From Clostridiales bacterium (GTDB taxonomy: Bacteria > Bacillota > Clostridia > Christensenellales > Aristaeellaceae): a stretch of 64,000 nucleotides of DNA. A program made the position numbers and the translations under genes. Of this stretch, positions 1 through 64,000 are shown in pieces (position 1 is the first letter of the stretch; each line of letters starts with the position of its first letter). The notes under the pieces are model-generated. The model searched no databases, had not been told where the DNA came from, and saw only the letters and a list, made by a program, of their open reading frames with translations. The stretch spans positions 1 through 64,000 of the forward strand of contig SVGN01000005.1 of the NCBI GenBank assembly GCA_015056315.1, in the 5' to 3' direction.

Positions 1-180
1 CGTAAACTGCAGGGGGGACGCCCCCTCCAGCATGGCAGCGGTGGTCTGATAATCAAACAGCCCCATCACATTCAGCGGGCCGTTGGGCATAAAGTACAGC
101 AGCAGATCGCCGCCCAGCCAGCACAGCAGGTGTCCGAAAGCGCCGAACAGAAACAGCTTGGGGGTTACGTTCTTAGTCAT
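1..180 (-). CDS. Predicted integral membrane protein, partial (C-terminus lies outside the window)
   Basis: Reverse strand reads MTKNVTPKLFLFGAFGHLLCWLGGDLLLYFMPNGPLNVMGLFDYQTT...; start codon overlaps the stop of the 173..835 gene and GGAGG lies upstream. Confidence 0.7.
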   Translation of the reverse strand, partial: MTKNVTPKLFLFGAFGHLLCWLGGDLLLYFMPNGPLNVMGLFDYQTTAAMLEGASPLQFT

Positions 181-835
181 GGTGGGGTTCCTCCTTACTC
201 GCATTGCTCCTGCTGCCCACATACCAGTAATCGCAGCTGTCCGCACCCGCAGAAATGGTATGGTTGCGCAGCAGTTTGGCGTTCATCAGCGCAGCCATGG
301 CGTGGTCAAGCTCGCACAGATGGGGCATAAAGTCCATGTAGCCGTGCTTCTTGGCAAAGTCCACCAGCGGGCAGCCTACCAGATGGAAGGAGCAGCCCTC
401 GGTGTAGCCCTCCGGGTTGATGACCACGCCCCAGGTGTTGTTCCATTTGCCGTTTTGCTTGTTCTCGTTGGCTTTCTTCGCATAGGGGATGTAGATGCGG
501 TACATCAGCTTCGCCATCCATGGTTTGTTAAAATCAAAGAGCTTCTTCAGGAAGCCGAGCTTCTCCGTCATCCATCCGGTTACCTCAAGGAACATCTCTC
601 TGGTAACGCGCCTGCCCGTGGCTTCGTAGAAGGCGAAGAAGGTCATGGCCATATCCAGATTGCTTGCCAGCAGGTTCTTCCTGCCGCCGATGGAGGGTGT
701 TTCCTTGCGGAAGCCGTCGTAGAGGAGATCGGCTTTGTTCAGCAGCGCCTTTTCCTCGCCGGGGAAGTATTTCTGTGCGCAGCGTTTCAGCAGTTTGCGG
801 TAGCTGCGGGGGATCGTGCAGGTTTTCATGATCAT
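173..835 (-). CDS. L-2-amino-thiazoline-4-carboxylic acid hydrolase-like protein
   Basis: ORF MIMKTCTIPRSYRKLLKRCAQKYFPGEEKALLNKADLLYDGF...; family-like C-terminal pattern; overlaps the upstream gene by 4 nt. Confidence 0.65.
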   Translation of the reverse strand: MIMKTCTIPRSYRKLLKRCAQKYFPGEEKALLNKADLLYDGFRKETPSIGGRKNLLASNLDMAMTFFAFYEATGRRVTREMFLEVTGWMTEKLGFLKKLFDFNKPWMAKLMYRIYIPYAKKANENKQNGKWNNTWGVVINPEGYTEGCSFHLVGCPLVDFAKKHGYMDFMPHLCELDHAMAALMNAKLLRNHTISAGADSCDYWYVGSRSNASKEEPHHD

Positions 836-1314
836 TCTCCATCCTTTCCTTTGGCTTGCTTGGCTGCAGCCTCCAGCAGCCGCACCCACTTGCGCTGCCG
901 ATGGGCGTAAAACAGCTTTGCCCACAGGCACACGAAGGGCGTTTTCCATCCTGCCCCGATCTCCACCTCATCCGTATACCGGGTATGGCTGCTGTCGATC
1001 CTCTCCAGCCGGATGGTGTGGTTCCACACCGGCACATAGGGGTTGGATTCCTCTGTGTATACGATGCCGTCAGCCCTGTCAAAGCGTTGTACCCGGATGG
1101 TATGGATGCCCAGCGGCAGCAGCCCGAACAGGCGGAACCGGAACCGGTACACCGCACCCGGCTGCCAGTTCAGATCTCCGCTGCCATCCATCGGTCGGAA
1201 GGTGGCATAGGGGCTGGCGATGTGCTGCAGCGTGCTGAGCTTTGTGAGCTTTGTCCATATGGTTTCCGCATCCGCAGGGAAGACGGAGGTTCGTACCACC
1301 GGCTGATGTTTCAT
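832..1314 (-). CDS. SRPBCC (START-like) family protein
   Basis: MKHQPVVRTSVFPADAETIWTKLTKLSTLQHIASPYATF...; AAAGGAG 7 nt before ATG at 1314. Confidence 0.65.
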   Translation of the reverse strand: MKHQPVVRTSVFPADAETIWTKLTKLSTLQHIASPYATFRPMDGSGDLNWQPGAVYRFRFRLFGLLPLGIHTIRVQRFDRADGIVYTEESNPYVPVWNHTIRLERIDSSHTRYTDEVEIGAGWKTPFVCLWAKLFYAHRQRKWVRLLEAAAKQAKGKDGE

Positions 1315-1350
1315 GGTTTGGCTCCTTTCATCGATCCGCATCTAAGCAAC

Positions 1351-1387
1351 AAAAAACCCGGACATGGCGCTGAATGCCATGCCCGGG
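1351..1387 (-). terminator. Intrinsic terminator, probably the expression platform of the upstream riboswitch
   Basis: Reverse strand CCCGGGCATGGC-ATTCAGC-GCCATGTCCGGG followed by TTTTTT. Confidence 0.8.
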
Positions 1388-1432
1388 TGATGATACGAAC
1401 ACATTTCGACCCACGCATAGCCATTACAGCTG

Positions 1433-1520
1433 TACGATGAGTCTCGCAATTTGAAGCAAGCCAGGCCGGAGCCAGTATGTTGACTTGCTACGCCATTGGC
1501 GCTCGCTACTCCCTCACGGA
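1433..1520 (-). ncRNA. yybP-ykoY family (Mn2+) riboswitch aptamer
   Basis: Reverse strand GAGGGAGTAGCGAGCGCCAATGGCGTAGCAAGTCAACATACTGGCTCCGGCCTGGCTTGCTTCAAATTGCGAGACTC has the GGGAGUAGC, UCAACAUACU, CCUGGCU and GCGAGAC blocks I associate with this class, plus GAG/CUC closing pairs. Confidence 0.8.
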
Positions 1521-1532
1521 ATGTACGTTGTC

Positions 1533-1562
1533 AGTTTACCAAATGGGGGAAGAGGTTGTCAA
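1533..1562 (-). promoter_or_regulatory. sigma-A type promoter driving the riboswitch
   Basis: Reverse strand TTGACA - 18 nt - TAAACT, just upstream of the aptamer. Confidence 0.65.
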
Positions 1563-1589
1563 TCCAAAAACAGGATCGGAACATTTCCC

Positions 1590-1739
1590 TCAAAAGCGGT
1601 AGCGGATGCATAGCCCGTCGAAGCGGGTCTCGCCGCAGGTGATGCATCCGGGCAAGTCGGGGCAGTAAGCAACAAAGCCGCCCTCATTCGTGTCGGCTAC
1701 GATCTCCATGCGGTAAGGCAAAGCCAGATATTCTTCAAG
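1590..1739 (-). pseudogene. HicB-type antitoxin N-terminal remnant
   Basis: Reverse strand reads LEEYLALPYRMEIVADTNEGGFVAYCPDLPGCITCGETRFDGLCIRYRF*; HicB-like through GCITCGET, then stops; in-frame stop six codons upstream and no start before the core. Confidence 0.6.
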
Positions 1740-2121
1740 CCTCTTCCTGCCAGCTCATCCGGTCTTCGGCCTTTGGCCGCCTGCGCAGGGTCGCCCCGTA
1801 GATCAGCAGGAATGCACCCAGAACGATGATCCATGTGGAGTACGCATAGAGCGTGCAGATCACCTTCGCAACGATGGCTTCTTCCTCGTCTGTGCCCTCC
1901 AGCAGATCATCCAGCGTGACGGGGTCGGCATCATCGATGCGGATGCCCTTCCCCAGCAAGGCGGATACGATGCCGGGATCGACCCTTTCGATGCCAAGCT
2001 CCGCTGCATGTCCGTCCAGTGTATAGATATCGGGTTCGTTGTCCCCCAGCACCCGTATGCCGATGCCCACCAGCAACAGCAGCAGGGACAGGAAAATGAG
2101 AATGCCGCGCAGGATACGCAT
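1735..2121 (-). CDS. Hypothetical membrane protein with two predicted TM segments
   Basis: MRILRGILIFLSLLLLLVGIGIRVLG...IIVLGAFLLIYGATLRRR. Confidence 0.6.
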   Translation of the reverse strand: MRILRGILIFLSLLLLLVGIGIRVLGDNEPDIYTLDGHAAELGIERVDPGIVSALLGKGIRIDDADPVTLDDLLEGTDEEEAIVAKVICTLYAYSTWIIVLGAFLLIYGATLRRRPKAEDRMSWQEEA

Positions 2122-2389
2122 GGTGATCCCCTCGTTTCGTTTGTGATGAGTTCAGTATAGCGGAGCGGGGGAAGGATTGCAAGCAATGAATGTGGGGAGC
2201 GGTGGTTCGTCGTTTGATGGATTGGCAGGATTTGGCGGTGGGGCTGGCGAAACAGAATAGACAGCGATATTGTGATAACAGGCAAGAGGGATGATAAACC
2301 GGTAACGGATTTAACAAACGCCTTTTGGACATTGCAAATGTCAATGAAGAATATCGGTTTACGGTTTGTCATCGCAAGGAGGTTTAAGG

Positions 2390-3499
2390 ATGAAAGACAA
2401 AGACAAATATCGCGGTTGCCTTATAGGTGGTGCTGTTGGCGATGCACTTGGATATGCAGTAGAGTTTGTTGAAGACAGCCATATTTTTCAACAGTATGGT
2501 GAACGAGGAATAACAGAGTATTCGCTGGTAAATGGTGTTGCACAGATTTCCGATGATACTCAAATGACTCTGTTTACTGCTAATGGCTTGCTTCTCGGAA
2601 CTACACGAGGAATGATACGCGGTATCATGGGTACATATCCTTCATACATTGCTTTATGCTATAAAGATTGGTTGAAAACGCAAACAGCGGATGAGTTCGG
2701 ATTTGAGAAACCGGAATATTCATGGCTCAACAATGTACCGGAAATGAATCATAGCCGTGCACCGGGATGCACTTGCATCAGCTATCTCATGCACGATAAT
2801 TTGGGATCAACCACCGATCCGAGAAACGATAGTAAGGGATGTGGTGGCGTAATGAGAGTTGCGCCCATTGGTTTGTATTTTGAGGGCAAGCGGTACACGC
2901 CTGATCAGATTGACATGATCGGAGCAGAGGCAGCAGCATTGACGCATGGACATGAGTTAGGCTACATTCCTGCCGCAATGCTCGTACACATCATCCACAT
3001 TCTATCCCATTCGGAAAATGCAACAGTTTTAGATGCTGTGAATGACGCTAAGGAATCGATTGTTCGCCTCTTCCCTAAAGCAGAACACCTAAGAGAAATG
3101 GTTGATCTGACAAACAAAGCCATACAGCTTGCTACCGAGGATGATATTGATGAGTTTGATGCAATTCGCGAGCTTGGGCAAGGATGGGTAGCTGAGGAAA
3201 CGCTGGCTATCGCAATTTACTGTTCTCTGAAATATACGAACGACTTTGAAAAGGCAATGATAGCTTCGGTAAATCACAGTGGAGACAGCGATTCTACCGG
3301 TGCAGTTACCGGAAACATACTTGGAGCGTACTTGGGATTGAAAGCAATACCAGAAAAGTTTCTGACTAACTTGGAACTCAGAGAAACCATCCTTGAGATT
3401 GCGGATGATCTGTTTAACGACTGCAAGATTTCTGAATACGGCAGCTATCGTGACGATGTGTGGGAGCGAAAGTACATATATCATACTTATCCGAATTAA
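2390..3499 (+). CDS. ADP-ribosylglycohydrolase (DraG/ARH) family protein
   Basis: GCLIGGAVGDALGYAVEF, ISDDTQMTLFTA and NHSGDSDSTGAVTGNILGA motifs; GCAAGGAGG before ATG at 2390. Confidence 0.9.
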   Translation: MKDKDKYRGCLIGGAVGDALGYAVEFVEDSHIFQQYGERGITEYSLVNGVAQISDDTQMTLFTANGLLLGTTRGMIRGIMGTYPSYIALCYKDWLKTQTADEFGFEKPEYSWLNNVPEMNHSRAPGCTCISYLMHDNLGSTTDPRNDSKGCGGVMRVAPIGLYFEGKRYTPDQIDMIGAEAAALTHGHELGYIPAAMLVHIIHILSHSENATVLDAVNDAKESIVRLFPKAEHLREMVDLTNKAIQLATEDDIDEFDAIRELGQGWVAEETLAIAIYCSLKYTNDFEKAMIASVNHSGDSDSTGAVTGNILGAYLGLKAIPEKFLTNLELRETILEIADDLFNDCKISEYGSYRDDVWERKYIYHTYPN

Positions 3500-3621
3500 A
3501 CAAACAAGAGCCTCGGCCAGCACTGTACTGGATGGGGTTGCGCTTACTGTGCCCCATAAAGCGCATCATTTTTCGAAAGAAGATACAAACAATACTGGTT
3601 CATAATAAGCCTTGACGTTAG

Positions 3622-3650
3622 TTGACGGACGCAAAATACATAAGTATAAT
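3622..3650 (+). promoter_or_regulatory. sigma-A type promoter
   Basis: TTGACG - 17 nt - TATAAT. Confidence 0.65.
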
Positions 3651-3671
3651 ACAATTATCAATTGATGGAGC

Positions 3672-4253
3672 ATGTCTCCAACCAGCACCAATATACGCGG
3701 TTATTACAGAGGAATGGTGAGTATAATGTGCATCCCTATGGGTATGGTTTATACGTTTGGCGGTATGGAACCTGAAACGATTTTTCAAAAGATATGTTCT
3801 ATTGTTGGAAACGAGCAGGATATCACGATCAATATTGCAAAAACTACGACATCCATTTCTTTTTGTAAAGAAAAAGTGTTTAACATTCGTATTAACAGCA
3901 AAACGCAGTGCCTCGATACAGAAACTGCATTTGTTTTTCCGTATGTTTCCCGCATAGCCGGTGCTTCTTTGCACACAAGCGATAAGAAAACATATGCGCA
4001 GATTCCGTTGGTGACGGATGAACAATCGGTGTCTGCTGTTAATGAAATGTTGCGTGAATTGTTTCAAGATTGCTTTAACCGCCAAAACGCAGTATCTTTT
4101 GGTTGCTGTAATGATCATGTTCGTTGCTCGGATGCTCGCCGTTGCTTGCATGAAGATGACAAGTTTTATCTTGGATGTATTTACCGCAAGAACTTGGAGG
4201 CAGGTCGCATCTTTTATGGCGCAAATCGCAATGTGGAGGACAACAAACAATGA
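3672..4253 (+). CDS. Hypothetical protein with a Cys-rich C-terminus; true start uncertain (3672, 3714 or 3726)
   Basis: C-terminus FGCCNDHVRCSDARRCLHEDDKFYLGCIYRKNLEAGRIFYG; ATGA overlap with the next gene. Confidence 0.7.
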   Translation: MSPTSTNIRGYYRGMVSIMCIPMGMVYTFGGMEPETIFQKICSIVGNEQDITINIAKTTTSISFCKEKVFNIRINSKTQCLDTETAFVFPYVSRIAGASLHTSDKKTYAQIPLVTDEQSVSAVNEMLRELFQDCFNRQNAVSFGCCNDHVRCSDARRCLHEDDKFYLGCIYRKNLEAGRIFYGANRNVEDNKQ

Positions 4254-5383
4254 AAACTGCCGATAAGGAAAGATACATTGTTTTTGATGTTGAAACGCCC
4301 AACAGTCACAATGACCGTATGAGTTCTATCGGTGTGGTTGTTGTGGAAGGGCAGGATGTTATTCAAGAGCACTATACCTTGATTAATCCGGAAACGCATT
4401 TTGAGCCATTCAATATTTCGCTTACCGGTATATCTCCAGCAGATGTTAGGGATAAGCCAACGTTCGCAGAAGCGTGGGCTGAATTGGCCCCCATCTTTAG
4501 CAGTGGCATGCTGATTGCTCATAATGCACCTTTTGATATGAGCGTACTTGCCAAGTGCCTGAATACTTATCACATTGATTGGCAACCCTACGCATATTAT
4601 GCTTGCACTTGTCAGATGGGAAGAAAGTGCCTGCCGGATGCGCAAGACCACAAATTGAATACGTTGTGCACTCTACTGCAAATCCCGCTGGAGCAACATC
4701 ACTGTGCATTGGATGATGCCAAAGCCTGTGCAAGTTTATTGATTCATTATCTGAAGCAAGGCAATGACCCGACAGATTTTGTTCATAGCTATGATATATC
4801 CCACGCATGTACAGCTCAAAAGACCTCAAACGCGCGGCATGTGCAGCCCAGCGAAACCACGCTTCGTTTGCAGACGTTGCAGATGATCCTGAAATCAATT
4901 TCTGCAGATGGTGTATTGACGGCAGAGGAAATTGCCGTTTTGGAAGAGTGGATGATCAACAACCAAATCCTTGAAGGCAATTATCCCTTTGATAAGGTAT
5001 TCCGCACGGTACGTCAAGCTACGCAGGATGGTGTGCTCGATAACGAAGAAAAAGAAGAAATGCTGGAGCTGTTCAACCGGATTACCGATCCTGTTGGACA
5101 TACCGAGTGCAGCTGCTTCGATATTCGTGGCAAGGTGTTTTGTTTGACTGGCGAATTCAAAGCCGGTGGGCGTGGTGCGATTGAAGCGCATCTCGTTTCT
5201 CTTGGTGGTATTGCCAGCAAGAACGTTACAAAGAAAACCGACTATGTAATCGTTGGCGAATTTGGCAGTGATGCTTGGAGTTCCGGTAACTATGGTACGA
5301 AAGTCAAAAAAGCTATGGAACTGCAAGAAAAAGGCTGCTCTATTGAGATCGTCAAAGAGAGCGAAGCACATATTGTGCTGTAA
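4250..5383 (+). CDS. DnaQ-like DEDDh exonuclease with central helical region and C-terminal BRCT domain
   Basis: YIVFDVETP, LIAHNAPFD and HCALDDAKA exonuclease motifs; FDIRGKVFCLTGEFKAGGRGAIEAHLVSLGGIASKNVTKKTDYVIVGEFGS is BRCT-like. Confidence 0.88.
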   Translation: MKTADKERYIVFDVETPNSHNDRMSSIGVVVVEGQDVIQEHYTLINPETHFEPFNISLTGISPADVRDKPTFAEAWAELAPIFSSGMLIAHNAPFDMSVLAKCLNTYHIDWQPYAYYACTCQMGRKCLPDAQDHKLNTLCTLLQIPLEQHHCALDDAKACASLLIHYLKQGNDPTDFVHSYDISHACTAQKTSNARHVQPSETTLRLQTLQMILKSISADGVLTAEEIAVLEEWMINNQILEGNYPFDKVFRTVRQATQDGVLDNEEKEEMLELFNRITDPVGHTECSCFDIRGKVFCLTGEFKAGGRGAIEAHLVSLGGIASKNVTKKTDYVIVGEFGSDAWSSGNYGTKVKKAMELQEKGCSIEIVKESEAHIVL

Positions 5384-5398
5384 TAGCTTTATTCAACA

Positions 5399-5430
5399 TA
5401 CCCCCGTCCGGCAAGCCGGACGGGGGTATC
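5399..5430. terminator. Bidirectional hairpin terminator
   Basis: ATACCCCCGTCCGGC-AA-GCCGGACGGGGGTAT. Confidence 0.75.
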
Positions 5431-5447
5431 CTATACTCAGCTATCAC

Positions 5448-5621
5448 TCACCACCCCGCCCGTCTCCCCAACCCGTTCATAGCCAAACAAAACCTTTCCC
5501 AGTTCTTCCATGTCATCAGCAACGGGTCGCCCTCCCGGATCCTCAGCGTCCGCCGGATCTCCTTGGGGATCACCACTCTGCCCAGCTCGTCGATCCGCCG
5601 GACGATTCCCGTTGCCCTCAT
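5448..5621 (-). pseudogene. AbrB/SpoVT-like DNA-binding protein, truncated after the AbrB core
   Basis: Reverse strand MRATGIVRRIDELGRVVIPKEIRRTLRIREGDPL, then non-homologous LMTWKNWERFCLAMNGLGRRAGW*; AAGGAGG upstream. Confidence 0.65.
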
Positions 5622-5647
5622 CGATTTTCCCTGCCTCCTTGTCGGTA

Positions 5648-5673
5648 CACCGCCGGGCAGCTGCCCGGCGGTG
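5648..5673. repeat. Perfect 26-bp palindrome
   Basis: CACCGCCGGGCAGCTGCCCGGCGGTG. Confidence 0.85.
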
Positions 5674-5865
5674 CCGTTTGTCTTTGCAAGGGTAATATGG
5701 GATTTTAAGGGCGGCTTATGCCAGGGTAAGATCTGCCAGCGACGGTTTGTGGCATTTGGACGCTTGACGGTTTGCCTGCTGCTGGAAAAACTGCCTGCGT
5801 CACAGATCCGGCAGCACGGTTCCGGTGTTCGGTGTTGGCTGTTGTCGGCACCCTCAGCCCCTGAC

Positions 5866-5990
5866 GGGGCAGCTCCCTCTACAGAGGGAGCCGGTGGAGT
5901 GGGGTCTGCGGGGCAGCTCCCTCTAAAGAGGGAGCCGGTGGAGAGGGGTCTGCGGGGCAGCTCCCACTAAGAGGGAGCCGGGGGAAGCGG
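5866..5990. repeat. Tandem hairpin-forming repeat, about 2.7 units with 44-bp period
   Basis: GGGGCAGCTCCCTCTAMAGAGGGAGCCGGTGGAGWGGGGTCTGC at 5866 and 5910; degenerate third unit at 5954. Confidence 0.9.
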
Positions 5991-6198
5991 CTACTCACTG
6001 CACTCCCACTCAAGAGAGAACCGGGTGGGGAGGCAGTCACCGCTGCCCCCCTCGCACCACTCCCCAAACCCAAGCCGGGCAAAGCATGCCAGCCCCGCAG
6101 GGGAAAGGAGTGGACTTTGCCTGCCGGATATGGTAAAATTATTCGAATCAATAATGGTTGCCACCCGCTTTGCGGAGCAAGATAAAGGAGCCAACGAT

Positions 6199-6993
6199 AT
6201 GGATCTGAAAAAAGCCATCACCAAAAAGGTGCACCAGCTGAAGAAACATCAGTTTTTGTTCGAAGAGCTGGTCAAACGCGATTTTAAGCAGAAATACAAG
6301 CGCACGGTGCTGGGCATGGCCTGGAGCGTTATTTCGCCGGTGCTGCATTTCCTGGTCATGAAGATCGTCTTTACCGGCTTTTTCGGCAGGGACATGCCCC
6401 ATTACTCCACCTACCTGTTTGCAGGCAACGTGATGTATTCCTTCTTCCGCGAAAGCACCACCGGCGGCATGAACTCGCTGATGCTCAACAAGCATATCTT
6501 TACCAAGATCAACGTGCCAAAATACCTGTTCCTGCTGTCAAGGAACGTATCCTCCATCATCAACTTCGGCCTTACGCTGATCGTGTTCTTCGTCTTCTGT
6601 ATTTTCGACGGCATCACCTTTACGTGGAAATTCATCTTCCTGCTCTACCCCTGCGTGATGCTGATGCTCTTTAACATCGGCCTTGGCCTGATCCTCTCGG
6701 CGCTGTATGTATTCTTCCGGGATATCCAGTACCTGTACGATATCTTTACCATGCTGCTGATGTACATGTCCGCCATCTACTACTCGGTGGATGCGTACGC
6801 CTCCTACATCCAGCCTGCATTCCTCATCAACCCGGTGTACTGCGTTATCAAGTACGTGCGCGAGATCGTCATCAACGGCACCATCCCCTCGCTGGGCCTG
6901 CATGGGCTCATCCTTTTCTACACGCTGCTGGCGCTGGGTGCCGGTGCACTGATCTACAAAAAGAAGAATCACGCATTCCTCTATTATGTCTGA
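6199..6993 (+). CDS. Polysaccharide/teichoic-acid type ABC exporter permease (TagG-like)
   Basis: MDLKKAITKKVHQLKKHQFLFEELVKRDFKQKYKRTVLGMAWSVISPVLHFLVM...; six-TM ABC-2 pattern; AAAGGAG upstream. Confidence 0.88.
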   Translation: MDLKKAITKKVHQLKKHQFLFEELVKRDFKQKYKRTVLGMAWSVISPVLHFLVMKIVFTGFFGRDMPHYSTYLFAGNVMYSFFRESTTGGMNSLMLNKHIFTKINVPKYLFLLSRNVSSIINFGLTLIVFFVFCIFDGITFTWKFIFLLYPCVMLMLFNIGLGLILSALYVFFRDIQYLYDIFTMLLMYMSAIYYSVDAYASYIQPAFLINPVYCVIKYVREIVINGTIPSLGLHGLILFYTLLALGAGALIYKKKNHAFLYYV

Positions 6994-7004
6994 GGGAGGG
7001 TCCT

Positions 7005-7757
7005 ATGGCCATCATTTCTGTTAAGAACGTATCCATCCGCTATAAAACGGGGGATTTCAAGTCCATCGGCTTCAAGGAATATGTCATGCGCAAGCTGACG
7101 GGCAAGTATCAGGTGCAGTACTTCTGGGCGGATAAGGATGTGAACTTCGAGCTGGAGCCCGGCGATATGCTGGGCATCGTCGGCACCAACGGCGCAGGAA
7201 AATCCACGCTGCTCAAGGCGATCTCCGGCATCATGGTGCCCACCAAGGGCAGCGTAAAGGTAAAGGGCAACATCGCCGCCCTGCTGGAGCTCACCTCCGG
7301 CTTCGACGGCGACCTGACCGTTCGCGAGAATACCTACCTGCGCGGTGCGCTGCTGGGCTATACCCGCAAGTTTATGGATGAGATGTACGACCAGATCATC
7401 AGCTTTGCCGAACTGGAGGATTTTCAGGATCGCCCCTTCAAGCACCTCTCCAGCGGCATGAAGAGCCGCCTGGCCTTCTCCATCGCCTGCCTGGTCAGCC
7501 CCGACATCCTGATCCTGGATGAGGTGCTCTCTGTTGGCGATGGCGCCTTCCGCGCCAAGAGCGAGGAAAAGATCCGCTCCATCCTGGAGCAGGGCGTAAC
7601 GGGTATTCTGGTCTCCCACTCCCTGCCGCAGGTGCGCCAGCTGTGCAATAAGGTGCTGTGGCTGCATAAGGGCCAGCAGATGGCTTTTGGCGAAGCCCAG
7701 CAGGTGTGCGACGAGTACGAAGCCTTCCTCAAGAGCATGAAGGATAAGAAAAAGTAA
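7005..7757 (+). CDS. Polysaccharide/teichoic-acid type ABC exporter ATP-binding protein (TagH-like)
   Basis: Walker A GTNGAGKST, signature LSSGMKSRLAFSIA, Walker B ILILDEVLSVGD. Confidence 0.92.
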   Translation: MAIISVKNVSIRYKTGDFKSIGFKEYVMRKLTGKYQVQYFWADKDVNFELEPGDMLGIVGTNGAGKSTLLKAISGIMVPTKGSVKVKGNIAALLELTSGFDGDLTVRENTYLRGALLGYTRKFMDEMYDQIISFAELEDFQDRPFKHLSSGMKSRLAFSIACLVSPDILILDEVLSVGDGAFRAKSEEKIRSILEQGVTGILVSHSLPQVRQLCNKVLWLHKGQQMAFGEAQQVCDEYEAFLKSMKDKKK

Positions 7758-7792
7758 TGTGTCTCTTTCCGCTGCGGCGGAGAGTGCATATC

Positions 7793-7827
7793 AAAGGCCG
7801 CAACGGTACATCCGCTGCGGCCTTTTG
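7793..7827 (+). terminator. Intrinsic terminator
   Basis: AAAGGCCGCA...TGCGGCCTTTTGT. Confidence 0.7.
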
Positions 7828-7858
7828 TATGCCGTGAAACTCCAAATCGCCTGTTTTT

Positions 7859-7971
7859 TCGCACATCCCGCGCCTGCTGCGCTTGCAGCAGAGCACTGCG
7901 GTGCGGGAGCTGTGGGCGCTGCCCACACCCGGCAGGGGGATGATCCCCCTGCACCCCGCACATTGTCGACA
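7859..7971. repeat. Interspersed intergenic repeat, copy A
   Basis: Shares TGCGCTTGCAG, CTGCGGYGC, CTGCCCACACCCGGC and CCCCCTGCACCCCGCAC with 21560..21671, in the same order and orientation. Confidence 0.75.
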
Positions 7972-7975
7972 CAGA

Positions 7976-8941
7976 TCAGTACAGCTCCGGCAGCTTATCC
8001 TTGGTAACGGCCCAGGGGTGATCGTACATGGCCCGGAGGGCTGCGTTATCGGTGAATTCCTCGCCGGTGCAGAAGGCCCCGCACCAGGTCATGTAGCTTA
8101 CCCAGCGGGAGCGTTCCTCCGCCAGCGCAGCCGCCGAGGGGATGGTGCCGGTCTCGCCGATCAGGGTCAGCTTGGGCTGCTGAGTGATGCGGCGCAGCTC
8201 CTCCAGCTTTTGGGTCTGGGCGTTGTGGTCGTGGGCCGGGGGATACATATCCCGGGAGATGATATCCACCACGTCATCGCCGGGGTAGCAGGCGGGCACG
8301 GGGGAGTTCCATACCCAGATCAGGTTGTTGAGGCCGTGCAGGCGGGTGTAGCGGTCAAACATGAGCCGCCACAGGCCCTTCAGGGTCTCCGGGCCCTTTG
8401 CGCCCCACCAGAACCAGTCGCCGTCGCCCTCGTGGAAGGGCCGCCACAGAATGGGCACGCCTGCATCCCGGAAGGGGCGCAGCAGCGCTGCCATCATATC
8501 CATGTCCGAAAGCAGGGCTTTGTTCTCCGGAGTGCCCTCCACCAGTGCCAGAGAAGCATCGAAGGTGGTCTCCTTGGTGTAGAAGGCCTTGCCCCGGCCG
8601 CCCAGCGGCGAGAACCAGTGCCAGGTAAGGGTGACCACGCCCTTCTTGGCAGCCCACTCCCAGGCCTGCTTCAGGGTGCCGTAGTTGCCCTCCACCTCCT
8701 CCATGCACTCCTCATCGGTATCCAGATAATTGATGTTGGGGGAGTAGGAGAGCAGCTCGAAGCCCAGCAGCGCAGGCTGCTTGCCGGTGATCTTCTCAAT
8801 GTGGTGCAGCTCCTCCAAACCACGGGTCTTGGTGTGCTGCCCGGTAAGGATGCCGTTGCCGGTCAGGTCGGCAAGGTATTCCAGCATGCGGTGTACGCAG
8901 GGCTGGGCGTTGGGGGCGCAGGGGGCGGTAATGGGGCGCAT
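7976..8941 (-). CDS. GH26 beta-mannanase-like glycoside hydrolase, no signal peptide
   Basis: GNGILTGQHTKT, TWHWFSPLGG, PILWRPFHEGDGDWFWWGAKGPE, LIGETGTIPS. Confidence 0.88.
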   Translation of the reverse strand: MRPITAPCAPNAQPCVHRMLEYLADLTGNGILTGQHTKTRGLEELHHIEKITGKQPALLGFELLSYSPNINYLDTDEECMEEVEGNYGTLKQAWEWAAKKGVVTLTWHWFSPLGGRGKAFYTKETTFDASLALVEGTPENKALLSDMDMMAALLRPFRDAGVPILWRPFHEGDGDWFWWGAKGPETLKGLWRLMFDRYTRLHGLNNLIWVWNSPVPACYPGDDVVDIISRDMYPPAHDHNAQTQKLEELRRITQQPKLTLIGETGTIPSAAALAEERSRWVSYMTWCGAFCTGEEFTDNAALRAMYDHPWAVTKDKLPELY

Positions 8942-8944
8942 GGC

Positions 8945-11476
8945 TCAATTCTCCTTTCCCATCCAGTGCAGCTGGGGGGTATAGTCGGCGGCGGCTCCGG
9001 TCACGATCACGGTACGGCTCTCGCCGGGCCACAGCTCAAAGTCGTTGTCGTTGCAGCGGGCGCTGCCCGGCTCGGCCAGGTGCGCCATCCAGATGAAGCG
9101 GTCGGCGGTCAGGGTCACTTCGCAGCGGCCATCCTGCAGATCGGTGCAGGCGATCTCCACCTTGGCATCCTCGGCGATCATCTCGGCAAAGGGCGCAAAG
9201 AAGTAGCGGGTCTCGTTGATCACCTTACCGCCAGCCAGCAGACGGGCACGGAAGACCGTCTTTGCCGGGTCGAAGCCGATGCCCTCCAGCGCCACATCGC
9301 ACAGGTGAGCGGAGCCGTTGCGGGGCAGCTGCACCGCTTGGGTGCCGGTCTTCAGCACATCGCCGCGGGTGGTCATCAGCACCCACTCCAGCTGGGCGGC
9401 CTCGTCGGCCAGGGTATCGTTCATACCCCAGATCTCCAGCTTGCCGGGCTCCTTCTGCCAGTGCTCCCGCCAGGTGAAGCGGCCCTCGTCGTTGTGCACG
9501 TCCCAACCGCGGATGCACAGCGCCAGAGGTGCCATGGCCTGCTTGAGGGCGTAGTAGACGGGCTTGCAGCGCAGGGCATAGTCCACCAGAGACCAGTTGT
9601 GCACGCCGTAGCTGTCGGAGAGGGTCCAGAACAGGAGGCCGGAGCAGGTGAACTTCTGCCGCCGGAATTCCTCGTAGATGTGCCGGGTGATCTCCGACTG
9701 GATGGCCTGGCTGCGCAGGATGTACTGCTGGGGCGAATGCTCGCTGTCGCCAAAATACAGGCGCTTCATGCGGTCCAGCAGGGTATGGTCCTGGCAGGAG
9801 TTGGTGTGGTGCAGCCATACCGGGTCATCCGGGTGCATATGCTCGGCAGGGATGCAGCTCAGCGCCGTTTCCATGGGCATGGCGCCCATCAGGCCGAACT
9901 CGCTGAGGAACTTGACGCCGAACTCGGTGAAGCGCCACAGATCCAGGTAGTGGGGGTGGCTGTCCACATGGGTCAGGATCCAGATGTGCTGGTCGCCGTG
10001 GCGGCAATCGGCCTGCTTTTCGCCGCCGAAGGGGCTGCTCTGGCGGTAGACCAGCGTGGGACACATCTCCTCCACCAGCCCGGGCAGCAGCTTTTCGTAA
10101 ATGGTGCCGCCGTACCAGGGCAGATCCGGGTTCCAGGCCTTCTGGGAGCCGTACATCTCCTGGATCTCGTTATTGCCGGACCAGCCGATCAGGCTGGCGT
10201 GGCGGCGCAGGCGGCGGATGCCCTTGCGGGCTTCCTCGGTAACGTTTGCCATAAAGCCCGGGTCGTGATCCGGGTGGTAGCCGCAGGCGTAGAGGAAGTC
10301 GTGCCAGACCATGATGCCGCTCTCGTCGCAGGCCTCCATCAGCGTTTCGGAGGCATATACGCCGCCGCCCCAGACACGTAGCATGTTCATGTACTCATCC
10401 TTGGCAATGGCAATGAGCGCCCGCTCCTTTTCGGGGGTGATGCGGCCGGGCAGGCAATCGCAGGGCACATGGTTGGCACCCTTGCAGAACACCTTCTCGC
10501 CGTTGAGCACAAAGGTGAAGCCGGTCTCGTCGTTGGGCAGCTCCGGCTCAATGAGCGCGATGGTGCGCAGGCCCAGCTTCTGCACGTTTTGATCCAGCAC
10601 CGTGCCCTGTGCATCCTCGGCGGCGGCGGTAACGGTGTAGAGGTAGGCCTCGCCCATGCCGTTGCACCACCACAGATGGGCCTCAGGCACGGTCAGCTCG
10701 GCATCCTGCACCCCGGCAGCCAGGGGCATGCGCTTTTCCGCCACCACAGTGCCGCTCTTGTCGGCGATGGTCAGGTGCAGGGTGCAGCCTGCCTTGTCGG
10801 CAATGCTTTCGGTGGTGATCAGCACCCGGCAGGGCTTGCCCTCCTCGGGGGTCTCCCCGTGGCGGGCATACAGGTCGGTGATGGCGGCATCGTGTACGGC
10901 GGTCAGGTGCACATCCCGCCAGATGCCGCAGGTGGCCAGCCAGATGGTCCAGTCCCAGCCGTATACGTACTGGGGCTTGCGCATCCAGCTGCGCCAGGGC
11001 TGGTCGTTGTTCCACATCATATCCATGCGCTCCAGCTCATGGGTCTGGGCCTCTTTGAGACCCTGATCGATGCGCACCAGCAGGGTGTTCTCCCCGGCAC
11101 GGAGCAGGTCGGCGGCATCCCAGGCGATCTCTACAAAGGCATTGTTGTGGCTGCCCAGCAGCTGGCCGTTCAGGTATACATCGGCAGTGGTATCCAGCCC
11201 CTCAAAGGTAAGGAGCATGCGGGGCGCAAGCTGCGCTTCGGTAAGGGTAAAGCGGCGCTCGCACCAGAACTCCTTCTCTTCCACCCAGCGGCAATCCAGG
11301 CTGTTGAGCCCTTCCAGCGGCTCCTTGATGAGTCCGGCCTCGATCAGCGGGGTGTGTACATCGCCGGGCACGGTGTAGGGCAGTGCGGGCAGCAGAGCGG
11401 CGCTCATGGGCGTGCCTTCGCCGATATCGCACCAATGCATGTTCCAGAGGCCGTTCAGGGAAATGGTGTTCTTCAT
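8945..11476 (-). CDS. GH2 beta-mannosidase-like protein
   Basis: MKNTISLNGLWNMHWCDIGEG; CKGANHVPCDCLPGRI; MLRVWGGGVYASETLMEACDESGIMVWHDFLYAC; WSGNNEI. Confidence 0.92.
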   Translation of the reverse strand: MKNTISLNGLWNMHWCDIGEGTPMSAALLPALPYTVPGDVHTPLIEAGLIKEPLEGLNSLDCRWVEEKEFWCERRFTLTEAQLAPRMLLTFEGLDTTADVYLNGQLLGSHNNAFVEIAWDAADLLRAGENTLLVRIDQGLKEAQTHELERMDMMWNNDQPWRSWMRKPQYVYGWDWTIWLATCGIWRDVHLTAVHDAAITDLYARHGETPEEGKPCRVLITTESIADKAGCTLHLTIADKSGTVVAEKRMPLAAGVQDAELTVPEAHLWWCNGMGEAYLYTVTAAAEDAQGTVLDQNVQKLGLRTIALIEPELPNDETGFTFVLNGEKVFCKGANHVPCDCLPGRITPEKERALIAIAKDEYMNMLRVWGGGVYASETLMEACDESGIMVWHDFLYACGYHPDHDPGFMANVTEEARKGIRRLRRHASLIGWSGNNEIQEMYGSQKAWNPDLPWYGGTIYEKLLPGLVEEMCPTLVYRQSSPFGGEKQADCRHGDQHIWILTHVDSHPHYLDLWRFTEFGVKFLSEFGLMGAMPMETALSCIPAEHMHPDDPVWLHHTNSCQDHTLLDRMKRLYFGDSEHSPQQYILRSQAIQSEITRHIYEEFRRQKFTCSGLLFWTLSDSYGVHNWSLVDYALRCKPVYYALKQAMAPLALCIRGWDVHNDEGRFTWREHWQKEPGKLEIWGMNDTLADEAAQLEWVLMTTRGDVLKTGTQAVQLPRNGSAHLCDVALEGIGFDPAKTVFRARLLAGGKVINETRYFFAPFAEMIAEDAKVEIACTDLQDGRCEVTLTADRFIWMAHLAEPGSARCNDNDFELWPGESRTVIVTGAAADYTPQLHWMGKEN

Positions 11477-11706
11477 AGGTCGATCCCTCTCTTTGGTGGT
11501 CGGGCGGCGCAGGGGCTGCCCGGTGGTTTTGCGTACTGCAGAGGCGCGGCAGGTGTGGACAGCGGAAAAAAGGATCCTTTCGCCCCGCTCTTTGCATGCT
11601 TTGTCTCTGGCAAAGATTATAAGCCAAACCGGGAGGCTTGTCTATGCCTCCATTGCCCGTTGCTGCGAAAAACTCTGCCCGAACAGAAGAAACGCATCGA
11701 AACAGA

Positions 11707-11735
11707 TTGCACCACAGCAAAAAAACGAGTATAAT
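11707..11735 (+). promoter_or_regulatory. sigma-A type promoter for the 11793-21480 cluster
   Basis: TTGCAC - 17 nt - TATAAT. Confidence 0.65.
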
Positions 11736-11792
11736 GAAACATACACTTCTTGATACGTGTAAACAAGCGAATACAAAGGGAGGTCGTCTTTT

Positions 11793-12728
11793 TTGACAGA
11801 GCAGAGATTGGATATACAGAGCATATTCATGCAGGAGACTCAGGAGAACGGCTGGAAGGAGCTTTCCGGTACGGAGGAGCAGCTGACCGGCGCTGCCGAT
11901 GCACTGGAGAACACCCGCAAGGTGGTAGCCAGCCGCTGTTATGGCGACCAGACCCGGATCGATGCTTCCAACGCCATGTTCCAGCAGGCCCGAGCCGGTG
12001 TGGATACTGCCCGCCGGACGCTTTTTGCCGCCAAGCTGGCCCAGCCCAAGGCCCCGGGGCAGCAGAGCCCCTGGCTCACGGCGGCGCTGCTGGCGGGCAC
12101 GGTGGTGTTCAGCATTTTTGCGGTGTCTGTAAAGCTGGGCTTCCTCAAATCGTTCATGGCGGTGGTGGCAGCCATTCTGGCAGGCGCAGCGCTGGTGATG
12201 GAGGTACTGCGCCTCTGGAGCACCGTAGACCTGCCCGGTATGCTGAAAAAGCTGGTTTCTTTTGTGCCTGCCAAAAAGCTGCGCAAATGGCTGGAAAAGA
12301 GCCTTGAGAACCGTCAAAAGAAGGCTGCCGAGCCCAAAGCGGAGCAGCCCGCCCCGGAGGTGGTGCTGGATGCGCCCCTGCTGGAGGAGTGCCTGCAGAG
12401 CCAGCTGGCCCTGATCGAGCAGAACCTGCCCACCTTCACCGAGCAGCCCCAGACCGTGGTGCACCCCGGCGGCGATGAGCTGTGGCCGCTGGTGCGTACC
12501 ATGCTGCAGAGCCGCTACACCGCCGGTGCGGCCTTCCCCGAGCGGGTGGAGGATGAACTGGAGAACTTCCTTACCGGCAACGGCATCACTTTGGTGGAGT
12601 ACAGCCCGGAAAACGCCCATCTCTTTACCACCCAGCAGATGGATGAGACCTTCACCATCTTCCCGGCCCTCATCAAGGACGGCAAGGTGCTGGAGCGTGG
12701 CCGCGCCGCTGTGGCAAAGGAGGGCTGA
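11793..12728 (+). CDS. Uncharacterised protein: coiled N-terminus, two TM helices, possible GrpE-like C-terminus; TTG start
   Basis: PWLTAALLAGTVVFSIFAVSVKLGFLKSFMAVVAAILAGAALVMEVL; C-terminal FTIFPALIKDGKVLERGRAAV; 2 nt before the Hsp70-like gene. Confidence 0.75.
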   Translation: MTEQRLDIQSIFMQETQENGWKELSGTEEQLTGAADALENTRKVVASRCYGDQTRIDASNAMFQQARAGVDTARRTLFAAKLAQPKAPGQQSPWLTAALLAGTVVFSIFAVSVKLGFLKSFMAVVAAILAGAALVMEVLRLWSTVDLPGMLKKLVSFVPAKKLRKWLEKSLENRQKKAAEPKAEQPAPEVVLDAPLLEECLQSQLALIEQNLPTFTEQPQTVVHPGGDELWPLVRTMLQSRYTAGAAFPERVEDELENFLTGNGITLVEYSPENAHLFTTQQMDETFTIFPALIKDGKVLERGRAAVAKEG

Positions 12729-12730
12729 GT

Positions 12731-14461
12731 ATGGCGGATTTCTATCTTGGCATCGATATCGGCGATGGTGAGACCTCTGTCGCCGTGCTTACCGAGCATG
12801 CGGTAGCCCCCCTCACGGTGGATCTGGGCTGCCTGCACTACTCCATCCTCAGCGCCGTGGGCACTGCCCCGGACGGCTCCTTCGTCATCGGCGAGGATGT
12901 GCTCCTGAAGACCGATGTAAAGGATCGCAGCGTGCGTTTCAAGAGCAAGTTCCTCAAGGGCACCGCCAACGAGGATATCGTCCGCTTTGCCAAGGGGCTG
13001 GCGGAGGCCATCCGGCAGTATTCGGGGCTGGTGGCGGAGGGCAATACCCTGTACTATGCCGTGGGCTGCCCCACCGGCGCAGGCTGGACAGATCCCGTAC
13101 GCCATGCCTATGCCGACCTGATCCGCATGGCGCTGCCGGTGCCGGAGATGCCGGTGGGCGAATCCCGCGCCGCATTCCTCTACACCAACTATTCCGGCAG
13201 CCTGGGTGTTTCGCCCGAGCTGCTGGAGGGCAGCGTGCTGGTGGTGGATATGGGCTCCTCCACCACCGATCTGGCTTATGTGGTCGGCGGCCGGGACGAG
13301 ACCCGCACCATGGCGGAGTTCGGCGCAGCCTTTCTGGGCGGCGGGCTGATCGACCATGCCATTTTGGAGCATTGTGTGGCCCTGCACCCCCAGGCGGAGG
13401 AGATCCGGCAGCTGTTTGAGCGGGAGCCCAGTGTGCGCACCGCCTGCGAGATCGATGCCCGCCGCCTGAAGGAGGGCTACTTTACCGCCCTCAGGGAGCA
13501 CAAGCCCTTTACCGGCAAGACCTGGGAGGATCTCTACTGCGGCCGCACAGCCGCCTCCCACACCAGCCTCAAGCTCTTTGTTACCGACGAGATGATGCAG
13601 GAGATCCTGAACCGGCCCCTGCCGGACAGCGGCCTTTCCTATCTGGATACCTTTGCCCGACAGCTGGAGACCGCCGTGGAAAAAACCAAAGCTGCGCCCC
13701 CGCAGCTGATCATCCTTACCGGCGGTGCCAGCCGCATGGGCTTTGTGGGGGAGATGGCAGCCAAATACTTCCCCCATGCTACCATCGGCGCATGCCCGGA
13801 GCCGGAGTTCTCCATCGCCAAGGGGCTTGCCTTTGCCTGCCGGGTGGATCACCGTATGAAGCGCTTCCTCAGCGATGTGAACGGCATCATGGAGACCGGT
13901 GAATTCGACCGGGAGCTGGATCAGGCTCTGCCGGGGCTGGTGGAGCGGCTGTGCAGCGCCATCGTGCCCCATTATGTGCAGAAGCTCTTCCTGCCCATGG
14001 CCAAGACCACCGAAGCGGGCGAACCCCTCCGGCAGGCACTGGAGAAGGCCACCCCCGACTTCTTTGCCTCCGAGGATGTGCGCAGGCTGATCGATCATCA
14101 GCTGACCGATTGGATGAAGAGCGCCATGCCCAACCTGAAGGATCGCATCAGCCGGGTCTGCCGCAGCTACAGCGTGGATCAATCCGCCATTCCCGTGCCC
14201 CGGGCAGAGAATGTGCAGCTGCGCATGCCGGAGGTGCCCATCCATTTTGTTATCAATGTGCTGCTCACCATACCCGGTGTGGGCAGCCTGGTGGCGGGCG
14301 TGATGCGCAAGCACTACATCGCCAGTGCGGAAAAGCGTCTCCGGGAGGATATGCTCAGCCGCAGCGGCACCTTCTATATGGATTTCCGCACCGCCCTCAA
14401 AAAGTGCATCAAAGCCGAGGTGGATGAGCGGGCCCGCAGGGTACAGATCCCCATCATGTAA
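12731..14461 (+). CDS. Hsp70-like (actin-fold) ATPase with non-canonical C-terminus
   Basis: FYLGIDIGDGETSVAVL (phosphate-1), VLVVDMGSSTTDLAYV (phosphate-2), LIILTGGASRMGFV (adenosine motif). Confidence 0.85.
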   Translation: MADFYLGIDIGDGETSVAVLTEHAVAPLTVDLGCLHYSILSAVGTAPDGSFVIGEDVLLKTDVKDRSVRFKSKFLKGTANEDIVRFAKGLAEAIRQYSGLVAEGNTLYYAVGCPTGAGWTDPVRHAYADLIRMALPVPEMPVGESRAAFLYTNYSGSLGVSPELLEGSVLVVDMGSSTTDLAYVVGGRDETRTMAEFGAAFLGGGLIDHAILEHCVALHPQAEEIRQLFEREPSVRTACEIDARRLKEGYFTALREHKPFTGKTWEDLYCGRTAASHTSLKLFVTDEMMQEILNRPLPDSGLSYLDTFARQLETAVEKTKAAPPQLIILTGGASRMGFVGEMAAKYFPHATIGACPEPEFSIAKGLAFACRVDHRMKRFLSDVNGIMETGEFDRELDQALPGLVERLCSAIVPHYVQKLFLPMAKTTEAGEPLRQALEKATPDFFASEDVRRLIDHQLTDWMKSAMPNLKDRISRVCRSYSVDQSAIPVPRAENVQLRMPEVPIHFVINVLLTIPGVGSLVAGVMRKHYIASAEKRLREDMLSRSGTFYMDFRTALKKCIKAEVDERARRVQIPIM

Positions 14462-14480
14462 GCAAAAGGAGGATGGCTGT

Positions 14481-15410
14481 ATGGAATACATGGATCCTAC
14501 CGGCAAGCTCCGGCAGACCCCCTACCAGGTGATCGGCTTTGCCGATTATGTGAAGAACCGCCTCGCCGAGCTGCGAAGCCCCATCGCGCCCCCGCCCTAT
14601 GCCATGCCCGCCGAAAAGGAGCAGCTGGCGGCGGTGAGCGAGTATGTGAGCCAAAACCCCTACCAGTTTTTCGAGACCTATAACGACCACGTAAACAAAA
14701 CACTGACCACCGGCAAGACCAGCATGATCACCCGCATGTCGGATCCGCTCCTGTATACCTGCATGGAGGATTGCTGTGCGGCGCTGGGCTTTGGCAGTCT
14801 GGCCGGGTACACCTACGAGCCGGAGGAGGCCGGGCTGGTGTACAACGCCTATGCCACCGGGCATATGGATATGACCTGGGTCATGGTCAGCAATGCATAC
14901 CGCAAGCAGAACCTGCTCACCGATCTGGAGCTCACCTTCCTTTTGGGGCACGAGCTGGGGCATGTGGCCGGGCTGCATACCTCTGCCCGCAGCATTCTGA
15001 AGCTGAAGCCGGAAAGCATCCGCAGCCAGGAGCACACCGCCGACCGGGCAGGCCTGCTGGCCACGGTGTGGCGCATCGCAAGACTGGAGGCGGGCCTTTC
15101 GCCCACAGAGATGTACCACAAGGCGCTGGAGGCCGGTAAGAGCCTCCGGCATAAGCAGCACATCCTCAACAATGTGGCAAGCGCCGGGCCCTGGACCCGC
15201 CAAAGCCTGGAAGAGAAGCTGGCGGAGCCTAAGTATGCCATCCCGGAGAAAAAAGCGGGCCGCAAGGATACCCATCCCTCTGCATGGGAGCGCATCCGTG
15301 CGCTGGAGGAGTATGTACGCCTGACGGAGTTTGCCGAGTGCATCCACACCCTGTGGGGCAGCGCACATCCGGCAGCCCTCCGGCTGGGAGAGGAGGCTGC
15401 CCATGTTTGA
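14481..15410 (+). CDS. M48-like zinc metalloprotease
   Basis: LTFLLGHELGHVAGLHTSARS (HExxH) and downstream SQEHTADRAGLLA with candidate third ligand; AAAGGAGG before ATG. Confidence 0.8.
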   Translation: MEYMDPTGKLRQTPYQVIGFADYVKNRLAELRSPIAPPPYAMPAEKEQLAAVSEYVSQNPYQFFETYNDHVNKTLTTGKTSMITRMSDPLLYTCMEDCCAALGFGSLAGYTYEPEEAGLVYNAYATGHMDMTWVMVSNAYRKQNLLTDLELTFLLGHELGHVAGLHTSARSILKLKPESIRSQEHTADRAGLLATVWRIARLEAGLSPTEMYHKALEAGKSLRHKQHILNNVASAGPWTRQSLEEKLAEPKYAIPEKKAGRKDTHPSAWERIRALEEYVRLTEFAECIHTLWGSAHPAALRLGEEAAHV

Positions 15411-17058
15411 CCGCCTGTTTGAGATCCTGAAGCGCAGCCCGGTGGATATGAGCAGCATCACCAACGCTGCCGGTGCTGCCGGGGAAAAGCAGCTGCTCAT
15501 CGCCGGAGATGGGAAGGCCTCCGTGCTTTCTCTGCTGGGGGATGTGGGCGCAGGCTGCCCGGAGCTGACCGCCGTGCAGCAGCCCTGTGTGGTGGAGGTG
15601 AGCCACGGCAGCGAGGAAAGCCTCCTGCTCATCGGCGAAGGCGGCAGCATGCGCTGCAGCGGCCTGAGCGATCTGGGCACCAGACTCTCCTGGCCCGAAA
15701 ACCGCGGCGCTACCGCAGTGCTGACCCTGCCCCACGATCTTTTTGGTTTTGATAAGCTGGTGTTTGCCACCCTGGACGGCGACCGCTTCGCCGAGCAGCT
15801 TTCCGCCCGGGCTCCGGCAGCCAGAGGCGCGGTCATCGTGCTCAACGCCTATGAGGCCCCCCAGAAGGCCGTGTACGACTATGCCAAATGGCTGGCGGAG
15901 GCCTGCGGGCTGAGCGGCGCTGCGGCAGTGGTGGTGCAGGGCAAAGATCCGGCTGCCCAGAGCGCTTCTGCCATGATGTGCGCCCTGCAGATGGGCGTGG
16001 CCGAGCTGCCGGTATTCACCAACGATCCGGAGCAGCCCGCTGCCGGTACCCTGGCCCGGGTGCTGGAGAGCCTGCCCGTTGCGGCAGGTGCGGATGAGCA
16101 AGCGCTGGAGCGGGCTATGGCCCAGCGGGCCTGCAAGCTGCTGGAGGAGGAAAAGCAGCGGCTCGCGGCACTGGCGGCAGCACCTGCCCCCCGCCGCAGA
16201 AAGCTGGCGGAGTGCTTCGAGGCGGAGATCCCCGTGGCCCGGATGCTCATCGGGCAATTGTTCACCGAAGAACTGAGCAACCAGCTCTACAGCGAGATGC
16301 GGGATTTTGGCATCTTTTTGCAGCAGAACATCACCGACCTGCTGGTAAGCGGTGTGGCAGAGCTGGAGGCTGCAAAGGCCGAGATGCCGGAGATCCGCCC
16401 CAAGGATGCCCTGCGCGCCTTTACCCAGAGCTATCTGGATGAGCTGCTTTTCGGCTTCTCCCGGCAGCTGGTGAGCAGCCTGTCCGAAAACATACTGCTG
16501 CCCAAAGCCCGGGAGATCTACGCCCGTATGTTCGAGTGGGCCTGGATCGATGTGACCGGTACCGAAGCCGCCGCCATGGCGCAGCTGCAGACCCAGGAGC
16601 TGCACACCACGGTGGATAAGCTTCAGCAGCGGGGCAACAGCATTCTGTCTACGCTGCTCACGTATGCCATCCTTTTCCTGTGCCCGGAGCTGAGCCGCAG
16701 CAACCGCGTGATCAGCGCCATCCATGTGGTGGTGGAGATGGTGGTGAGCAGTGTACGTGAAAGCCTTACCCCGGCTTCGTCCATTGCCAGGAGCAAGGGC
16801 AAGCAGCTGGAGGAGGTGCTGGGCGGCATCATTGCCCAGTACCAGACCATGGTCATCGATACCATGATCCCCCAATTGAGAGATAGCCTGCTGGGCTGGT
16901 TCGACGACCAGTGCAGCCTTACCCTCCGGGAGCTTGCCCGCTGCGACGGGGAGCAGGAGGAGCGCATCCGGAGCCACCGGCAGAGCGCAGAAGAAAACCG
17001 TACCGCCATTGCCTTGATCGATGGGCTGCTCGGCGAGCTGGCCCCCTGGCAGGCATAG
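15403..17058 (+). CDS. Putative dynamin-like pseudo-GTPase, uncharacterised
   Basis: Overlaps the previous gene by 8 nt; LLIAGDGKASVLSLLG sits where a P-loop would; helix-rich C-terminal half; next to two true dynamin-like GTPases. Confidence 0.6.
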   Translation: MFDRLFEILKRSPVDMSSITNAAGAAGEKQLLIAGDGKASVLSLLGDVGAGCPELTAVQQPCVVEVSHGSEESLLLIGEGGSMRCSGLSDLGTRLSWPENRGATAVLTLPHDLFGFDKLVFATLDGDRFAEQLSARAPAARGAVIVLNAYEAPQKAVYDYAKWLAEACGLSGAAAVVVQGKDPAAQSASAMMCALQMGVAELPVFTNDPEQPAAGTLARVLESLPVAAGADEQALERAMAQRACKLLEEEKQRLAALAAAPAPRRRKLAECFEAEIPVARMLIGQLFTEELSNQLYSEMRDFGIFLQQNITDLLVSGVAELEAAKAEMPEIRPKDALRAFTQSYLDELLFGFSRQLVSSLSENILLPKAREIYARMFEWAWIDVTGTEAAAMAQLQTQELHTTVDKLQQRGNSILSTLLTYAILFLCPELSRSNRVISAIHVVVEMVVSSVRESLTPASSIARSKGKQLEEVLGGIIAQYQTMVIDTMIPQLRDSLLGWFDDQCSLTLRELARCDGEQEERIRSHRQSAEENRTAIALIDGLLGELAPWQA

Positions 17059-17075
17059 GGGAGGGAGTGTAAGCC

Positions 17076-19205
17076 ATGATGAATGTAACCAACGTAGGCC
17101 GGACGCTGGCGGAGGTCTCCCGTACGCTGGCTCAGCTGACCGGCGACCGTATGACCCGGCAGGTGCTGGAGGCCAATGCGGTGCACCTGCAGTTGGGCGC
17201 TGTGCGCCTGATGCTGCTGGGCAGCTCCGGCGCGGGCAAGAGCACCATGATCAATGCGCTGCTGCGCTGCATCGCCGTGCCGGAGAGCGGGCTCACCTCG
17301 TCGCCCATCCCGGTGTGGTTCACTCCGGGCGAGGGCCTCACCTACAAGGTGTACCGGGATGGCCCCAACGGCCCCGAGCTGATGGAGCAGCCGGGGCGGG
17401 ATCAGTTCATCCGCAAGTACTGCTTCAACGTGAGCGATATCCTGGATGACAAGCGCAGCCGCTTCGAGGAGGTGGGCTGGGCCAGCGCCGAGCTGGATTC
17501 TGCCCTGCTCCGGGAGACCGGCGCCACCCTGATCGATACCCTCGGCATCGGCGTTACCGATGCGGATACCATCAAGACCCTCAAGGTGATCGACAGCGGC
17601 GTGGATCTGGTGGTGTTCGTCACCGCCGACCATGTACAGCTCCAGCAGGATGATATCACCTTCCTGCGGGAAAAGGTGCTGGGGCTGGGCGAGCGCCAGG
17701 TGCCGTACCCCATCAGCCCCTCCCAGCTGCTGCTGGTGTATAACGACCACGGCGCAGGCGGCACCTATACCCAGATGCAGAGTGCCGTGGATAAGCTGCT
17801 CAAAGGGCTGGAGGAGGAAGAGATCCAGCGGTTCAAGGAAAACAATCTGGTCATGGTCAATGCGCTGGCAGCCCGTCTGGGGCGCTGCGGCGCATACGAT
17901 TACCATCACTTTGCCCCGGAGGGCACGCCGGAGATGCTCACAGCCTCCCTCATCAAGCAGACCGAGCGCGACCGGCAGGCCCTTACCGAGCGGGCAGAGC
18001 AGATCGCCGAGCAGGCAGCCGTTTTCCAGCAGCTGGAGGACAAGGTACGCCGTATGGCCTACGAGCAGATGCACGGGACAGACGGCGTGGTCATGCGGCG
18101 CATCATCCGTCTGGAGCGCATCATGAAAGAGATCCGCGCTCAGGCCGGGGCGGAGCTGGGCAGGCTCAAGGGCGACCGGGCAGCCATCCAGCACCGGATC
18201 GCCGATATCCGGCAGCTGCTGCAGACCTTTACCGAGGCCAACCGCGAGGTGGATGCGGTGTACGACGAGCAGCGCATGCAGATGCAGGCTGCGGTGGTCA
18301 GCACCCTCAGCAACAGCCAGAGCGCACGGGATGCCATCGTGGGCAAGATCTACGAGCTGGAGCAGCCGCCGGAGTTCATCAACAAAGAAAGCATGGAGCG
18401 CTTCTTCGACAGCAGCAGCCTGGAGCGGGAAAAGCTGGTGGAGGAGTGGATCCGTACCATTATGGAGGAGAGCTTCCTGCCGGAGGCCAGCCGCGGCTTC
18501 AAGACCACGCTGCTGGAGACCACCGCCCAGGAGGGCGACCCCGGCTATACCCAGCAGGATACCGTAAGCTGGCAGCTGGCCGCCGCCCGCAAGCTGACCA
18601 TGCAGCAGGGCGTGCGCATGAAGAATTTCTGCGATCAGCTGCGCCTGAAGGGCGCGGCGGATATCGGCATGAGCGTGCCCGACGAGGAGACCATCGAGCA
18701 GTGGGCCGCCGATATGGCCAGCGCAATGGAGACCTCCATCCTCGCTTCGGTAGCCGATCTGCAGGAGGTGGCCTACCGCAAACTCAGCGAGCAGCTGCCC
18801 GGCATCGTGCGCACCATTCTGGGCAAGGGCCTGTTGCAGGTGCTCAACACCTGGTGGACGCGCCTGATGGGCAATGTGAACAAGTTCTGGCTGGCGGTGC
18901 GCAACTCCGCCGTAAAGGATGCCGCCAAGGCCATCAGCAACGAATGGTTCAGCGCCAGCCTGGGCAATGCGGGCAACGATATGTTCTTCGGCATCGATAA
19001 GGCCTATGCCCAGATGCAGAAAAACGTGTTCTACAGCCTGGAGCGCCAGTGCAGGCAGGTGGAGGATTATCTCAACCAGCTGGAGAAAGCGCTGGAGAAC
19101 ACCTCCGATGACGAGTCGGAGGCCTCCGAAGCCCTCCGCAACACCGAAGAAGCGCTGGATGCGCAGAAGGCAAAGCTGGATGAGCTGCGCAGCCATATCG
19201 GCTGA
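17076..19205 (+). CDS. Dynamin-like GTPase 1
   Basis: P-loop GSSGAGKST, SGLTSSPIPVWFTPG switch I, TLIDTLGIGVTDADTIK, then LLVYNDHG; long helical C-terminus. Confidence 0.85.
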   Translation: MMNVTNVGRTLAEVSRTLAQLTGDRMTRQVLEANAVHLQLGAVRLMLLGSSGAGKSTMINALLRCIAVPESGLTSSPIPVWFTPGEGLTYKVYRDGPNGPELMEQPGRDQFIRKYCFNVSDILDDKRSRFEEVGWASAELDSALLRETGATLIDTLGIGVTDADTIKTLKVIDSGVDLVVFVTADHVQLQQDDITFLREKVLGLGERQVPYPISPSQLLLVYNDHGAGGTYTQMQSAVDKLLKGLEEEEIQRFKENNLVMVNALAARLGRCGAYDYHHFAPEGTPEMLTASLIKQTERDRQALTERAEQIAEQAAVFQQLEDKVRRMAYEQMHGTDGVVMRRIIRLERIMKEIRAQAGAELGRLKGDRAAIQHRIADIRQLLQTFTEANREVDAVYDEQRMQMQAAVVSTLSNSQSARDAIVGKIYELEQPPEFINKESMERFFDSSSLEREKLVEEWIRTIMEESFLPEASRGFKTTLLETTAQEGDPGYTQQDTVSWQLAAARKLTMQQGVRMKNFCDQLRLKGAADIGMSVPDEETIEQWAADMASAMETSILASVADLQEVAYRKLSEQLPGIVRTILGKGLLQVLNTWWTRLMGNVNKFWLAVRNSAVKDAAKAISNEWFSASLGNAGNDMFFGIDKAYAQMQKNVFYSLERQCRQVEDYLNQLEKALENTSDDESEASEALRNTEEALDAQKAKLDELRSHIG

Positions 19206-19239
19206 TGGCTGCATTACACGTTGAAAGGAATGGTGTTCC

Positions 19240-21480
19240 ATGGTGGGAGACCCCAAACAGACCATGGAGAAGCTGGAGGCCCTGACCCGCAGGTATGAGG
19301 GCTACGGCAAATATGTGGAGTTCCTTGCCGCCACCGCCCGGGAATACGGCCTGTGGCAGAAGTACGGGCAGCAGCTGGCTGACCTGTATCTGCGCTTGAA
19401 GCAGGGCCCTGTGCGCCTGGTGATCGCCGGTGAATCCAGCACGGGCAAAAGCACGCTGATCAATGCCTTTGCGGGCGAGTTCATCGTGCCGGAGAGCGCG
19501 GGCGTATGCACCCCGGTGCCTGTGTGGCTGATGCGCCACAACAAAAAGACCACCTTCGTCAACCCCTACCAGCGCCGGGATGATGATCTGCCTGCTGCAC
19601 AGTATGCCATGTCGCCCTCCAGACTTCTGGAGCTGCAGTACAGCGCCAAGGCGGATGAGACCTTCCAGAACGATAAGCAGATCCTTGTCTATGTAGACAG
19701 CCCCCATCTGCCGCCCTGCGTCACTCTTGTGGATACCCCCGGCCTCAACGCCAACGAGGCGGATACCGCCAAGACCTACGCCCTGTTCGACCCGCCCTCC
19801 TATTGCAGCGGAGACGAGGCCGACCCGCCGGAGATCGTGCTGTTTCTGACCCGCCACGAAAACCTGATGCAGAGCGAAGTGAACGCCCTGAAGGATCTCT
19901 TTGCCCGGGGCGCAGACCGGCAGAGCTGCTTTCTGGTGCACAACGACGTGCGCGACCGCACCGCCCTCTTTGCCGACACCTTTGAGGAGGTGAACCGGCA
20001 GGCGGAGGCGGGTCTGCGCAGCTCGCTGGCGGCGCTGGAGGCAGAGGAGGCTCCCCAGGAGGAGCAGGATCTCTACAGCGCCGATCTGGACTTCCTCGAC
20101 GACGACCTGACCATGGAGCATGTCTACAGCCTCAACGCCCTTCTGGCACGTCTGCAATGCGTCAAGGAGAACGAGGGCATCTACCCCATGGCCAAATACC
20201 TGCCTGTGGGGGTAACGCTGGAGCAGCGGGAGGAGCTGCTTCGGCAGGAGGATAAGCAGCGTGCCATCGCTCAGGTACGGGATCAGTGGGTGGCGATGGG
20301 CAACAGCGGCTACGCCCCCATGCAAGCCCTTTCGGACGGCATCCTGGAGCATGTGCTGTGGCTTTGCGAAAACAGCATGGAGCTGGAAAACGCGCTGATC
20401 ATTGCCGACCGGCTGGGCAGGGACATCCTTTCGGAATGCAGACCGGCCCGATCCCGGGAGGGTGCTGAAACGATCGATGCCCTCCGGCAACTGCTGGAGG
20501 AGCTGGATGCGGGCCCCGCAAACGGCTTTGCCACCGGCGAGCAGGCCCGGAAGACCGAGAGCACGGTACTGCTGCTTGCCAAAAATGCCTACGACATCCA
20601 CAACAAGCAGCTGGAGCTGGTCATCCAAAAAGCCACGGGCAAGGCCATCAACTGGGCGCAGCTGTTTGCCATGCTGGCAGGCGGTGCGTTCTTCGGCCCC
20701 CTGGGCTTTCTGGCGGGCGGCATGGTGCAGTTTATTCAGAACGATAAGCTGTGGAAGGAGTTCAAGCAGCTGTTCGACCGGTACATCGGGTACAACAGCT
20801 TTGAGGCGGTGTTTGCCGAGGGCAAGCTGAAAGACCCTGAGCCGGTGCTGGTGGTCTACAGCGAGCTGCTGGGAAAGGTGGACAAGATCCTGACCAGTGA
20901 CCCCTCCCTCTTCCGGGAGCAGTTCCGGCAGTCTTTGCTCAACCGGGTGCAGCAGGCGGAGGAAGCCCTCCAGAGCCTGAAGGCCGTAGAGGAACGCTTT
21001 GCCACGGCCATGGGCACCCAAAAGGTGCGCCGTATGCTGACGGATGGCTGCAGCACCGATCCGGAGGATGTGCTGGATGGGCTGGTTCGCACTTTGCGGA
21101 GACAGATCCGGCAGGTAGATGCCAGCTGCTCCGGGCAGGAGCGGGAAAAGCTGATCGCCGGGCTGGAGAAGCACGGCGAAGAGGTGCGGGCTTCCTTTGC
21201 CGAGCGCAAGGTGCTCTACCAGCGGGTGGTCTGCCCCGTACTGGCAGAAAAGCTGGAAAAGTATATGGCGACCCCCGACCCCGAGGATGAAGAGAAGCTG
21301 AAGGAGCAGCTGCATGCCTATGCAGCGCCCATCGCGCGGCTCTACGAGAACCTCCGGGCGGAGATCGCCAATGCGCTGGCCCACCGGCAGGCTGTGTACG
21401 ACGAGGAATGCCGTGCAGAATGCGAGGCTGTGCAGAGCGAGCTGCGCAGACAGGCAGACGAGCTCCGGGCGCAGGCGTAA
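19240..21480 (+). CDS. Dynamin-like GTPase 2 with a predicted membrane-insertion segment
   Basis: P-loop GESSTGKST, SAGVCTPVPVWL, TLVDTPGLNANEADTA, FLVHNDVRD; LFAMLAGGAFFGPLGFLAGGMVQF. Confidence 0.87.
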   Translation: MVGDPKQTMEKLEALTRRYEGYGKYVEFLAATAREYGLWQKYGQQLADLYLRLKQGPVRLVIAGESSTGKSTLINAFAGEFIVPESAGVCTPVPVWLMRHNKKTTFVNPYQRRDDDLPAAQYAMSPSRLLELQYSAKADETFQNDKQILVYVDSPHLPPCVTLVDTPGLNANEADTAKTYALFDPPSYCSGDEADPPEIVLFLTRHENLMQSEVNALKDLFARGADRQSCFLVHNDVRDRTALFADTFEEVNRQAEAGLRSSLAALEAEEAPQEEQDLYSADLDFLDDDLTMEHVYSLNALLARLQCVKENEGIYPMAKYLPVGVTLEQREELLRQEDKQRAIAQVRDQWVAMGNSGYAPMQALSDGILEHVLWLCENSMELENALIIADRLGRDILSECRPARSREGAETIDALRQLLEELDAGPANGFATGEQARKTESTVLLLAKNAYDIHNKQLELVIQKATGKAINWAQLFAMLAGGAFFGPLGFLAGGMVQFIQNDKLWKEFKQLFDRYIGYNSFEAVFAEGKLKDPEPVLVVYSELLGKVDKILTSDPSLFREQFRQSLLNRVQQAEEALQSLKAVEERFATAMGTQKVRRMLTDGCSTDPEDVLDGLVRTLRRQIRQVDASCSGQEREKLIAGLEKHGEEVRASFAERKVLYQRVVCPVLAEKLEKYMATPDPEDEEKLKEQLHAYAAPIARLYENLRAEIANALAHRQAVYDEECRAECEAVQSELRRQADELRAQA

Positions 21481-21495
21481 AGAAGTGCATACAGT

Positions 21496-21525
21496 AACAG
21501 GCACAGCCCGACGGCTGTGCCTGTT
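21496..21525 (+). terminator. Intrinsic terminator after the cluster
   Basis: AACAGGCACAGCC-CGAC-GGCTGTGCCTGTT. Confidence 0.75.
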
Positions 21526-21559
21526 TGATCGTTATGGATCGCATTTTTTGCACGGAGCC

Positions 21560-21671
21560 GCACATCTTGCACCTTTGGTGCTCGCTGTGCTTGCAGGAAA
21601 ACGCTGCGGCGCAGCGGTGGTGGGCTCTGCCCACACCCGGCTGGTGGATGCCCCCCTGCACCCCGCACTTT
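21560..21671. repeat. Interspersed intergenic repeat, copy B
   Basis: Same ordered blocks as 7859..7971. Confidence 0.75.
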
Positions 21672-21681
21672 TCGTTCGTCG

Positions 21682-22467
21682 TTATGCGTTCTCCTCCAGC
21701 TCCCTTGCCCGGCCGCGCTGCCTGCGCTCAAGGAACGAAGCGATCTTTTTGAACCAATGCTGGCTTTCCAGATGCACCACCCGGCATTCCCGTACTTTAA
21801 GGCCCTGCCCGGCGAGCCATACATCCAGCAGCCGCTCGGCCACAAAGCCGAATACGCGCCTGTCGTAATCGGAATAGCCCGAAAGATCCAGCCGGGCTTC
21901 CAGCGCCTCCAGAATGCCGAACAGCCATGCGGAGTAGCTGTAAAAATGCTCCTTACGCATCACGAACATGTTGAAGCGGTGCCCGCTGCGGGCAGCCATG
22001 CTCCTGTCCCAATGGGGCAGATACTCCGGGCACATTTCCGAAAGGATCTGCCGGGTGGTATCCAGATCGGCCGCATGGTGGGCATGGGCGTACTGGGAGT
22101 AGTTGGTCTCTATGTAGTAGCAGCGCTTTTTGGGCACCAGCACATCGCAGCCTTTGAGGCGTTTTTCAAGGGCAGCCCCGCTGAGCACCTGCTGCCGCTT
22201 GCTGCCAAAGGGCAGCCCCTTGGCAAAGTGGCGGCGGTAGTGGCACAGGCCGTAGGCATCTGCCTGGGCATTCTTCCACAGCCAGTAGTGGCCCGTCAGC
22301 TCGCAATAGGTGGGGTTTTTGCGGCTGATGTGCTCGCCCTCATCATCCCGCTGCCAGCCGGGGATGGGGGTCTCCTTCCCGGCAGCGCCCACGTACAGGG
22401 GCAGGTAGGCACCGTCCCCGGGCATCCAATAGGGCTTGTGGGCAGCCACCATCATGATCAGCTTCAT
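21682..22467 (-). CDS. DUF4422-type glycosyltransferase
   Basis: MKLIMMVAAHKPYWMPGDGAYLPLYVGA...NPTYCELTGHYWLWKNAQADAYGLCHYRRHF. Confidence 0.85.
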   Translation of the reverse strand: MKLIMMVAAHKPYWMPGDGAYLPLYVGAAGKETPIPGWQRDDEGEHISRKNPTYCELTGHYWLWKNAQADAYGLCHYRRHFAKGLPFGSKRQQVLSGAALEKRLKGCDVLVPKKRCYYIETNYSQYAHAHHAADLDTTRQILSEMCPEYLPHWDRSMAARSGHRFNMFVMRKEHFYSYSAWLFGILEALEARLDLSGYSDYDRRVFGFVAERLLDVWLAGQGLKVRECRVVHLESQHWFKKIASFLERRQRGRARELEENA

Positions 22468-22593
22468 GGCTTTCCCCCTCCGTTCCTGTGCGCTGCTAAA
22501 AGCAGCGGTATGTTGCCGTAAAAACGTTGGTACAGCATGAAAAAATCTTATCATACTTTCATGGGAGCGTCAATGCGGGGCAGGGGAGAGCCG

Positions 22594-22622
22594 TTGCCAT
22601 CGGCGGCGGCGTATGCTATAAT
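22594..22622 (+). promoter_or_regulatory. sigma-A type promoter
   Basis: TTGCCA - 17 nt - TATAAT with TG upstream. Confidence 0.65.
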
Positions 22623-22850
22623 GGTTGTAAACTGTGAACGAAGGCACTGGGCCGGTAAAGTGAATGATCATTCCCCGGGCGGCATTGGTGATCGCTGTTG
22701 TGCTGTTGGTCGCGCAGGTGATTATCCCGGTAACATCCGCAAGGAGGCCTGCCCACCGCCGAGGATCTCTCCGCTGCACCTGTCAGCATCGCTTTCCCTG
22801 AGACCCTGCCCTGAATATGATCGCAAGCCCCCGAAAGGAGACCCTACCCT

Positions 22851-24017
22851 ATGCAGATCCGTCGCCTGAATCCCGAGGAGTTTCTGCCCATGCAGAACAA
22901 TATGAACATCGCCTTCCGGTTTGACCGGAGCGAAACGCCCGTGGATCACGGAAACAGCTATCTCCATACCTACGGTGCCTTTACCGATGAGGGCGTGCTC
23001 ACCTCCAGCGTGATCGGCAACCCCTACCGGTGCTCCTATTGGGGCCATACGGTGGGCATGTGCGGCGTGGGCGGTGTGGCCACTCTGCCGGAGTACCGCC
23101 GGGAGGGCCATATGCGGCAGCTGATCCCCTTTGTGCTGAACGCGGCCTACGACCGGGGCGATGTGCTGTCCTCCCTGTTCCCGTTCTCCCACCCCTTCTA
23201 CCGCAAGTTCGGTTTTGAGTGCTGCGGCACGGTGCAGTTCTGCGAGGTGGGGCTGCATGCCTTCCAGAAGCTGCCCTGGCTGGGCCGTGTGAAGCATGTG
23301 CTGCCCGGCGAGGAGCTTGCCGAGCTGAAGGGCATCTATGCTGCCTTCCAAAAGACCCACAACTTCCTTTGCGACCGGGATGACGGCTACTGGCAGCACC
23401 GCTTCGGCAAGGATCCCTACATCACCCATCACCATGTGTACCTGTGGTACGATGAGCAGGATCAGCCCCAGGCTTATTGCCTGCTCAATCACGATGATGA
23501 GAAGAACTACACCGTGCTGGATTGGGCATATACCGGCCCGGCGGCGCTGCGGGGGCTGTTTGGCTTCTTCCGGGTGCTGGAGCCCAGCGGCGAAAAGATC
23601 CGCTTCAAGCTGCCCATGGATGCAGATCCCTTCAGTCTGCTGCCCGAGCCCTACGATGTGGAGGTCAAGTTGAAGAACATCGGCATGCTACGGGTGGTGA
23701 ACGTGGCGGAGGCGCTGCGGCTCTACCCCTGGCAGGCGGGGCTTGAGAGCTTCACCCTGCGTGTGCGGGATGAGGACATCGCCCGCAACTGCCATACCTA
23801 CCGGGTAACACCCGGCACTGAAAACATCGTTACCGTTTGCGATGATGCCGCCCCGGATCTGGATTGCTCCATCCAGTCGCTGAGCCGCCTGCTGCTGGGC
23901 GCAGAGGAGCTGCCCAAGCTGCTGGCCAACCGCACGGATATCACCCTGCAAAGCAGCGCTTCCGCTTTGCTCAGGGCCTTTACCGTAAACCCCATGTTCC
24001 TGGTGGAGAATTTCTGA
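22851..24017 (+). CDS. Eis-like GNAT N-acetyltransferase
   Basis: MQIRRLNPEEFLPMQNNMNIAFRFD...VGGVATLPEYRREGHMRQLIPFVL; two-GNAT plus SCP2-like length. Confidence 0.85.
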   Translation: MQIRRLNPEEFLPMQNNMNIAFRFDRSETPVDHGNSYLHTYGAFTDEGVLTSSVIGNPYRCSYWGHTVGMCGVGGVATLPEYRREGHMRQLIPFVLNAAYDRGDVLSSLFPFSHPFYRKFGFECCGTVQFCEVGLHAFQKLPWLGRVKHVLPGEELAELKGIYAAFQKTHNFLCDRDDGYWQHRFGKDPYITHHHVYLWYDEQDQPQAYCLLNHDDEKNYTVLDWAYTGPAALRGLFGFFRVLEPSGEKIRFKLPMDADPFSLLPEPYDVEVKLKNIGMLRVVNVAEALRLYPWQAGLESFTLRVRDEDIARNCHTYRVTPGTENIVTVCDDAAPDLDCSIQSLSRLLLGAEELPKLLANRTDITLQSSASALLRAFTVNPMFLVENF

Positions 24018-24035
24018 TCCAAGGAAAAACAAGCC

Positions 24036-24086
24036 CTGCGGCGCAGCGGAAGGCCAAGCCCTTCCGGCTGCGCCGCAGCTGTTTTG
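24036..24086. terminator. Hairpin terminator
   Basis: CTGCGGCGCAGC...GCTGCGCCGCAG. Confidence 0.6.
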
Positions 24087-24135
24087 TTTGCGGATCAAGA
24101 AAGGGGCGCGCCCCATCGGCGGCACCCCCCCGGTT

Positions 24136-24164
24136 TTGACGATATGTGCGGTGTATGCTATAAT
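24136..24164 (+). promoter_or_regulatory. sigma-A type promoter
   Basis: TTGACG - 17 nt - TATAAT with TATGC upstream. Confidence 0.7.
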
Positions 24165-24197
24165 CCGTATTGTATACAACGAAGGAGATGACATGGG

Positions 24198-25508
24198 ATG
24201 AAGAAAGAGCTGTTGATCGGTATCGCGGTCATCCTGCTGCTGATGCTGGCGGGGGCGTTGATCGCGCTGTACAAGCTGCCGCTTTCCCTCGGCGGCAAGG
24301 GGGTACCCAGGCCCGAGGCCCTGCCGGATGATACGCTGCTGAGCGCAGAGCAGGTCGATGCCGACCGGCAGCAGCTGATCGGCTATGTGGAAAGCGTACA
24401 CCCCTTCTTTGTGGATGGCAGCGATCAGACCCCCTATCTGGCGGCGAAGGAAAGCTATCTGGCCGAAACGGAGAGTGCCATGACGGTGCGGGCGTTCATG
24501 GAGGTTTCTTCCCGGTACCTGACCGTTTTCGGCGATGGGCACACCAGGCTGGGCTGGCAGTACGGCGATGAGGTGTACATCCGCCACAGCTACCGGAACG
24601 GAGCTATGCATTTTGCCGATGACAGCGGCGTGACAGACCTGACCGTTACCGCCGTGGATCAGGTACCGATGGCGCAGATCCTCGCCACCATCGACAGCCT
24701 CTTCCCCGCAGAGAACGAAATGGCGGTTGCCAAGAACTACGATTATTACTTTACCTCCGGCAATCTGCTCAAGGCAGCCGGGGTGGATGTGGAGAAGGAT
24801 GTGTTCACGGTCACCCTGTCCGACGGCAGCACCCGGGAATGCCGCTGGTATGTGCCCGCAGAGGAGGCCCAAGCCTCCGATGAGCCCTGGGGCAACAAGG
24901 CCCGCCGGGACGGGGATATCTTCGTGGTGGAATTCGTGGAGTGCGTGGATGACGAGAACCTGAAGGCCATCGCCAAAGAGCTGAAGGAGGCGGTGGCGAA
25001 CGGCTGCACCAAGGTGATCATCGATGCCCGGGGCAACGGCGGCGGTAGCTCCAACGCCTGCGAGCGGCTTTTGAATGCCATGGGCATGAAGGCTCCCAGC
25101 TACGGCATGCTGGTGCGCTTTTCTCCCGAGGCCAAGGTGCAGAAGGGCTATCTGCGCTCCGGCGGCTCCCTTGTAATGAAGCCCGACCCCAGCGCCAAAC
25201 AGAACCCCGATGTGGAGCTGGTGGTGCTGTGCGACCGGTATACCTATTCCTCCGCTACCATGCTGTGCGTGTATGTGCGGGATGGCGGCCTGGGCACCCT
25301 TGTGGGCGAGGCATCTGCCAATATGCCCAACCACTACGGCGATATCACCTTTGTTGCGCTGGAGAACTCCCATCTCTATGCCAGCGTTTCCCACAAGCGC
25401 TTCCTGCGCCCCTCCGGCGAGACGGAGAGCCGCATCGTTATGCCGGATGTGGTCACCACCTCCCGGGAGGCCTATCAGGCGGCGGTGGAGCTGCTTGGGG
25501 GAGAATAA
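24198..25508 (+). CDS. S41-family (tail-specific protease-like) membrane-anchored peptidase
   Basis: N-terminal TM; KVIIDARGNGGGSS; CDRYTYSSATM. Confidence 0.82.
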   Translation: MKKELLIGIAVILLLMLAGALIALYKLPLSLGGKGVPRPEALPDDTLLSAEQVDADRQQLIGYVESVHPFFVDGSDQTPYLAAKESYLAETESAMTVRAFMEVSSRYLTVFGDGHTRLGWQYGDEVYIRHSYRNGAMHFADDSGVTDLTVTAVDQVPMAQILATIDSLFPAENEMAVAKNYDYYFTSGNLLKAAGVDVEKDVFTVTLSDGSTRECRWYVPAEEAQASDEPWGNKARRDGDIFVVEFVECVDDENLKAIAKELKEAVANGCTKVIIDARGNGGGSSNACERLLNAMGMKAPSYGMLVRFSPEAKVQKGYLRSGGSLVMKPDPSAKQNPDVELVVLCDRYTYSSATMLCVYVRDGGLGTLVGEASANMPNHYGDITFVALENSHLYASVSHKRFLRPSGETESRIVMPDVVTTSREAYQAAVELLGGE

Positions 25509-25521
25509 AAGATCGATGAAT

Positions 25522-25563
25522 GTCAAAACGGGCATCCGGCTTTTGCCGGATGCCCGTTTTGAC
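25522..25563. terminator. Perfect 19-bp-stem hairpin terminator
   Basis: GTCAAAACGGGCATCCGGC-TTTT-GCCGGATGCCCGTTTTGAC. Confidence 0.85.
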
Positions 25564-25764
25564 TGCTGACAAACCCCAAGAGGTATCGGAGGGCCGCAGC
25601 CCTCCGATTGTCAATCCGAAACCAGCGGCGTGTACGGTGGTTTCGGAACCCTTGCGTAGCAAGGGGTTCTTATCGCCGTTTGCCGCCCGGGGAGCCGTAG
25701 GCTCCTAGGCAAACGGTGCATTCCTCGTTGAAAAAGTCGCCAAAGGCGAGTTTTTCAACGATCT

Positions 25765-25800
25765 GAACGGGCATCCGGCCTTTGCCGGATGCCCGTTTCA
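25765..25800. terminator. Second, near-identical hairpin terminator
   Basis: GAACGGGCATCCGGC-CTTT-GCCGGATGCCCGTTTC. Confidence 0.8.
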
Positions 25801-25827
25801 AATCGCTTATCAAATGCCGCAGCGGGT

Positions 25828-26970
25828 TTACTCCACCTGTACACCATTGATGAACACAGCCTTTACCTGCGTGGCTACCTCGAAGGGGGAGCCGTCGGTG
25901 ACCACGATATCCGCATCCTTGCCCACGGCGAGGGAGCCTACCCGGTCGCCCACCTGTGCATGCTCCGCAGCGTTGATGGTGATGGCCCGGAGCGCATCGA
26001 AGGGATCCATCCCTGCCTTTACGGCCAGCCCGGCGCACAGGGGCAGGTATTTCTGAGGGATCACCGGCGCATCGGTGATGATGGATACATGGCAGCCTGC
26101 CTTGGCCAGCGCACCGGGGGTCTCCCAGCTCTTGTTGCGCAGCTCGAACTTGCTGGCGTGGGTCAGGGTGGGGCCTACGGCCAGCATCACGTTCTCCCGG
26201 GCCAGCTCCTCCACCACCAGGTGGCCTTCGGTTACATGCTCCAGGGTGATGTCTACATCAAACTCCCGGGCGATGCGCAGGGCGGTAAAGAAATCGTCCG
26301 CCTGGTGGGCGTGGGCCTTCAGGGGCATTTCCCGGCGCATCACGGGCAGCAGGGCGTTGAGCTTGATGTCGAAAGCGGGCAGCTTCTCCGGGTCGCCGTT
26401 GGCACGCTCCACCTTCTGGCTGTATTCCCGGGCCTTGAAAAGCATCTCCCGCAGCTTGGCGGCGGTAGTCATGCGGCTGGAGTCGCCCTTATCCCGGTAG
26501 CAGCGCTTGGGGTTCTCGCCAAAGGCGCACTTCATGGCAGCCTCGGCCTTGATGACCATATCATCGATCCGTTTGCCCACGGGCTTGTATACGGCAAAGG
26601 TGCCGCCCAGCACATTGGCGCTGCCGGGGCCTGCGCAAAGGGTGGTCACGCCTGCCCTGCGGGCTTCGGCGATCATTTCGTCCCGGGGCTCGATGGCATC
26701 GATGGCGCGCAGCTGGCAGGCCAGGATATCGCCCATTTCGTTGTAGTCTGCGCCTTCGTAGCCAATGCCGTGCCCATCCAGACCGGTGTGGCAGTGGGCC
26801 TCCACAAAGCCGGGGTAGACCTCCAGCCCGGTGGCATCGAATACGTCAGCCCCCTCGCAGGCAAGGTCTTGCCCGATGCTCACGATCTTGCCGCCATCGC
26901 AGAGGATGTCGGCAAGAAAGGGCTCCCGGTCTATGGCGTTGTGGATGAGGCCGTTACGGATCAAAAGCAT
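25828..26970 (-). CDS. Amidohydrolase family protein
   Basis: FDATGLEVYPGFVEAHCHTGLDG; HAHQADDFFTALRIA; SIITDAPVIPQKYL; KDADIVVTDG. Confidence 0.88.
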   Translation of the reverse strand: MLLIRNGLIHNAIDREPFLADILCDGGKIVSIGQDLACEGADVFDATGLEVYPGFVEAHCHTGLDGHGIGYEGADYNEMGDILACQLRAIDAIEPRDEMIAEARRAGVTTLCAGPGSANVLGGTFAVYKPVGKRIDDMVIKAEAAMKCAFGENPKRCYRDKGDSSRMTTAAKLREMLFKAREYSQKVERANGDPEKLPAFDIKLNALLPVMRREMPLKAHAHQADDFFTALRIAREFDVDITLEHVTEGHLVVEELARENVMLAVGPTLTHASKFELRNKSWETPGALAKAGCHVSIITDAPVIPQKYLPLCAGLAVKAGMDPFDALRAITINAAEHAQVGDRVGSLAVGKDADIVVTDGSPFEVATQVKAVFINGVQVE

Positions 26971-27108
26971 GGGGTGGGTTCCTCCTTTGCAAGCCCCGGC
27001 ACAGCCCGGGAAAGCAGAATACCGTCCGGTGCCCGCTGTTCCGGTCTGTGGTGGCTTGTTTGTTTCTTTAGACCACTATACCACAGGCCGGGCGGGAAAG
27101 ACAACCGT

Positions 27109-27666
27109 TCAGGCCTTTTTCCCAAAACCCAGCATGCGCAGGTTCTTTAGGGTGTAGCACACCCCGGAGTAGAGGATCATCCCAGCGCAGAGCAGGATCA
27201 GCCCGGTGGAGAGCGCCTCCGGTATGCCCTGCCACAGGAGGTGCAGCCCCATCATCAGGTACAGGAGCGCGGTGGATACCTTGCCGTGCCAATCCGCACC
27301 GTTCACCTGGCCCGTGCGCCGGATCACCCACAGGCCCAGAAGGGCGGCCACAAATTCCTTAACCACCAGCAGGGCAAGGGGCAGCAGCATCAGCGGTTGG
27401 TGGGTGAGCAGGCAGACCAGCACCACGGTCTGGGTCAGCTTGTCGGCGATGGGATCCAGCACCTTGCCCAGATCGCTGGTCTGGTGGAACCGGCGGGCGA
27501 TCCAGCCATCCACCATATCGGTCAGGCCGGAAAGCACCAAAAGCCCTACGGTGAGCGGCCGATCCTCCCGCGTGAGGAATGCCCATACGATGAGCGGGAT
27601 CAGCAGGATGCGGATCAGAGACAGAAGATTGGGCAGAGTACAGATGCGTTTTTGCTGCTGCGTCAT
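27109..27666 (-). CDS. pgsA: CDP-diacylglycerol--glycerol-3-phosphate 3-phosphatidyltransferase
   Basis: LPNLLSLIRILLIP; CDP-alcohol phosphotransferase motif DMVDGWIARRFHQTSDLGKVLDPIADK. Confidence 0.9.
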   Translation of the reverse strand: MTQQQKRICTLPNLLSLIRILLIPLIVWAFLTREDRPLTVGLLVLSGLTDMVDGWIARRFHQTSDLGKVLDPIADKLTQTVVLVCLLTHQPLMLLPLALLVVKEFVAALLGLWVIRRTGQVNGADWHGKVSTALLYLMMGLHLLWQGIPEALSTGLILLCAGMILYSGVCYTLKNLRMLGFGKKA

Positions 27667-27694
27667 TTGCGTTGCTCCTTTGGTGTGCTGCTCT

Positions 27695-29509
27695 TTATGC
27701 GTCCAACAGCTGCATAAAGGTGTCTCCGGTAATGGTCTCCTGTTCGTAGAGGTGCTGGGCCAGGGCGTGGAGCTTATCCATATCCTGCCGGAGGATGGCT
27801 GCGGCTTTTTCGTATTGCCGCTTTGCCAGGGCGATCACCTGCCGGTCGATCTCCGCCTGGGTATCTGCCGAGCAGGAGAGGGAGGCATCGCCGCCCAGAT
27901 ACTGGTTGGTAACGGTCTCCAGCGCCACCATGCCGAAATCCTCGCTCATGCCGTAGCGGGTGATCATGGCCCGGGCCAGCCGGGTGATCTGCTCAATGTC
28001 GTTGCTTGCGCCGGTGGATACGGTGCCGAACACCAGCTCCTCGGCAGCCCTGCCGCCCGCATAGGTGGCGATCTTGTTCTCCAGCTCCTCCCGGCTCAGG
28101 AGGCAGTGGTCATCCTGCTCCACCTGCATGGTGTAGCCCAGCGCCCCGGAGGTGCGGGGTATGATGGTGATCTTCTGCACCGGGGCGGAGTGGGTCTGCC
28201 GTGCTGCCACCAGCGCATGGCCTATCTCGTGGTAGGCCACCACCTTTTTCTCCTGATCGCTGAGGATGGCGTTCTTCTTTTCGTAGCCTGCGATCACCAC
28301 CTCGATGCTTGCTTCCAGATCCTGCTGGGTAACGGCGCTGCGTCCATCCCTTACAGCACGCAGGGCGGCCTCGTTGACCATATTGGCCAGCTCTGCGCCG
28401 GATGCGCCGGAGGCCATGCGGGCCACCTGCCGGAAGTCGATGCTGCCGGTGGTCTTTACCTTCCTGGCGTGTACCTGCAGGATCTTGGCGCGCCCCTCCA
28501 GATCCGGCAGCTCTACGGGGATGCGCCGGTCGAAACGGCCGGGGCGGGTAAGCGCCGGGTCGAGGGATTCGGGGCGGTTGGAGGCTGCCAGCAGCATTAC
28601 GCCGTTGTTGCCTTCGAAGCCGTCCATTTCGGTAAGCAGCTGGTTGAGGGTCTGCTCCCGCTCGTCGTTGCCGCCCAGGGCACCGCCCTCACGCTTTTTG
28701 CCAATGGCGTCTATCTCGTCGATAAATACGATGCAGGGGGCTTTTTCCTTGGCCTGCTTGAACAGATCCCGCACCTTGGCAGCGCCCATACCGGCGAACA
28801 TTTCCACAAATTCGGAGCCGGACATGGAGAAGAACGGCACATCCGCTTCGCCTGCCACTGCCTTTGCCAGCATGGTCTTGCCCGTGCCGGGAGGGCCCAC
28901 CAGCAGCACGCCCTTGGGCATGGAGGCACCGATGGCCTTGTACTTCTCCGGGTCGTGCAGATAATCCACGATCTCGCCAAGGCTCTCCTCGGCTTCGTCC
29001 ACGCCCTCGATATCGCTGAATTTGATGCCCTGGGTGGATTTGACATACACCTTGGCATTGCTCTTGCCCATGCTGAACATCATGGCATTGCCGCCGCCGG
29101 CTTTGTTCATCAGCTTTTTGGAAAGGAACTGCCCCAGCAGGATGAACAGCACCATCGGCAGCACCCAGGAGACCAGCAGACTCAGCAGCAGGGAGGGTTC
29201 CTCGTAGATCTCGCTGCCGAAGGTGGCTCCGGCTTCGTGCAGCCGCTCCACCAGGCCGGGGTCGTCCATCAGGCCGGTTTTGTAAAACTGTTTCTGCTCC
29301 TTATCGGTAAAAATGATCTGGTGATCCTGGAGCTGCACTGCGCCTACCTTCTGCTCGGCGGTCATGGTCATAAAGGTGCCGTAGTCCACTTCCTTCACCT
29401 GCTGTTTGGCCAGCCACGGCACCAGCAGGGTGTTGATGGCGAGCAGCACCCCAAGGGCGATGAGGTAATAGAAAATGAGCGGCTTTTTAGGCTTTTGCAC
29501 TTCGTTCAT
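27695..29509 (-). CDS. ftsH: ATP-dependent zinc metalloprotease FtsH
   Basis: GPPGTGKTMLAKAVAGEA; FIDEIDAIG; SRH; VVAYHEIGHAL; N-terminal TM. Confidence 0.95.
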   Translation of the reverse strand: MNEVQKPKKPLIFYYLIALGVLLAINTLLVPWLAKQQVKEVDYGTFMTMTAEQKVGAVQLQDHQIIFTDKEQKQFYKTGLMDDPGLVERLHEAGATFGSEIYEEPSLLLSLLVSWVLPMVLFILLGQFLSKKLMNKAGGGNAMMFSMGKSNAKVYVKSTQGIKFSDIEGVDEAEESLGEIVDYLHDPEKYKAIGASMPKGVLLVGPPGTGKTMLAKAVAGEADVPFFSMSGSEFVEMFAGMGAAKVRDLFKQAKEKAPCIVFIDEIDAIGKKREGGALGGNDEREQTLNQLLTEMDGFEGNNGVMLLAASNRPESLDPALTRPGRFDRRIPVELPDLEGRAKILQVHARKVKTTGSIDFRQVARMASGASGAELANMVNEAALRAVRDGRSAVTQQDLEASIEVVIAGYEKKNAILSDQEKKVVAYHEIGHALVAARQTHSAPVQKITIIPRTSGALGYTMQVEQDDHCLLSREELENKIATYAGGRAAEELVFGTVSTGASNDIEQITRLARAMITRYGMSEDFGMVALETVTNQYLGGDASLSCSADTQAEIDRQVIALAKRQYEKAAAILRQDMDKLHALAQHLYEQETITGDTFMQLLDA

Positions 29510-29724
29510 GGCGGTATCTCCTTCAAGATTATGCGGGCGGGCAAGCGCCTGTCTCACGCAAAAAAGTGTGCCCACCTTCGCTGTTTCTATCATAGCTGCC
29601 AAACATCAACCAAAGGCAAAACAAAAGTAAAGCCGGGTTGAGGTTTGTCTGTTGCGGCAGGGGCTGCGCCTGTGCTATAATTTCTGCAAATAAAGGGCTT
29701 TTGCTGCCGTTGGGAGATACCGTT

Positions 29725-30687
29725 ATGGAGAATACGATGCTGGAAAAAGTAAAGCATGCTGCACTGTGCATGCAGCGCAACAACTGGGAGCAGGGCGTGC
29801 TGGCACAGGCATTCCTGGAGGCCGGGGATACAGCCACGGCCATACAGCTGGCGGTGGAGGCGGTGCACCGGCAGCAGCAGGATGGCCGCTGCGCCCAGAT
29901 CGGCGGCTCCAATGCCTCTACCGACCCCTGCGCCGTGGGCGAAGCGTTGATCGTTGCAGCGACCGAGACCGGCGACCCATGGCTGGCAGCAGCCAAAGAC
30001 AAGTTGCTGTATTGGGCGCTGGAGCTGGCTCCCTGCAGCCCGGAGGGCGTGGTCTACCATTTCGACGACAGTAAACTGATTTGGGTGGATTCCTGCTACA
30101 TGCTGCCGCCTTTTCTGGCAGCGGCAGGCTGCTTCGACGAGGCGCTGCGCCAGCTGGATGGCTACTGGCAGATCCTGCTGGATCCGGCAAAGGGGCTTCT
30201 GAGCCACCAGTGGGACGATGCCGCCGAGTCTTATCCCCGAAAGGATGTATGGGGCGTGGGCAACGGCTGGGCAGCCGCGGGGATGATCCGTGTGCGCGCC
30301 ATGCTCCCGGCGGGATACGAGGCACAGAAGCGGCTGCTGGAAGACCGCATCCGCACGCTGCTGACCAACGCCTTCCGCCACCAGCGGGCAGACGGCGCTT
30401 TCCATGATGTGCTGGACGACCCGACCAGCTTCCGGGAGATCAACTGCGGGCAGATGTTTGCCTATACGGTCTATCGGGGCATCCGGGAGGGTTGGCTGGA
30501 GGAAACCTTCCTGCCCATGGCAGAAAAGGCGCGGGAAGCCGCCCTTGCCGCTGTTGACCCCTTCGGGCTGGTGCAGGATGTATGCGGTCTGCCGTTTTTC
30601 GACAAGCCCGGCGTAGCCGCCGAGGGGCAGGCTTTCTTCATCTTGATGGAGGCAGCCCGGGAGGGCTGGCTACGGAGCCGCGCCTGA
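29725..30687 (+). CDS. GH105/GH88-like unsaturated glycuronyl hydrolase
   Basis: DDSKLIWVDSCYMLPPFLA; PRKDVWGVGNGWAAAGMI; (alpha/alpha)6-type pattern. Confidence 0.85.
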   Translation: MENTMLEKVKHAALCMQRNNWEQGVLAQAFLEAGDTATAIQLAVEAVHRQQQDGRCAQIGGSNASTDPCAVGEALIVAATETGDPWLAAAKDKLLYWALELAPCSPEGVVYHFDDSKLIWVDSCYMLPPFLAAAGCFDEALRQLDGYWQILLDPAKGLLSHQWDDAAESYPRKDVWGVGNGWAAAGMIRVRAMLPAGYEAQKRLLEDRIRTLLTNAFRHQRADGAFHDVLDDPTSFREINCGQMFAYTVYRGIREGWLEETFLPMAEKAREAALAAVDPFGLVQDVCGLPFFDKPGVAAEGQAFFILMEAAREGWLRSRA

Positions 30688-30762
30688 GGGGCAGTGCGTT
30701 TTTTGCCTTGGAAAAAACCGAAAAATGCCTTGCGGGCAGGCTGAAACCATGCTATAGTAGCA

Positions 30763-30791
30763 CAATGCGTCCACCCTGTGTGGGCGCATTG
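30763..30791. promoter_or_regulatory. Inverted repeat at the predicted 5' end of the MATE mRNA
   Basis: CAATGCGTCCAC-CCTGT-GTGGGCGCATTG just after TTGCGG-N17-TATAGT. Confidence 0.6.
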
Positions 30792-30833
30792 AGAATGTTA
30801 CCCCCGGTTTTGCGGCTGGAAAGGACAAACGAT

Positions 30834-32222
30834 ATGCGTAATGAAAAACTGAGCCGATATTTCGGCGATAAGACATTCTACAGAACCCTGATGGTCATCG
30901 CCGTGCCGATGATCCTGCAAAATGGTCTGACCAATCTGGTCTCGCTGCTGGACAACATTATGGTGGGTGCAGTGGGCACCGAGCAGATGAGCGGTGTATC
31001 CATCGTAAACCAGCTGCTGTTTGTGTTCAATCTGTGCATTTTCGGCGGTCTCAGCGGTGCTGGCATCTATACGGCCCAGTTCTACGGCAAGAACGATCAG
31101 AAGGGCGTGCAGTACACCTTCCGCTTCAAGCTGATGCTGGCGGTGGTGCTGCTGGTGGCCGGTGTGGCGGTTTTCGTCTGCTTCGGCGATCAGCTGATCA
31201 GCCTGTACCTGCACGAGGGCGGCGACACCGGCGATATTGCCGCCACCGCCCGCTACGGCGCGGATTATCTCCGGGTGATGCTCTGGGGCTTGCTTCCCTT
31301 TGCGGTGCAGCAGGCCTATGCCAGCAACCTGCGCGAGACCGGCGAGACCGTGCTGCCCATGAAGGCGGGCATCGTAGCCATCTTTGTGAACCTTGTTCTC
31401 AACTATGTGTTCATCTTCGGGCACTTCGGCGCGCCTGCCATGGGTGCGGCGGGTGCAGCGCTGGCAACGGTTATCGCCCGGTATGTGGAATGCGCCATCG
31501 TGATCGTCTGGACACATACCCATAAAGAAAAAGTGCCCTTTATCGTGGGTGCGTACAAAAGCCCCTATGTGCCCAAAGAGCTGGTAGGCAGCATTTTCCG
31601 CAAGGGCATGCCCCTGCTGGTAAACGAGTTTCTCTGGTCTGCCGGTATGGCCATGCTTACCCAGGCCTATTCCACCCGCGGTCTGGCGGTGGTGGCAGCC
31701 CTCAATATTTGCACCACCATTGCCAATCTGTTCAATGTGGTGTGGCTGGCCATGGGCACCACCATCAGCATCATCGTGGGGCAGCACTTGGGCGCAGGCG
31801 ATTTTGAGAAGGCAGAGCAAAGCTGTTGGCGTATCCTTACCTTTTCTGTGCTCAGCGCGGTGGGCATGGGCGTTCTGATGGCGGCCTGCTCGTCCCTGTT
31901 CCCTGCTTTGTACAACACCACGCAGGAGGTACGCAGCATCGCCACCGGCCTGTTGCTGATGGTAGCGGCCTCCGGCCCGCTGCATGCCTTCTGCCACGCC
32001 AGCTACTTTACCCTCCGCTCCGGCGGCAAAACCTGGATCACCTTCCTGTTCGACAGCGTATACCTGTGGATCATCAGCATCCCGGTGGCCAATCTGCTCT
32101 CCAAGGGCACGGCTTGGCACATTATTCTGGTGTACGGCATCTGCCAGTTTATCGATATCATCAAGTGCATCATCGGTTACATTCTGCTCAAGCGTAAGGT
32201 GTGGATCAACCGCATCGTGTAA
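30834..32222 (+). CDS. MATE family efflux transporter
   Basis: TLMVIAVPMILQNGLTNLVSLLDNIMVGAVGTEQMSGVSIVNQ; 12-TM pattern. Confidence 0.93.
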   Translation: MRNEKLSRYFGDKTFYRTLMVIAVPMILQNGLTNLVSLLDNIMVGAVGTEQMSGVSIVNQLLFVFNLCIFGGLSGAGIYTAQFYGKNDQKGVQYTFRFKLMLAVVLLVAGVAVFVCFGDQLISLYLHEGGDTGDIAATARYGADYLRVMLWGLLPFAVQQAYASNLRETGETVLPMKAGIVAIFVNLVLNYVFIFGHFGAPAMGAAGAALATVIARYVECAIVIVWTHTHKEKVPFIVGAYKSPYVPKELVGSIFRKGMPLLVNEFLWSAGMAMLTQAYSTRGLAVVAALNICTTIANLFNVVWLAMGTTISIIVGQHLGAGDFEKAEQSCWRILTFSVLSAVGMGVLMAACSSLFPALYNTTQEVRSIATGLLLMVAASGPLHAFCHASYFTLRSGGKTWITFLFDSVYLWIISIPVANLLSKGTAWHIILVYGICQFIDIIKCIIGYILLKRKVWINRIV

Positions 32223-32235
32223 AGCCGTAAAACAG

Positions 32236-32270
32236 CGCCCGGGAAGCGTTTGTTGCTTCCCGGGCGCTGC
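32236..32270. terminator. Bidirectional terminator between convergent genes
   Basis: AGCGCCCGGGAAGC...GCTTCCCGGGCGCT. Confidence 0.8.
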
Positions 32271-32276
32271 TTATGT

Positions 32277-33545
32277 TCAGTGGGTCTTCAGCTTTTTGTA
32301 GATCGCCACTGCCGCTGCCGCCTCCAACAGGCACAGCATGGCACAGAGAACGAAGCCGTTCTGCTGGGCCGCTCTGGCTTCCTGCCAGGCAAGATCGGTC
32401 ACCACGGTGAAACGGATGCCATCCTCACTCGTTTCCTCCACCGTATAGTGCTGCACGGTTTGGTTCTTCCATTGGAAGGTGCCCAGCAGCCTGCCCTCGG
32501 GGGTGCCGTCGCTGAGGCGCACCTCATCCATCATGTACTCATCCTCCGGCAGGGTGACCGGCTCGCCGTTTTCGTCGTAGGTCAGCTCCGTTACGGCGGT
32601 GTACATCGCTCCATCGTAGGTGGCGGGGGATGTCTCGGTCTCCATAAAGGCCTTGAAGGAGGCAAAGTCTGTAAACACCTGGCCCCGCGCTTCTCCCAGC
32701 CGGTCGAGATCCAGCATAACGGCGCTGCAGGCAACGGTGATCAGCAGCACACCGGCACAGCAGAGAGCCACGAGGGTCTTCAACCGCCAGTTTTTGATGG
32801 CGGTGGGGTTGGCTTTCCCGCTTTTGGCCATGCGGTAGCCCTCCAGCAGGTGGCGGGCGATCAGGAACACCGCCGCCCCAAGGAGCAGGAAGCCAAGCGC
32901 GAAAGCCAGCCAGCTGCCCGCGCCAAGGCCCCAGTAGGCATCCTCCACCAGCAGCAGCGGCAGGGTGGCGAGTAGCAGCCCTGCCAGCAGCCCAAGACCC
33001 ATCCCAAAGAGGGAGCGTACCTGCGTTTTGTACCGCAATACATCGGCATCCTCTTCTTCGTCGGCTACGGCAAAGAGGGCATTGTTCATGAACACAGCCA
33101 GGCATACGCCGCCTGCCAGATAGAAGATGAGTGCGATAAAGAACCCCAGCGAAGCCCGCTGAAAGGCGAAGTTGCAGATCATGGCGGCGATCAGGCCCAG
33201 CCAGGCGATCGCAGCGGCGATCAGCATACGGGAGCGGTATTTGGTCATGCTCGCCTTCAAAAGCCGCTGGCGCTGCTTATCGGCCTTGGGGGTGAGGGGT
33301 TCTTCGGCAACAGGCTCCTGCCGCTGGCTCTCGGGCCTGCGCTCGCCCCGGAGAAGCTCATCGCAGGTGATGCCGAACACCTCGGCGATCACCGGAATGA
33401 GGGAAAGGTCGGGAGCACCCTCATCCCGCTCCCAGCGGCTGACGGATTTATCCGATACATTCAGTTTTTCTGCCAGATCCTTCTGGGTAAGGCCGTTGGC
33501 CTTGCGAAGGGCGGCAATGAAACGTCCCATGGTTTTTGCTTCCAT
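32277..33545 (-). CDS. XRE-family HTH regulator fused to a multi-TM domain
   Basis: FIAALRKANGLTQKDLAEKLNVSDKSVSRWERDEGAPDLSLIPVIAEVFGITCDELL followed by several TM segments. Confidence 0.88.
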   Translation of the reverse strand: MEAKTMGRFIAALRKANGLTQKDLAEKLNVSDKSVSRWERDEGAPDLSLIPVIAEVFGITCDELLRGERRPESQRQEPVAEEPLTPKADKQRQRLLKASMTKYRSRMLIAAAIAWLGLIAAMICNFAFQRASLGFFIALIFYLAGGVCLAVFMNNALFAVADEEEDADVLRYKTQVRSLFGMGLGLLAGLLLATLPLLLVEDAYWGLGAGSWLAFALGFLLLGAAVFLIARHLLEGYRMAKSGKANPTAIKNWRLKTLVALCCAGVLLITVACSAVMLDLDRLGEARGQVFTDFASFKAFMETETSPATYDGAMYTAVTELTYDENGEPVTLPEDEYMMDEVRLSDGTPEGRLLGTFQWKNQTVQHYTVEETSEDGIRFTVVTDLAWQEARAAQQNGFVLCAMLCLLEAAAAVAIYKKLKTH

Positions 33546-33763
33546 CGTAAAAAGCTCCTTTTGCATGTGTTGGTGGGGGATGCATCCACCGGCATTCTAC
33601 ATTTCGGAGAGTGAGAAGACCAGCCAAACGGGCGGGAATCACTCTCGTATTTCGAGAATCCCGGTGTTTTTCCCTGCTTCCTGCGGGCAAAATGCCTGCG
33701 CAGCCATGCCCGGGGTGTGGTATAATGGTTGCAAACGATCCGATCATACAGGAGGGTGAAGCA

Positions 33764-34681
33764 ATGAAGCTGTTACTCATCGGCGGCAGCGGTCAGCTGA
33801 GCGGTCGGCTGGCGCAGATGGCGCTGGCGCAGGGGCATCAGGTGTGGACGGTCACCCGGGGCATCCGTCCCTTGCCGGAGGGCGTGCATAGCCTGATCGC
33901 CGACCGGGAGGATCCCGCGCAGCTGCGGGCGGCGCTGGAGAACGCCTCTGTCTGTTGGGATGCCATGCTGGATACTGTCTGCCGCACGCCCCACCACGCC
34001 CGGGTGGATCTGGAGGCTGTAGCCCCCTTTGTGCGCCGCATGGTGATCGTCTCCACCGATTCGGTGTACTCCCCCCACCATAAAAGCGTGCCGCAGGACG
34101 AGCATGCCGATGTATATATGGCAGACGGCGGCTACGGCCACAATAAGCGCATGATGGAGCAGGTATTCGAAGCCTCCGATCCCTCCGTCCGGTGGACGAT
34201 CTTCCGTCCCGGTCACATCCTTGGCCCGGGCTTCTGGCTGGGCTGCTACCCGGAAAACTCCCGCCAGCCGGATCTGCTCCGGCGCATCCGGTCGGGCGAA
34301 CCCATGCGTCTGGTGGGCGGCGGCGAGTTCCTGATCCATCCCATCTTTGTGGATGATATGGCACAGGCGATGTTGGATTGCCTTGATAACCCCGCCGCCA
34401 TCCGGCAGATCTTCTGCATCGGCGGCCCGGATGCGGTGCCCAACCGCCGTTACTACGAGCTGATCGGGCAGATCATCGGCTGCCCGGTGCAGATCGAGTC
34501 TGTGCCCCCGGAGGGGTATCTGGAGGCACATCCCGAATACAGCGGGCATCTGTGCCACCGCTGCTACACGCTGGAGAAAATGGAGCGGGCGGGCATCCCG
34601 CTGCCCAGAACCACCCTGGAGGAGGGTCTGCGCAAACATATCGCTTGGCTGGACAGCCCGGAAGGAGAACAGAACGCATGA
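33764..34681 (+). CDS. NAD-dependent epimerase/dehydratase-like (extended SDR) protein
   Basis: MKLLLIGGSGQLSGRLAQMALAQGHQVWTVTRG; TDSVYSPHH; GYGHNKRMMEQV. Confidence 0.85.
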   Translation: MKLLLIGGSGQLSGRLAQMALAQGHQVWTVTRGIRPLPEGVHSLIADREDPAQLRAALENASVCWDAMLDTVCRTPHHARVDLEAVAPFVRRMVIVSTDSVYSPHHKSVPQDEHADVYMADGGYGHNKRMMEQVFEASDPSVRWTIFRPGHILGPGFWLGCYPENSRQPDLLRRIRSGEPMRLVGGGEFLIHPIFVDDMAQAMLDCLDNPAAIRQIFCIGGPDAVPNRRYYELIGQIIGCPVQIESVPPEGYLEAHPEYSGHLCHRCYTLEKMERAGIPLPRTTLEEGLRKHIAWLDSPEGEQNA

Positions 34682-35190
34682 AGACCATCTATCTGGCAGG
34701 CGGCTGCTACTGGGGCGTGGAGAAGTATATGCAGAATATCCCCGGCGTTCGGGAGACCGAGGTGGGCTTTGCCAACGGCGATACGGAGAACCCCACCTAT
34801 CAGCAGGTGCGCTACGAGAACACCGGCCATGCGGAGACCGTGCGCATCGTGTATGATGAAGCTGTTTTGCCTCTTGATAAGCTGCTGCGGCTGTTTTTCC
34901 GCATCATCGATCCCGTCAGCGTAGATCGGCAGGGCGAGGATGTGGGGCACCAGTACCGCACCGGCGTGTACCACGAAAACGATGCGGATGCAGCCGTGGT
35001 GGCAGCGGAGCTTGCCGCACTGGAAGCGAAGGTGGGGCAGCCGCTGGCGGTGGAGGCCTGCCCGCTCCGGCATTTCTACCCGGCGGAGGAATACCACCAG
35101 AAGTATCTGGATAAGAACCCGGGCGGCTATTGCCATGTACCCTGGGCGGCCATCCGGGCCGTGAAGGATGTACGGCTGGAGGATGTGTGA
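34678..35190 (+). CDS. msrA: Peptide-methionine (S)-S-oxide reductase
   Basis: IYLAGGCYWGVEKYMQNIPGV; RQGEDVGHQYRTGVY; ATGA overlap with upstream gene. Confidence 0.93.
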   Translation: MKTIYLAGGCYWGVEKYMQNIPGVRETEVGFANGDTENPTYQQVRYENTGHAETVRIVYDEAVLPLDKLLRLFFRIIDPVSVDRQGEDVGHQYRTGVYHENDADAAVVAAELAALEAKVGQPLAVEACPLRHFYPAEEYHQKYLDKNPGGYCHVPWAAIRAVKDVRLEDV

Positions 35191-35750
35191 TGAGCAAGCC
35201 GCTTTCCGAAATGACGCTGGAGGAGCTTTGGCAGCTGTTTCCGATTATTCTTACGGCACCGGATCCCCGCTGGCAGCAATGGTATGCAGAAGAGCTTGCA
35301 CTGCTGCGGCCTCTGCTGCCGCCGGGCACCCGTATCAGCCACATCGGCAGCACAGCCGTTGAGGGCATCTGGGCAAAGCCCATCGTGGATATCCTTGTTG
35401 AGCTTCCTGCCGGTGCAGCGCTTGCGGCGGCAGAAGCGGCGCTCCCCCGGGCGGGCTATCGCTGTATGAGCCGGAGCCACAGCCGCCGTTCCTACAACAA
35501 GGGCTATACCGAAAACGGCTTTGCGGAGCGGGTATTCCATCTGCATCTGCGCCTGATGGGCGATTGCGACGAGCTGTATTTCCGGGATTATCTCAACGAG
35601 CACCCGCAGGAGGCCGGGGAATACGAACAGCTGAAGCTGAACCTGTGGAAACAATACGAGCACGACCGGGATGGTTATACGGCGGCCAAAGCGGCATTTG
35701 TCGCCCGCTGCACCGAGGCTGCAAAGCAGCGCTATGGCTCGCGCTATTGA
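35190..35750 (+). CDS. GrpB/UPF0157 nucleotidyltransferase-like protein
   Basis: ISHIGSTAVEGIWAKPIVDILVE; FHLHLRLMG; FRDYLNEHPQ. Confidence 0.9.
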   Translation: MSKPLSEMTLEELWQLFPIILTAPDPRWQQWYAEELALLRPLLPPGTRISHIGSTAVEGIWAKPIVDILVELPAGAALAAAEAALPRAGYRCMSRSHSRRSYNKGYTENGFAERVFHLHLRLMGDCDELYFRDYLNEHPQEAGEYEQLKLNLWKQYEHDRDGYTAAKAAFVARCTEAAKQRYGSRY

Positions 35751-35789
35751 GAAAACAGCATACAGGGACTGCCCCCATGGTAAGCGAAG

Positions 35790-35830
35790 AAGGGCGGCCG
35801 CAGATCTCGTTTCTGTGGCCGCCCCTTTTG
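35790..35830. terminator. Hairpin terminator between convergent genes
   Basis: GGGCGGCCGCAGA...TCTGTGGCCGCCCCTTTTGTTTT. Confidence 0.8.
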
Positions 35831-35832
35831 TT

Positions 35833-37245
35833 TTACTTCTCAAACCCAAAATGCATAAAGTCCGCAGCCCCTTCGCCCTCGTAGGTGAAGTACAGGGGCT
35901 TCTTGCCGCCCTCGATGCTCAGCGGGGCAGAGAAACGCTGCCAGCCCTCGCCGGGCTGCACCTGAATGCGGGCAACCACATTACCGCCCCGCTCATCCCG
36001 CACCACGAAGGTGCCTCTGGCCGTGCCCCGTACCTCCACAAAGACCGTCTTTGCTTCCCCGAAGGCGAAGTAACGGTAGCCTGCCGTTGCACCGTCTATC
36101 ATGTTGCTGATGTACTGGTTGGGGGTATCCATCCGGTCTGCGCCCTCCTGGGTAAAGGCGGGGTGGTTCTCATCCTGCTGCTCGGGCAGGCTCTCGCAGG
36201 TGCCGTTTTTGGAGTACAGGTGGCAGGCGATGCGGGCTTCGTAGGTGCCCTCGTCCTTCAGGGGGCCGCCGTTGAGCCCGCAGGAGGTGATCTCCGCCTG
36301 GTGGAAACACTCGCCGTCGAAGAAGATCTCCTCGGCGCAGGCCTGCCGGGAGAAGAAATGCCGGTTGGTCTGCCGGTGGTAGAACACATACCACTTGCCG
36401 CCCGCGCTGATCACGCTGCCGTGGGTGTTGCCCCGGTAGTTGAGGGCTTCGGTGTTGCCGTTTACGCCGATATCCGCATTGGAGACCAGCACGCCGCCGT
36501 AGCGGTATTCCCCAAGGGGCGAGTCTGCCACTGCCCAGCACAGCTCGTGCATCCATGTGGAGGAATAGATGAAGTAGTACTTGCCGCCGATCTTGCGCAC
36601 AGAGCTGGCCTCAAAGAAGGGGTGCGCCTCGTACTCGGTACCGTCCGCGTCGTTGATGATGGGCAGGTTGTGGTAAGGCCCGTCCTTCACGGTGACCATA
36701 TCCTGCTCCAGCTCCATCTTCAGGCTGTCCTTGTCCACGCCGGGGGTCTTGTAGCGGGGGCTGTTGCCGGAGAACAGGTAGATGCGCTTGTCGTCATCGA
36801 TAAAGATGCCCGGATCGAACTGTCGGATCTCCCCCGGTCGGGAGCCCAGAATATCGCCGTTGGGGTAGCGGACGAAATCGAGAAATTCGTACTTCCCGGC
36901 GGGAGTGTCGCACACCGCCACGCCGATCTCCTTGAGAAAATCCAGGCAGTAGTAGAGATAGTATTTGCCGTCGTTGCCCCGGCACACATCCGGTGCCCAC
37001 AGGGCGTGGCTGCCATCCGGGTTTCGGGGATCCTGCGTCTTTTGATAGATCACGCCCTCGTAGCGCCAATCGGAAAGGTCGTCCTCCGGGGCGGACCAGC
37101 ATACGTAATCGTTCTGGCAGTACACATCGCCGTTGAAGCGGTCGTGGCTGCCGTATACATAGAGCCGCCCGTCAAAGACACGGGGTTCGCCGTCGGGGAT
37201 GTATTCCCAGCTGGGCAGATAGGGGTTGAAGACCTGCTGCTTCAT
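35833..37245 (-). CDS. GH43-like glycoside hydrolase with C-terminal CBM6-like region
   Basis: NPYLPSWEYIPDGEPRVFDGRLYVYGSHDRF; LWAPDVCRGNDGKYYLYYCLDF; FDPGIFIDDD; YFFEASSVRKIGGKYYFIYSS. Confidence 0.9.
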   Translation of the reverse strand: MKQQVFNPYLPSWEYIPDGEPRVFDGRLYVYGSHDRFNGDVYCQNDYVCWSAPEDDLSDWRYEGVIYQKTQDPRNPDGSHALWAPDVCRGNDGKYYLYYCLDFLKEIGVAVCDTPAGKYEFLDFVRYPNGDILGSRPGEIRQFDPGIFIDDDKRIYLFSGNSPRYKTPGVDKDSLKMELEQDMVTVKDGPYHNLPIINDADGTEYEAHPFFEASSVRKIGGKYYFIYSSTWMHELCWAVADSPLGEYRYGGVLVSNADIGVNGNTEALNYRGNTHGSVISAGGKWYVFYHRQTNRHFFSRQACAEEIFFDGECFHQAEITSCGLNGGPLKDEGTYEARIACHLYSKNGTCESLPEQQDENHPAFTQEGADRMDTPNQYISNMIDGATAGYRYFAFGEAKTVFVEVRGTARGTFVVRDERGGNVVARIQVQPGEGWQRFSAPLSIEGGKKPLYFTYEGEGAADFMHFGFEK

Positions 37246-37343
37246 GGCTGTATGCTCCTTTGTGCGGTTTGTTTGCTTTGATGATAGCAGAAGCCGCGCT
37301 CTCTGGCAAGGGCAGATCGGGCAAAAGAATAGCACGCCATCCA

Positions 37344-37372
37344 TTGAAAGAAAGCGGTTTTCCCGGTATAAT
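37344..37372 (+). promoter_or_regulatory. sigma-A type promoter for the GH31 gene
   Basis: TTGAAA - 17 nt - TATAAT. Confidence 0.65.
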
Positions 37373-37453
37373 GATGGCAATGAAAAAAAGCCCGGTGGCG
37401 GGCGGTAAAACACAGCAAAGAAGCCGGTGCATCCACCGGCGGCAGGAGGATTT

Positions 37454-39433
37454 ATGCGTTACTTTGAGAGGGACGGCAACAGCCTTGTTTGGCGCAACAA
37501 GGGCGAAACATTGGTGATCACCCCCTGGGGCGAGAACAGCCTGCGTGTGCGCTCCACACTTGTGGGCGATGTGCAGGATCTGCGCTTTGCCCTGCTGGAG
37601 CCGGAGGAAGCCCCGGTGGAGATCGTTATCGAGGATGAGCATGCCAGCATCCGCTGCGGCAAGCTGACAGCCGATGTGGGCATGGATGGCTGGCATAAGT
37701 ATGCACAGATCACGTTTTTGAACCAGCATGGCCAGGTGCTGCTCCGGGAGACCCCCGCTGCCAATGCCCTGCAGCTGCGCTGCCGCAAGTTTGAGCCCTA
37801 TCTGGGCGGCGATTTCGCTCTTACCGCCACCTTTGAGGGGCAGGAGGGCGAGCACATCTACGGCATGGGGCAGTATCAGGAGGAAACGCTGGATTGGAAG
37901 GGCGCAACGCTGGAGCTGGCGCACCGCAATTCTCAGGCCAGTGTGCCCTTCTATATCTCCAGCCGGGGCTATGGCTTTTTGTGGCATAACCCGGCCATCG
38001 GCTCGGTCTCCTTTGGTAAGAACCGCACCACCTGGCACGCCGAAAGCACCAAGCAGCTGGATTACTGGGTCACCGCGGGCGATACCCCCAGAGACATCTC
38101 CCGGGCTTACGGCAAGGCCACCGGCTTTGCGCCCCAGATGCCCGAATACGGCCTTGGCTTCTGGCAGTGCAAGCTGCGCTACTGGAATCAGGAGCAGCTT
38201 TTGGAGGTGGCCCGGGAGTACAAGCGCCGGGGCCTCAGGATCGATGTGATCGTGTGCGATTTCTTCCATTGGCCCAAGATGGGCGACTACCGCTTCGACC
38301 CGGAGTTCTTCCCCGACCCTGCCGCTATGGTGAAGGAGCTGAACGAGATGGGCATTGAGCTGATGGTGAGCGTGTGGCCGCAGGTGGCGCACACCAGCGA
38401 GAACTACGGCGAGATGCTCCAGAAGGGCTTGCTGGTGCGGGCGGAGTACGGCGAGCAGATCGGTATGCGCTTCGTGGAGGACAGCATGTTCTTCGATGCC
38501 ACCAATCCCCGCGCCCGGGATTATGTATGGGCCAAGTGCCAAAAGAACTACTTCGACCACGGCATTCGCATTTTCTGGCTGGATGAGGCCGAGCCGGAGT
38601 ACGGCACCTACGATTTCAAGAACTACCGTTACCACATCGGCTCCAACCAGCAGGTGGGCAATGTGTACCCTCAGCTGTATGCCAAAACCTTTTACGACGG
38701 CCTTCGGCAGTGCGGCGTGGAAAACCCGGTCAATCTGCTGCGCTGCGCCTGGGCGGGCAGCCAGCGCTACGGCGCGCTGGTCTGGAGCGGCGATATCATG
38801 AGCCGCTGGGAGGATTTCCGTTACCAGATCTGTGCAGGCCTCAGCATGGGCTATGCGGGCATTCCCTGGTGGACGACGGATATCGGCGGTTTCCACGGCG
38901 GCTGGCCGGATCATGAAGATTTCCGGGAGCTGTTCATCCGCTGGTTCCAGTGGGGCTGCTATTGCCCGGTGATGCGCCTCCACGGCGACCGCCAGCCCCA
39001 CCACCCGGTGCGCCGCAAGGATGGCACCGATGTGCTGGATTCCGGCTACAACAACGAGGTTTGGAGCTACGGCGAGGAAGCCTACCCCATCCTGACCCAT
39101 TACATGCAGCGCCGCGAAAGCATGCGCTCCTATCTGCGCCGGGTGATGCAGGAGGCCCACGAGGAAGGCACGCCGGTGATGCGCGCCATGCAGTACCAGT
39201 TCCCGGGGGATGAGAACTGCGCCGAACTGAAGGATCAGTACATGTTCGGGCCGGATTATCTGGTGGCGCCCGTGCTGGAGATGGGTGCCAGAAGCCGCCG
39301 GGTGTATTTCCCCGAAGGCAGCTGGCGCAATGTGGATACCGGTGAGGTGATCAACGCCGGGGCGGAGGGACTCACGGTCTGCGTGGAGGCTCCGCTGGAG
39401 AGGATGCCCGTGTTCGAAAGAGTGGGGGAGTAA
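37454..39433 (+). CDS. GH31 alpha-xylosidase/alpha-glucosidase-like protein
   Basis: FWQCKLRYWNQEQLLEVAREYKRRGLRIDVIVCDFFHW; IRIFWLDEAEPEYGTYDF nucleophile region. Confidence 0.93.
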   Translation: MRYFERDGNSLVWRNKGETLVITPWGENSLRVRSTLVGDVQDLRFALLEPEEAPVEIVIEDEHASIRCGKLTADVGMDGWHKYAQITFLNQHGQVLLRETPAANALQLRCRKFEPYLGGDFALTATFEGQEGEHIYGMGQYQEETLDWKGATLELAHRNSQASVPFYISSRGYGFLWHNPAIGSVSFGKNRTTWHAESTKQLDYWVTAGDTPRDISRAYGKATGFAPQMPEYGLGFWQCKLRYWNQEQLLEVAREYKRRGLRIDVIVCDFFHWPKMGDYRFDPEFFPDPAAMVKELNEMGIELMVSVWPQVAHTSENYGEMLQKGLLVRAEYGEQIGMRFVEDSMFFDATNPRARDYVWAKCQKNYFDHGIRIFWLDEAEPEYGTYDFKNYRYHIGSNQQVGNVYPQLYAKTFYDGLRQCGVENPVNLLRCAWAGSQRYGALVWSGDIMSRWEDFRYQICAGLSMGYAGIPWWTTDIGGFHGGWPDHEDFRELFIRWFQWGCYCPVMRLHGDRQPHHPVRRKDGTDVLDSGYNNEVWSYGEEAYPILTHYMQRRESMRSYLRRVMQEAHEEGTPVMRAMQYQFPGDENCAELKDQYMFGPDYLVAPVLEMGARSRRVYFPEGSWRNVDTGEVINAGAEGLTVCVEAPLERMPVFERVGE

Positions 39434-39451
39434 AGGGGTAAACAAGCTGAG

Positions 39452-39484
39452 CCCGACCGGGAGATGCATCCCGGTCGGGCTTTT
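39452..39484. terminator. Intrinsic terminator
   Basis: GCCCGACCGGGA-GATGCA-TCCCGGTCGGGCTTTTGC. Confidence 0.85.
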
Positions 39485-39633
39485 GCTTGTATGAGCGGTT
39501 TGTTCGGGTCATAGGGATTCTGTGCTCTGCCCATGCGCCCGCAAAGCGGGCGCAGAGCCGGGAACCCCAAGGGGTATTGCCCCTTGGGCGGGTTTCCAAA
39601 GAGCAGAGCCCTTTGGCCCATCCCCGCGAAGGA

Positions 39634-41160
39634 TCACTTCTTCGCCTTCTCCAGCAGCTTGTCCACCAGGAAGCTCTCCAACTCCGGTACGGGCCACTGC
39701 ACCGGTACGGAGGTGTGGGTAAAGGTCATCTGGGCAGGGGCATCCTCGGTGAGGCGGGGCCACAGGGGCAGGGGCTTGCCCTGGCTGTCGGTGCCGTTGG
39801 GGTCGCCGGTGCGGATGAAGTTGACCCAGTAATCGCACATCTGGCGGGCCAGATCGTAGTGCATGCCGGTGAAGGGCCGCCAGCACTTGGCAAGGGTCTC
39901 GAAGAAGAACCACAGGTCTACGGAGTGGAAGGTGCCGGGGTCGTCCCAGCCGGGAATGGTGGTATCAAAGTTGTAGGCGTACAGGGGCTGATCGATACCG
40001 GTGCGGCTGTTTTGGCGGCAGGCGGCACGAATGGCAAAGGCGATGGAATGGATCAGGCCCTCTTTGGCGATGCTCTCCTCCGTGGCAGGCTGGGAGAAGA
40101 AGGACAGGAACTTCTCTTCCGCACCGGGGAAGCACTCAGCCGCCAATGCAGCCAGCTCCTCGGGGGTCTTGGCAGCAGGACGGTTGGTAAACTCGTCGTT
40201 GGTCTGGCCCAGCAGCACGGGGCAGATGATGCGTTCGGGATGGGTGTACCACTCGCCGCTGGGGTAGGTGCTGAAATGACCGTCCACCGCCTCGCCCCAC
40301 ATACCCCAGGGCTGCTCCAGCGATTTATCCTCAATAAAGCGGGCGGGCAGGGCGCGGGCCTCCTCCAGGGTCTTTACGCCCAGTACATCTTCAAAGAAAT
40401 GCTTGCCCTGGGCTTCGGCAGCCTCCATTGTAAGGGGGAAAAGGCCGAACTTGCCGTTGTAGGGCTGGGCAAAGGTGCCGCTTTCCACGATGGCGCGTTG
40501 GAACAGGCCCTGGTTCTGGGGGCTGGTCATCTGGGCGCAAACGCTCATGCCGCCTGCGGATTGGCCGCCTATGGTAATGTTCTCCGGGTCGCCGCCAAAG
40601 GCAGCAATGTTGCGCTTTACCCAGCGGGTGGCGCACTGTTGATCCAGGAAGCCAAAGTTGGCACAGGCCTCCGGCGCTTCCTTGGTGATCTCCGGGTGGC
40701 ACAGGAAGCCAAAGGCGTTCAGCCGGTAGCCCACCGTAACCACCACGATGCCGCGGCGGGCCAGACGCTCACCGTCGAACTCCATTTCGGTGGTGTTGCC
40801 CACCTGCAGGCCGCCGCCGAAGTACCAGACGTATACGGGCATGTTCTTGCGCCCGTCGGCAGGGGCCCAGACATTCAGGTAGAGGCAGTCTTCGCTCATG
40901 GGCAGCTCAGCATCCACGGCCCACTCCCGGGCGTAGATATCCTTGGCGGGGTCGCCTGCGCAGTTGGCCTGCATGGCGATGGGGCCGAACTCGGCGGCGA
41001 ACAGCTCGCCCTCCCAATCGGGGCAGGGCTGGGGCGCGCGCCAGCGGTTCTTGCCGATGGGCTTGTCGGCAAAGGGGATGCCCTTGTAGCTGGTAATGCG
41101 AGGGTCGGCAGCAGGCAAACCGCGCACCCAGCCGTTTTCGACCTTTACTCTGCGGATCAT
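39634..41160 (-). CDS. Type-B carboxylesterase/lipase family protein
   Basis: SEDCLYLNVWAPADGRKNMPVYVWYFGGGLQVG; ENITIGGQSAGGMSVCAQM. Confidence 0.92.
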   Translation of the reverse strand: MIRRVKVENGWVRGLPAADPRITSYKGIPFADKPIGKNRWRAPQPCPDWEGELFAAEFGPIAMQANCAGDPAKDIYAREWAVDAELPMSEDCLYLNVWAPADGRKNMPVYVWYFGGGLQVGNTTEMEFDGERLARRGIVVVTVGYRLNAFGFLCHPEITKEAPEACANFGFLDQQCATRWVKRNIAAFGGDPENITIGGQSAGGMSVCAQMTSPQNQGLFQRAIVESGTFAQPYNGKFGLFPLTMEAAEAQGKHFFEDVLGVKTLEEARALPARFIEDKSLEQPWGMWGEAVDGHFSTYPSGEWYTHPERIICPVLLGQTNDEFTNRPAAKTPEELAALAAECFPGAEEKFLSFFSQPATEESIAKEGLIHSIAFAIRAACRQNSRTGIDQPLYAYNFDTTIPGWDDPGTFHSVDLWFFFETLAKCWRPFTGMHYDLARQMCDYWVNFIRTGDPNGTDSQGKPLPLWPRLTEDAPAQMTFTHTSVPVQWPVPELESFLVDKLLEKAKK

Positions 41161-41205
41161 GTTGTTTTTTTCCTCCTTTATGACAGATTAACGACAGGAA
41201 AAGAA

Positions 41206-41231
41206 GAACGCCGCCTGTGTGGGCGGCGTTC
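41206..41231 (-). terminator. Hairpin between permease and esterase genes
   Basis: GAACGCCGCC-TGTGTG-GGCGGCGTTC. Confidence 0.65.
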
Positions 41232-41294
41232 GGTGTTCCGAAATGGGGTATTGAATGCGCCCGGTTGCAGGAACCGATACGCATCGTGGTCAAA

Positions 41295-42221
41295 TCAACC
41301 CTTAACGCCGCCCAGTACCATACCGGTAACGAAGTAGCGCTGCAGGAAGGGGTAAACGACCAGAATGGGCAGTGCAGAAACCACGGTGATCGCGCAGCGG
41401 ATGGTGATGGGCGTGGTCTTGGAGGCTGCCTGGCTTGCCAGAGCGTCAACAGAAGCGTTGGCGGCATTGGCAGTGTTCATGGAGGTTGCCAGCTTCATCT
41501 TCAGCAGGTACTGCAGGGTGTGCAGGTACTTCTTGCCGCCGTTGTACAGCTGGGTGTCGAACCACTGGTTCCAGCTGCCTACGGCAACGAACAGAGCCAC
41601 GGTGGCCAACACGGGGGTGCACAGGGGGAAGATGATCTGCCAGAAGATGCGCATGTCGTTAGCGCCGTCGATACGGGCGGATTCTGCCAGAGCTTCGGGC
41701 AGGCCGTTGATGTAGGTACGGATAACGATCATGTTGAAGCAGCTGAACATGGTGGGGATGATGTAGACCCAGAAGGTCTTGCCCAGCTTCAGCGTGCGCT
41801 GGATCAGCAGATAGTTGGGGATCAGACCGGCGTTCACGTACATGGTCAGAACCACCACCAGGGTGATGAACTTGCCGAAGATGTACTCCTTGCGGCTCAG
41901 AGCAAAAGCCAACATGGAGGTGAACAGCAGGTTGGTCAGGGTGGTGATCACCGTACGGGCGACGGAGATACCGAAGGCGTTCCAGGTCAGGGGGTCGTTC
42001 AGCAGGGTGTTGTAGGCTTCGGTGCTGAACTTGCGGGGCCACAGGCCGATGCCGCCGCGAACCGCGTCGATACCGTCGTTGAAGGAGATGGCCACCGTGT
42101 TAAGGACCGGGTACAGAGTAATAAACATGAGAATGCAAAGGATAACGCCGTTGACAATGGGGAAAACGACATCCTGTTGCATGGGCTTTTTAGCCTTTTT
42201 GTTGATCTGAACAGCAGTCAC
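41295..42221 (-). CDS. Carbohydrate ABC transporter permease (LplC-like)
   Basis: Six-TM pattern; EALAESARIDGANDMRIFWQIIFPLCTPVLATVALF EAA loop. Confidence 0.92.
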   Translation of the reverse strand: MTAVQINKKAKKPMQQDVVFPIVNGVILCILMFITLYPVLNTVAISFNDGIDAVRGGIGLWPRKFSTEAYNTLLNDPLTWNAFGISVARTVITTLTNLLFTSMLAFALSRKEYIFGKFITLVVVLTMYVNAGLIPNYLLIQRTLKLGKTFWVYIIPTMFSCFNMIVIRTYINGLPEALAESARIDGANDMRIFWQIIFPLCTPVLATVALFVAVGSWNQWFDTQLYNGGKKYLHTLQYLLKMKLATSMNTANAANASVDALASQAASKTTPITIRCAITVVSALPILVVYPFLQRYFVTGMVLGGVKG

Positions 42222-42235
42222 AGGATATCCCTCCC

Positions 42236-43189
42236 TTACAGCAAAGTGTCTTCATCCAGCTTCTTGGCCACAAAGTTGGCAGCGAACAGCAGGATGATGC
42301 CGACTACGCTCTTAAACATACCAGCCGCAATGGCACGACCGTATTTGTTGTTCTGGATACCGTATTCCAGAACGAATACGTCGATGGTCTGTGAGAAATC
42401 GTAAACCTGTTTGTTGCCCAGCAAGTACTGGATTTCGAAACCAGCCTCCATCAAGTGGCCGATGTTCATGATGAGCAGCACCACGAACGTGGACTTGATA
42501 CCGGGCAGCGTAACGTGGAGAATGCGCTGGAAGCGGCCTGCGCCGTCGATGGCGGCAGCTTCGTACAGCGTGGGGTCGATAGAAGTCATGGTGGAAATGT
42601 AGATGATGGAGTTCCAGCCAACTTCCTTCCAGATGTTGATGAGACCGACCAGGAACCAGAAGTACTTGCCCTCACCCAGCCACCAGATCGGCTGATCGAT
42701 CAGCTTGAGAGACATGAGCATCTGGTTGATGGGGCCGTCGGAAACGAACATGTTCTGCGCCATGCCCACAACGATGACCATACTCAGAAAGTGGGGGAGA
42801 TAGGTAACGGTCTGCACCGTGCGCTTGAAGGTGCGGTTGCGCACCTCGTTGAGCAGGATGGCCAGCAGAATGGAGGCAAGAGTGCCAAAGATCAGGTTGA
42901 TCACGCTCATGGCAAGCGTGTTGCGGATACCGAGCCAGAAATACTTCTCGTTAAAGAGCCACTTAAAGTTGTCCAGACCGATCCAGTCCGCGCCCTTTTT
43001 GATGGTGGACAGATCCAGGTTCTGGAAGGCATAGCGCCAGCCCCACAGGGGGTAGTAGTTGAAAAGCAGAACGTACAGAAGAACGGGAATGGACATGACC
43101 ATCAGCCATTTCTGATCCCAGAGCGTTTTCCAAATGCTCTTTTTCTTCGCGGGCTGCATCGGTTCAATTTTGTAAGCCGCGCCGGTCAT
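42236..43189 (-). CDS. Sugar ABC transporter permease (LplB-like)
   Basis: YPLWGWRYAFQNLDLS; YEAAAIDGAGRFQRILHVTLPGIKSTFVVLLI EAA loop. Confidence 0.92.
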   Translation of the reverse strand: MTGAAYKIEPMQPAKKKSIWKTLWDQKWLMVMSIPVLLYVLLFNYYPLWGWRYAFQNLDLSTIKKGADWIGLDNFKWLFNEKYFWLGIRNTLAMSVINLIFGTLASILLAILLNEVRNRTFKRTVQTVTYLPHFLSMVIVVGMAQNMFVSDGPINQMLMSLKLIDQPIWWLGEGKYFWFLVGLINIWKEVGWNSIIYISTMTSIDPTLYEAAAIDGAGRFQRILHVTLPGIKSTFVVLLIMNIGHLMEAGFEIQYLLGNKQVYDFSQTIDVFVLEYGIQNNKYGRAIAAGMFKSVVGIILLFAANFVAKKLDEDTLL

Positions 43190-43206
43190 AGGAATACCCC
43201 TTTCCG

Positions 43207-43241
43207 AAAAAACCATGGGGAGAGGCAAGCTCTCCCCATGG
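43207..43241 (-). terminator. Intercistronic terminator/attenuator between solute-binding protein and permeases
   Basis: Reverse strand CCATGGGGAGAG-CTTGC-CTCTCCCCATGGTTTTTT. Confidence 0.85.
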
Positions 43242-43257
43242 CCTTAGAGAATTTGGA

Positions 43258-44901
43258 TTACTTGCTGGCCAGTTCCACGAGCTTGGTAACTTCGGCCTGC
43301 ATGAAGTTAGCGTAAATCTCGCAGTAGGGGGTGATTTCGGCAACGAAAGCATCCCAGTTGGCGTCGAAAGCAGCATCGTCAGCGCTCATGATGATCTTGG
43401 GCAGCTGCTGATCCTGGATCAGGTTGAACTTATCGTAGTCATCCTGGATGGGGGTCTTGTCGATCTGCCAAGCTTCGCCCCAGGGAGCCAGTTCGCAGGG
43501 AGCGTTGAAGAAGTCAGCCCACTTGCCGTAGCCGTAAGCGGCCAGGAAAGCCTTGTCGTAGTCGCTCATGTTGAGCTGGAGGATCTCGGGCTGGTCGGCG
43601 GGAGCCCAGGTATTGCCGTCATCCTGGAGACCCTGCTTCTTGGGAGCAGATTCCCAGATGGTGAGGGCCTGGTTGGCCATCTTCCAAGCGGCGTCGTTGC
43701 GGATGCTGTACTGCTCCTGAGTCATGAGCATACGGCCGTTCTCAACGTAGTAGTCTTCGCCTTCGATACCCCACTGCAGGATCTTCTGCCACTCGTCGCT
43801 CAGCAGAGTCTCGAACAGGGCGATCATGCGCTCGGGATATTCGCAGTTGACAGAGATACCGAAGCCGCGGTCCTTGTTGGGCACGCCGCCGTTCAGGTAC
43901 TGCTCAGAGATAGCGCCGAAGCCGTAAGCCTCGTCGTATACCAGGGGCAGAGCCACGTAGGTGTTCTTGTGCATACCAGCGGTCTCCAGGGCGGCGGTAG
44001 CGGTACCGAAGTCCCAGGTCTGGTCGAACATGCCCAGAACGGTGCCGGCAGACAGCTTGGCGATGTACTGGTCATAGGTCATGGTGAAGGTGTCGGGATT
44101 GATGAAGCCCTTCTTGAAGAACTCGTTCAGCTTCTTGTAGTAAGCCTTGGAGTAGTCCTTGTCGATGAAGGTCTCAACCTTGTGGATGCCGTTCTCGTCA
44201 GCAGTGCGGTCGATGTAGACTTCGCCTTCGTTGGGCTGGCCCATCAGGTGCTGAACGGGGTTGATCAGGCAGAAGTGACGCCAGTCTTCGCACAGGATGG
44301 CGAAGCCTTCGTACTTGGCGCCGTTTTCATCAGTGGGGTTAGCAGTGATGAAGCGCTCGATCAGGTCGAAGTACTGGTCCAGGGTCTTGATCTGGGGATA
44401 GTTGTCCCAAGCCAGAACCTGCTTCTGGATGAAGAAGGCGGGGCCGTTGCAAGCGTTAACGACCTGCTCGTGGTAGTTGATGCCGTAGTTGGGGATGATG
44501 AACAGTTCGCCGTTCTCATTGACCAGCTGGGGCAGCAGGTCCTTGATGTGGTTGTACAGGTTGGGGGTCTTCTCTTCGGAGATGTAGGGAAGCAGGTCGA
44601 TCAGGGCGCCGGCGTTGATGAGCTTCTCAGCAGAGTTGCCGCCGTCGAACAGATCGGGGTAGTCTTCACCGGCGATCTTGGTGCCCAGAGTTTCGTCCAG
44701 GTCGCCAGCCAGGAATTCGATCTCGAACTTGATGCCGAACTGTTCTTCGATCATCTTGTAGATCTTGTTGTCTTCGGTGGGCTGATCGCCGGGATCGCCA
44801 CGGAAAACGGTGACGGTGATGGGTTCCTGCTCGGCAACAGCAAAGCTGCACAGAGACAGGAGCATGACCATAGCCAGGATACCAGCAATAATCTTGCGCA
44901 T
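43258..44901 (-). CDS. Extracellular solute-binding protein (LplA-like)
   Basis: Signal peptide MRKIIAGILAMVMLLSLCSFAVAEQ; ITVTVFRGDPGDQPTEDNKIYKMIEEQFGIKFEIEF. Confidence 0.92.
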   Translation of the reverse strand: MRKIIAGILAMVMLLSLCSFAVAEQEPITVTVFRGDPGDQPTEDNKIYKMIEEQFGIKFEIEFLAGDLDETLGTKIAGEDYPDLFDGGNSAEKLINAGALIDLLPYISEEKTPNLYNHIKDLLPQLVNENGELFIIPNYGINYHEQVVNACNGPAFFIQKQVLAWDNYPQIKTLDQYFDLIERFITANPTDENGAKYEGFAILCEDWRHFCLINPVQHLMGQPNEGEVYIDRTADENGIHKVETFIDKDYSKAYYKKLNEFFKKGFINPDTFTMTYDQYIAKLSAGTVLGMFDQTWDFGTATAALETAGMHKNTYVALPLVYDEAYGFGAISEQYLNGGVPNKDRGFGISVNCEYPERMIALFETLLSDEWQKILQWGIEGEDYYVENGRMLMTQEQYSIRNDAAWKMANQALTIWESAPKKQGLQDDGNTWAPADQPEILQLNMSDYDKAFLAAYGYGKWADFFNAPCELAPWGEAWQIDKTPIQDDYDKFNLIQDQQLPKIIMSADDAAFDANWDAFVAEITPYCEIYANFMQAEVTKLVELASK

Positions 44902-44959
44902 TTGGTAGGTCCTCCTCTTTGATTTGGGTGATTTGGGAAATCTCTTCCCGTTGGGTACA

Positions 44960-44988
44960 ATTATAGACACGTATTTTGGAATCTTCAA
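44960..44988 (-). promoter_or_regulatory. sigma-A type promoter for the ABC operon
   Basis: Reverse strand TTGAAG - 17 nt - TATAAT. Confidence 0.65.
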
Positions 44989-45029
44989 GGGTATTAGTGT
45001 CCAACTTGCAGACAAAATGATCCTTATCC

Positions 45030-45074
45030 TTTACTTTTACAAAGTTTTGTAATATAATTAATTAACTTAATTAA
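45030..45074 (+). promoter_or_regulatory. Promoter and dyad operators for the AraC-family gene
   Basis: TTTACT - 17 nt - TATAAT; dyad TTACAAA-GT-TTTGTAA in the spacer and TTAATTAA-C-TTAATTAA overlapping and following the -10. Confidence 0.6.
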
Positions 45075-45135
45075 CGAACTCGGTTCATGTGCGAAAACGG
45101 TTGTTTTAGAAGGATGTAAGGGAGGTAAACGAAAA

Positions 45136-46014
45136 ATGGATCCGGTGTTTTACGAGAAAAGAACAGAGGACATTTTCATTGGGGGTATCTGTGAGGGGCC
45201 GTTTCCCTCCCATGTGCACGATGTGGCGGAGATCGTGTGCATTACCGAAGGGTACCTGTACATGACCATTGCGGGCAAGCAGCTTACCGTTGCCCCCGGC
45301 GACATTGCTATGGCCTTCCCGGCCACGCCCCACAGCTACGACTACATCTCTAAAGATGCAAAGGGTCTTGCGCTGATCTTCTCGCCCGATACCATCAGCG
45401 AGTTTACCCACAAATTCCGCACGATGACGGTGCAATCTCCCCTTCTGCGCGGGGAGGATAAGCCGCAGGAGATGGTGCACATCATCCGTTACCTGCTGGA
45501 GAACTCCCAGCAGGCAGACAGCCCCCTGCGGCTGGGCTACCTGCACCTGTTCCTTTCTTATCTGTTCTCCTGTATCCAGCTGCAGCCCCTGGAGAAGCAT
45601 ATGCAGACCGGCCTGAGCTACCAGGTGCTCCACTACATTTCGGAGCACTTCACCGAGCCCCTGTCGCTGGAGACCACGGCACGGGCCCTGGGCATCAGCC
45701 GCATCCACCTGAGCCATATCTTCTCCCAGCAGCTGAAGATCAACTTCCGCCAGTACATCAATACGCTGCGCATCGATCGGGCATGCGCGCTGCTCAGGGA
45801 TCCTTCCTATACCATTTCCCAGATCGTGTACCTGTGCGGCTACGGCAACCCCCGTACCTTCCACCGGGCGTTTCTGGCGCAATGCGGCATGCCGCCCAAG
45901 CAGTACCGTGCCCGCTTTGCCTACCAGAACGATGAGGATATGCCCGACGAGCCGGATGATGGCGAGGAAGACCTTGATCTTGAGGAGATGGATGCTACGG
46001 AAGAGGAAGAATAA
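45136..46014 (+). CDS. AraC-family transcriptional regulator with acidic C-terminal tail
   Basis: Cupin N-terminus HVHDVAEIVCITEGYLYMTI; LGISRIHLSHIFSQQLKINFRQYINTLRIDRACALL; IVYLCGYGNPRTFHRAF; tail DEPDDGEEDLDLEEMDATEEEE. Confidence 0.93.
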   Translation: MDPVFYEKRTEDIFIGGICEGPFPSHVHDVAEIVCITEGYLYMTIAGKQLTVAPGDIAMAFPATPHSYDYISKDAKGLALIFSPDTISEFTHKFRTMTVQSPLLRGEDKPQEMVHIIRYLLENSQQADSPLRLGYLHLFLSYLFSCIQLQPLEKHMQTGLSYQVLHYISEHFTEPLSLETTARALGISRIHLSHIFSQQLKINFRQYINTLRIDRACALLRDPSYTISQIVYLCGYGNPRTFHRAFLAQCGMPPKQYRARFAYQNDEDMPDEPDDGEEDLDLEEMDATEEEE

Positions 46015-46067
46015 GCCTTTTGATGAAAGGCCGCCGCTTCGTGAGCCGAAAAAAACGAAAAGAAAGC

Positions 46068-46110
46068 CGGTCTGCTGCCCTGTGTCGGGGCGGCAGACCG
46101 GCTTTGTTCT
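46068..46110. terminator. Hairpin terminator between convergent genes
   Basis: AAAGCCGGTCTGC...GCAGACCGGCTTTGTTCTTT. Confidence 0.8.
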
Positions 46111-46135
46111 TTACCTATATTAAAGCGTTCGGTCA

Positions 46136-47062
46136 TTATCGTTTTTTCATGAACCGGCTCAGGCCGTTCAGCGGCTCGTCCGGGCTCTGGCTGCGCTTGC
46201 TTTGCTGCGGCACCACGCCCTCGCCCAGAATGCGCACGCAGGTGGCATCGTCCGGGCGCAGCTGAGGCGATGCGTTGAGCAGATCCCGCACCAGCCAGCG
46301 CATCTGATCCGGCAGTTCCGGAGAGAGCATGGGTGCCTCGCCCGCCAGCACGGCCTCGTACAGATAGCCGTATTTACCGGTATCAAAGCCCGGCAGCTCA
46401 CCCGTCCACAGCCGGTGGATGATGGCTCCGAAGGCGAAGCTGTCCACGGCGGCGGTCATGGGGGTATCCTGCCCGGTCATGCGCAGAAAGGCTTCCGGTG
46501 ACAGGTAGACCGGGTCGCCCTCCAGCCCGCTGCCCAGCGGGGGCGGATCATCCAGCAGAAAGCCGCTGTCCAGATCGATCAGGCGCACTTTGTAGCCCCA
46601 GCTGCCCGGAGAGAGCAGGATGTGCTCCGGCTTCAGGTCGGCATGCACCACCTGCTGCAGGTGCAGCCGTTGCAGGCACAGCGCCAGATGGTACAGCACC
46701 TGCCGCTTTTCCACATCGGTCAGATCGGTGCGGTTCTCGCCGTTATCCTCCGTCTGCACCACTTCGCTAACGGCATAGTAGCGCCCCTCGTAGCGGAAGA
46801 AATCCAGCACGGGCACCAGCGTTTCGCCGATGACGCAGCTCATGGCGGAATACAGCCGCTGCTTTCTGCGCTCGAACTGGTGGCAGCGCTCCCGCTGCTT
46901 TTGCCGGATGAGCGTATCGGCGGCGGCAGGGTAGACGGGGGAGAGGAACTGCTTAACAAAGAAGCGCTGCCCGCCGCGGCTGGCGATGCACCAGCGTGCG
47001 CTGCCGCTGCCTGCGGTCTGCAAAGGCGTAAGGAGCCTATACTCGCCAATCCGGTTGTTCAT
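46136..47062 (-). CDS. Ser/Thr protein kinase-like protein (TerY-P triad type)
   Basis: QRFFVKQF; VVHADLKPEHILL; VRLIDLDSGFLL; DPVYLSPEAF. Confidence 0.85.
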   Translation of the reverse strand: MNNRIGEYRLLTPLQTAGSGSARWCIASRGGQRFFVKQFLSPVYPAAADTLIRQKQRERCHQFERRKQRLYSAMSCVIGETLVPVLDFFRYEGRYYAVSEVVQTEDNGENRTDLTDVEKRQVLYHLALCLQRLHLQQVVHADLKPEHILLSPGSWGYKVRLIDLDSGFLLDDPPPLGSGLEGDPVYLSPEAFLRMTGQDTPMTAAVDSFAFGAIIHRLWTGELPGFDTGKYGYLYEAVLAGEAPMLSPELPDQMRWLVRDLLNASPQLRPDDATCVRILGEGVVPQQSKRSQSPDEPLNGLSRFMKKR

Positions 47063-48008
47063 GCGCCATCCCCTCCGTTCGGTCGTAGCCGATCCGGTAG
47101 CGCTGCCAGAGGGCACGCACGGTCTCCCGGTCGTGCTGCCGGGCAGTGATCGGCTTGATGTATTCCCGCTTCAGCTCCTCCCAGCGGGGGCGGAAGTATC
47201 GCTGCAGCTCCCGGAAGCTGCCAAAGCCCCGGGGGCAGCACAAAAGGGTGGTATCATCCTGCAGGAGCGGGGCCAGCTGTTTTTCCAGTGCCCGCTGCCA
47301 GCTGCCCTGATCCCAGGCATGCTGCAGAGTATCCAGAAGGAGCATCTCCAGCTCCATGGGGCTGGAAACGATGCCGTACACGCCATCGGTGGCGCAGAGC
47401 AGCAGCCCCTTCTCCGGCAGGGCAAAGCCACGGGCATGCAGTGCTGTTTCTTTATCGGCGCAGATGTAGTTGCTCAGGGGCCGATCCTTCAAAAGGCTCT
47501 CGAAGGCATCCGGGTCGCCGCGAACATCGTCTTGGGTATACTGGTGCAGGCCGCTGCCATCCAGGGTGTAGCCACGGCTGTCGCCCGCCCAGATGAACAC
47601 GCCCTGCCCGGTGCGGATATCCGCCTGCACCATGCACAGGGTAGTGGGCAGCATACGCTGCATGCTGCCTACGATCCGGCTGGGGGTCTCATCCTGGCAC
47701 ATGCTCTGTGCATAGCAGCGGAAGGTGGTATCGATGGCCACCTGCAGGCCGTGCAGGCAGAAGCGGGCATGCTCCGCATCCACAGGGATGCGGGGTTTGG
47801 GGCGTTCCCATTCGGTAAGGGCCCCGGTGGCCAGCCGGGAGGCCAGATAGGCACCGGTGCGCCCGCCGTTGTAGCGCCTGCTGCCCAGACCGCCGCAGCC
47901 GTCTGCCACGCAGAGCATCAGCCGGTCCGGAGAATTGGAGACAGCAAAGCTGTCCTCCCCTTCATCGGAGACGACAGCCTGATGAATGACCAGTACTTCG
48001 CCCAGCAA
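47037..48008 (-). CDS. PP2C-family protein phosphatase (TTG start proposed)
   Basis: LMLCVADGCGGLGSRRYNGGRTGAYLAS; VFIWAGDSRGYTL; LLLCATDGVYGI; LQDDTTLLC; GGAGG 8 nt before the TTG. Confidence 0.85.
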   Translation of the reverse strand: MLGEVLVIHQAVVSDEGEDSFAVSNSPDRLMLCVADGCGGLGSRRYNGGRTGAYLASRLATGALTEWERPKPRIPVDAEHARFCLHGLQVAIDTTFRCYAQSMCQDETPSRIVGSMQRMLPTTLCMVQADIRTGQGVFIWAGDSRGYTLDGSGLHQYTQDDVRGDPDAFESLLKDRPLSNYICADKETALHARGFALPEKGLLLCATDGVYGIVSSPMELEMLLLDTLQHAWDQGSWQRALEKQLAPLLQDDTTLLCCPRGFGSFRELQRYFRPRWEELKREYIKPITARQHDRETVRALWQRYRIGYDRTEGMAHEQPDWRV

Positions 48009-48028
48009 CCCAAGCGCCTCCTGACTGC

Positions 48029-48709
48029 TCAGATGGTGTTGCACACGGCATCCAGCACCTGACGGTATTCCACCTCCAGCAGACCCTCGCTGACGGTCTG
48101 CACATGGATCACCTGACCCCACTCGGAGGAGATACGGCTCCACTCGGGCGCATCGGGGGCAAAGATGAGCAGACGCTTGGCGTTTTCGTCCATGCCGCCG
48201 CCCAGCTGCTCATCCTCCCACCAGAGGCTCAGCTCTTCGAAGTTTTCGGCCATGCCTTCGGGGTACCAGGGTGCGATCTTGCCATGGCCCAGCTCATGGG
48301 TGGGCGCATCGGACCAGACCACGATGATGTGGCGCTTCTTAACGCCCTCGCGGGTCCAATCGCTGCGGATGGCGTAGCCCAGCGCCTCCAGACCATCCTC
48401 GGGGATGTCTCCGCCGCCCTTGGCCTCGATGCCCTCCACGCACTCGTAGAACATGCGGTCCTGCTCGGGCAGCACGAAGAAATCGCTGGAGAGCATGGCC
48501 TCCTCGCCATCGCTGATGTAGTCGCGGAAGGCGATCACGCGCACGCGGAGCTGGTCGATGGTCTTGTGCTTTTTCTCCATCTCGGCAGCAACATCTTTAT
48601 AGAGATTCATTGCATTCTGCTTAACAAAATCGAGCACATGGCGCATACTGCCGGTGGCATCGATGCAAAAAACCATATCCACATGGTAGGTGAGCTTATA
48701 CTCAGACAT
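48029..48709 (-). CDS. TerY-like von Willebrand factor A domain protein
   Basis: VDMVFCIDATGSMRHVLDFVK (MIDAS); GGGDIPEDGLEALGYAI; IIVVWSDAPTHELGHG. Confidence 0.87.
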   Translation of the reverse strand: MSEYKLTYHVDMVFCIDATGSMRHVLDFVKQNAMNLYKDVAAEMEKKHKTIDQLRVRVIAFRDYISDGEEAMLSSDFFVLPEQDRMFYECVEGIEAKGGGDIPEDGLEALGYAIRSDWTREGVKKRHIIVVWSDAPTHELGHGKIAPWYPEGMAENFEELSLWWEDEQLGGGMDENAKRLLIFAPDAPEWSRISSEWGQVIHVQTVSEGLLEVEYRQVLDAVCNTI

Positions 48710-48876
48710 GAGGGAAACCTCCTTTATGGCAACGTACCGCTTTGATAAAAGGGATCTGAACTGTATATTTCTGCATGCACCTGTGCAATTCCTGCCGCAT
48801 AAGCAGGAATCCGGGCGAGTGACAGCGAATTTTACAGAGTATGCCATTTACACATCCACGGGAGTGAGGAAGCCAG

Positions 48877-49923
48877 ATGAAAGTACGCAAGAGATTGGGC
48901 AATGTTTTTACCTGCCTTGGCGGCATTACATTGTTCATCGGTCTGATCGCATATATCCTGCCCAGAACAGAAAATCGCCAGCTGAAGCTGGTGACGGAAT
49001 CCTTCCGCACGCCGACCAACAACCTGCTTTTGCAGGGCATGAACAGCGGCATGTCCGCCGCGATGGATAACTCCCTTGCGGTGCTGGTGATCGGTCTGGT
49101 GCTGGTGCTGCTGGGCATCCTGCTCATCTGCTCCGTGCGCACCGCCCCTGTAGCCAAAGTTCAGCGGAGCCGCCAGCCGGTCTATGTGCCGGTGCAGGCT
49201 GCCCCCGCTGCGGCTGCTGCCCAGGCCAACCCCTTTGCCCGTGCCCAGGCTGCCCAGCCCAACGAAAGCAACCCCTTTGTGCGCTACATCGACCCGGATG
49301 CCATCCCCAAGAGCACCACGGTGCGCGGGGCGGCACCCATTGCCGAGGAAGACCCCTTTGAAGAGCCGGACGATGCGTTCGGAACGCTGATCGACACCGA
49401 GCCCGAAGCGGAGCTGCTGCCGGTGGTCGTGCCCGGCGGAGAGCAGCAGATCGACGGGGAGTATTACTACCCCCTGCAAACGGATGAGGAGGACGTCGGG
49501 ACCGCCCAGGAAGAAGCCGACGAGATCGCTGCCGCTCCCGAAGAAGAAACCGATGCTCCTGCCGAAGAGCCGGAGGAAGCCCCCGAAGGGGAAGAAACCT
49601 TCTTCCTGCCCATGGAGGATGATGACGAGCCTGCCCCGGAAGCCGAAGCGGAGCTGCCTGCCGAGGAGGCCGAAGCGGCTGCGGATCCGGCAGACCCCGG
49701 CGAGGAAGTGCCCGAGGCTCCCGCCCCCGAGGAGCAGCAGGCTCCTCAGGTACCCCTGTACGCAGCCGCCACCGACCCGGCGCTGCGCCCTGTGATCCGA
49801 TCCACGTTCAAGAAATCGACCGATCGTCAGTCTGCAGACGGGCAGACGGATGGTGCCAAGGATGGCAAGGGCGGGCTGCAGCCTGTTTCACGCATCAAGA
49901 GCACCATCGGTCTCAAGCGTTGA
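48877..49923 (+). CDS. Two-TM protein with long acidic Pro/Ala/Glu-rich domain
   Basis: Two hydrophobic segments, then low-complexity EEADEIAAAPEEETDAPAEEPEEAPEGEE..., and basic C-terminus. Confidence 0.75.
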   Translation: MKVRKRLGNVFTCLGGITLFIGLIAYILPRTENRQLKLVTESFRTPTNNLLLQGMNSGMSAAMDNSLAVLVIGLVLVLLGILLICSVRTAPVAKVQRSRQPVYVPVQAAPAAAAAQANPFARAQAAQPNESNPFVRYIDPDAIPKSTTVRGAAPIAEEDPFEEPDDAFGTLIDTEPEAELLPVVVPGGEQQIDGEYYYPLQTDEEDVGTAQEEADEIAAAPEEETDAPAEEPEEAPEGEETFFLPMEDDDEPAPEAEAELPAEEAEAAADPADPGEEVPEAPAPEEQQAPQVPLYAAATDPALRPVIRSTFKKSTDRQSADGQTDGAKDGKGGLQPVSRIKSTIGLKR

Positions 49924-49930
49924 AAAACAG

Positions 49931-49958
49931 TTGACAAACGTTGATTTCGTGGTAACAT
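49931..49958 (+). promoter_or_regulatory. sigma-A type promoter for the transketolase genes
   Basis: TTGACA - 16 nt - TAACAT. Confidence 0.6.
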
Positions 49959-49996
49959 AGGTTTGGTAACAATGTTTCAGAATGGAGGATTTTGCA

Positions 49997-50806
49997 ATGG
50001 ATGCTTCAATTCGTTCCACTTGCACCCAAGTGCGCCGTGATATCATCAATATGACGGCGGATGCGGGCTGCGGTCATCCCGGCGGCTCCCTGTCCATCGT
50101 AGAGGCGCTGGTCGCTCTGTACTTCGATGTTATGAACATCGATCCCCAGAACCCCAAGGCCGAAAACCGCGACCGTTTCGTGCTGTCCAAGGGTCACGCC
50201 GCTCCTGCCCTGTACGCTGTTCTGGGTGAGCGCGGCTTCTTTGGCACCGAAGAGTTCAAGCAGTTCCGCCAGCTGGACAGCATCCTGCAGGGTCACCCCG
50301 ATATGAAGCGCTGCCCCGGCGTGGATGCTTCCACCGGTTCTCTGGGCCAGGGCATCTCCATCGCCACCGGTATGGCGCTGGGTGCCAAGGCGCAGGGCAA
50401 GGATTTCCAGGTCTACACCATGATCGGCGACGGCGAGTCTCAGGAAGGTCTCGTCTGGGAAGCCTGCATGGCCGCTGCCCACTACAAGCTGGATAACCTG
50501 ACCATCCTGTTCGACCACAACGGTCTGCAGATCGACGGCTCCAACGACGAGGTCATGAGCCTTGGCGATGTGGCTGCCAAGTTTGCCGCCTTTGGTCTGG
50601 ATGTTGTGGAAGTGCCCAACGGCAACGACTACGACCAGGTTCTGGCTGCCCTCAAGCAGCCCCACAAGCCCGGCATGCCCAAGCTGATCCACCTGCACAC
50701 CACCAAGGGTAAGGGCGTCAGCTTCATGGAGAACGATGCCGGCTGGCACGGCAAGGCTCCCAATGCCGAGCAGCGCGAAAAGGCCCTGAAAGAGCTGGAG
50801 GTGTAA
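49997..50806 (+). CDS. Transketolase, N-terminal subunit
   Basis: AGCGHPGGSLSIVEALVALYF; RDRFVLSKGHAAPALYAVL; MIGDGESQEGLVWEACMAAAHYKLDNLTILFDHN. Confidence 0.95.
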   Translation: MDASIRSTCTQVRRDIINMTADAGCGHPGGSLSIVEALVALYFDVMNIDPQNPKAENRDRFVLSKGHAAPALYAVLGERGFFGTEEFKQFRQLDSILQGHPDMKRCPGVDASTGSLGQGISIATGMALGAKAQGKDFQVYTMIGDGESQEGLVWEACMAAAHYKLDNLTILFDHNGLQIDGSNDEVMSLGDVAAKFAAFGLDVVEVPNGNDYDQVLAALKQPHKPGMPKLIHLHTTKGKGVSFMENDAGWHGKAPNAEQREKALKELEV

Positions 50807-50810
50807 GATC

Positions 50811-51728
50811 ATGGAAAAGAAAGCTACCCGCGTCGCTTATGGCGAGTATATGGCCAAGCTGGGCGACACCAACGATAAGCTGGTCGTGCTGGATGCCGAC
50901 CTGGCCGGCGCTACCATGACCCAGTACTTCAAGAAGGCTCATCCCGACCGTTTCTTCGATTGCGGCATTGCCGAGGCCAACATGGTAGACCTGGCCGCCG
51001 GTATGTCCACCACCGGCCTGGTGCCCTTCTGCAGCACCTTTGCTGTGTTCGCCAGCCGCTGCCTGGATCAGATCCGCAACACTGTTTGCTACCCCAAGAT
51101 GAACGTGAAGTTCGCCTTCACCCATGCGGGCATCACCCTGGGCGAGGATGGCGGCAGCCATCAGGCCCTGGAGGATATCGCCATTATGCGTGCCCTGCCC
51201 AACATGACCGTGTTCGTACCCTGCGATGCCAACGAGACCGAGCGCTGCATCGATGCCGCTCTGGAGATCAACGGCCCCGTGTACATCCGTCTGGCCCGTC
51301 TGCCCAGCCCCATCTTCGAGATGGATATGCCCTTCATTCCCGGCAAGGTGAATGTGCTGCGCGAAGGCAAGGACGAAGTGCTGCTGTGCAGCGGCGTTAT
51401 GGTCAGCGAGTGCATGGCCGCCGCCGAGCTGCTGGCTGCTCAGGGCAAGGATGTCTGCGTTGTCAACTGCCACACCATCAAGCCCTTCGACGTGGAAGGC
51501 GTGCAGGAGCTGGCCAAGGCCCACAAGCACATCTACACCGTTGAGGAGCACAACGTGATCGGCGGTCTGGGCGATGCTGCTGCCGCTGCTCTGGTGAACA
51601 TGGACGGCGTAAAGCTGACCAAGCTGGGCATGCAGGATGTGTTCGGCGAGAGCGGCAAGCCTGCCGACCTGCTGCGCAAGTACAAGCTGGATGCTCAGGG
51701 TATCGCCGATACCGTTCTGGGCAAGTAA
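50811..51728 (+). CDS. Transketolase, C-terminal subunit
   Basis: RFFDCGIAEANMVDLAAGMSTTGLVPFCSTFAVF; FTHAGITLGEDGGSHQALEDIAIMRALP. Confidence 0.95.
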   Translation: MEKKATRVAYGEYMAKLGDTNDKLVVLDADLAGATMTQYFKKAHPDRFFDCGIAEANMVDLAAGMSTTGLVPFCSTFAVFASRCLDQIRNTVCYPKMNVKFAFTHAGITLGEDGGSHQALEDIAIMRALPNMTVFVPCDANETERCIDAALEINGPVYIRLARLPSPIFEMDMPFIPGKVNVLREGKDEVLLCSGVMVSECMAAAELLAAQGKDVCVVNCHTIKPFDVEGVQELAKAHKHIYTVEEHNVIGGLGDAAAAALVNMDGVKLTKLGMQDVFGESGKPADLLRKYKLDAQGIADTVLGK

Positions 51729-51741
51729 GCTGCCAATAAGC

Positions 51742-51777
51742 AAAAGCCGCGGAGACAATGTGCTCCGCGGCTTTTGC
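51742..51777 (+). terminator. Intrinsic terminator
   Basis: AAAAGCCGCGGAG...CTCCGCGGCTTTTGCC. Confidence 0.8.
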
Positions 51778-51809
51778 CATTTCTCCGGCTGTATCGGAGC
51801 CGGTCATAT

Positions 51810-51846
51810 AAAGCCCCGCTTTTCACAGTGAAGCGGGGCTTTTCGT
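51810..51846 (-). terminator. Intrinsic terminator of the convergent gene
   Basis: AAGCCCCGCTT-TTCACAGTG-AAGCGGGGCTT. Confidence 0.75.
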
Positions 51847-51850
51847 ATGC

Positions 51851-54691
51851 TCATTGATGGATGATGCCGATCTCCGGGCTGTCCAGCCAGGTGAGGCCAT
51901 CGCCTACGGCATAGAGGAAGAAGGTGGTCTTATCCGGCTTCTGGGAGAAGGTGTAGCGGGTCTTGGAGCAATCCACCCATTGCTCACCCACCTGCCGGAA
52001 GCGGTAGCCGGTGGCGTTTGGTACCTCATCCCAAACAGCGACCCACTTGCCCTTGCTCTGCTCGATGCGGAAGCCGGTGGGCGCAGGCAGCCGCTCAGGG
52101 GCGGTCTCGCCCTCGGCGGCATAGCTGAGCTGGGTGGTAGCACTGTCGGTATAGGCGGTGCCATCGCCAAGGGCGTAGACATGATAGATGCCGTTGGCAG
52201 GCGCGGTGGCAAACACGAAGGAGGGCCTTGTGCAGGCGTACCAGTTGCCCAGGCTGTCGCCCAGGCGGTAGCCGACAGCGTTGGGCGTACGGCTCCAGGA
52301 GGCCTTCCATGTACCGTTTTCCTCGTAGATGCGGAAGTCTGTGGGTGCCTTCAGCTTCTCTGCGGGCTGGGTATAGGTGCAGGTGGCGGCAGGGCTGTCG
52401 GTATGGTCGGTACCATCGCCCAAAGCGACTACCTGATAGACCTCGCCCGGCTCCGGCGGCTGTGCCAGCGTAAAGGTGACCGCATCCGCTGCCACGTTTG
52501 CCGCTGCTTCGCCCACCTTGCCCACCGAATAACCCATGGCACCGGTGACGGGCTGCCAGCAAAGCAGCCAGCTTTCTCCCTCCTGCCGCAGGCTCACACC
52601 GGCAGGGGCAGCCAGCGGGGCAGGAGAGGGCAGGGTAAAGACATAATCGGCGATGTCGCTGTCGGCACAGGCTTCGCCATCGCCCACCGCTACCACCTGA
52701 TAGCTGCCGCTTGTGGGAATGCCCTCGGGGGCGTAGCTGTTTTCGCTCAGGTCGATCCAGCTGCCGCCGGGCATACGGAGGCGGTAGCCCACGGCATTCT
52801 CCACCGCAGACCAGCGAATGATCCATGCTCCGTCCTCTTTGGCAATGCCGGTGATGGTGGGCTTGGGCAGCCCGGCGAGGCCATCGGAGGCGGTGGCCGG
52901 GTAGCTGAGGGTAACCACGGCGGTATCGCCGCCGGTGCCAATGGTGCAGCTGGCGCCGTTGGTGCCGGGAGCGGTAAAGTAGCTGGGGCTGAGGCCGGTA
53001 AAGGTATGGTTGGGCTTGGCACTCAGGCTGATGACGGCGGTATAGGCGGTGCTGGGCGCAAAGATGCCCTCGGCGGGTTCGGGTGTCCAGGTGACGGTGC
53101 CGGTGTATTGCTCGGTGGGGGTGATCGAGGCGGTCGCCTTTGCCCCCGCAACCGGAGCAGGCACGTCTTCGATCAGGGGCAGGGAGACCTGTGCCTTCTG
53201 CACGGTCAGCCGCAGCTCCTTTTCAGCAGAGCCGAGACTGCTGCTCACCTGCACGGTAAAGGCTTTGGTACCGCATTCGGCGGGCGTGCCGGTGATGGTA
53301 CCCGCCTGATCCATTGAAAGGCCAACGGGCAGAGACCCCTTGATGAGGCTCCATTGCAGCTGCCCGCCGCCGGATGCCTGCAGCCGGGCGTTGTAGCTTT
53401 GCTGAAAGCTGCCGCCGGGCAGGGTCTCGGTGGAGATCTGCGGGGCCTGTGCCGCACTGACCGGCTGGGTGGAAAGGGTATGTTTGCCGCTGTAGGGGTG
53501 CTTGCCCTCTGCCGTGAGCACAAGGGTCTGACCCACATCCGCCTCAGTGACGGTATAGATGGCGGCATCGCTGACGGTTTCGCCGTTGATGCTCCAGTGA
53601 TAGGTAACGGTGGCATCCTCAGGCGTGGTGACGGGCTTCAGCACATCGCCCACGTAGGGGCTGAGGGTGTTGAGGGTGAGGGCCTCCAACGCACCGGTTC
53701 TGACCACCGGCTGGGTAGGCTCGCCGGTGGCGATGCCCTTATAGCGGCCGCTGCCGGTAATGCGCAGACGGATCTGCGCCCCCACATCCGCTTCGGTGAC
53801 CAGATAGGCAGCGGAGGTGCCCTTTACGGTCTCCTTACCATCGGAGGTCTTGACCAGCCACTCGTAGGTTACGGTAGCCGTAGCCGGGGTGATGCTCTGC
53901 ACCGCCAGCACATTGCCCAGCACCGGTCTTTGGTTGTTGATGGTAACGCCTGTTACGGTATAGTGATCGTTGTAGAGCAGAAAGCCGTTCATCATATAGC
54001 CGCGGCGGCTGCCCACCTGTACGTAATCCCACCCGGCACCCTGGGTGATCAGCTTTACCTCGGTGCCCACCCCGTAGAGACCGATGTTTTCGTGCTCGGT
54101 GCCGGGGCCGGTGCGCAGGCGAACGCCGTAGCCGTTGCCCGTCCAGATGGTGGCATCGCCCAGATAGCTCTCGGGTGTACCGGTATCGATGCCCTCCAGC
54201 GGGGAGAGAAAGTGGCTCATCAGATAGCCGGTGTGGCTGTTGACGGATACCTTTGACCAGTAGATGCCGCTTTCCAGCACGGTGACCGGGCTGCCCACCG
54301 GCAGCAGCTCCAGCATACGGTATTGTGTGCCGGGGCCGGTGCGCAGGCGCACACCGTTGCCGTTGCTGCTGACCACCGTGGCCGGGATGCCCTCGGCGGC
54401 GGGCAGCTCATTTTCTGCTTGTATGCTTCCGCCGGGGGTGGCAGAGACCAGATAATCCCGGTGCATGTAGCCGCTGTTGCCATCGCTCAGGCGCACGTGG
54501 TACCACTCGCCGGAAGCCCCCAGCACCTCCACTTTGGTGCCGGTATAGTAGCTGGCGACGGTTTGGGAATCGTATGCCGGTTGGCTGCGCAGCCGCAGCC
54601 AGCCCCCTGTGATCGTAGCATATTCAGCCGCTGTGGCTGTTTGAGACAGCAGCAGCGCAAGAGCCAGAAATGCCGCTGACCATCGCTTCAT
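51851..54691 (-). CDS. Secreted multidomain protein: SH3b repeats, Ig-like modules and about four FN3-like repeats
   Basis: Signal peptide MKRWSAAFLALALLLSQTATA; GVRLRTGPGTQYRMLELLPVGSPVTVLE and related SH3b repeats; repeated W..VxxAxGYR...YxVxALGDG..Y.DS modules. Confidence 0.88.
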   Translation of the reverse strand: MKRWSAAFLALALLLSQTATAAEYATITGGWLRLRSQPAYDSQTVASYYTGTKVEVLGASGEWYHVRLSDGNSGYMHRDYLVSATPGGSIQAENELPAAEGIPATVVSSNGNGVRLRTGPGTQYRMLELLPVGSPVTVLESGIYWSKVSVNSHTGYLMSHFLSPLEGIDTGTPESYLGDATIWTGNGYGVRLRTGPGTEHENIGLYGVGTEVKLITQGAGWDYVQVGSRRGYMMNGFLLYNDHYTVTGVTINNQRPVLGNVLAVQSITPATATVTYEWLVKTSDGKETVKGTSAAYLVTEADVGAQIRLRITGSGRYKGIATGEPTQPVVRTGALEALTLNTLSPYVGDVLKPVTTPEDATVTYHWSINGETVSDAAIYTVTEADVGQTLVLTAEGKHPYSGKHTLSTQPVSAAQAPQISTETLPGGSFQQSYNARLQASGGGQLQWSLIKGSLPVGLSMDQAGTITGTPAECGTKAFTVQVSSSLGSAEKELRLTVQKAQVSLPLIEDVPAPVAGAKATASITPTEQYTGTVTWTPEPAEGIFAPSTAYTAVISLSAKPNHTFTGLSPSYFTAPGTNGASCTIGTGGDTAVVTLSYPATASDGLAGLPKPTITGIAKEDGAWIIRWSAVENAVGYRLRMPGGSWIDLSENSYAPEGIPTSGSYQVVAVGDGEACADSDIADYVFTLPSPAPLAAPAGVSLRQEGESWLLCWQPVTGAMGYSVGKVGEAAANVAADAVTFTLAQPPEPGEVYQVVALGDGTDHTDSPAATCTYTQPAEKLKAPTDFRIYEENGTWKASWSRTPNAVGYRLGDSLGNWYACTRPSFVFATAPANGIYHVYALGDGTAYTDSATTQLSYAAEGETAPERLPAPTGFRIEQSKGKWVAVWDEVPNATGYRFRQVGEQWVDCSKTRYTFSQKPDKTTFFLYAVGDGLTWLDSPEIGIIHQ

Positions 54692-54907
54692 ATGGGTCTC
54701 TCCTTCCGTGTGGCTTCTGTACCGGCGGTATGTACACCAAACAAACGCTTCGGATGGGCATATTTCTTCCCCTGGGCGGGCTTTGGGCGTACATTTTACC
54801 TTTGCTGTCTGCGGGCAGCTGCCTGCAAACGGCAAAGTGTTGTGCAACAAATGCTTTTCTACCCTTATCCTACCACAAACCGGATGCCTTGTACAGCGGC
54901 AAAAGCA

Positions 54908-54938
54908 AAGCCCCGGCGGTGCTGTCACCGTCGGGGCA
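54908..54938 (-). terminator. Terminator of the ATP-grasp gene
   Basis: GCCCCGACGGTG-ACAG-CACCGCCGGGGC with T-rich tail on the reverse strand. Confidence 0.65.
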
Positions 54939-54954
54939 GGGTATTCACGTGGGA

Positions 54955-56124
54955 TCATTCGCACCAGAGTGCATCCGTGTAGAAGGCGTCCATGCGATCC
55001 CGGTCTTCGAAAAGCCCGATATAGCGGCTGCTTTCGTCGCTTTCTGCCAGCTTGAGCTGGTTGGCGTACTTGGTGCACAGCCTGTCGTGGCCAATCAGGA
55101 AGCGGCGGCCGGCTTTGCGGCCAACAAAAGCGCAGTAGGCGGGCTTCCCCGGCTGTACCGCCGCCATGCTGCCGCAGATCATGTCTGCCCAGATGGCATA
55201 TACATCCACGGAGGCAGCGTAGTTCATCATATCCAGCGCGTGGCCGCCGCAGGGGCACATGCCTACCTCCAGCGCCACGATCTGGCCCTCGCTGCCCAGA
55301 CCGGGGTGATCCTGCGTGAGGCGGAAAAACTCGAAGTGTACGAAACGGCTCCGGACGTCGAAACTCCTGGCAACGGCGCGCCCGGCCTCCCGTACATCCT
55401 GCCGGAGCTGATCCACCACGTAGTAGATGGCGTTATCGTTGTTGGAGACGATATCCATAATGGACATGGGCGTTACCATGCCCGTTTCGTACAGCGGCTC
55501 GCCAAACTCGTCCAGAATGGCGTCGTAGGAGTTGACCTCGCCCCGGACGAACTCCTCCATCAGCCAGGGGGTATCCGGGTCGCAGCGGCTGAGGAAGGCC
55601 TCCAGCTCCGCATCGTTCTTGATCTTGCAGGCATCGGTGATGCCGTGGCCGTTATCCGGCTTGATGACCAGCGGGTAATCCACCTCATGGGCAAAGGCGA
55701 GGCAGCTCTTCAGGTCATCCACCGGGCGGCAGCGGGGCACCGGGATCCCCGCACGCTGGTAATAGGCTTTCATGAGCGATTTTCTGCGGATCGGCGGCAT
55801 ATCTGCGGAGGAAAAACCGCTCTCGATGCCAAAGGCGGTGCGCAGCTTCGCATCCTGCTCCAGCCAGTATTCGTTGTTGCTCTCCAGCCAGTCCAACGGG
55901 CCGTAGGCGGCTACAAAGCCCGCAACAGCCTTGTATACCGCTTCGTAGCTGTGCAGGGTGGATACCTGTACGTAGTCGTCCAGGCTCTGCTGAAGCTCCG
56001 GGCGCAGGCTCTCCCGGGCTGCATCGCCGATGCCCAGCACCCTGAGGCCGCGCTGTTTCAGCGCCCGGCAGAACTGCCAGTAGTTATCCGGATAGTTGGG
56101 GGAAATAAACACAAAGTTTTTCAT
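54955..56124 (-). CDS. ATP-grasp domain protein (carboxylate-amine ligase type)
   Basis: MKNFVFISPNYPDNYWQFCRALKQRGLRVLGIGD; YPLVIKPDNGHGI; WLMEEFVRGEVNSYDAI; FVHFEFFR. Confidence 0.85.
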   Translation of the reverse strand: MKNFVFISPNYPDNYWQFCRALKQRGLRVLGIGDAARESLRPELQQSLDDYVQVSTLHSYEAVYKAVAGFVAAYGPLDWLESNNEYWLEQDAKLRTAFGIESGFSSADMPPIRRKSLMKAYYQRAGIPVPRCRPVDDLKSCLAFAHEVDYPLVIKPDNGHGITDACKIKNDAELEAFLSRCDPDTPWLMEEFVRGEVNSYDAILDEFGEPLYETGMVTPMSIMDIVSNNDNAIYYVVDQLRQDVREAGRAVARSFDVRSRFVHFEFFRLTQDHPGLGSEGQIVALEVGMCPCGGHALDMMNYAASVDVYAIWADMICGSMAAVQPGKPAYCAFVGRKAGRRFLIGHDRLCTKYANQLKLAESDESSRYIGLFEDRDRMDAFYTDALWCE

Positions 56125-56307
56125 ATCAACACTTCATCTCCTTCCGTTGATACTCGAAAACCGTATGGGTCTCCGCCCACCATCATTATCCAACAATCCC
56201 CAGCCGGGCACAATCGCCATTCAGGTCATTGTTTGAACAAAGGGGACAAATAAAAAACAGACGGTTTTTGTCGGAAATGCGCATGGAGCCACTGCTCCCG
56301 CCATGAA

Positions 56308-56342
56308 AAACGAGCCTCCGGTCGGTGCCGGAGGCTCGTTTG
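56308..56342. terminator. Hairpin terminator
   Basis: AACGAGCCTCCG-GTCGGTG-CCGGAGGCTCGTT. Confidence 0.75.
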
Positions 56343-56409
56343 CAGATAGGGTCGTGTGAACAGGTCGCGCTGCTTTGCGCAGGCGTGCAAGCGGGCTGTG
56401 AGCGGAAGG

Positions 56410-57759
56410 CTACGCCCGCATGAGCCGGTCGGCATAGCTTTCCAGAAGTCCCAGATCCCACAGGAGGGAGCCGGTCAGGTATTTATCCCGGGTGTTGCGG
56501 GCTGTGACCAGCGCATCGGCTACATCCTGCGCCGATTGGCCGATCTCCTGCGCCCGGGTGGGCATGCCCGCCTGCTGCATCAGCGAAAGGATGCTGGCCG
56601 CATCCGGCAGAGCCTCCATGGCCTGCAGGATCTGCGGCCATTGCGCCGGGATGCGGCTGAGCCGCTCTTTGTGCGCCCCTGGGTCGTTGTGGTGCCAGAG
56701 GGTGTATTCGTTATGGATCAGCAGTTGGGCGGCCTCGCCGTAGATCCGGCGCATTTCCGCCTCCCACCGGGCAGGGGTGAGGGCTGCGACGGTGGCCGCT
56801 GCCGCCTTGGGGTCGGGCGTGTGCTGCCGGAGCCACCCGTACAGCCGCAGACACAAAAGCGTGCCCACCCCCACCTGGATGCCGTGCAGCTCGCCGGGCT
56901 GGCCCCGGCTCAGCGCAAGCATCTCCCATACATGAGAGAAGTAATGCTCCTGCCCGGAGGCGGGACGGGAGACGCCCGCAAAGGCGATGGCGATGCCGGA
57001 GAGGATCAGCCCCTCGGCAATGGTGCCGATCACCTCGGGATCCCGCTCCATCAGGCGGGGTGCGGCAGCCATGATGCGGTCAAGGGTAGCCCGCATCAGC
57101 GCGGCGACCTCCTGGCAATAGTACTCCCCGGTAACAAGGTGAGCGATGCGCCACTCGCACAGCGCCACATGCTTGGCCAGCATATCGCCCAGACCTGCCC
57201 ACAGCATACGCTCCGGCGCATCCTTCATGATCATCGTATCGGCGATGATGGCAGCGGGGCAGCTGCTGTACAGCGTGGTCTTGACCCGGCCCACCAGCAT
57301 GGAGGCGCAGCTGGAGGCATAACCGTCCATGGAGGGGGCGGTGCCCACGATCACCTGGGGCCTGCCCGCTGCGTGGGCGAATACCTTGCAGCAATCGTTG
57401 ATCACGCCGGAGCCCAGCGCCAGCACTGCATCGCAGCTGGGGTCGAAGTGCATGCAGATCTCGCCCACGGTGTGCTCATCCGGCTCCGGGTGCTCCGAGG
57501 CAAGGCAGTAAAAGCCATAGGGGAGGGAGGCATTCTCCAGTACGTTGCGTACCTGCTCCCACCCGGCGCGGCAGGTGTTGGGATCGCAGACCACAAAGGG
57601 CTTTTGGCAGCCTATGGTGCGCAGAGCCTCCGGCAGTGCCTCCACCGCATTTCTGCCTACCCGCACAAAGCGCAGCGGCACCTGATGCAGCCGCCCGCAG
57701 GCGCAGGGATGGGCGGTGGAGATCAGCTCCTGAAGGGTCATATGGGCCAGATGGGGCAT
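56410..57759 (-). CDS. sn-glycerol-1-phosphate dehydrogenase-like protein (AraM/EgsA type)
   Basis: DAVLALGSGVINDCCKVFAHAAGRPQVIVGTAPSMDGYASSCASM; LWAGLGDMLAKHVALCEWRIAH; EHYFSHVWEML. Confidence 0.85.
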   Translation of the reverse strand: MPHLAHMTLQELISTAHPCACGRLHQVPLRFVRVGRNAVEALPEALRTIGCQKPFVVCDPNTCRAGWEQVRNVLENASLPYGFYCLASEHPEPDEHTVGEICMHFDPSCDAVLALGSGVINDCCKVFAHAAGRPQVIVGTAPSMDGYASSCASMLVGRVKTTLYSSCPAAIIADTMIMKDAPERMLWAGLGDMLAKHVALCEWRIAHLVTGEYYCQEVAALMRATLDRIMAAAPRLMERDPEVIGTIAEGLILSGIAIAFAGVSRPASGQEHYFSHVWEMLALSRGQPGELHGIQVGVGTLLCLRLYGWLRQHTPDPKAAAATVAALTPARWEAEMRRIYGEAAQLLIHNEYTLWHHNDPGAHKERLSRIPAQWPQILQAMEALPDAASILSLMQQAGMPTRAQEIGQSAQDVADALVTARNTRDKYLTGSLLWDLGLLESYADRLMRA

Positions 57760-57787
57760 GGGGTCTCCCTCCTGTTTGGGTGAAAAG

Positions 57788-59605
57788 TCAGAAGGTGCGC
57801 AGCTGTTCTGCGTACCAGCGGGTCATCTCACGGATGCGCCACAGCTCCGAGGGCTTGCTCACCTGGCGCCACTGCTGCTCGTAATGCCGGAGCCAACGCT
57901 CCAGCCGCTCCGCCAGTGCTGCATCCCGGCGGCAGAGGTGTACCGCTTCGCCTACAAGGTTCCACACCTTGATGCCCTCGCAGGCCAGCTGCCAGAGCCC
58001 CGGCATGCAGCGGGCAGAGGGGGCCATATGGGCTGCCAGCCCGGGCAGCTCCCGCTCCACTTTGCCGATGCGCTCGTTAGCGGCATGGATGGCGGCACTG
58101 TCCAGCCCGGCAAGGGTATCGCCGTGGCCCTCATCGGCACGGCCCAGCGCATGCTCCCGGTACTGCACCAGCTGCCACCAGCTGCATACATCCGTGCTCT
58201 GCAGCGAAGCCAAAAGCCCCACGCATCGTCCGCTTGCATCCAGATAGGCAAGACGGGAGATGTCCTCACAGAAGCGCTCGAAGGGCAGTTCCTCGGCGCT
58301 CCAGCCGAAGTGGGCACCCATGATCATGCCCGGCAGGGAGAAGCGGGGATCATTGATGTGCCCGTAATCGCCCCAATCGGTATTGAGCAGCCCTATGGCA
58401 CTGTACCTGCGGCCATAGGCGGCCATGCGGGAAATGTTCTCGTAGCTGTCCGGGATGCGGTTCATGATGCGGTTCCAGCCGCTTACGCCCGGGCACACAT
58501 ACTGCACCGCCCCGGCCTGAGCCAGCAGGCGGGTGGAGGTCTCCTCCACGTTGGGCGAGTAGCCCCAGTTCAGGCAGATGCTGTCCTCGGGCAGGCGGGT
58601 AAGGGCCTCCGGGTGCATCACCACGATGTCGCCCCAGAACATGGGCTGCCTGCCACTTTCCGAAATGATGCGGCAGAGCTTCTCCACAAAGCCGATGTAG
58701 TAGGTGCCCTCGCCAACGGCTTCCATGGCCGCCTTACCCCGGCCCTTGCCCAGATCGAAGGTCTCGTCTGCGCAGATGTTGAAGCGGCGGGAGCGGAACA
58801 GGGGCATGAACTCCTTCAGCAGCTTCTCCACCAGCGAGAGGGCCTCCGGGTTGGAGATATCCAGCGTGTGATGGGCCATGCGGTACGGCATGGTGGAGGG
58901 CATGGAGCCCGCCTCGGGCAGCTCGCACAGGCGGCACCAGGTCTTGGTGTTCAGCAGCTCGAACAGATGCCCGAAGCTGGAAAGGGAGGGCACCAGCTCG
59001 ATATGGCGCTGGGCGCAGTACTCATCCAGCTCCATGATCTCCTGGGCCGTGAGCGCCTCGCCTGCGCTCCACATCTCCGTGGCGGCCTCAAAGCAGTAGG
59101 TATGCTCCACATACAGCTGCAGCTGGTTCAGCTTGTAGAGGGCGGCCTCGTCTGCCAGCTGCTTCAGCCAGCTCAGGGTGGGGGTGCGGCCCCGGGTGCA
59201 ATCGTGGTAGAAGCCACGGTGGGCAAACACAGGCTCATCCCGGATGGTGAGGCAGGGCAGCACGGCCCCGTGTTGACGCAGCAGCTGCCGCAGGGTCTGT
59301 ACACCGTAGAAAAGCCCCGCATCGCTGTTGCCCTCGATGCGGATGCCCGCCTCCGATACGGTCAGGCTGTAGCCCTCGCCCTCGCCGGAGCCGGCAGACA
59401 GCAGGATGTCGCCCGCTGCCGCAGTGCCGCAGAGCAGCTCTGCCCGGATACCGGCAAAGCGTTCCAGGTCGCTTTTGAGCAGCCGGGCAGCGGTCATGGC
59501 CTGCCGGGCGGTGGGGGAAAGCACCAGCCGTGCGGTGTAGGTAAGCGAAAAGAAACCCTCGCTGCGGTGCAGCTCCTTGGGTCTGGGAAGCAGATGCATG
59601 GTCAT
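57788..59605 (-). CDS. GH20-like beta-N-acetylhexosaminidase
   Basis: LFYGVQTLRQLLRQ; PVFAHRGFYHDCTRGRTP; NICADETFDLGKGRGK; start at 59605 or 59599. Confidence 0.85.
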   Translation of the reverse strand: MTMHLLPRPKELHRSEGFFSLTYTARLVLSPTARQAMTAARLLKSDLERFAGIRAELLCGTAAAGDILLSAGSGEGEGYSLTVSEAGIRIEGNSDAGLFYGVQTLRQLLRQHGAVLPCLTIRDEPVFAHRGFYHDCTRGRTPTLSWLKQLADEAALYKLNQLQLYVEHTYCFEAATEMWSAGEALTAQEIMELDEYCAQRHIELVPSLSSFGHLFELLNTKTWCRLCELPEAGSMPSTMPYRMAHHTLDISNPEALSLVEKLLKEFMPLFRSRRFNICADETFDLGKGRGKAAMEAVGEGTYYIGFVEKLCRIISESGRQPMFWGDIVVMHPEALTRLPEDSICLNWGYSPNVEETSTRLLAQAGAVQYVCPGVSGWNRIMNRIPDSYENISRMAAYGRRYSAIGLLNTDWGDYGHINDPRFSLPGMIMGAHFGWSAEELPFERFCEDISRLAYLDASGRCVGLLASLQSTDVCSWWQLVQYREHALGRADEGHGDTLAGLDSAAIHAANERIGKVERELPGLAAHMAPSARCMPGLWQLACEGIKVWNLVGEAVHLCRRDAALAERLERWLRHYEQQWRQVSKPSELWRIREMTRWYAEQLRTF

Positions 59606-59632
59606 TCTCCTTTGCGTGGTGCTGTTTGCAAA

Positions 59633-59671
59633 ACACCCCATATGCGGCATGGGGCGCAGCATATGGGGTGT
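59633..59671 (-). terminator. Hairpin downstream of pilT
   Basis: ACACCCCATATGC...GCATATGGGGTGT. Confidence 0.65.
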
Positions 59672-59686
59672 GTATGGCAGCTGTTG

Positions 59687-60757
59687 TTACTGCAGCTTCT
59701 TGGCCATCAGCTCCTGGTTGATGGAGTAGAGCAGTGCGTTTTCCTTGGTGATCTTACCGGCCTTGTACAGGCGCATGATGTCGCTGTCCATGGTGAACAT
59801 GCCGACGTTGGAGCCTGCGTAGATCACGTTATCCATCTGGTGTACCTTGCCCTCGCGGATCATGTTGGAGATGGCGTTATCCACCAGCATGACCTCGAAG
59901 GCAGCCACCAGACCGCCGTCTGTGGAGGGGATCAGCTGCTGGGAAACAACAGCCTTCAGCACCAGAGACAGCTGCATGCGCACCTGCGCCTGCTGGCTGG
60001 CGGGGAAGGAGTCCACGATACGGTCGATGGTCTTGCTGGCACCCACCGTATGCAGGGTGGACAGCAGCAAGTGGCCGGTCTCGGCGGCGGTGAGCGCCGT
60101 CTGGATGGTCTCATAGTCGCGCATCTCGCCCAACAGGATCACGTCCGGGGCCTGGCGCAGCGCACTGCGCAGCGCGTGGGCGAAGTTGTGGGTATCGTTC
60201 ATGATCTCGCGCTGGGTAACGATGCTCTTCTTATGGGGATGGATGAACTCGATGGGGTCCTCCAGGGTGATGATGTGGGCATTGGCCTCGCTGTTGATGC
60301 GGTCGATGATGCAGCTGAGAGTGGTGCTCTTACCGCTGCCTGCGGGGCCGGTGACCAGCACCATGCCCTGCCTGCGGCTTGCCAGATCCAGCACTACCTG
60401 GGGGATGCCCAGCGTGGCCGGGTTGGGCAGATCGAAGGGCACGGCGCGCAGCACGGCGGCAAAGGTACCTCTCTGCTTAAAGGCATTGCAGCGGAAGCGG
60501 CCCACCTGCGCCAGACCAAAGGAGAAATCGTCGTCGCCCTCTTCGGAGAGGCGTTTGATGTCTCGCCCGTTGGCCAGCTGGTAGATCTGCTGGATGTACT
60601 GGGTACACTCCGCAGTGCCCTGCTTGCCCTCGGTAAGGGAGACGAATTTCTCGTTCACCTTGGTGGTAATGGGAGAACCGGGAATGATGTAGATGTCCGA
60701 GCCGCCCTTGAGCAGGGTCTCCCGGAGCATTGCTTTCAGGTCTGCGAAGTCTTCCAT
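59687..60757 (-). CDS. pilT: Type IV pilus retraction ATPase PilT-like
   Basis: VTGPAGSGKSTTL; HIITLEDPIEFIH; VILLGEMRDYETIQTALTAAETGHLLLSTLHT; AISNMIREGKVHQMDN resembles the PilT AIRNLIRE signature. Confidence 0.93.
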   Translation of the reverse strand: MEDFADLKAMLRETLLKGGSDIYIIPGSPITTKVNEKFVSLTEGKQGTAECTQYIQQIYQLANGRDIKRLSEEGDDDFSFGLAQVGRFRCNAFKQRGTFAAVLRAVPFDLPNPATLGIPQVVLDLASRRQGMVLVTGPAGSGKSTTLSCIIDRINSEANAHIITLEDPIEFIHPHKKSIVTQREIMNDTHNFAHALRSALRQAPDVILLGEMRDYETIQTALTAAETGHLLLSTLHTVGASKTIDRIVDSFPASQQAQVRMQLSLVLKAVVSQQLIPSTDGGLVAAFEVMLVDNAISNMIREGKVHQMDNVIYAGSNVGMFTMDSDIMRLYKAGKITKENALLYSINQELMAKKLQ

Positions 60758-60759
60758 GA

Positions 60760-61227
60760 TCAGTCTCCCATCAACACAAGATAATCGTCGCCGAAGAAGT
60801 CGTAAGCGCTGTTGTCGATCACCCGGTGCTCCAGCACCCGGTAGCGCTGTGCACCTTCGGTAACAAGGCCGCGCACAAAGATGGCCAGATCGTTTCCGGC
60901 ATCTACGGTAAAGGAGAAGCAGAGGCCTTCTTCGGCTTCCTCGAAGGTAACGTCTTCGGAGGCAGCTTCTTCGTACCAGGCAAGGTCTGCGCCCTGCTGC
61001 TGACCGTTCAGCAGCAGCTCATCCACCTGCGCAAGGGTGCGCTGCACCTGGTCGGCTGCCACGTAGTAGGCTGCGCCCACATCGGCGTTGCGGCGGGTCA
61101 TGCTCTCGTTGGAGCGGGCGCTGCCGAATGCCAGCAGGGAAAGGGCGGTCATCGCCAGCACCACAAGGATCATCAGTACAGAGGATACGCCTACGCCTAC
61201 CCGCTGCTGGGAATCTTGCTTTTTCAC
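60760..61227 (-). CDS. Pilus-associated single-TM protein (PilX-like role possible)
   Basis: N-terminal TM VSSVLMILVVLAMTALSLLAFGSAR; between pilT and pilin-like genes. Confidence 0.65.
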   Translation of the reverse strand: MKKQDSQQRVGVGVSSVLMILVVLAMTALSLLAFGSARSNESMTRRNADVGAAYYVAADQVQRTLAQVDELLLNGQQQGADLAWYEEAASEDVTFEEAEEGLCFSFTVDAGNDLAIFVRGLVTEGAQRYRVLEHRVIDNSAYDFFGDDYLVLMGD

Positions 61228-61625
61228 AGCGAACCCTCCTTCGGCACATAGAGGGATACCGGCAGCGAAAGGATCTCGTTGTTATCCTTCTGTGCGGTCA
61301 CGGTGGAGGTGAGCAGCGTGCCTGCGGCGGTATCCTCCTGGCTGCAGTGCACGTAGATATCGAAGCCTTTTTCTTCACAACGGAAATAGCTGCCATCCTC
61401 GCCGGAGAACTCCAGCTTGAGCAGCAGCGCATCCGGGTTCTCGCTCACGCTCAGCTGCTCTGCCACATCCTGGCAGGCTATCAGCGCATGGCGAAGCTGC
61501 ACGCTCGTGTGGGATTTTTCGTGCGCAGAAGCAAACACGCGCACCATTACCACCTGCGACAGCGAGAAGAACAGGATCACGATCAGCAATTCGATCAAGA
61601 GGATGTTGCCCTGATATCTTTTCAT
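61224..61625 (-). CDS. Minor pilin/pseudopilin-like protein
   Basis: MKRYQGNILLIELLIVILFFSLSQVVMVRVF; 4-nt overlaps with neighbours. Confidence 0.7.
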   Translation of the reverse strand: MKRYQGNILLIELLIVILFFSLSQVVMVRVFASAHEKSHTSVQLRHALIACQDVAEQLSVSENPDALLLKLEFSGEDGSYFRCEEKGFDIYVHCSQEDTAAGTLLTSTVTAQKDNNEILSLPVSLYVPKEGSL

Positions 61626-62131
61626 TGGAGCACCTCCTGAGAACGCAGCGCAATGTGCATTTCTTCCGCGGTGCCGTCGTTGAGCACAACGGAGGCTACG
61701 AGCACATTGCTGTCTTCCATGGCAAAGGTGAGCGACTGTACATCGGCCAGGGGGTCGCCCAGCTCGGGGCGGAACTCATCCTCGGCGCCGCAGTAGTACT
61801 CCAGCATCTGCCCATCCAGCGCATAGATACGGGTCTGGTAGACCTCATCCTCCCAGTATTCGTTGAGGCACAGGAACTGTACGCCCTCCTCCTCCTGGAT
61901 GGAGACAGCACCGGTGGTATCCATGGCGTGGGTCTTGTTGAGCAGGTAGCTGAGCACGATCTGTGCTTCGCTGTTGCCGACGGAGGCCTCGCTGACGCTC
62001 TGGTAAGCGCGCATGCCGGTAAGGGTAAGCGTTACCGCCAGCACCGCAAAAAGAGCGATCAGGCAAAAGATGAACAGACCGCCCACGGCATGGCTGGTCA
62101 TGGCATTGCTGCCTTTTTCGGTCTTGCTCAT
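61622..62131 (-). CDS. DUF4860-like pilus locus protein
   Basis: MSKTEKGSNAMTSHAVGGLFIFCLIALFAVLAVTLTLTGMRAYQ; N-terminal TM. Confidence 0.65.
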   Translation of the reverse strand: MSKTEKGSNAMTSHAVGGLFIFCLIALFAVLAVTLTLTGMRAYQSVSEASVGNSEAQIVLSYLLNKTHAMDTTGAVSIQEEEGVQFLCLNEYWEDEVYQTRIYALDGQMLEYYCGAEDEFRPELGDPLADVQSLTFAMEDSNVLVASVVLNDGTAEEMHIALRSQEVLQ

Positions 62132-62454
62132 TCTGCCTCACCTCCGATCGTCAGAATACGGATATCCGGCAGAAGGTTGCTGGCAAAGCTGTCCAGCTGA
62201 ACGATATATTTATTCTGGTCGTAGGTAAGGCCGTAGTATTGGCGCAGCTTCTCGGCATCTTCGGGGTAGCGGCCTTCCACAGCATAGCAGAGAATAGCGG
62301 CTCTGCGCACAGAGTTTTCCAGCTCTGCCATCTGCTCGCTGTCGTTTACATCGTTCACGGTGGAAACGCCGTATACCAGCACGCCGATCATCAGTCCGAA
62401 AACAAGCAGGGTGAGCACAGCGCCCTTCCACATGCTTTGCTTTTTCACGTGCAC
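62128..62454 (-). CDS. Pilin-like protein
   Basis: N-terminal TM; ELENSVRRAAILCYAVEGRYPEDAEKLRQYYGL resembles the post-TM region of pilins. Confidence 0.65.
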   Translation of the reverse strand: MHVKKQSMWKGAVLTLLVFGLMIGVLVYGVSTVNDVNDSEQMAELENSVRRAAILCYAVEGRYPEDAEKLRQYYGLTYDQNKYIVQLDSFASNLLPDIRILTIGGEAE

Positions 62455-62500
62455 GGTCCTTCCTCCTTTCCCGTTGGGATTGGGCTGGGCTGATTCAGCC

Positions 62501-63538
62501 TCAGCCGATGCTGCTCATAATGCTCAGCAGCGGCAGCATTACCGACAGCAGGATAGCGCCGATGATCACAGACATCAGGGCTACCAGAGAGGGCTCGATG
62601 ATGGAGACCAGATGGCCGATCTGGGTGTTTACATCCTCGTCGTAGAGAACGGCCAGCTTGCTCATAACGCGGTCGGTCTGGCCGGCGCGGAAGCCCACGG
62701 AGATCATACGGCAGTGCAGGGGCTCGAAGATACCGGTCTCGCCCACCGCATCGGGGAAGGAAACGAAATCATCCATCTTCTTGCGGCACAGGCTCACACG
62801 CTCGCGCAGGCGCTTGTTGGTGAACAGGTTCTCGATCAGCTCCATGCTCTCCTCCAGCGGGAAGCCGCTGCGGAGCATCATGCCAAGCGTAGAGGCAAAG
62901 CGGGCGGCAGACAGCTTCTGCTCCAGCTTGCGCAGGGGCTTGATGGCGTTCTGCAGCCACTGCAGCACCTTCTGGCTGCTATCCAGCTTGATGACCACCA
63001 GCAGGATGATCACCAGCAGAAGCAGCACACCGGCGGCGATCAGCGTAGCCTTACCAAAGGAGACGGCCACGTTCATCCAGCCTGCGCTGGAGCCGGAGTC
63101 GAAGCTGCCGTAAACATTCTCGAAAATGGGCAGCACCTGCGTTACCAGCACACCGATGATCAGCGCCATCATAACGATCAGCAAAAGAGGATAGAACAGC
63201 GCGCTCTTGATGGAACGGCGGTTGGCGGCCTCGCGGTCGTAGTACATGGAGAGCTCTTCCATGACCACATCCAGCTCGCCGGTCTTTTCGCCGATCTCGC
63301 TCATGGCGATCAGGTAATCGGGGAACAGGCCTGCCTCTTTGAAGCCGGTGGTCAGGCTGCCGGTCTCCATAACGGTGATGCTCAGGGTGTTGAAGCCTTT
63401 CTCAAAACGGGTGCCCTTGTAGTTTTCGCACAGCGCCTCCACACCATCGTGTACAGGCAGACCGGCGCGGAGCACCAGCGCTACCTGTTCGCACAGAACA
63501 GCCAGCTCCTCGTGGCTCAAACGCAGTTTACGGCTCAT
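62501..63538 (-). CDS. Type II secretion/type IV pilus inner-membrane protein (PilC/GspF-like)
   Basis: LCEQVALVLRAGLPVHDGVEAL; GSLTTGFKEAGLFPDYLIAMSEIGEKTGELDVVM; two GspF repeats. Confidence 0.9.
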   Translation of the reverse strand: MSRKLRLSHEELAVLCEQVALVLRAGLPVHDGVEALCENYKGTRFEKGFNTLSITVMETGSLTTGFKEAGLFPDYLIAMSEIGEKTGELDVVMEELSMYYDREAANRRSIKSALFYPLLLIVMMALIIGVLVTQVLPIFENVYGSFDSGSSAGWMNVAVSFGKATLIAAGVLLLLVIILLVVIKLDSSQKVLQWLQNAIKPLRKLEQKLSAARFASTLGMMLRSGFPLEESMELIENLFTNKRLRERVSLCRKKMDDFVSFPDAVGETGIFEPLHCRMISVGFRAGQTDRVMSKLAVLYDEDVNTQIGHLVSIIEPSLVALMSVIIGAILLSVMLPLLSIMSSIG

Positions 63539-63569
63539 ATGGGTTCCTCCTCAATAGAATGGAATAGGA

Positions 63570-64000
63570 TCAGTAGTAACGCTCGGTGGTGTAACGCTTC
63601 ACATCCATGCACATGATGTCGGACGTGATATCGCACCGGTACCATACGCCATCCAGATAGACCAGATTCCAGGCGTGATAGATACGGTCGGCATAGCCGA
63701 TCACCAGCTGGGTGGGGATGCCCTGGGTGCGCAGCATGGTGGCCATCAGTGCGGAAAGATCGAAGCAGATGCCCTTCTGGGCGTAGAGCACGTCATCCAC
63801 CACGGGCAGGTAGCCGGTGCTCACCTTGCGGGCCTTGTCGAAATCGTACACCATGTGGTTGGCCATGTAGCGGTAAATGGCCTGGTACTTCTCCCAATCG
63901 GTCTCCAGCCCGTGGCACAGCTCGATGGATTTGATGACCGCATCGGAATCGTCGGTGTAATCCACATACTGGTTGGGGAAGAGGTAGGGGAGCGTATCGC
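63570..64000 (-). CDS. Transglutaminase-like domain protein, partial (N-terminus outside the window)
   Basis: AQKGICFDLSALMATMLRTQGIPTQLVIGYADRIYHAWNLVYLDGVWYRCDIT (Cys-His-Asp); frame stays open to the window edge. Confidence 0.85.
   Translation of the reverse strand, partial: DTLPYLFPNQYVDYTDDSDAVIKSIELCHGLETDWEKYQAIYRYMANHMVYDFDKARKVSTGYLPVVDDVLYAQKGICFDLSALMATMLRTQGIPTQLVIGYADRIYHAWNLVYLDGVWYRCDITSDIMCMDVKRYTTERYY

Follow-up and report, generated by a model that had tools for sequence, protein, structure and literature searches.

An Mn2+-class (yybP-ykoY) riboswitch that very probably controls an SRPBCC/ATC_hydrolase-like/DUF6796 operon in a Clostridiales bacterium

Within the initial 1.6 kb of the window, i.e. 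the whole 64,000-nucleotide stretch of DNA analyzed here, the minus strand carries a promoter-like box followed by an RNA leader, an intrinsic terminator and three closely spaced genes. This leader is very probably a transcriptional Mn2+ ON-riboswitch of the yybP-ykoY class that drives an SRPBCC/ATC_hydrolase-like/DUF6796 operon. The riboswitch reading is based on sequence, fold, covariation, conservation and mutually exclusive pairings, and membership of the class together with an mntP-linked twin in the same genome points to Mn2+ as the ligand. The yybP-ykoY class usually controls Mn exporters, TerC proteins and P-type ATPases, whereas the target in the window is not a transporter. The riboswitch makes high Mn a testable cue for three protein families that have no established role in Mn biology.

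Leader RNA and expression platform

The promoter, aptamer and terminator that the initial annotation had placed in series before the SRPBCC, ATC_hydrolase-like and membrane-protein genes were all found on the minus strand (Table 1). Two promoter-like motifs were seen in the scanned region versus 0.5 expected from shuffles, and the TTGACA box and TG-extended -10 region are retained in the corresponding leaders of genomes G195, G116 and G192.

Table 1. Coordinates of the leader elements and genes in the window
Feature	Position	Strand	Basis
Sigma-70-type promoter, TTGACA-18-TAAACT, TG before -10	1533-1562	-	motif scan
Mn2+ (yybP-ykoY) aptamer: P1.1, P1.2, P2, P3.1, P3.2, loops L1 and L3	1434-1519	-	covariance models
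L3, AACATACT	1474-1481	-	sequence compared with residues in PMC6754395
Antiterminator/terminator platform, overall	1351-1443	-	
Anti-P1.1 hairpin, P1.1 3' strand GACTCA (1443-1438) pairing with TGGGTC	1408-1443	-	MFE fold
Antiterminator 5' arm GCTATGCGTGGGT, pairing with 1388-1376 (ACCCGGGCATGGC)	1409-1421	-	fold with P1.1 held
Intrinsic terminator, 13-bp stem and T-run	1351-1388	-	motif scan, kept in relatives
Gene 1, putative SRPBCC/START-fold protein, 160 aa, first in operon	832-1314	-	AlphaFold2 (pLDDT 90.6), Foldseek
Gene 2, ATC_hydrolase family (PF14196), 218 aa	173-829	-	profile match
Gene 3, 5' part of DUF6796 multi-helix membrane protein	1-180	-	completed from relative

To identify the aptamer, a covariance model (R2) was used that had been built from aptamers aligned from other genera only, with zero sequences of the window genus. 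Its sole hit in the 64 kb (82.7 bits, E 3.1e-19) lies at 1519-1434 of the minus strand and spans all 91 model positions, and a further model, R1, scored the window aptamer at 91.2 bits. Of 23 pairs, 19 were altered on both sides, which was matched by 0 of 500 shuffles, and slid structures failed; the structure was drawn from the same sequences, so that the pairing percentage is biased towards it, while the two-sided changes are independent of that bias. The leader also folded better than 199 of 200 shuffles. As judged from the R2 model and the covariation, the consensus helices and loops of the RF00080 class are present, and the window copy shares with that class the L1 sequences GGGAGTAG and GCGAGAC, an L3 with the Mn-contacting A, the P1.1 switch helix, terminator control and an mntP-linked twin. 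In the aptamer of Xanthomonas oryzae, A10 of L1 is extruded, and A48 of L3 (ACA48UACU) is invariant and contacts Mn (PMC6754395). Both residues have counterparts in the window, A1510 in L1 and A1478 in L3, and the window shares its entire L3 sequence with the solved X. oryzae Mn2+ aptamer and with the mntP twin.

The initial annotation had assigned this RNA to the Mn2+ class and had set a search with RF00080 beforehand as a refuting test. A scan of the whole window against Rfam gave nothing for RF00080 at its gathering score (45 bits, which is a detection cut-off and not a structural feature), and with a lowered threshold only a partial 35-nt match of 16.3 bits was obtained. When 200 genomes of the order were searched with RF00080, sub-threshold matches were found in 23, many of them before mntP homologues, and matches above the threshold in 0 of 200; six leaders that were rescanned, among them leaders of mntP, P-type ATPase and CaCA genes, gave no RF00080 hit. 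Taken literally, the preset standard would count the negative scan of the window as a refutation, but because the cut-off equally misses the mntP-linked copies in the order, that scan is not decisive, and it was dropped as such a test. The assignment to the class therefore stands on the R2 score, the covariation, the L1 and L3 residues and the mntP-linked twin. On these sequence-derived grounds, the window RNA is a genuine, well-formed member of the known Mn2+ riboswitch class that would bind Mn2+ and that scores, like all the copies found in the order, below the standard Rfam threshold. At this threshold, Mn riboswitches throughout the order go undetected (L152-L284); RF00080 may need new seeds or a lower cut-off, and regulon surveys of these bacteria consequently miss much Mn control.

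In agreement with the transcription-terminator type of element that had been proposed, the aptamer is followed by an antiterminator/terminator platform, in which the anti-P1.1 hairpin, the antiterminator and the terminator are mutually exclusive structures. The anti-P1.1 duplex (-10.6 kcal/mol) is only moderately above chance in the window leader, with 3.5% of shuffles as good, and in the leaders of G195, G116, G192 and G423 6-9% of shuffles were as good. The antiterminator duplex has -20.2 kcal/mol, and 0 of 200 shuffled spacers were as good. In the leader of genome G144 the terminator sequence is different, and A-U takes the place of a G-C pair in the antiterminator (GCTATACGTGGGT with ACCCAAGTATGGC; pairing by eye). 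The terminator stem (1388-1356) reaches -25.5 kcal/mol, and its 5' arm, 1388-1376, is common to terminator and antiterminator; since 1.0 terminator was expected by chance in the scan, the evidence for it is its conservation in relatives and not the count. An RBS and an ATG lie immediately 3' of the terminator.

The pairings, the class membership and the mntP-linked twin of the same genome suggest that the platform is a three-hairpin ON design. In such a design, the 3' strand of P1.1 would pair with TGGGTC when Mn2+ is absent, the antiterminator arm would be occupied and the terminator would form. When Mn2+ is present, the docked aptamer would hold P1.1 and leave strand 1421-1409 free to pair with the 5' arm of the terminator, and transcription would then continue into the operon. 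In the folds, the full-length RNA prefers the terminator with or without P1.1 held, and because it does so even with P1.1 held, the switch must be kinetic, i.e. decided during transcription. The arrangement differs from that of L. lactis, where the P1.1 strand is part of the terminator itself (PMC11087558), in having three hairpins and a separate antiterminator.

Targets of the riboswitch in related genomes

The R1 model detected the element in 139 of the 301 genomes of the family, and the first operon could be assigned behind 129 leaders, the window included, the unresolved rest being weaker hits and contig ends; in these counts, members of one genus cannot be taken as independent. Of the 129 targets, 121 are membrane transporters, the majority from Mn-exporter families: MntP (80), P-type cation ATPases (26), CaCA antiporters (11), CitMHS-type transporters (2), GDT1 (1) and a Na/Pi cotransporter-type protein (1). 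Close relatives of the window element thus sit before Mn-exporter genes of the MntP, P-type ATPase, CaCA and GDT1 families. In the window's own genome (G000), a second copy (L002, contig C81) precedes mntP, whose product matches PF02659 with 125 bits, and a third precedes a P-type ATPase gene. The aptamer segment of the mntP-linked copy is 84% identical to that of the window and has the same L1, L3, anti-P1.1 pairing and terminator element; the two differ in the sequence of the terminator and in the target, which is the MntP exporter in the twin. Mn-type riboswitches lie before a Na/Pi-cotransporter-like gene (L245) and before genes for CitMHS-type transporters (L277 and L278), neither of which is known to be among the Mn exporter families.

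All eight non-transporter operons, found in five genera, hold a PF14196 gene. Seven of the 129 leaders precede operons with SRPBCC and DUF6796 genes in four genera and two gene orders: SRPBCC/ATC_hydrolase/DUF6796 in g1 (G000, G085 and G192), g25 (G195 and G423) and g31 (G116), and ATC-DUF6796-SRPBCC in g13 (G144). The leader is therefore conserved upstream of the same operon in other genera, and in a further genome of g1 (G403) it lies at a contig end. The ATC and DUF6796 proteins of g25 and g31 share only some 18 and 24% identity with their counterparts in the window genus, so the architecture has been kept while its members differ. The eighth operon, behind one leader of g16 (G060), consists of genes for an alpha/beta hydrolase, an ATC_hydrolase and another alpha/beta hydrolase, without DUF6796. 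Because the leader and the operon of G060 are differently made and the other seven leaders look homologous, we count at least two recruitments by the riboswitch. Taken together, the link between riboswitch and atypical operon is not accidental, being conserved in seven genomes of four genera plus a differently composed eighth in a fifth genus, and the common denominator of the non-transporter targets is the ATC_hydrolase-like gene.

Two features of individual loci were also recorded. A frameshift interrupts the ATC_hydrolase gene behind the G192 riboswitch (L114:2431-3050); it either marks a real pseudogene or is an assembly error. In G195, a tandem pair of TPP riboswitches (67 and 68 bits) lies just downstream of the Mn-riboswitch operon and before thiamine genes (L113:3435-3689).

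These comparisons bear on three other explanations of the leader. That no riboswitch exists, and that the likeness to the class motifs arose by chance, would fit the empty Rfam scan of the window at curated cut-offs, but its probability is practically negligible given the E value with the independent model, the completeness of all helices, the strong covariation and the occurrence of such elements in 139 of the 301 genomes of the family, where the genes behind them are overwhelmingly for transporters from Mn-exporter families; the R2 result already refutes this explanation unless R2 itself is spurious. It is very unlikely that the leader is decayed or a chance neighbor, i.e. a relic aptamer beside an operon that it does not regulate. 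The presence of the operon without the riboswitch in other genera would be expected in that case, but promoter, aptamer, antiterminator and terminator are intact and conserved across genera, the RBS and ATG follow directly after the terminator, and the link is kept in two gene orders as well as in the separate G060 operon.

An aptamer of the same class whose specificity has moved to another divalent ion would explain the odd genes, and specialists have anticipated variants of shifted specificity (PMC7266159). The L3 sequence is altered in the copies of G116, G192 and G144 (ACATCCT, ACACCCT), which would suit such a shift. We nevertheless consider it improbable and have set aside the L3 changes as a sign of altered specificity: the window L3 equals those of the mntP-linked twin and of X. 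oryzae, the discriminator A is retained in every copy of the operon's leader, and the L3 positions that vary here vary upstream of mntP too (rows beginning with CAGCA, where the search pattern had caught a motif further upstream, were disregarded in this comparison).

Operon proteins and their possible role

The modeled fold alone assigns the product of gene 1 to a putative SRPBCC/START helix-grip protein. Its Foldseek matches, a cytokinin-binding protein, ZhuI and PYL receptors (E about 1e-7, TM about 0.6-0.75), are hydrophobic-ligand binders. A Pfam search of this protein returned no family, and among 19 relatives one touches PF10604 at E 0.1. The product of gene 2 matches PF14196 with 70.5 bits (cut-off 28.1) over most of the domain and has the invariant Cys set of that family, from which it would differ in being under Mn control. 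Residues C153, C172, D175 and C199 are invariant in an alignment of 16 divergent members, and this Cys3/Asp set is a plausible candidate metal site. PF14196 is related to V4R sensor domains via three conserved Cys (PMC5847659). The family name ATC_hydrolase is no evidence of substrate. Sequence searches of the PDB found no relative of the ATC and SRPBCC proteins.

Gene 3 is cut at the start of the window. The proposed extension of the contig to the left was impossible, the window starting at base 1 of contig C5; the remainder of the gene was found at positions 1-651 of contig C60 of the same genome. Both contigs begin inside the DUF6796 gene, which spans the assembly break, and they probably adjoin each other in the genome. 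Gene 3 is complete in the sister genome G085, where it ends the operon and is followed by a convergent gene for an HMA-domain protein. The complete G085 protein matches PF20599 (DUF6796) with 64.9 bits (cut-off 26.9), and the truncated piece in the window scores 15.6 bits. The protein is predicted by AlphaFold2 to be helical (pLDDT 90.4); H109 and N176 are invariant and C112 nearly so, and the family alignment holds no invariant acidic residue. A fold search of the PDB gave nothing significant and no transporter match, and no mention of DUF6796 was found in the papers searched. In agreement with the initial view that no known Mn exporter is encoded in the operon, Pfam scans and a structure search gave, for any of the three proteins, no match to MntP, P-type ATPase, GDT1, CaCA or TerC.

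The genes of the operon probably belong to the manganese-excess response, in which their products would be made at high Mn alongside the MntP and P-type ATPase of the genome, whose genes have their own Mn riboswitches. We tentatively regard the operon as a non-transport arm of the Mn-excess regulon centered on the ATC-like protein. The Cys3/Asp protein would bind or act on a small molecule, with the SRPBCC protein as a hydrophobic-ligand partner and DUF6796 as a membrane partner. More generally, it is possible that V4R-related, Cys3/Asp ATC_hydrolase proteins and their SRPBCC/DUF6796 or alpha/beta-hydrolase partners form an unrecognized non-transport branch of the Mn-excess response, recruited at least twice by Mn2+ riboswitches, which might, e.g., detoxify or repair an Mn-affected metabolite or lipid. 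PF14196 may already have been listed as a target in the class-founding gene lists of 2015.

With the riboswitch assignment unchanged, the Mn role could instead reside in DUF6796 as an unrecognized exporter of Mn2+ or another metal, the soluble proteins being accessory. Almost every other target in the family is a membrane transporter, usually from an Mn-exporter family, and a helical membrane protein with an invariant H109 and N176 and a nearly invariant C112 would suit such a function. We consider it unlikely, because the G060 operon has no DUF6796, the family lacks an invariant acidic residue, no transporter fold was matched, and ATC and DUF6796 pairs also occur behind LytTR regulators without a riboswitch. 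For the same reasons, and having no solved relative of DUF6796, we retain only in part the initial suggestion of an atypical operon with an unrecognized metal role: the link is indeed atypical and conserved, but the emphasis on the membrane protein is not supported.

In many genomes of the family, SRPBCC, ATC and DUF6796 genes are found together but lack the riboswitch, so Mn is not the sole cue of this gene set. At three loci (L112:6970-9175, L133:2390-4633 and L134:467-2790, the last in the window's own genome), genes for a LytTR regulator, a membrane protein, an ATC_hydrolase and DUF6796 stand in a row. The membrane protein, which we take to be DUF3021-like, had no Pfam match. These operons share with the window the adjacent ATC and DUF6796 families, and they differ from it in having the LytTR regulator at the head and neither riboswitch nor SRPBCC gene. 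The riboswitch-free sets and the LytTR contexts therefore indicate a reusable module under several regulators, for which Mn would be one cue in the window's clade.

Small HMA-like proteins are encoded directly upstream of ATC_hydrolase genes at two loci (L042:2504-3463 and L046:2295-2858) and could be another metal link of the ATC family; with two neighbors only, both just under the Pfam cut-off, this link was kept as a lead. In the window, a short remnant with similarity to the beginning of a HicB-like antitoxin (about 1590-1735, minus strand; PF15919, 16.8 bits, below cut-off) is placed between a gene for a small membrane protein and the riboswitch promoter, and a gene of the ADP-ribosylglycohydrolase family (2366-3499, plus strand; PF03747, 215.6 bits) is divergent from the region.

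Follow-up and report, generated by a model that had tools for sequence, protein, structure and literature searches.

A 64,000-nucleotide stretch of a Clostridiales genome (hereafter the window) contains six adjacent genes that combine chaperone, protease and dynamin-like components, which raises the question of whether they form a genuine unit and, if so, what this unit does. To our knowledge, the regulation of bacterial dynamin-like proteins (DLPs) is mostly unknown. With an Hsp70-type ATPase, a GrpE-like partner, a protease and dynamins in one operon, chaperone control becomes directly testable with six genes. If the coupling between these components is real, the system would be a categorically new machine.

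Layout and distribution of the six-gene block

The six open reading frames proposed by the earlier note (g1 to g6) were all recovered on the plus strand (Table 1), and the gaps between them (2, 19, −8, 17 and 34 nt) equal the reported figures, the negative value reflecting 8 nt shared by g3 and g4 in the window. A purine-rich ribosome-binding site lies upstream of the start codon in all six genes, and the start codon of g1 is TTG, which is supported by alignment with a relative. From this gene packing, the six genes would likely be read as a single transcript. The signals proposed at the two ends stand in part. The candidate promoter lies at the reported position and has a perfect −10 box, but its −35 box (TTGCAC) is weak, with 3 of 6 consensus bases, and the element is absent from the list of a promoter scan at a 9-of-12 threshold. 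The candidate terminator forms a very stable hairpin (−24.7 kcal/mol for 21486–21530) but has a poor T-tract, and the hairpin is likewise absent from the list of a terminator scan.

Table 1. Positions of the cassette genes, candidate signals and other loci mentioned in the text.
Feature	Sequence	Position	Strand	Remark
g1	window	11793–12728	+	ORF
g2	window	12731–14461	+	ORF
g3	window	14481–15410	+	ORF
g4	window	15403–17058	+	ORF
g5	window	17076–19205	+	ORF
g6	window	19240–21480	+	ORF
Candidate promoter	window	11707–11735	+	TTGCAC-N17-TATAAT, read from sequence
Candidate terminator	window	21496–21525	+	stable hairpin, terminator-like, weak T-tract, from sequence
GH26 and beta-mannosidase-like genes	window	7976–11476		left border of cassette
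FtsH and phosphatidyltransferase genes	window	27109–29602		
Antisense ORFs	window	7883–21504	both	up to 880 aa
Second cassette	G254, L036	7352–17348		
177-aa ORF	G254, L036	17352–17885		3-nt gap after g6
Stand-alone g1'-g2' pair	G000:C97, L021	8598–11358		window genome
Diverged g2 paralogue	G002:C140, L027	278–6068		
Two probable GTPases	G292:C83, L089	3125–10562		

A search with g4 in 300 genomes of the same family revealed one other carrier, G254, which belongs to a different genus, so that the block is present in 2 of the 300 genomes. Each of the six genes has a homologue at the G254 locus, and their order and strand agree with those in the window, which bears out the conserved synteny that the earlier note had put forward for examination. 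By alignment, the two copies share 38–40% (g1), 52% (g2), 45% (g3), 43% (g4), 61% (g5) and 36% (g6) amino acid identity, and the genes flanking the G254 cassette are unrelated to those flanking the window cassette. A second intact copy in another genus excludes a chance arrangement. The six-gene block is a genuine but rare accessory unit.

No complete further copy was found among 391 genomes of the class and 398 genomes of the phylum, where the sole match to the g4 query is doubtful and interrupted by stop codons, or among 28 further genomes of the genus of G254, which overlap the family sample (1 of 29 in total for this genus). Viral contigs searched with g5 and g4 contained none, whereas plasmids (g4 and g6 queries) and phages (g5 query) gave none or one match of 17% coverage; contig scans with g2 and g6 as queries found no relative. 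Weak dynamin matches in other genomes of the family were rejected after inspection of their loci, which are not six-gene blocks. A dynamin operon different from the cassette was seen in G292, with two adjoining probable GTPases, one of them a clear dynamin (Dynamin_N 7e-20), near a HerA-type helicase gene.

The surroundings of the two copies were also inspected. The left (mannosidase) and right (DUF4422/GNAT) flanking blocks of the window cassette are kept in sister species (genomes G011 and G009) but on separate contigs there, so that a clean insertion is not demonstrable. On the left border, a GH26 glycoside hydrolase gene and a gene for an 843-aa beta-mannosidase-like enzyme likely form a mannan-use pair, and both are kept in a sister species. 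Farther to the right, an FtsH (M41) protease gene adjoins a CDP-alcohol phosphatidyltransferase gene, an arrangement that is also kept in a sister species. In G254, the cassette is followed by an ORF with a glycine-rich hydrophobic stretch, which is absent from the window. A foreign base composition of the cassette was rejected, as its GC content (0.62–0.64 compared with 0.60 for the window) matches that of the host. Long antisense ORFs face the real genes here; those facing the cassette were discarded as high-GC artefacts, which third codon positions of about 80% G+C make expected.

The chaperone half and its core relatives

The earlier description of g1 as a two-transmembrane protein is correct as far as it goes, with about two transmembrane helices near residues 95–145 behind a helical N-terminal part, but it leaves out a C-terminal domain (residues ~223–311) with a predicted GrpE-like fold. 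A resemblance to GrpE in the C-terminal motif shared by the g1 proteins was spotted in the alignment ahead of the structure search. In an AlphaFold2 model based on a 14-sequence homologue alignment, the C-terminal blocks (residues 231–310) reach pLDDT values of 85–96 (about 90 for the domain), and the predicted domain pairs two helices with a beta part of six strands, as in the helix pair and beta-wing of the GrpE fold. The structural comparison of this model listed seven GrpE chains among 50 rows. The best well-superposed chain is 4ani_B (Z 7.5, 2.9 Å over 84 aa), together with 9bls_B (Z 7.0, 3.0 Å, 84 aa), 8gb3_E (Z 6.9, 3.1 Å, 86 aa), 9blt_C (Z 6.5, 3.0 Å, 85 aa) and 3a6m_A (Z 5.3, 2.6 Å, 66 aa), although a Z of about 7 taken alone may reflect a common arrangement. 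The remaining two chains, 9a81 and 1dkg, align with a large rmsd because the aligned range extends into the helical part of g1. Unrelated structures reach similar Z, but on the helical N-terminal part.

Foldseek alone found no match for g1 at E ≤ 0.001, the GrpE family PF01025 matches none of 14 g1 proteins, and the hhalign comparison of g1 with GrpE is not significant (E 0.1). PF01025 does find one canonical GrpE in each genome of the genus, elsewhere in the genome and in addition to the g1-type protein; in the window genome it is located on another contig. The predicted model describes g1 as GrpE-like in fold, and we do not class it as GrpE itself. GrpE is the nucleotide exchange factor of Hsp70, and the adjacency of g1 to an Hsp70-type ATPase indicates that it is probably GrpE-like in function.

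That g2 is such an ATPase, as proposed before, is supported by a profile match to the DnaK nucleotide-binding domain (E 3e-15); the Pfam HSP70 score (18.7 bits, E 5.6e-4) is slightly below the cut-off of 20.6. The nucleotide-binding domain is of the actin fold and carries the phosphate and adenosine motifs; the motif regions DIGDGE, DMGSSTTD and TGGASRM are conserved in A7. In the profile comparison with DnaK, no sequence match extends past residue ~358 and no beta-sandwich peptide-binding domain was recognised; the C-terminal part contains one hydrophobic stretch (506–524) by hydropathy. A dynamin stalk at the g2 C-terminus was also considered and dropped, as it gave no profile signal. The g1 and g2 proteins are best read as a membrane-anchored nucleotide exchange factor and its own Hsp70-type ATPase.

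This pair is not confined to the cassette. A g2 relative with ~30–38% identity occurs in all 17 genomes of the genus and in several other genera of the family; the g2 profile also has many matches across the phylum, but these score below 50 bits in frames of ~600 aa, most likely represent DnaK and were excluded from the g2 family. At the loci examined, the g2 relative lies directly behind a g1 relative wherever the contig allows, in the same order as the homologous cassette genes. A pseudouridine synthase precedes the pair in most loci and ApbE follows it in several, and its neighbours are not dynamins. Besides their cassettes, the window genome and G254 both carry the core pair (g1'-g2'), which stands alone at L021 in the window genome and has homologous loci L023–L033 and L152–L160. 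A stand-alone pair of a membrane GrpE-like protein and an Hsp70-type ATPase is thus core in the genus and, as far as our searches reach, appears undescribed. A second, strongly diverged g2 paralogue was seen in G002, next to a Sel1-repeat protein; a restriction enzyme of the GmrSD type (PADLOC Orf5, 4e-160) lies about 1.7 kb away from this paralogue.

The cassette g2 is 28–32% identical to the core paralogues. The core proteins are ~50 residues longer and, close to their C-terminus, have a hydrophobic hairpin rich in glycine, which is lost or shortened in the cassette copies. In the g2 tree, the two cassette copies are sisters with 100/100 support, apart from the core copy of each genome, although some branches are long and the deeper position of the cassette copies is unsure. 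When the window genome is compared with G254, identity is 52% for the cassette Hsp70 and 37% for the core Hsp70, a difference that would fit either movement of the cassette between members of the family or a slower rate of change. Judged from these sequence comparisons, the block combines a paralogue of the chaperone module already found in the lineage, whose stand-alone copy is diverged, with a soluble M48 protease and dynamins.

The protease and the dynamin-like proteins

The assignment of g3 as an HExxH protease is upheld by a Peptidase_M48 match of 39.9 bits (E 5e-10) against a cut-off of 20.3. The zinc site is complete, with HELGH at position 157 and the third ligand, E184, in EHTAD, and all three ligands are conserved in G254. 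Hydropathy analysis revealed no hydrophobic segment in g3 of either genome, and transmembrane helices of the HtpX/OMA1 type are missing from it. By its sequence, g3 is a soluble M48-type zinc metallopeptidase.

The g5 and g6 proteins are dynamin-like GTPases with intact P-loops, as claimed (GSSGAGKS in g5 and GESSTGKS in g6). Both exceed the Dynamin_N cut-off of 27, with 32.1 bits (1.5e-7) for g5 and 53.4 bits (4e-14) for g6, and the G3 motif is DTLG in g5 and DTPG in g6. Their nearest solved structure is BDLP1 (2j68; profile E 5e-7 for g5 and 7e-11 for g6), together with Cj-DLP (5owv; E 8e-5) for g6. The two proteins are mutually related across the G domain. A hydrophobic paddle-like segment is present in g6 (475–493) and absent from g5, as would be expected of an unequal pair.

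The third proposed member, g4, was described as a dynamin-like protein without a P-loop. The P-loop is indeed absent, but the dynamin identity is no more than plausible, as it relies on stalk matches of a poor model (mean pLDDT 44.6). Family searches, including Pfam, gave no Dynamin match and no convincing family match for g4, and the profile comparison with g5 and g6 was not significant; in the best of these non-significant alignments, to g5, the first strand of g4 falls on the P-loop strand of g5. The top rows of the g4 structural list are nearly all stalks of the dynamin superfamily; for MxA (3szr), the low-confidence model gives Z 8.9 and 4.7 Å across 171 aa. Foldseek alone found no match for g4 at E ≤ 0.001. 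The protein also has a hydrophobic stretch (413–431). Our best guess from the model is that g4 may be a dynamin-type pseudo-GTPase with a helical stalk.

Proposed function and comparison with known systems

With roughly even confidence, we read the block as an accessory operon for membrane remodelling that is controlled by a chaperone and a protease, a reading based on two instances (the window genome and G254). In the proposed mechanism, g1 would be anchored in the membrane with its GrpE-like exchange domain facing the cytosol, and g2 would be its dedicated Hsp70-type ATPase, in which a partly hydrophobic C-terminus would replace a recognisable peptide-binding domain. The g5 and g6 proteins, probably together with the P-loop-less g4, would build membrane-bound oligomers that supply force on the membrane, and g1-g2 would power, by ATP, the loading, conformational change or disassembly of these oligomers. 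The protease g3 may clip or remove one of its partners, which could be a dynamin-like protein, g4 or g1, and thereby switch the machine, comparable to OMA1 acting on OPA1. As none of the six proteins contains a J-domain HPD motif, the J-partner would be the host DnaJ or none. For the six-gene system, we infer the physical complex, the client relationship, the protease substrate and the membrane topology. More tentatively, and with a probability well below even, the block would be a remodelling machine of a new kind, in which the membrane-anchored GrpE-like factor and the Hsp70-type ATPase would assemble and take apart a complex of three dynamin-like proteins, namely two GTPases and one pseudo-GTPase, switched by the M48 protease. 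Such a machine would be a prokaryotic equivalent, complete in itself, of the way in which dynamins are controlled in mitochondria.

The main rival function is anti-phage defence, in which the dynamins would act on the membrane during infection, the chaperone pair would act as a sensor or as a safety catch, and the protease would be the effector. Precedents for dynamin-like GTPases that work at the membrane of infected cells are B. subtilis DynA and the 'Eleos' models of LeoA/LeoBC, and the block is accessory and sparse (2/300 in the family and 1/29 in the second genus); the position of the diverged g2 paralogue of G002 near a restriction enzyme points in the same direction. In PADLOC, g5 and g6 also resemble LeoA/LeoBC, but the similarity is weak and partial: the best match, to LeoA (1.2e-4), has its best stretch at residues 44–82 of g6, around the P-loop, and PADLOC gave no full-length Eleos/LeoABC match, nor one to any recognised anti-phage system over most of a protein. 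Moreover, no defence neighbourhood or recognised system was found among the scanned flanking genes at either cassette (window flanks by Pfam), searches of phages, plasmids and viral contigs with g4 to g6 queries gave nothing meaningful, and the parent chaperone pair belongs to the core genes of the genus. We consider defence unlikely. The lack of defence neighbours and of mobile copies in these searches, together with the relationship of the chaperone half to the core pair, favours a role in membrane repair or stress tolerance, which is the most likely purpose that we infer.

Two further explanations have a still smaller probability. The dynamins could pinch or fuse membrane in a chaperone-assisted secretion or vesicle-release apparatus, releasing vesicles or a product while the protease matures cargo; this seems improbable, as no cargo or export gene was recognised in the cassette at either locus. 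Alternatively, a duplicated quality-control trio (GrpE-like protein, Hsp70 and M48 protease) and a dynamin trio could be co-transcribed and functionally separate, in keeping with the occurrence of g1-g2 as a stand-alone pair in the same genomes. However, the six genes have kept their order in two genera with differing flanks, and g3 and g4 overlap in the window; both points argue against this division, to which we give a similarly low probability.

For the remodelling operon controlled by a chaperone and a protease, known systems offer comparison. Most DLP genes of bacteria come in pairs within operons, and the partner encoded beside Nostoc BDLP1 contains a DnaJ-like domain with a proposed role in DnaK binding, from which an Hsp70 link to bacterial dynamins was previously suspected (PMC6104087). 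Under stress, the mitochondrial metalloprotease OMA1 becomes active and cleaves OPA1, a GTPase of the dynamin family (PMC8027119). Both precedents support the reading of dynamins under chaperone and protease control. In line with the earlier note, no characterised operon with the six-gene set was found in PADLOC, NCBIfam, Pfam, PDB sequences or the literature, the last covered in part, so that a description elsewhere is possible. A multi-gene DLP operon is already known; the added chaperone and protease modules are, within these searches, new.

Like the paired DLPs (Nostoc BDLP1, Campylobacter Cj-DLP1/2 and ETEC LeoABC), the cassette has DLP genes that lie side by side in one direction and encode G domains resembling that of BDLP1, but it differs from them in including an Hsp70-type ATPase of its own, a GrpE-like partner in the membrane, an M48 protease and a member that lacks a P-loop. 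As in the OMA1-OPA1 system, an M48-type metalloprotease lies beside dynamin-like GTPases; unlike OMA1, g3 lacks a transmembrane segment, and cleavage of a dynamin by g3 is proposed by analogy. In common with the DnaK-GrpE cycle, the cassette places an Hsp70 nucleotide-binding domain and a GrpE-like domain side by side, whereas its proposed exchange factor is tied to the membrane, its peptide-binding domain is not recognisable, and it includes no J-protein.
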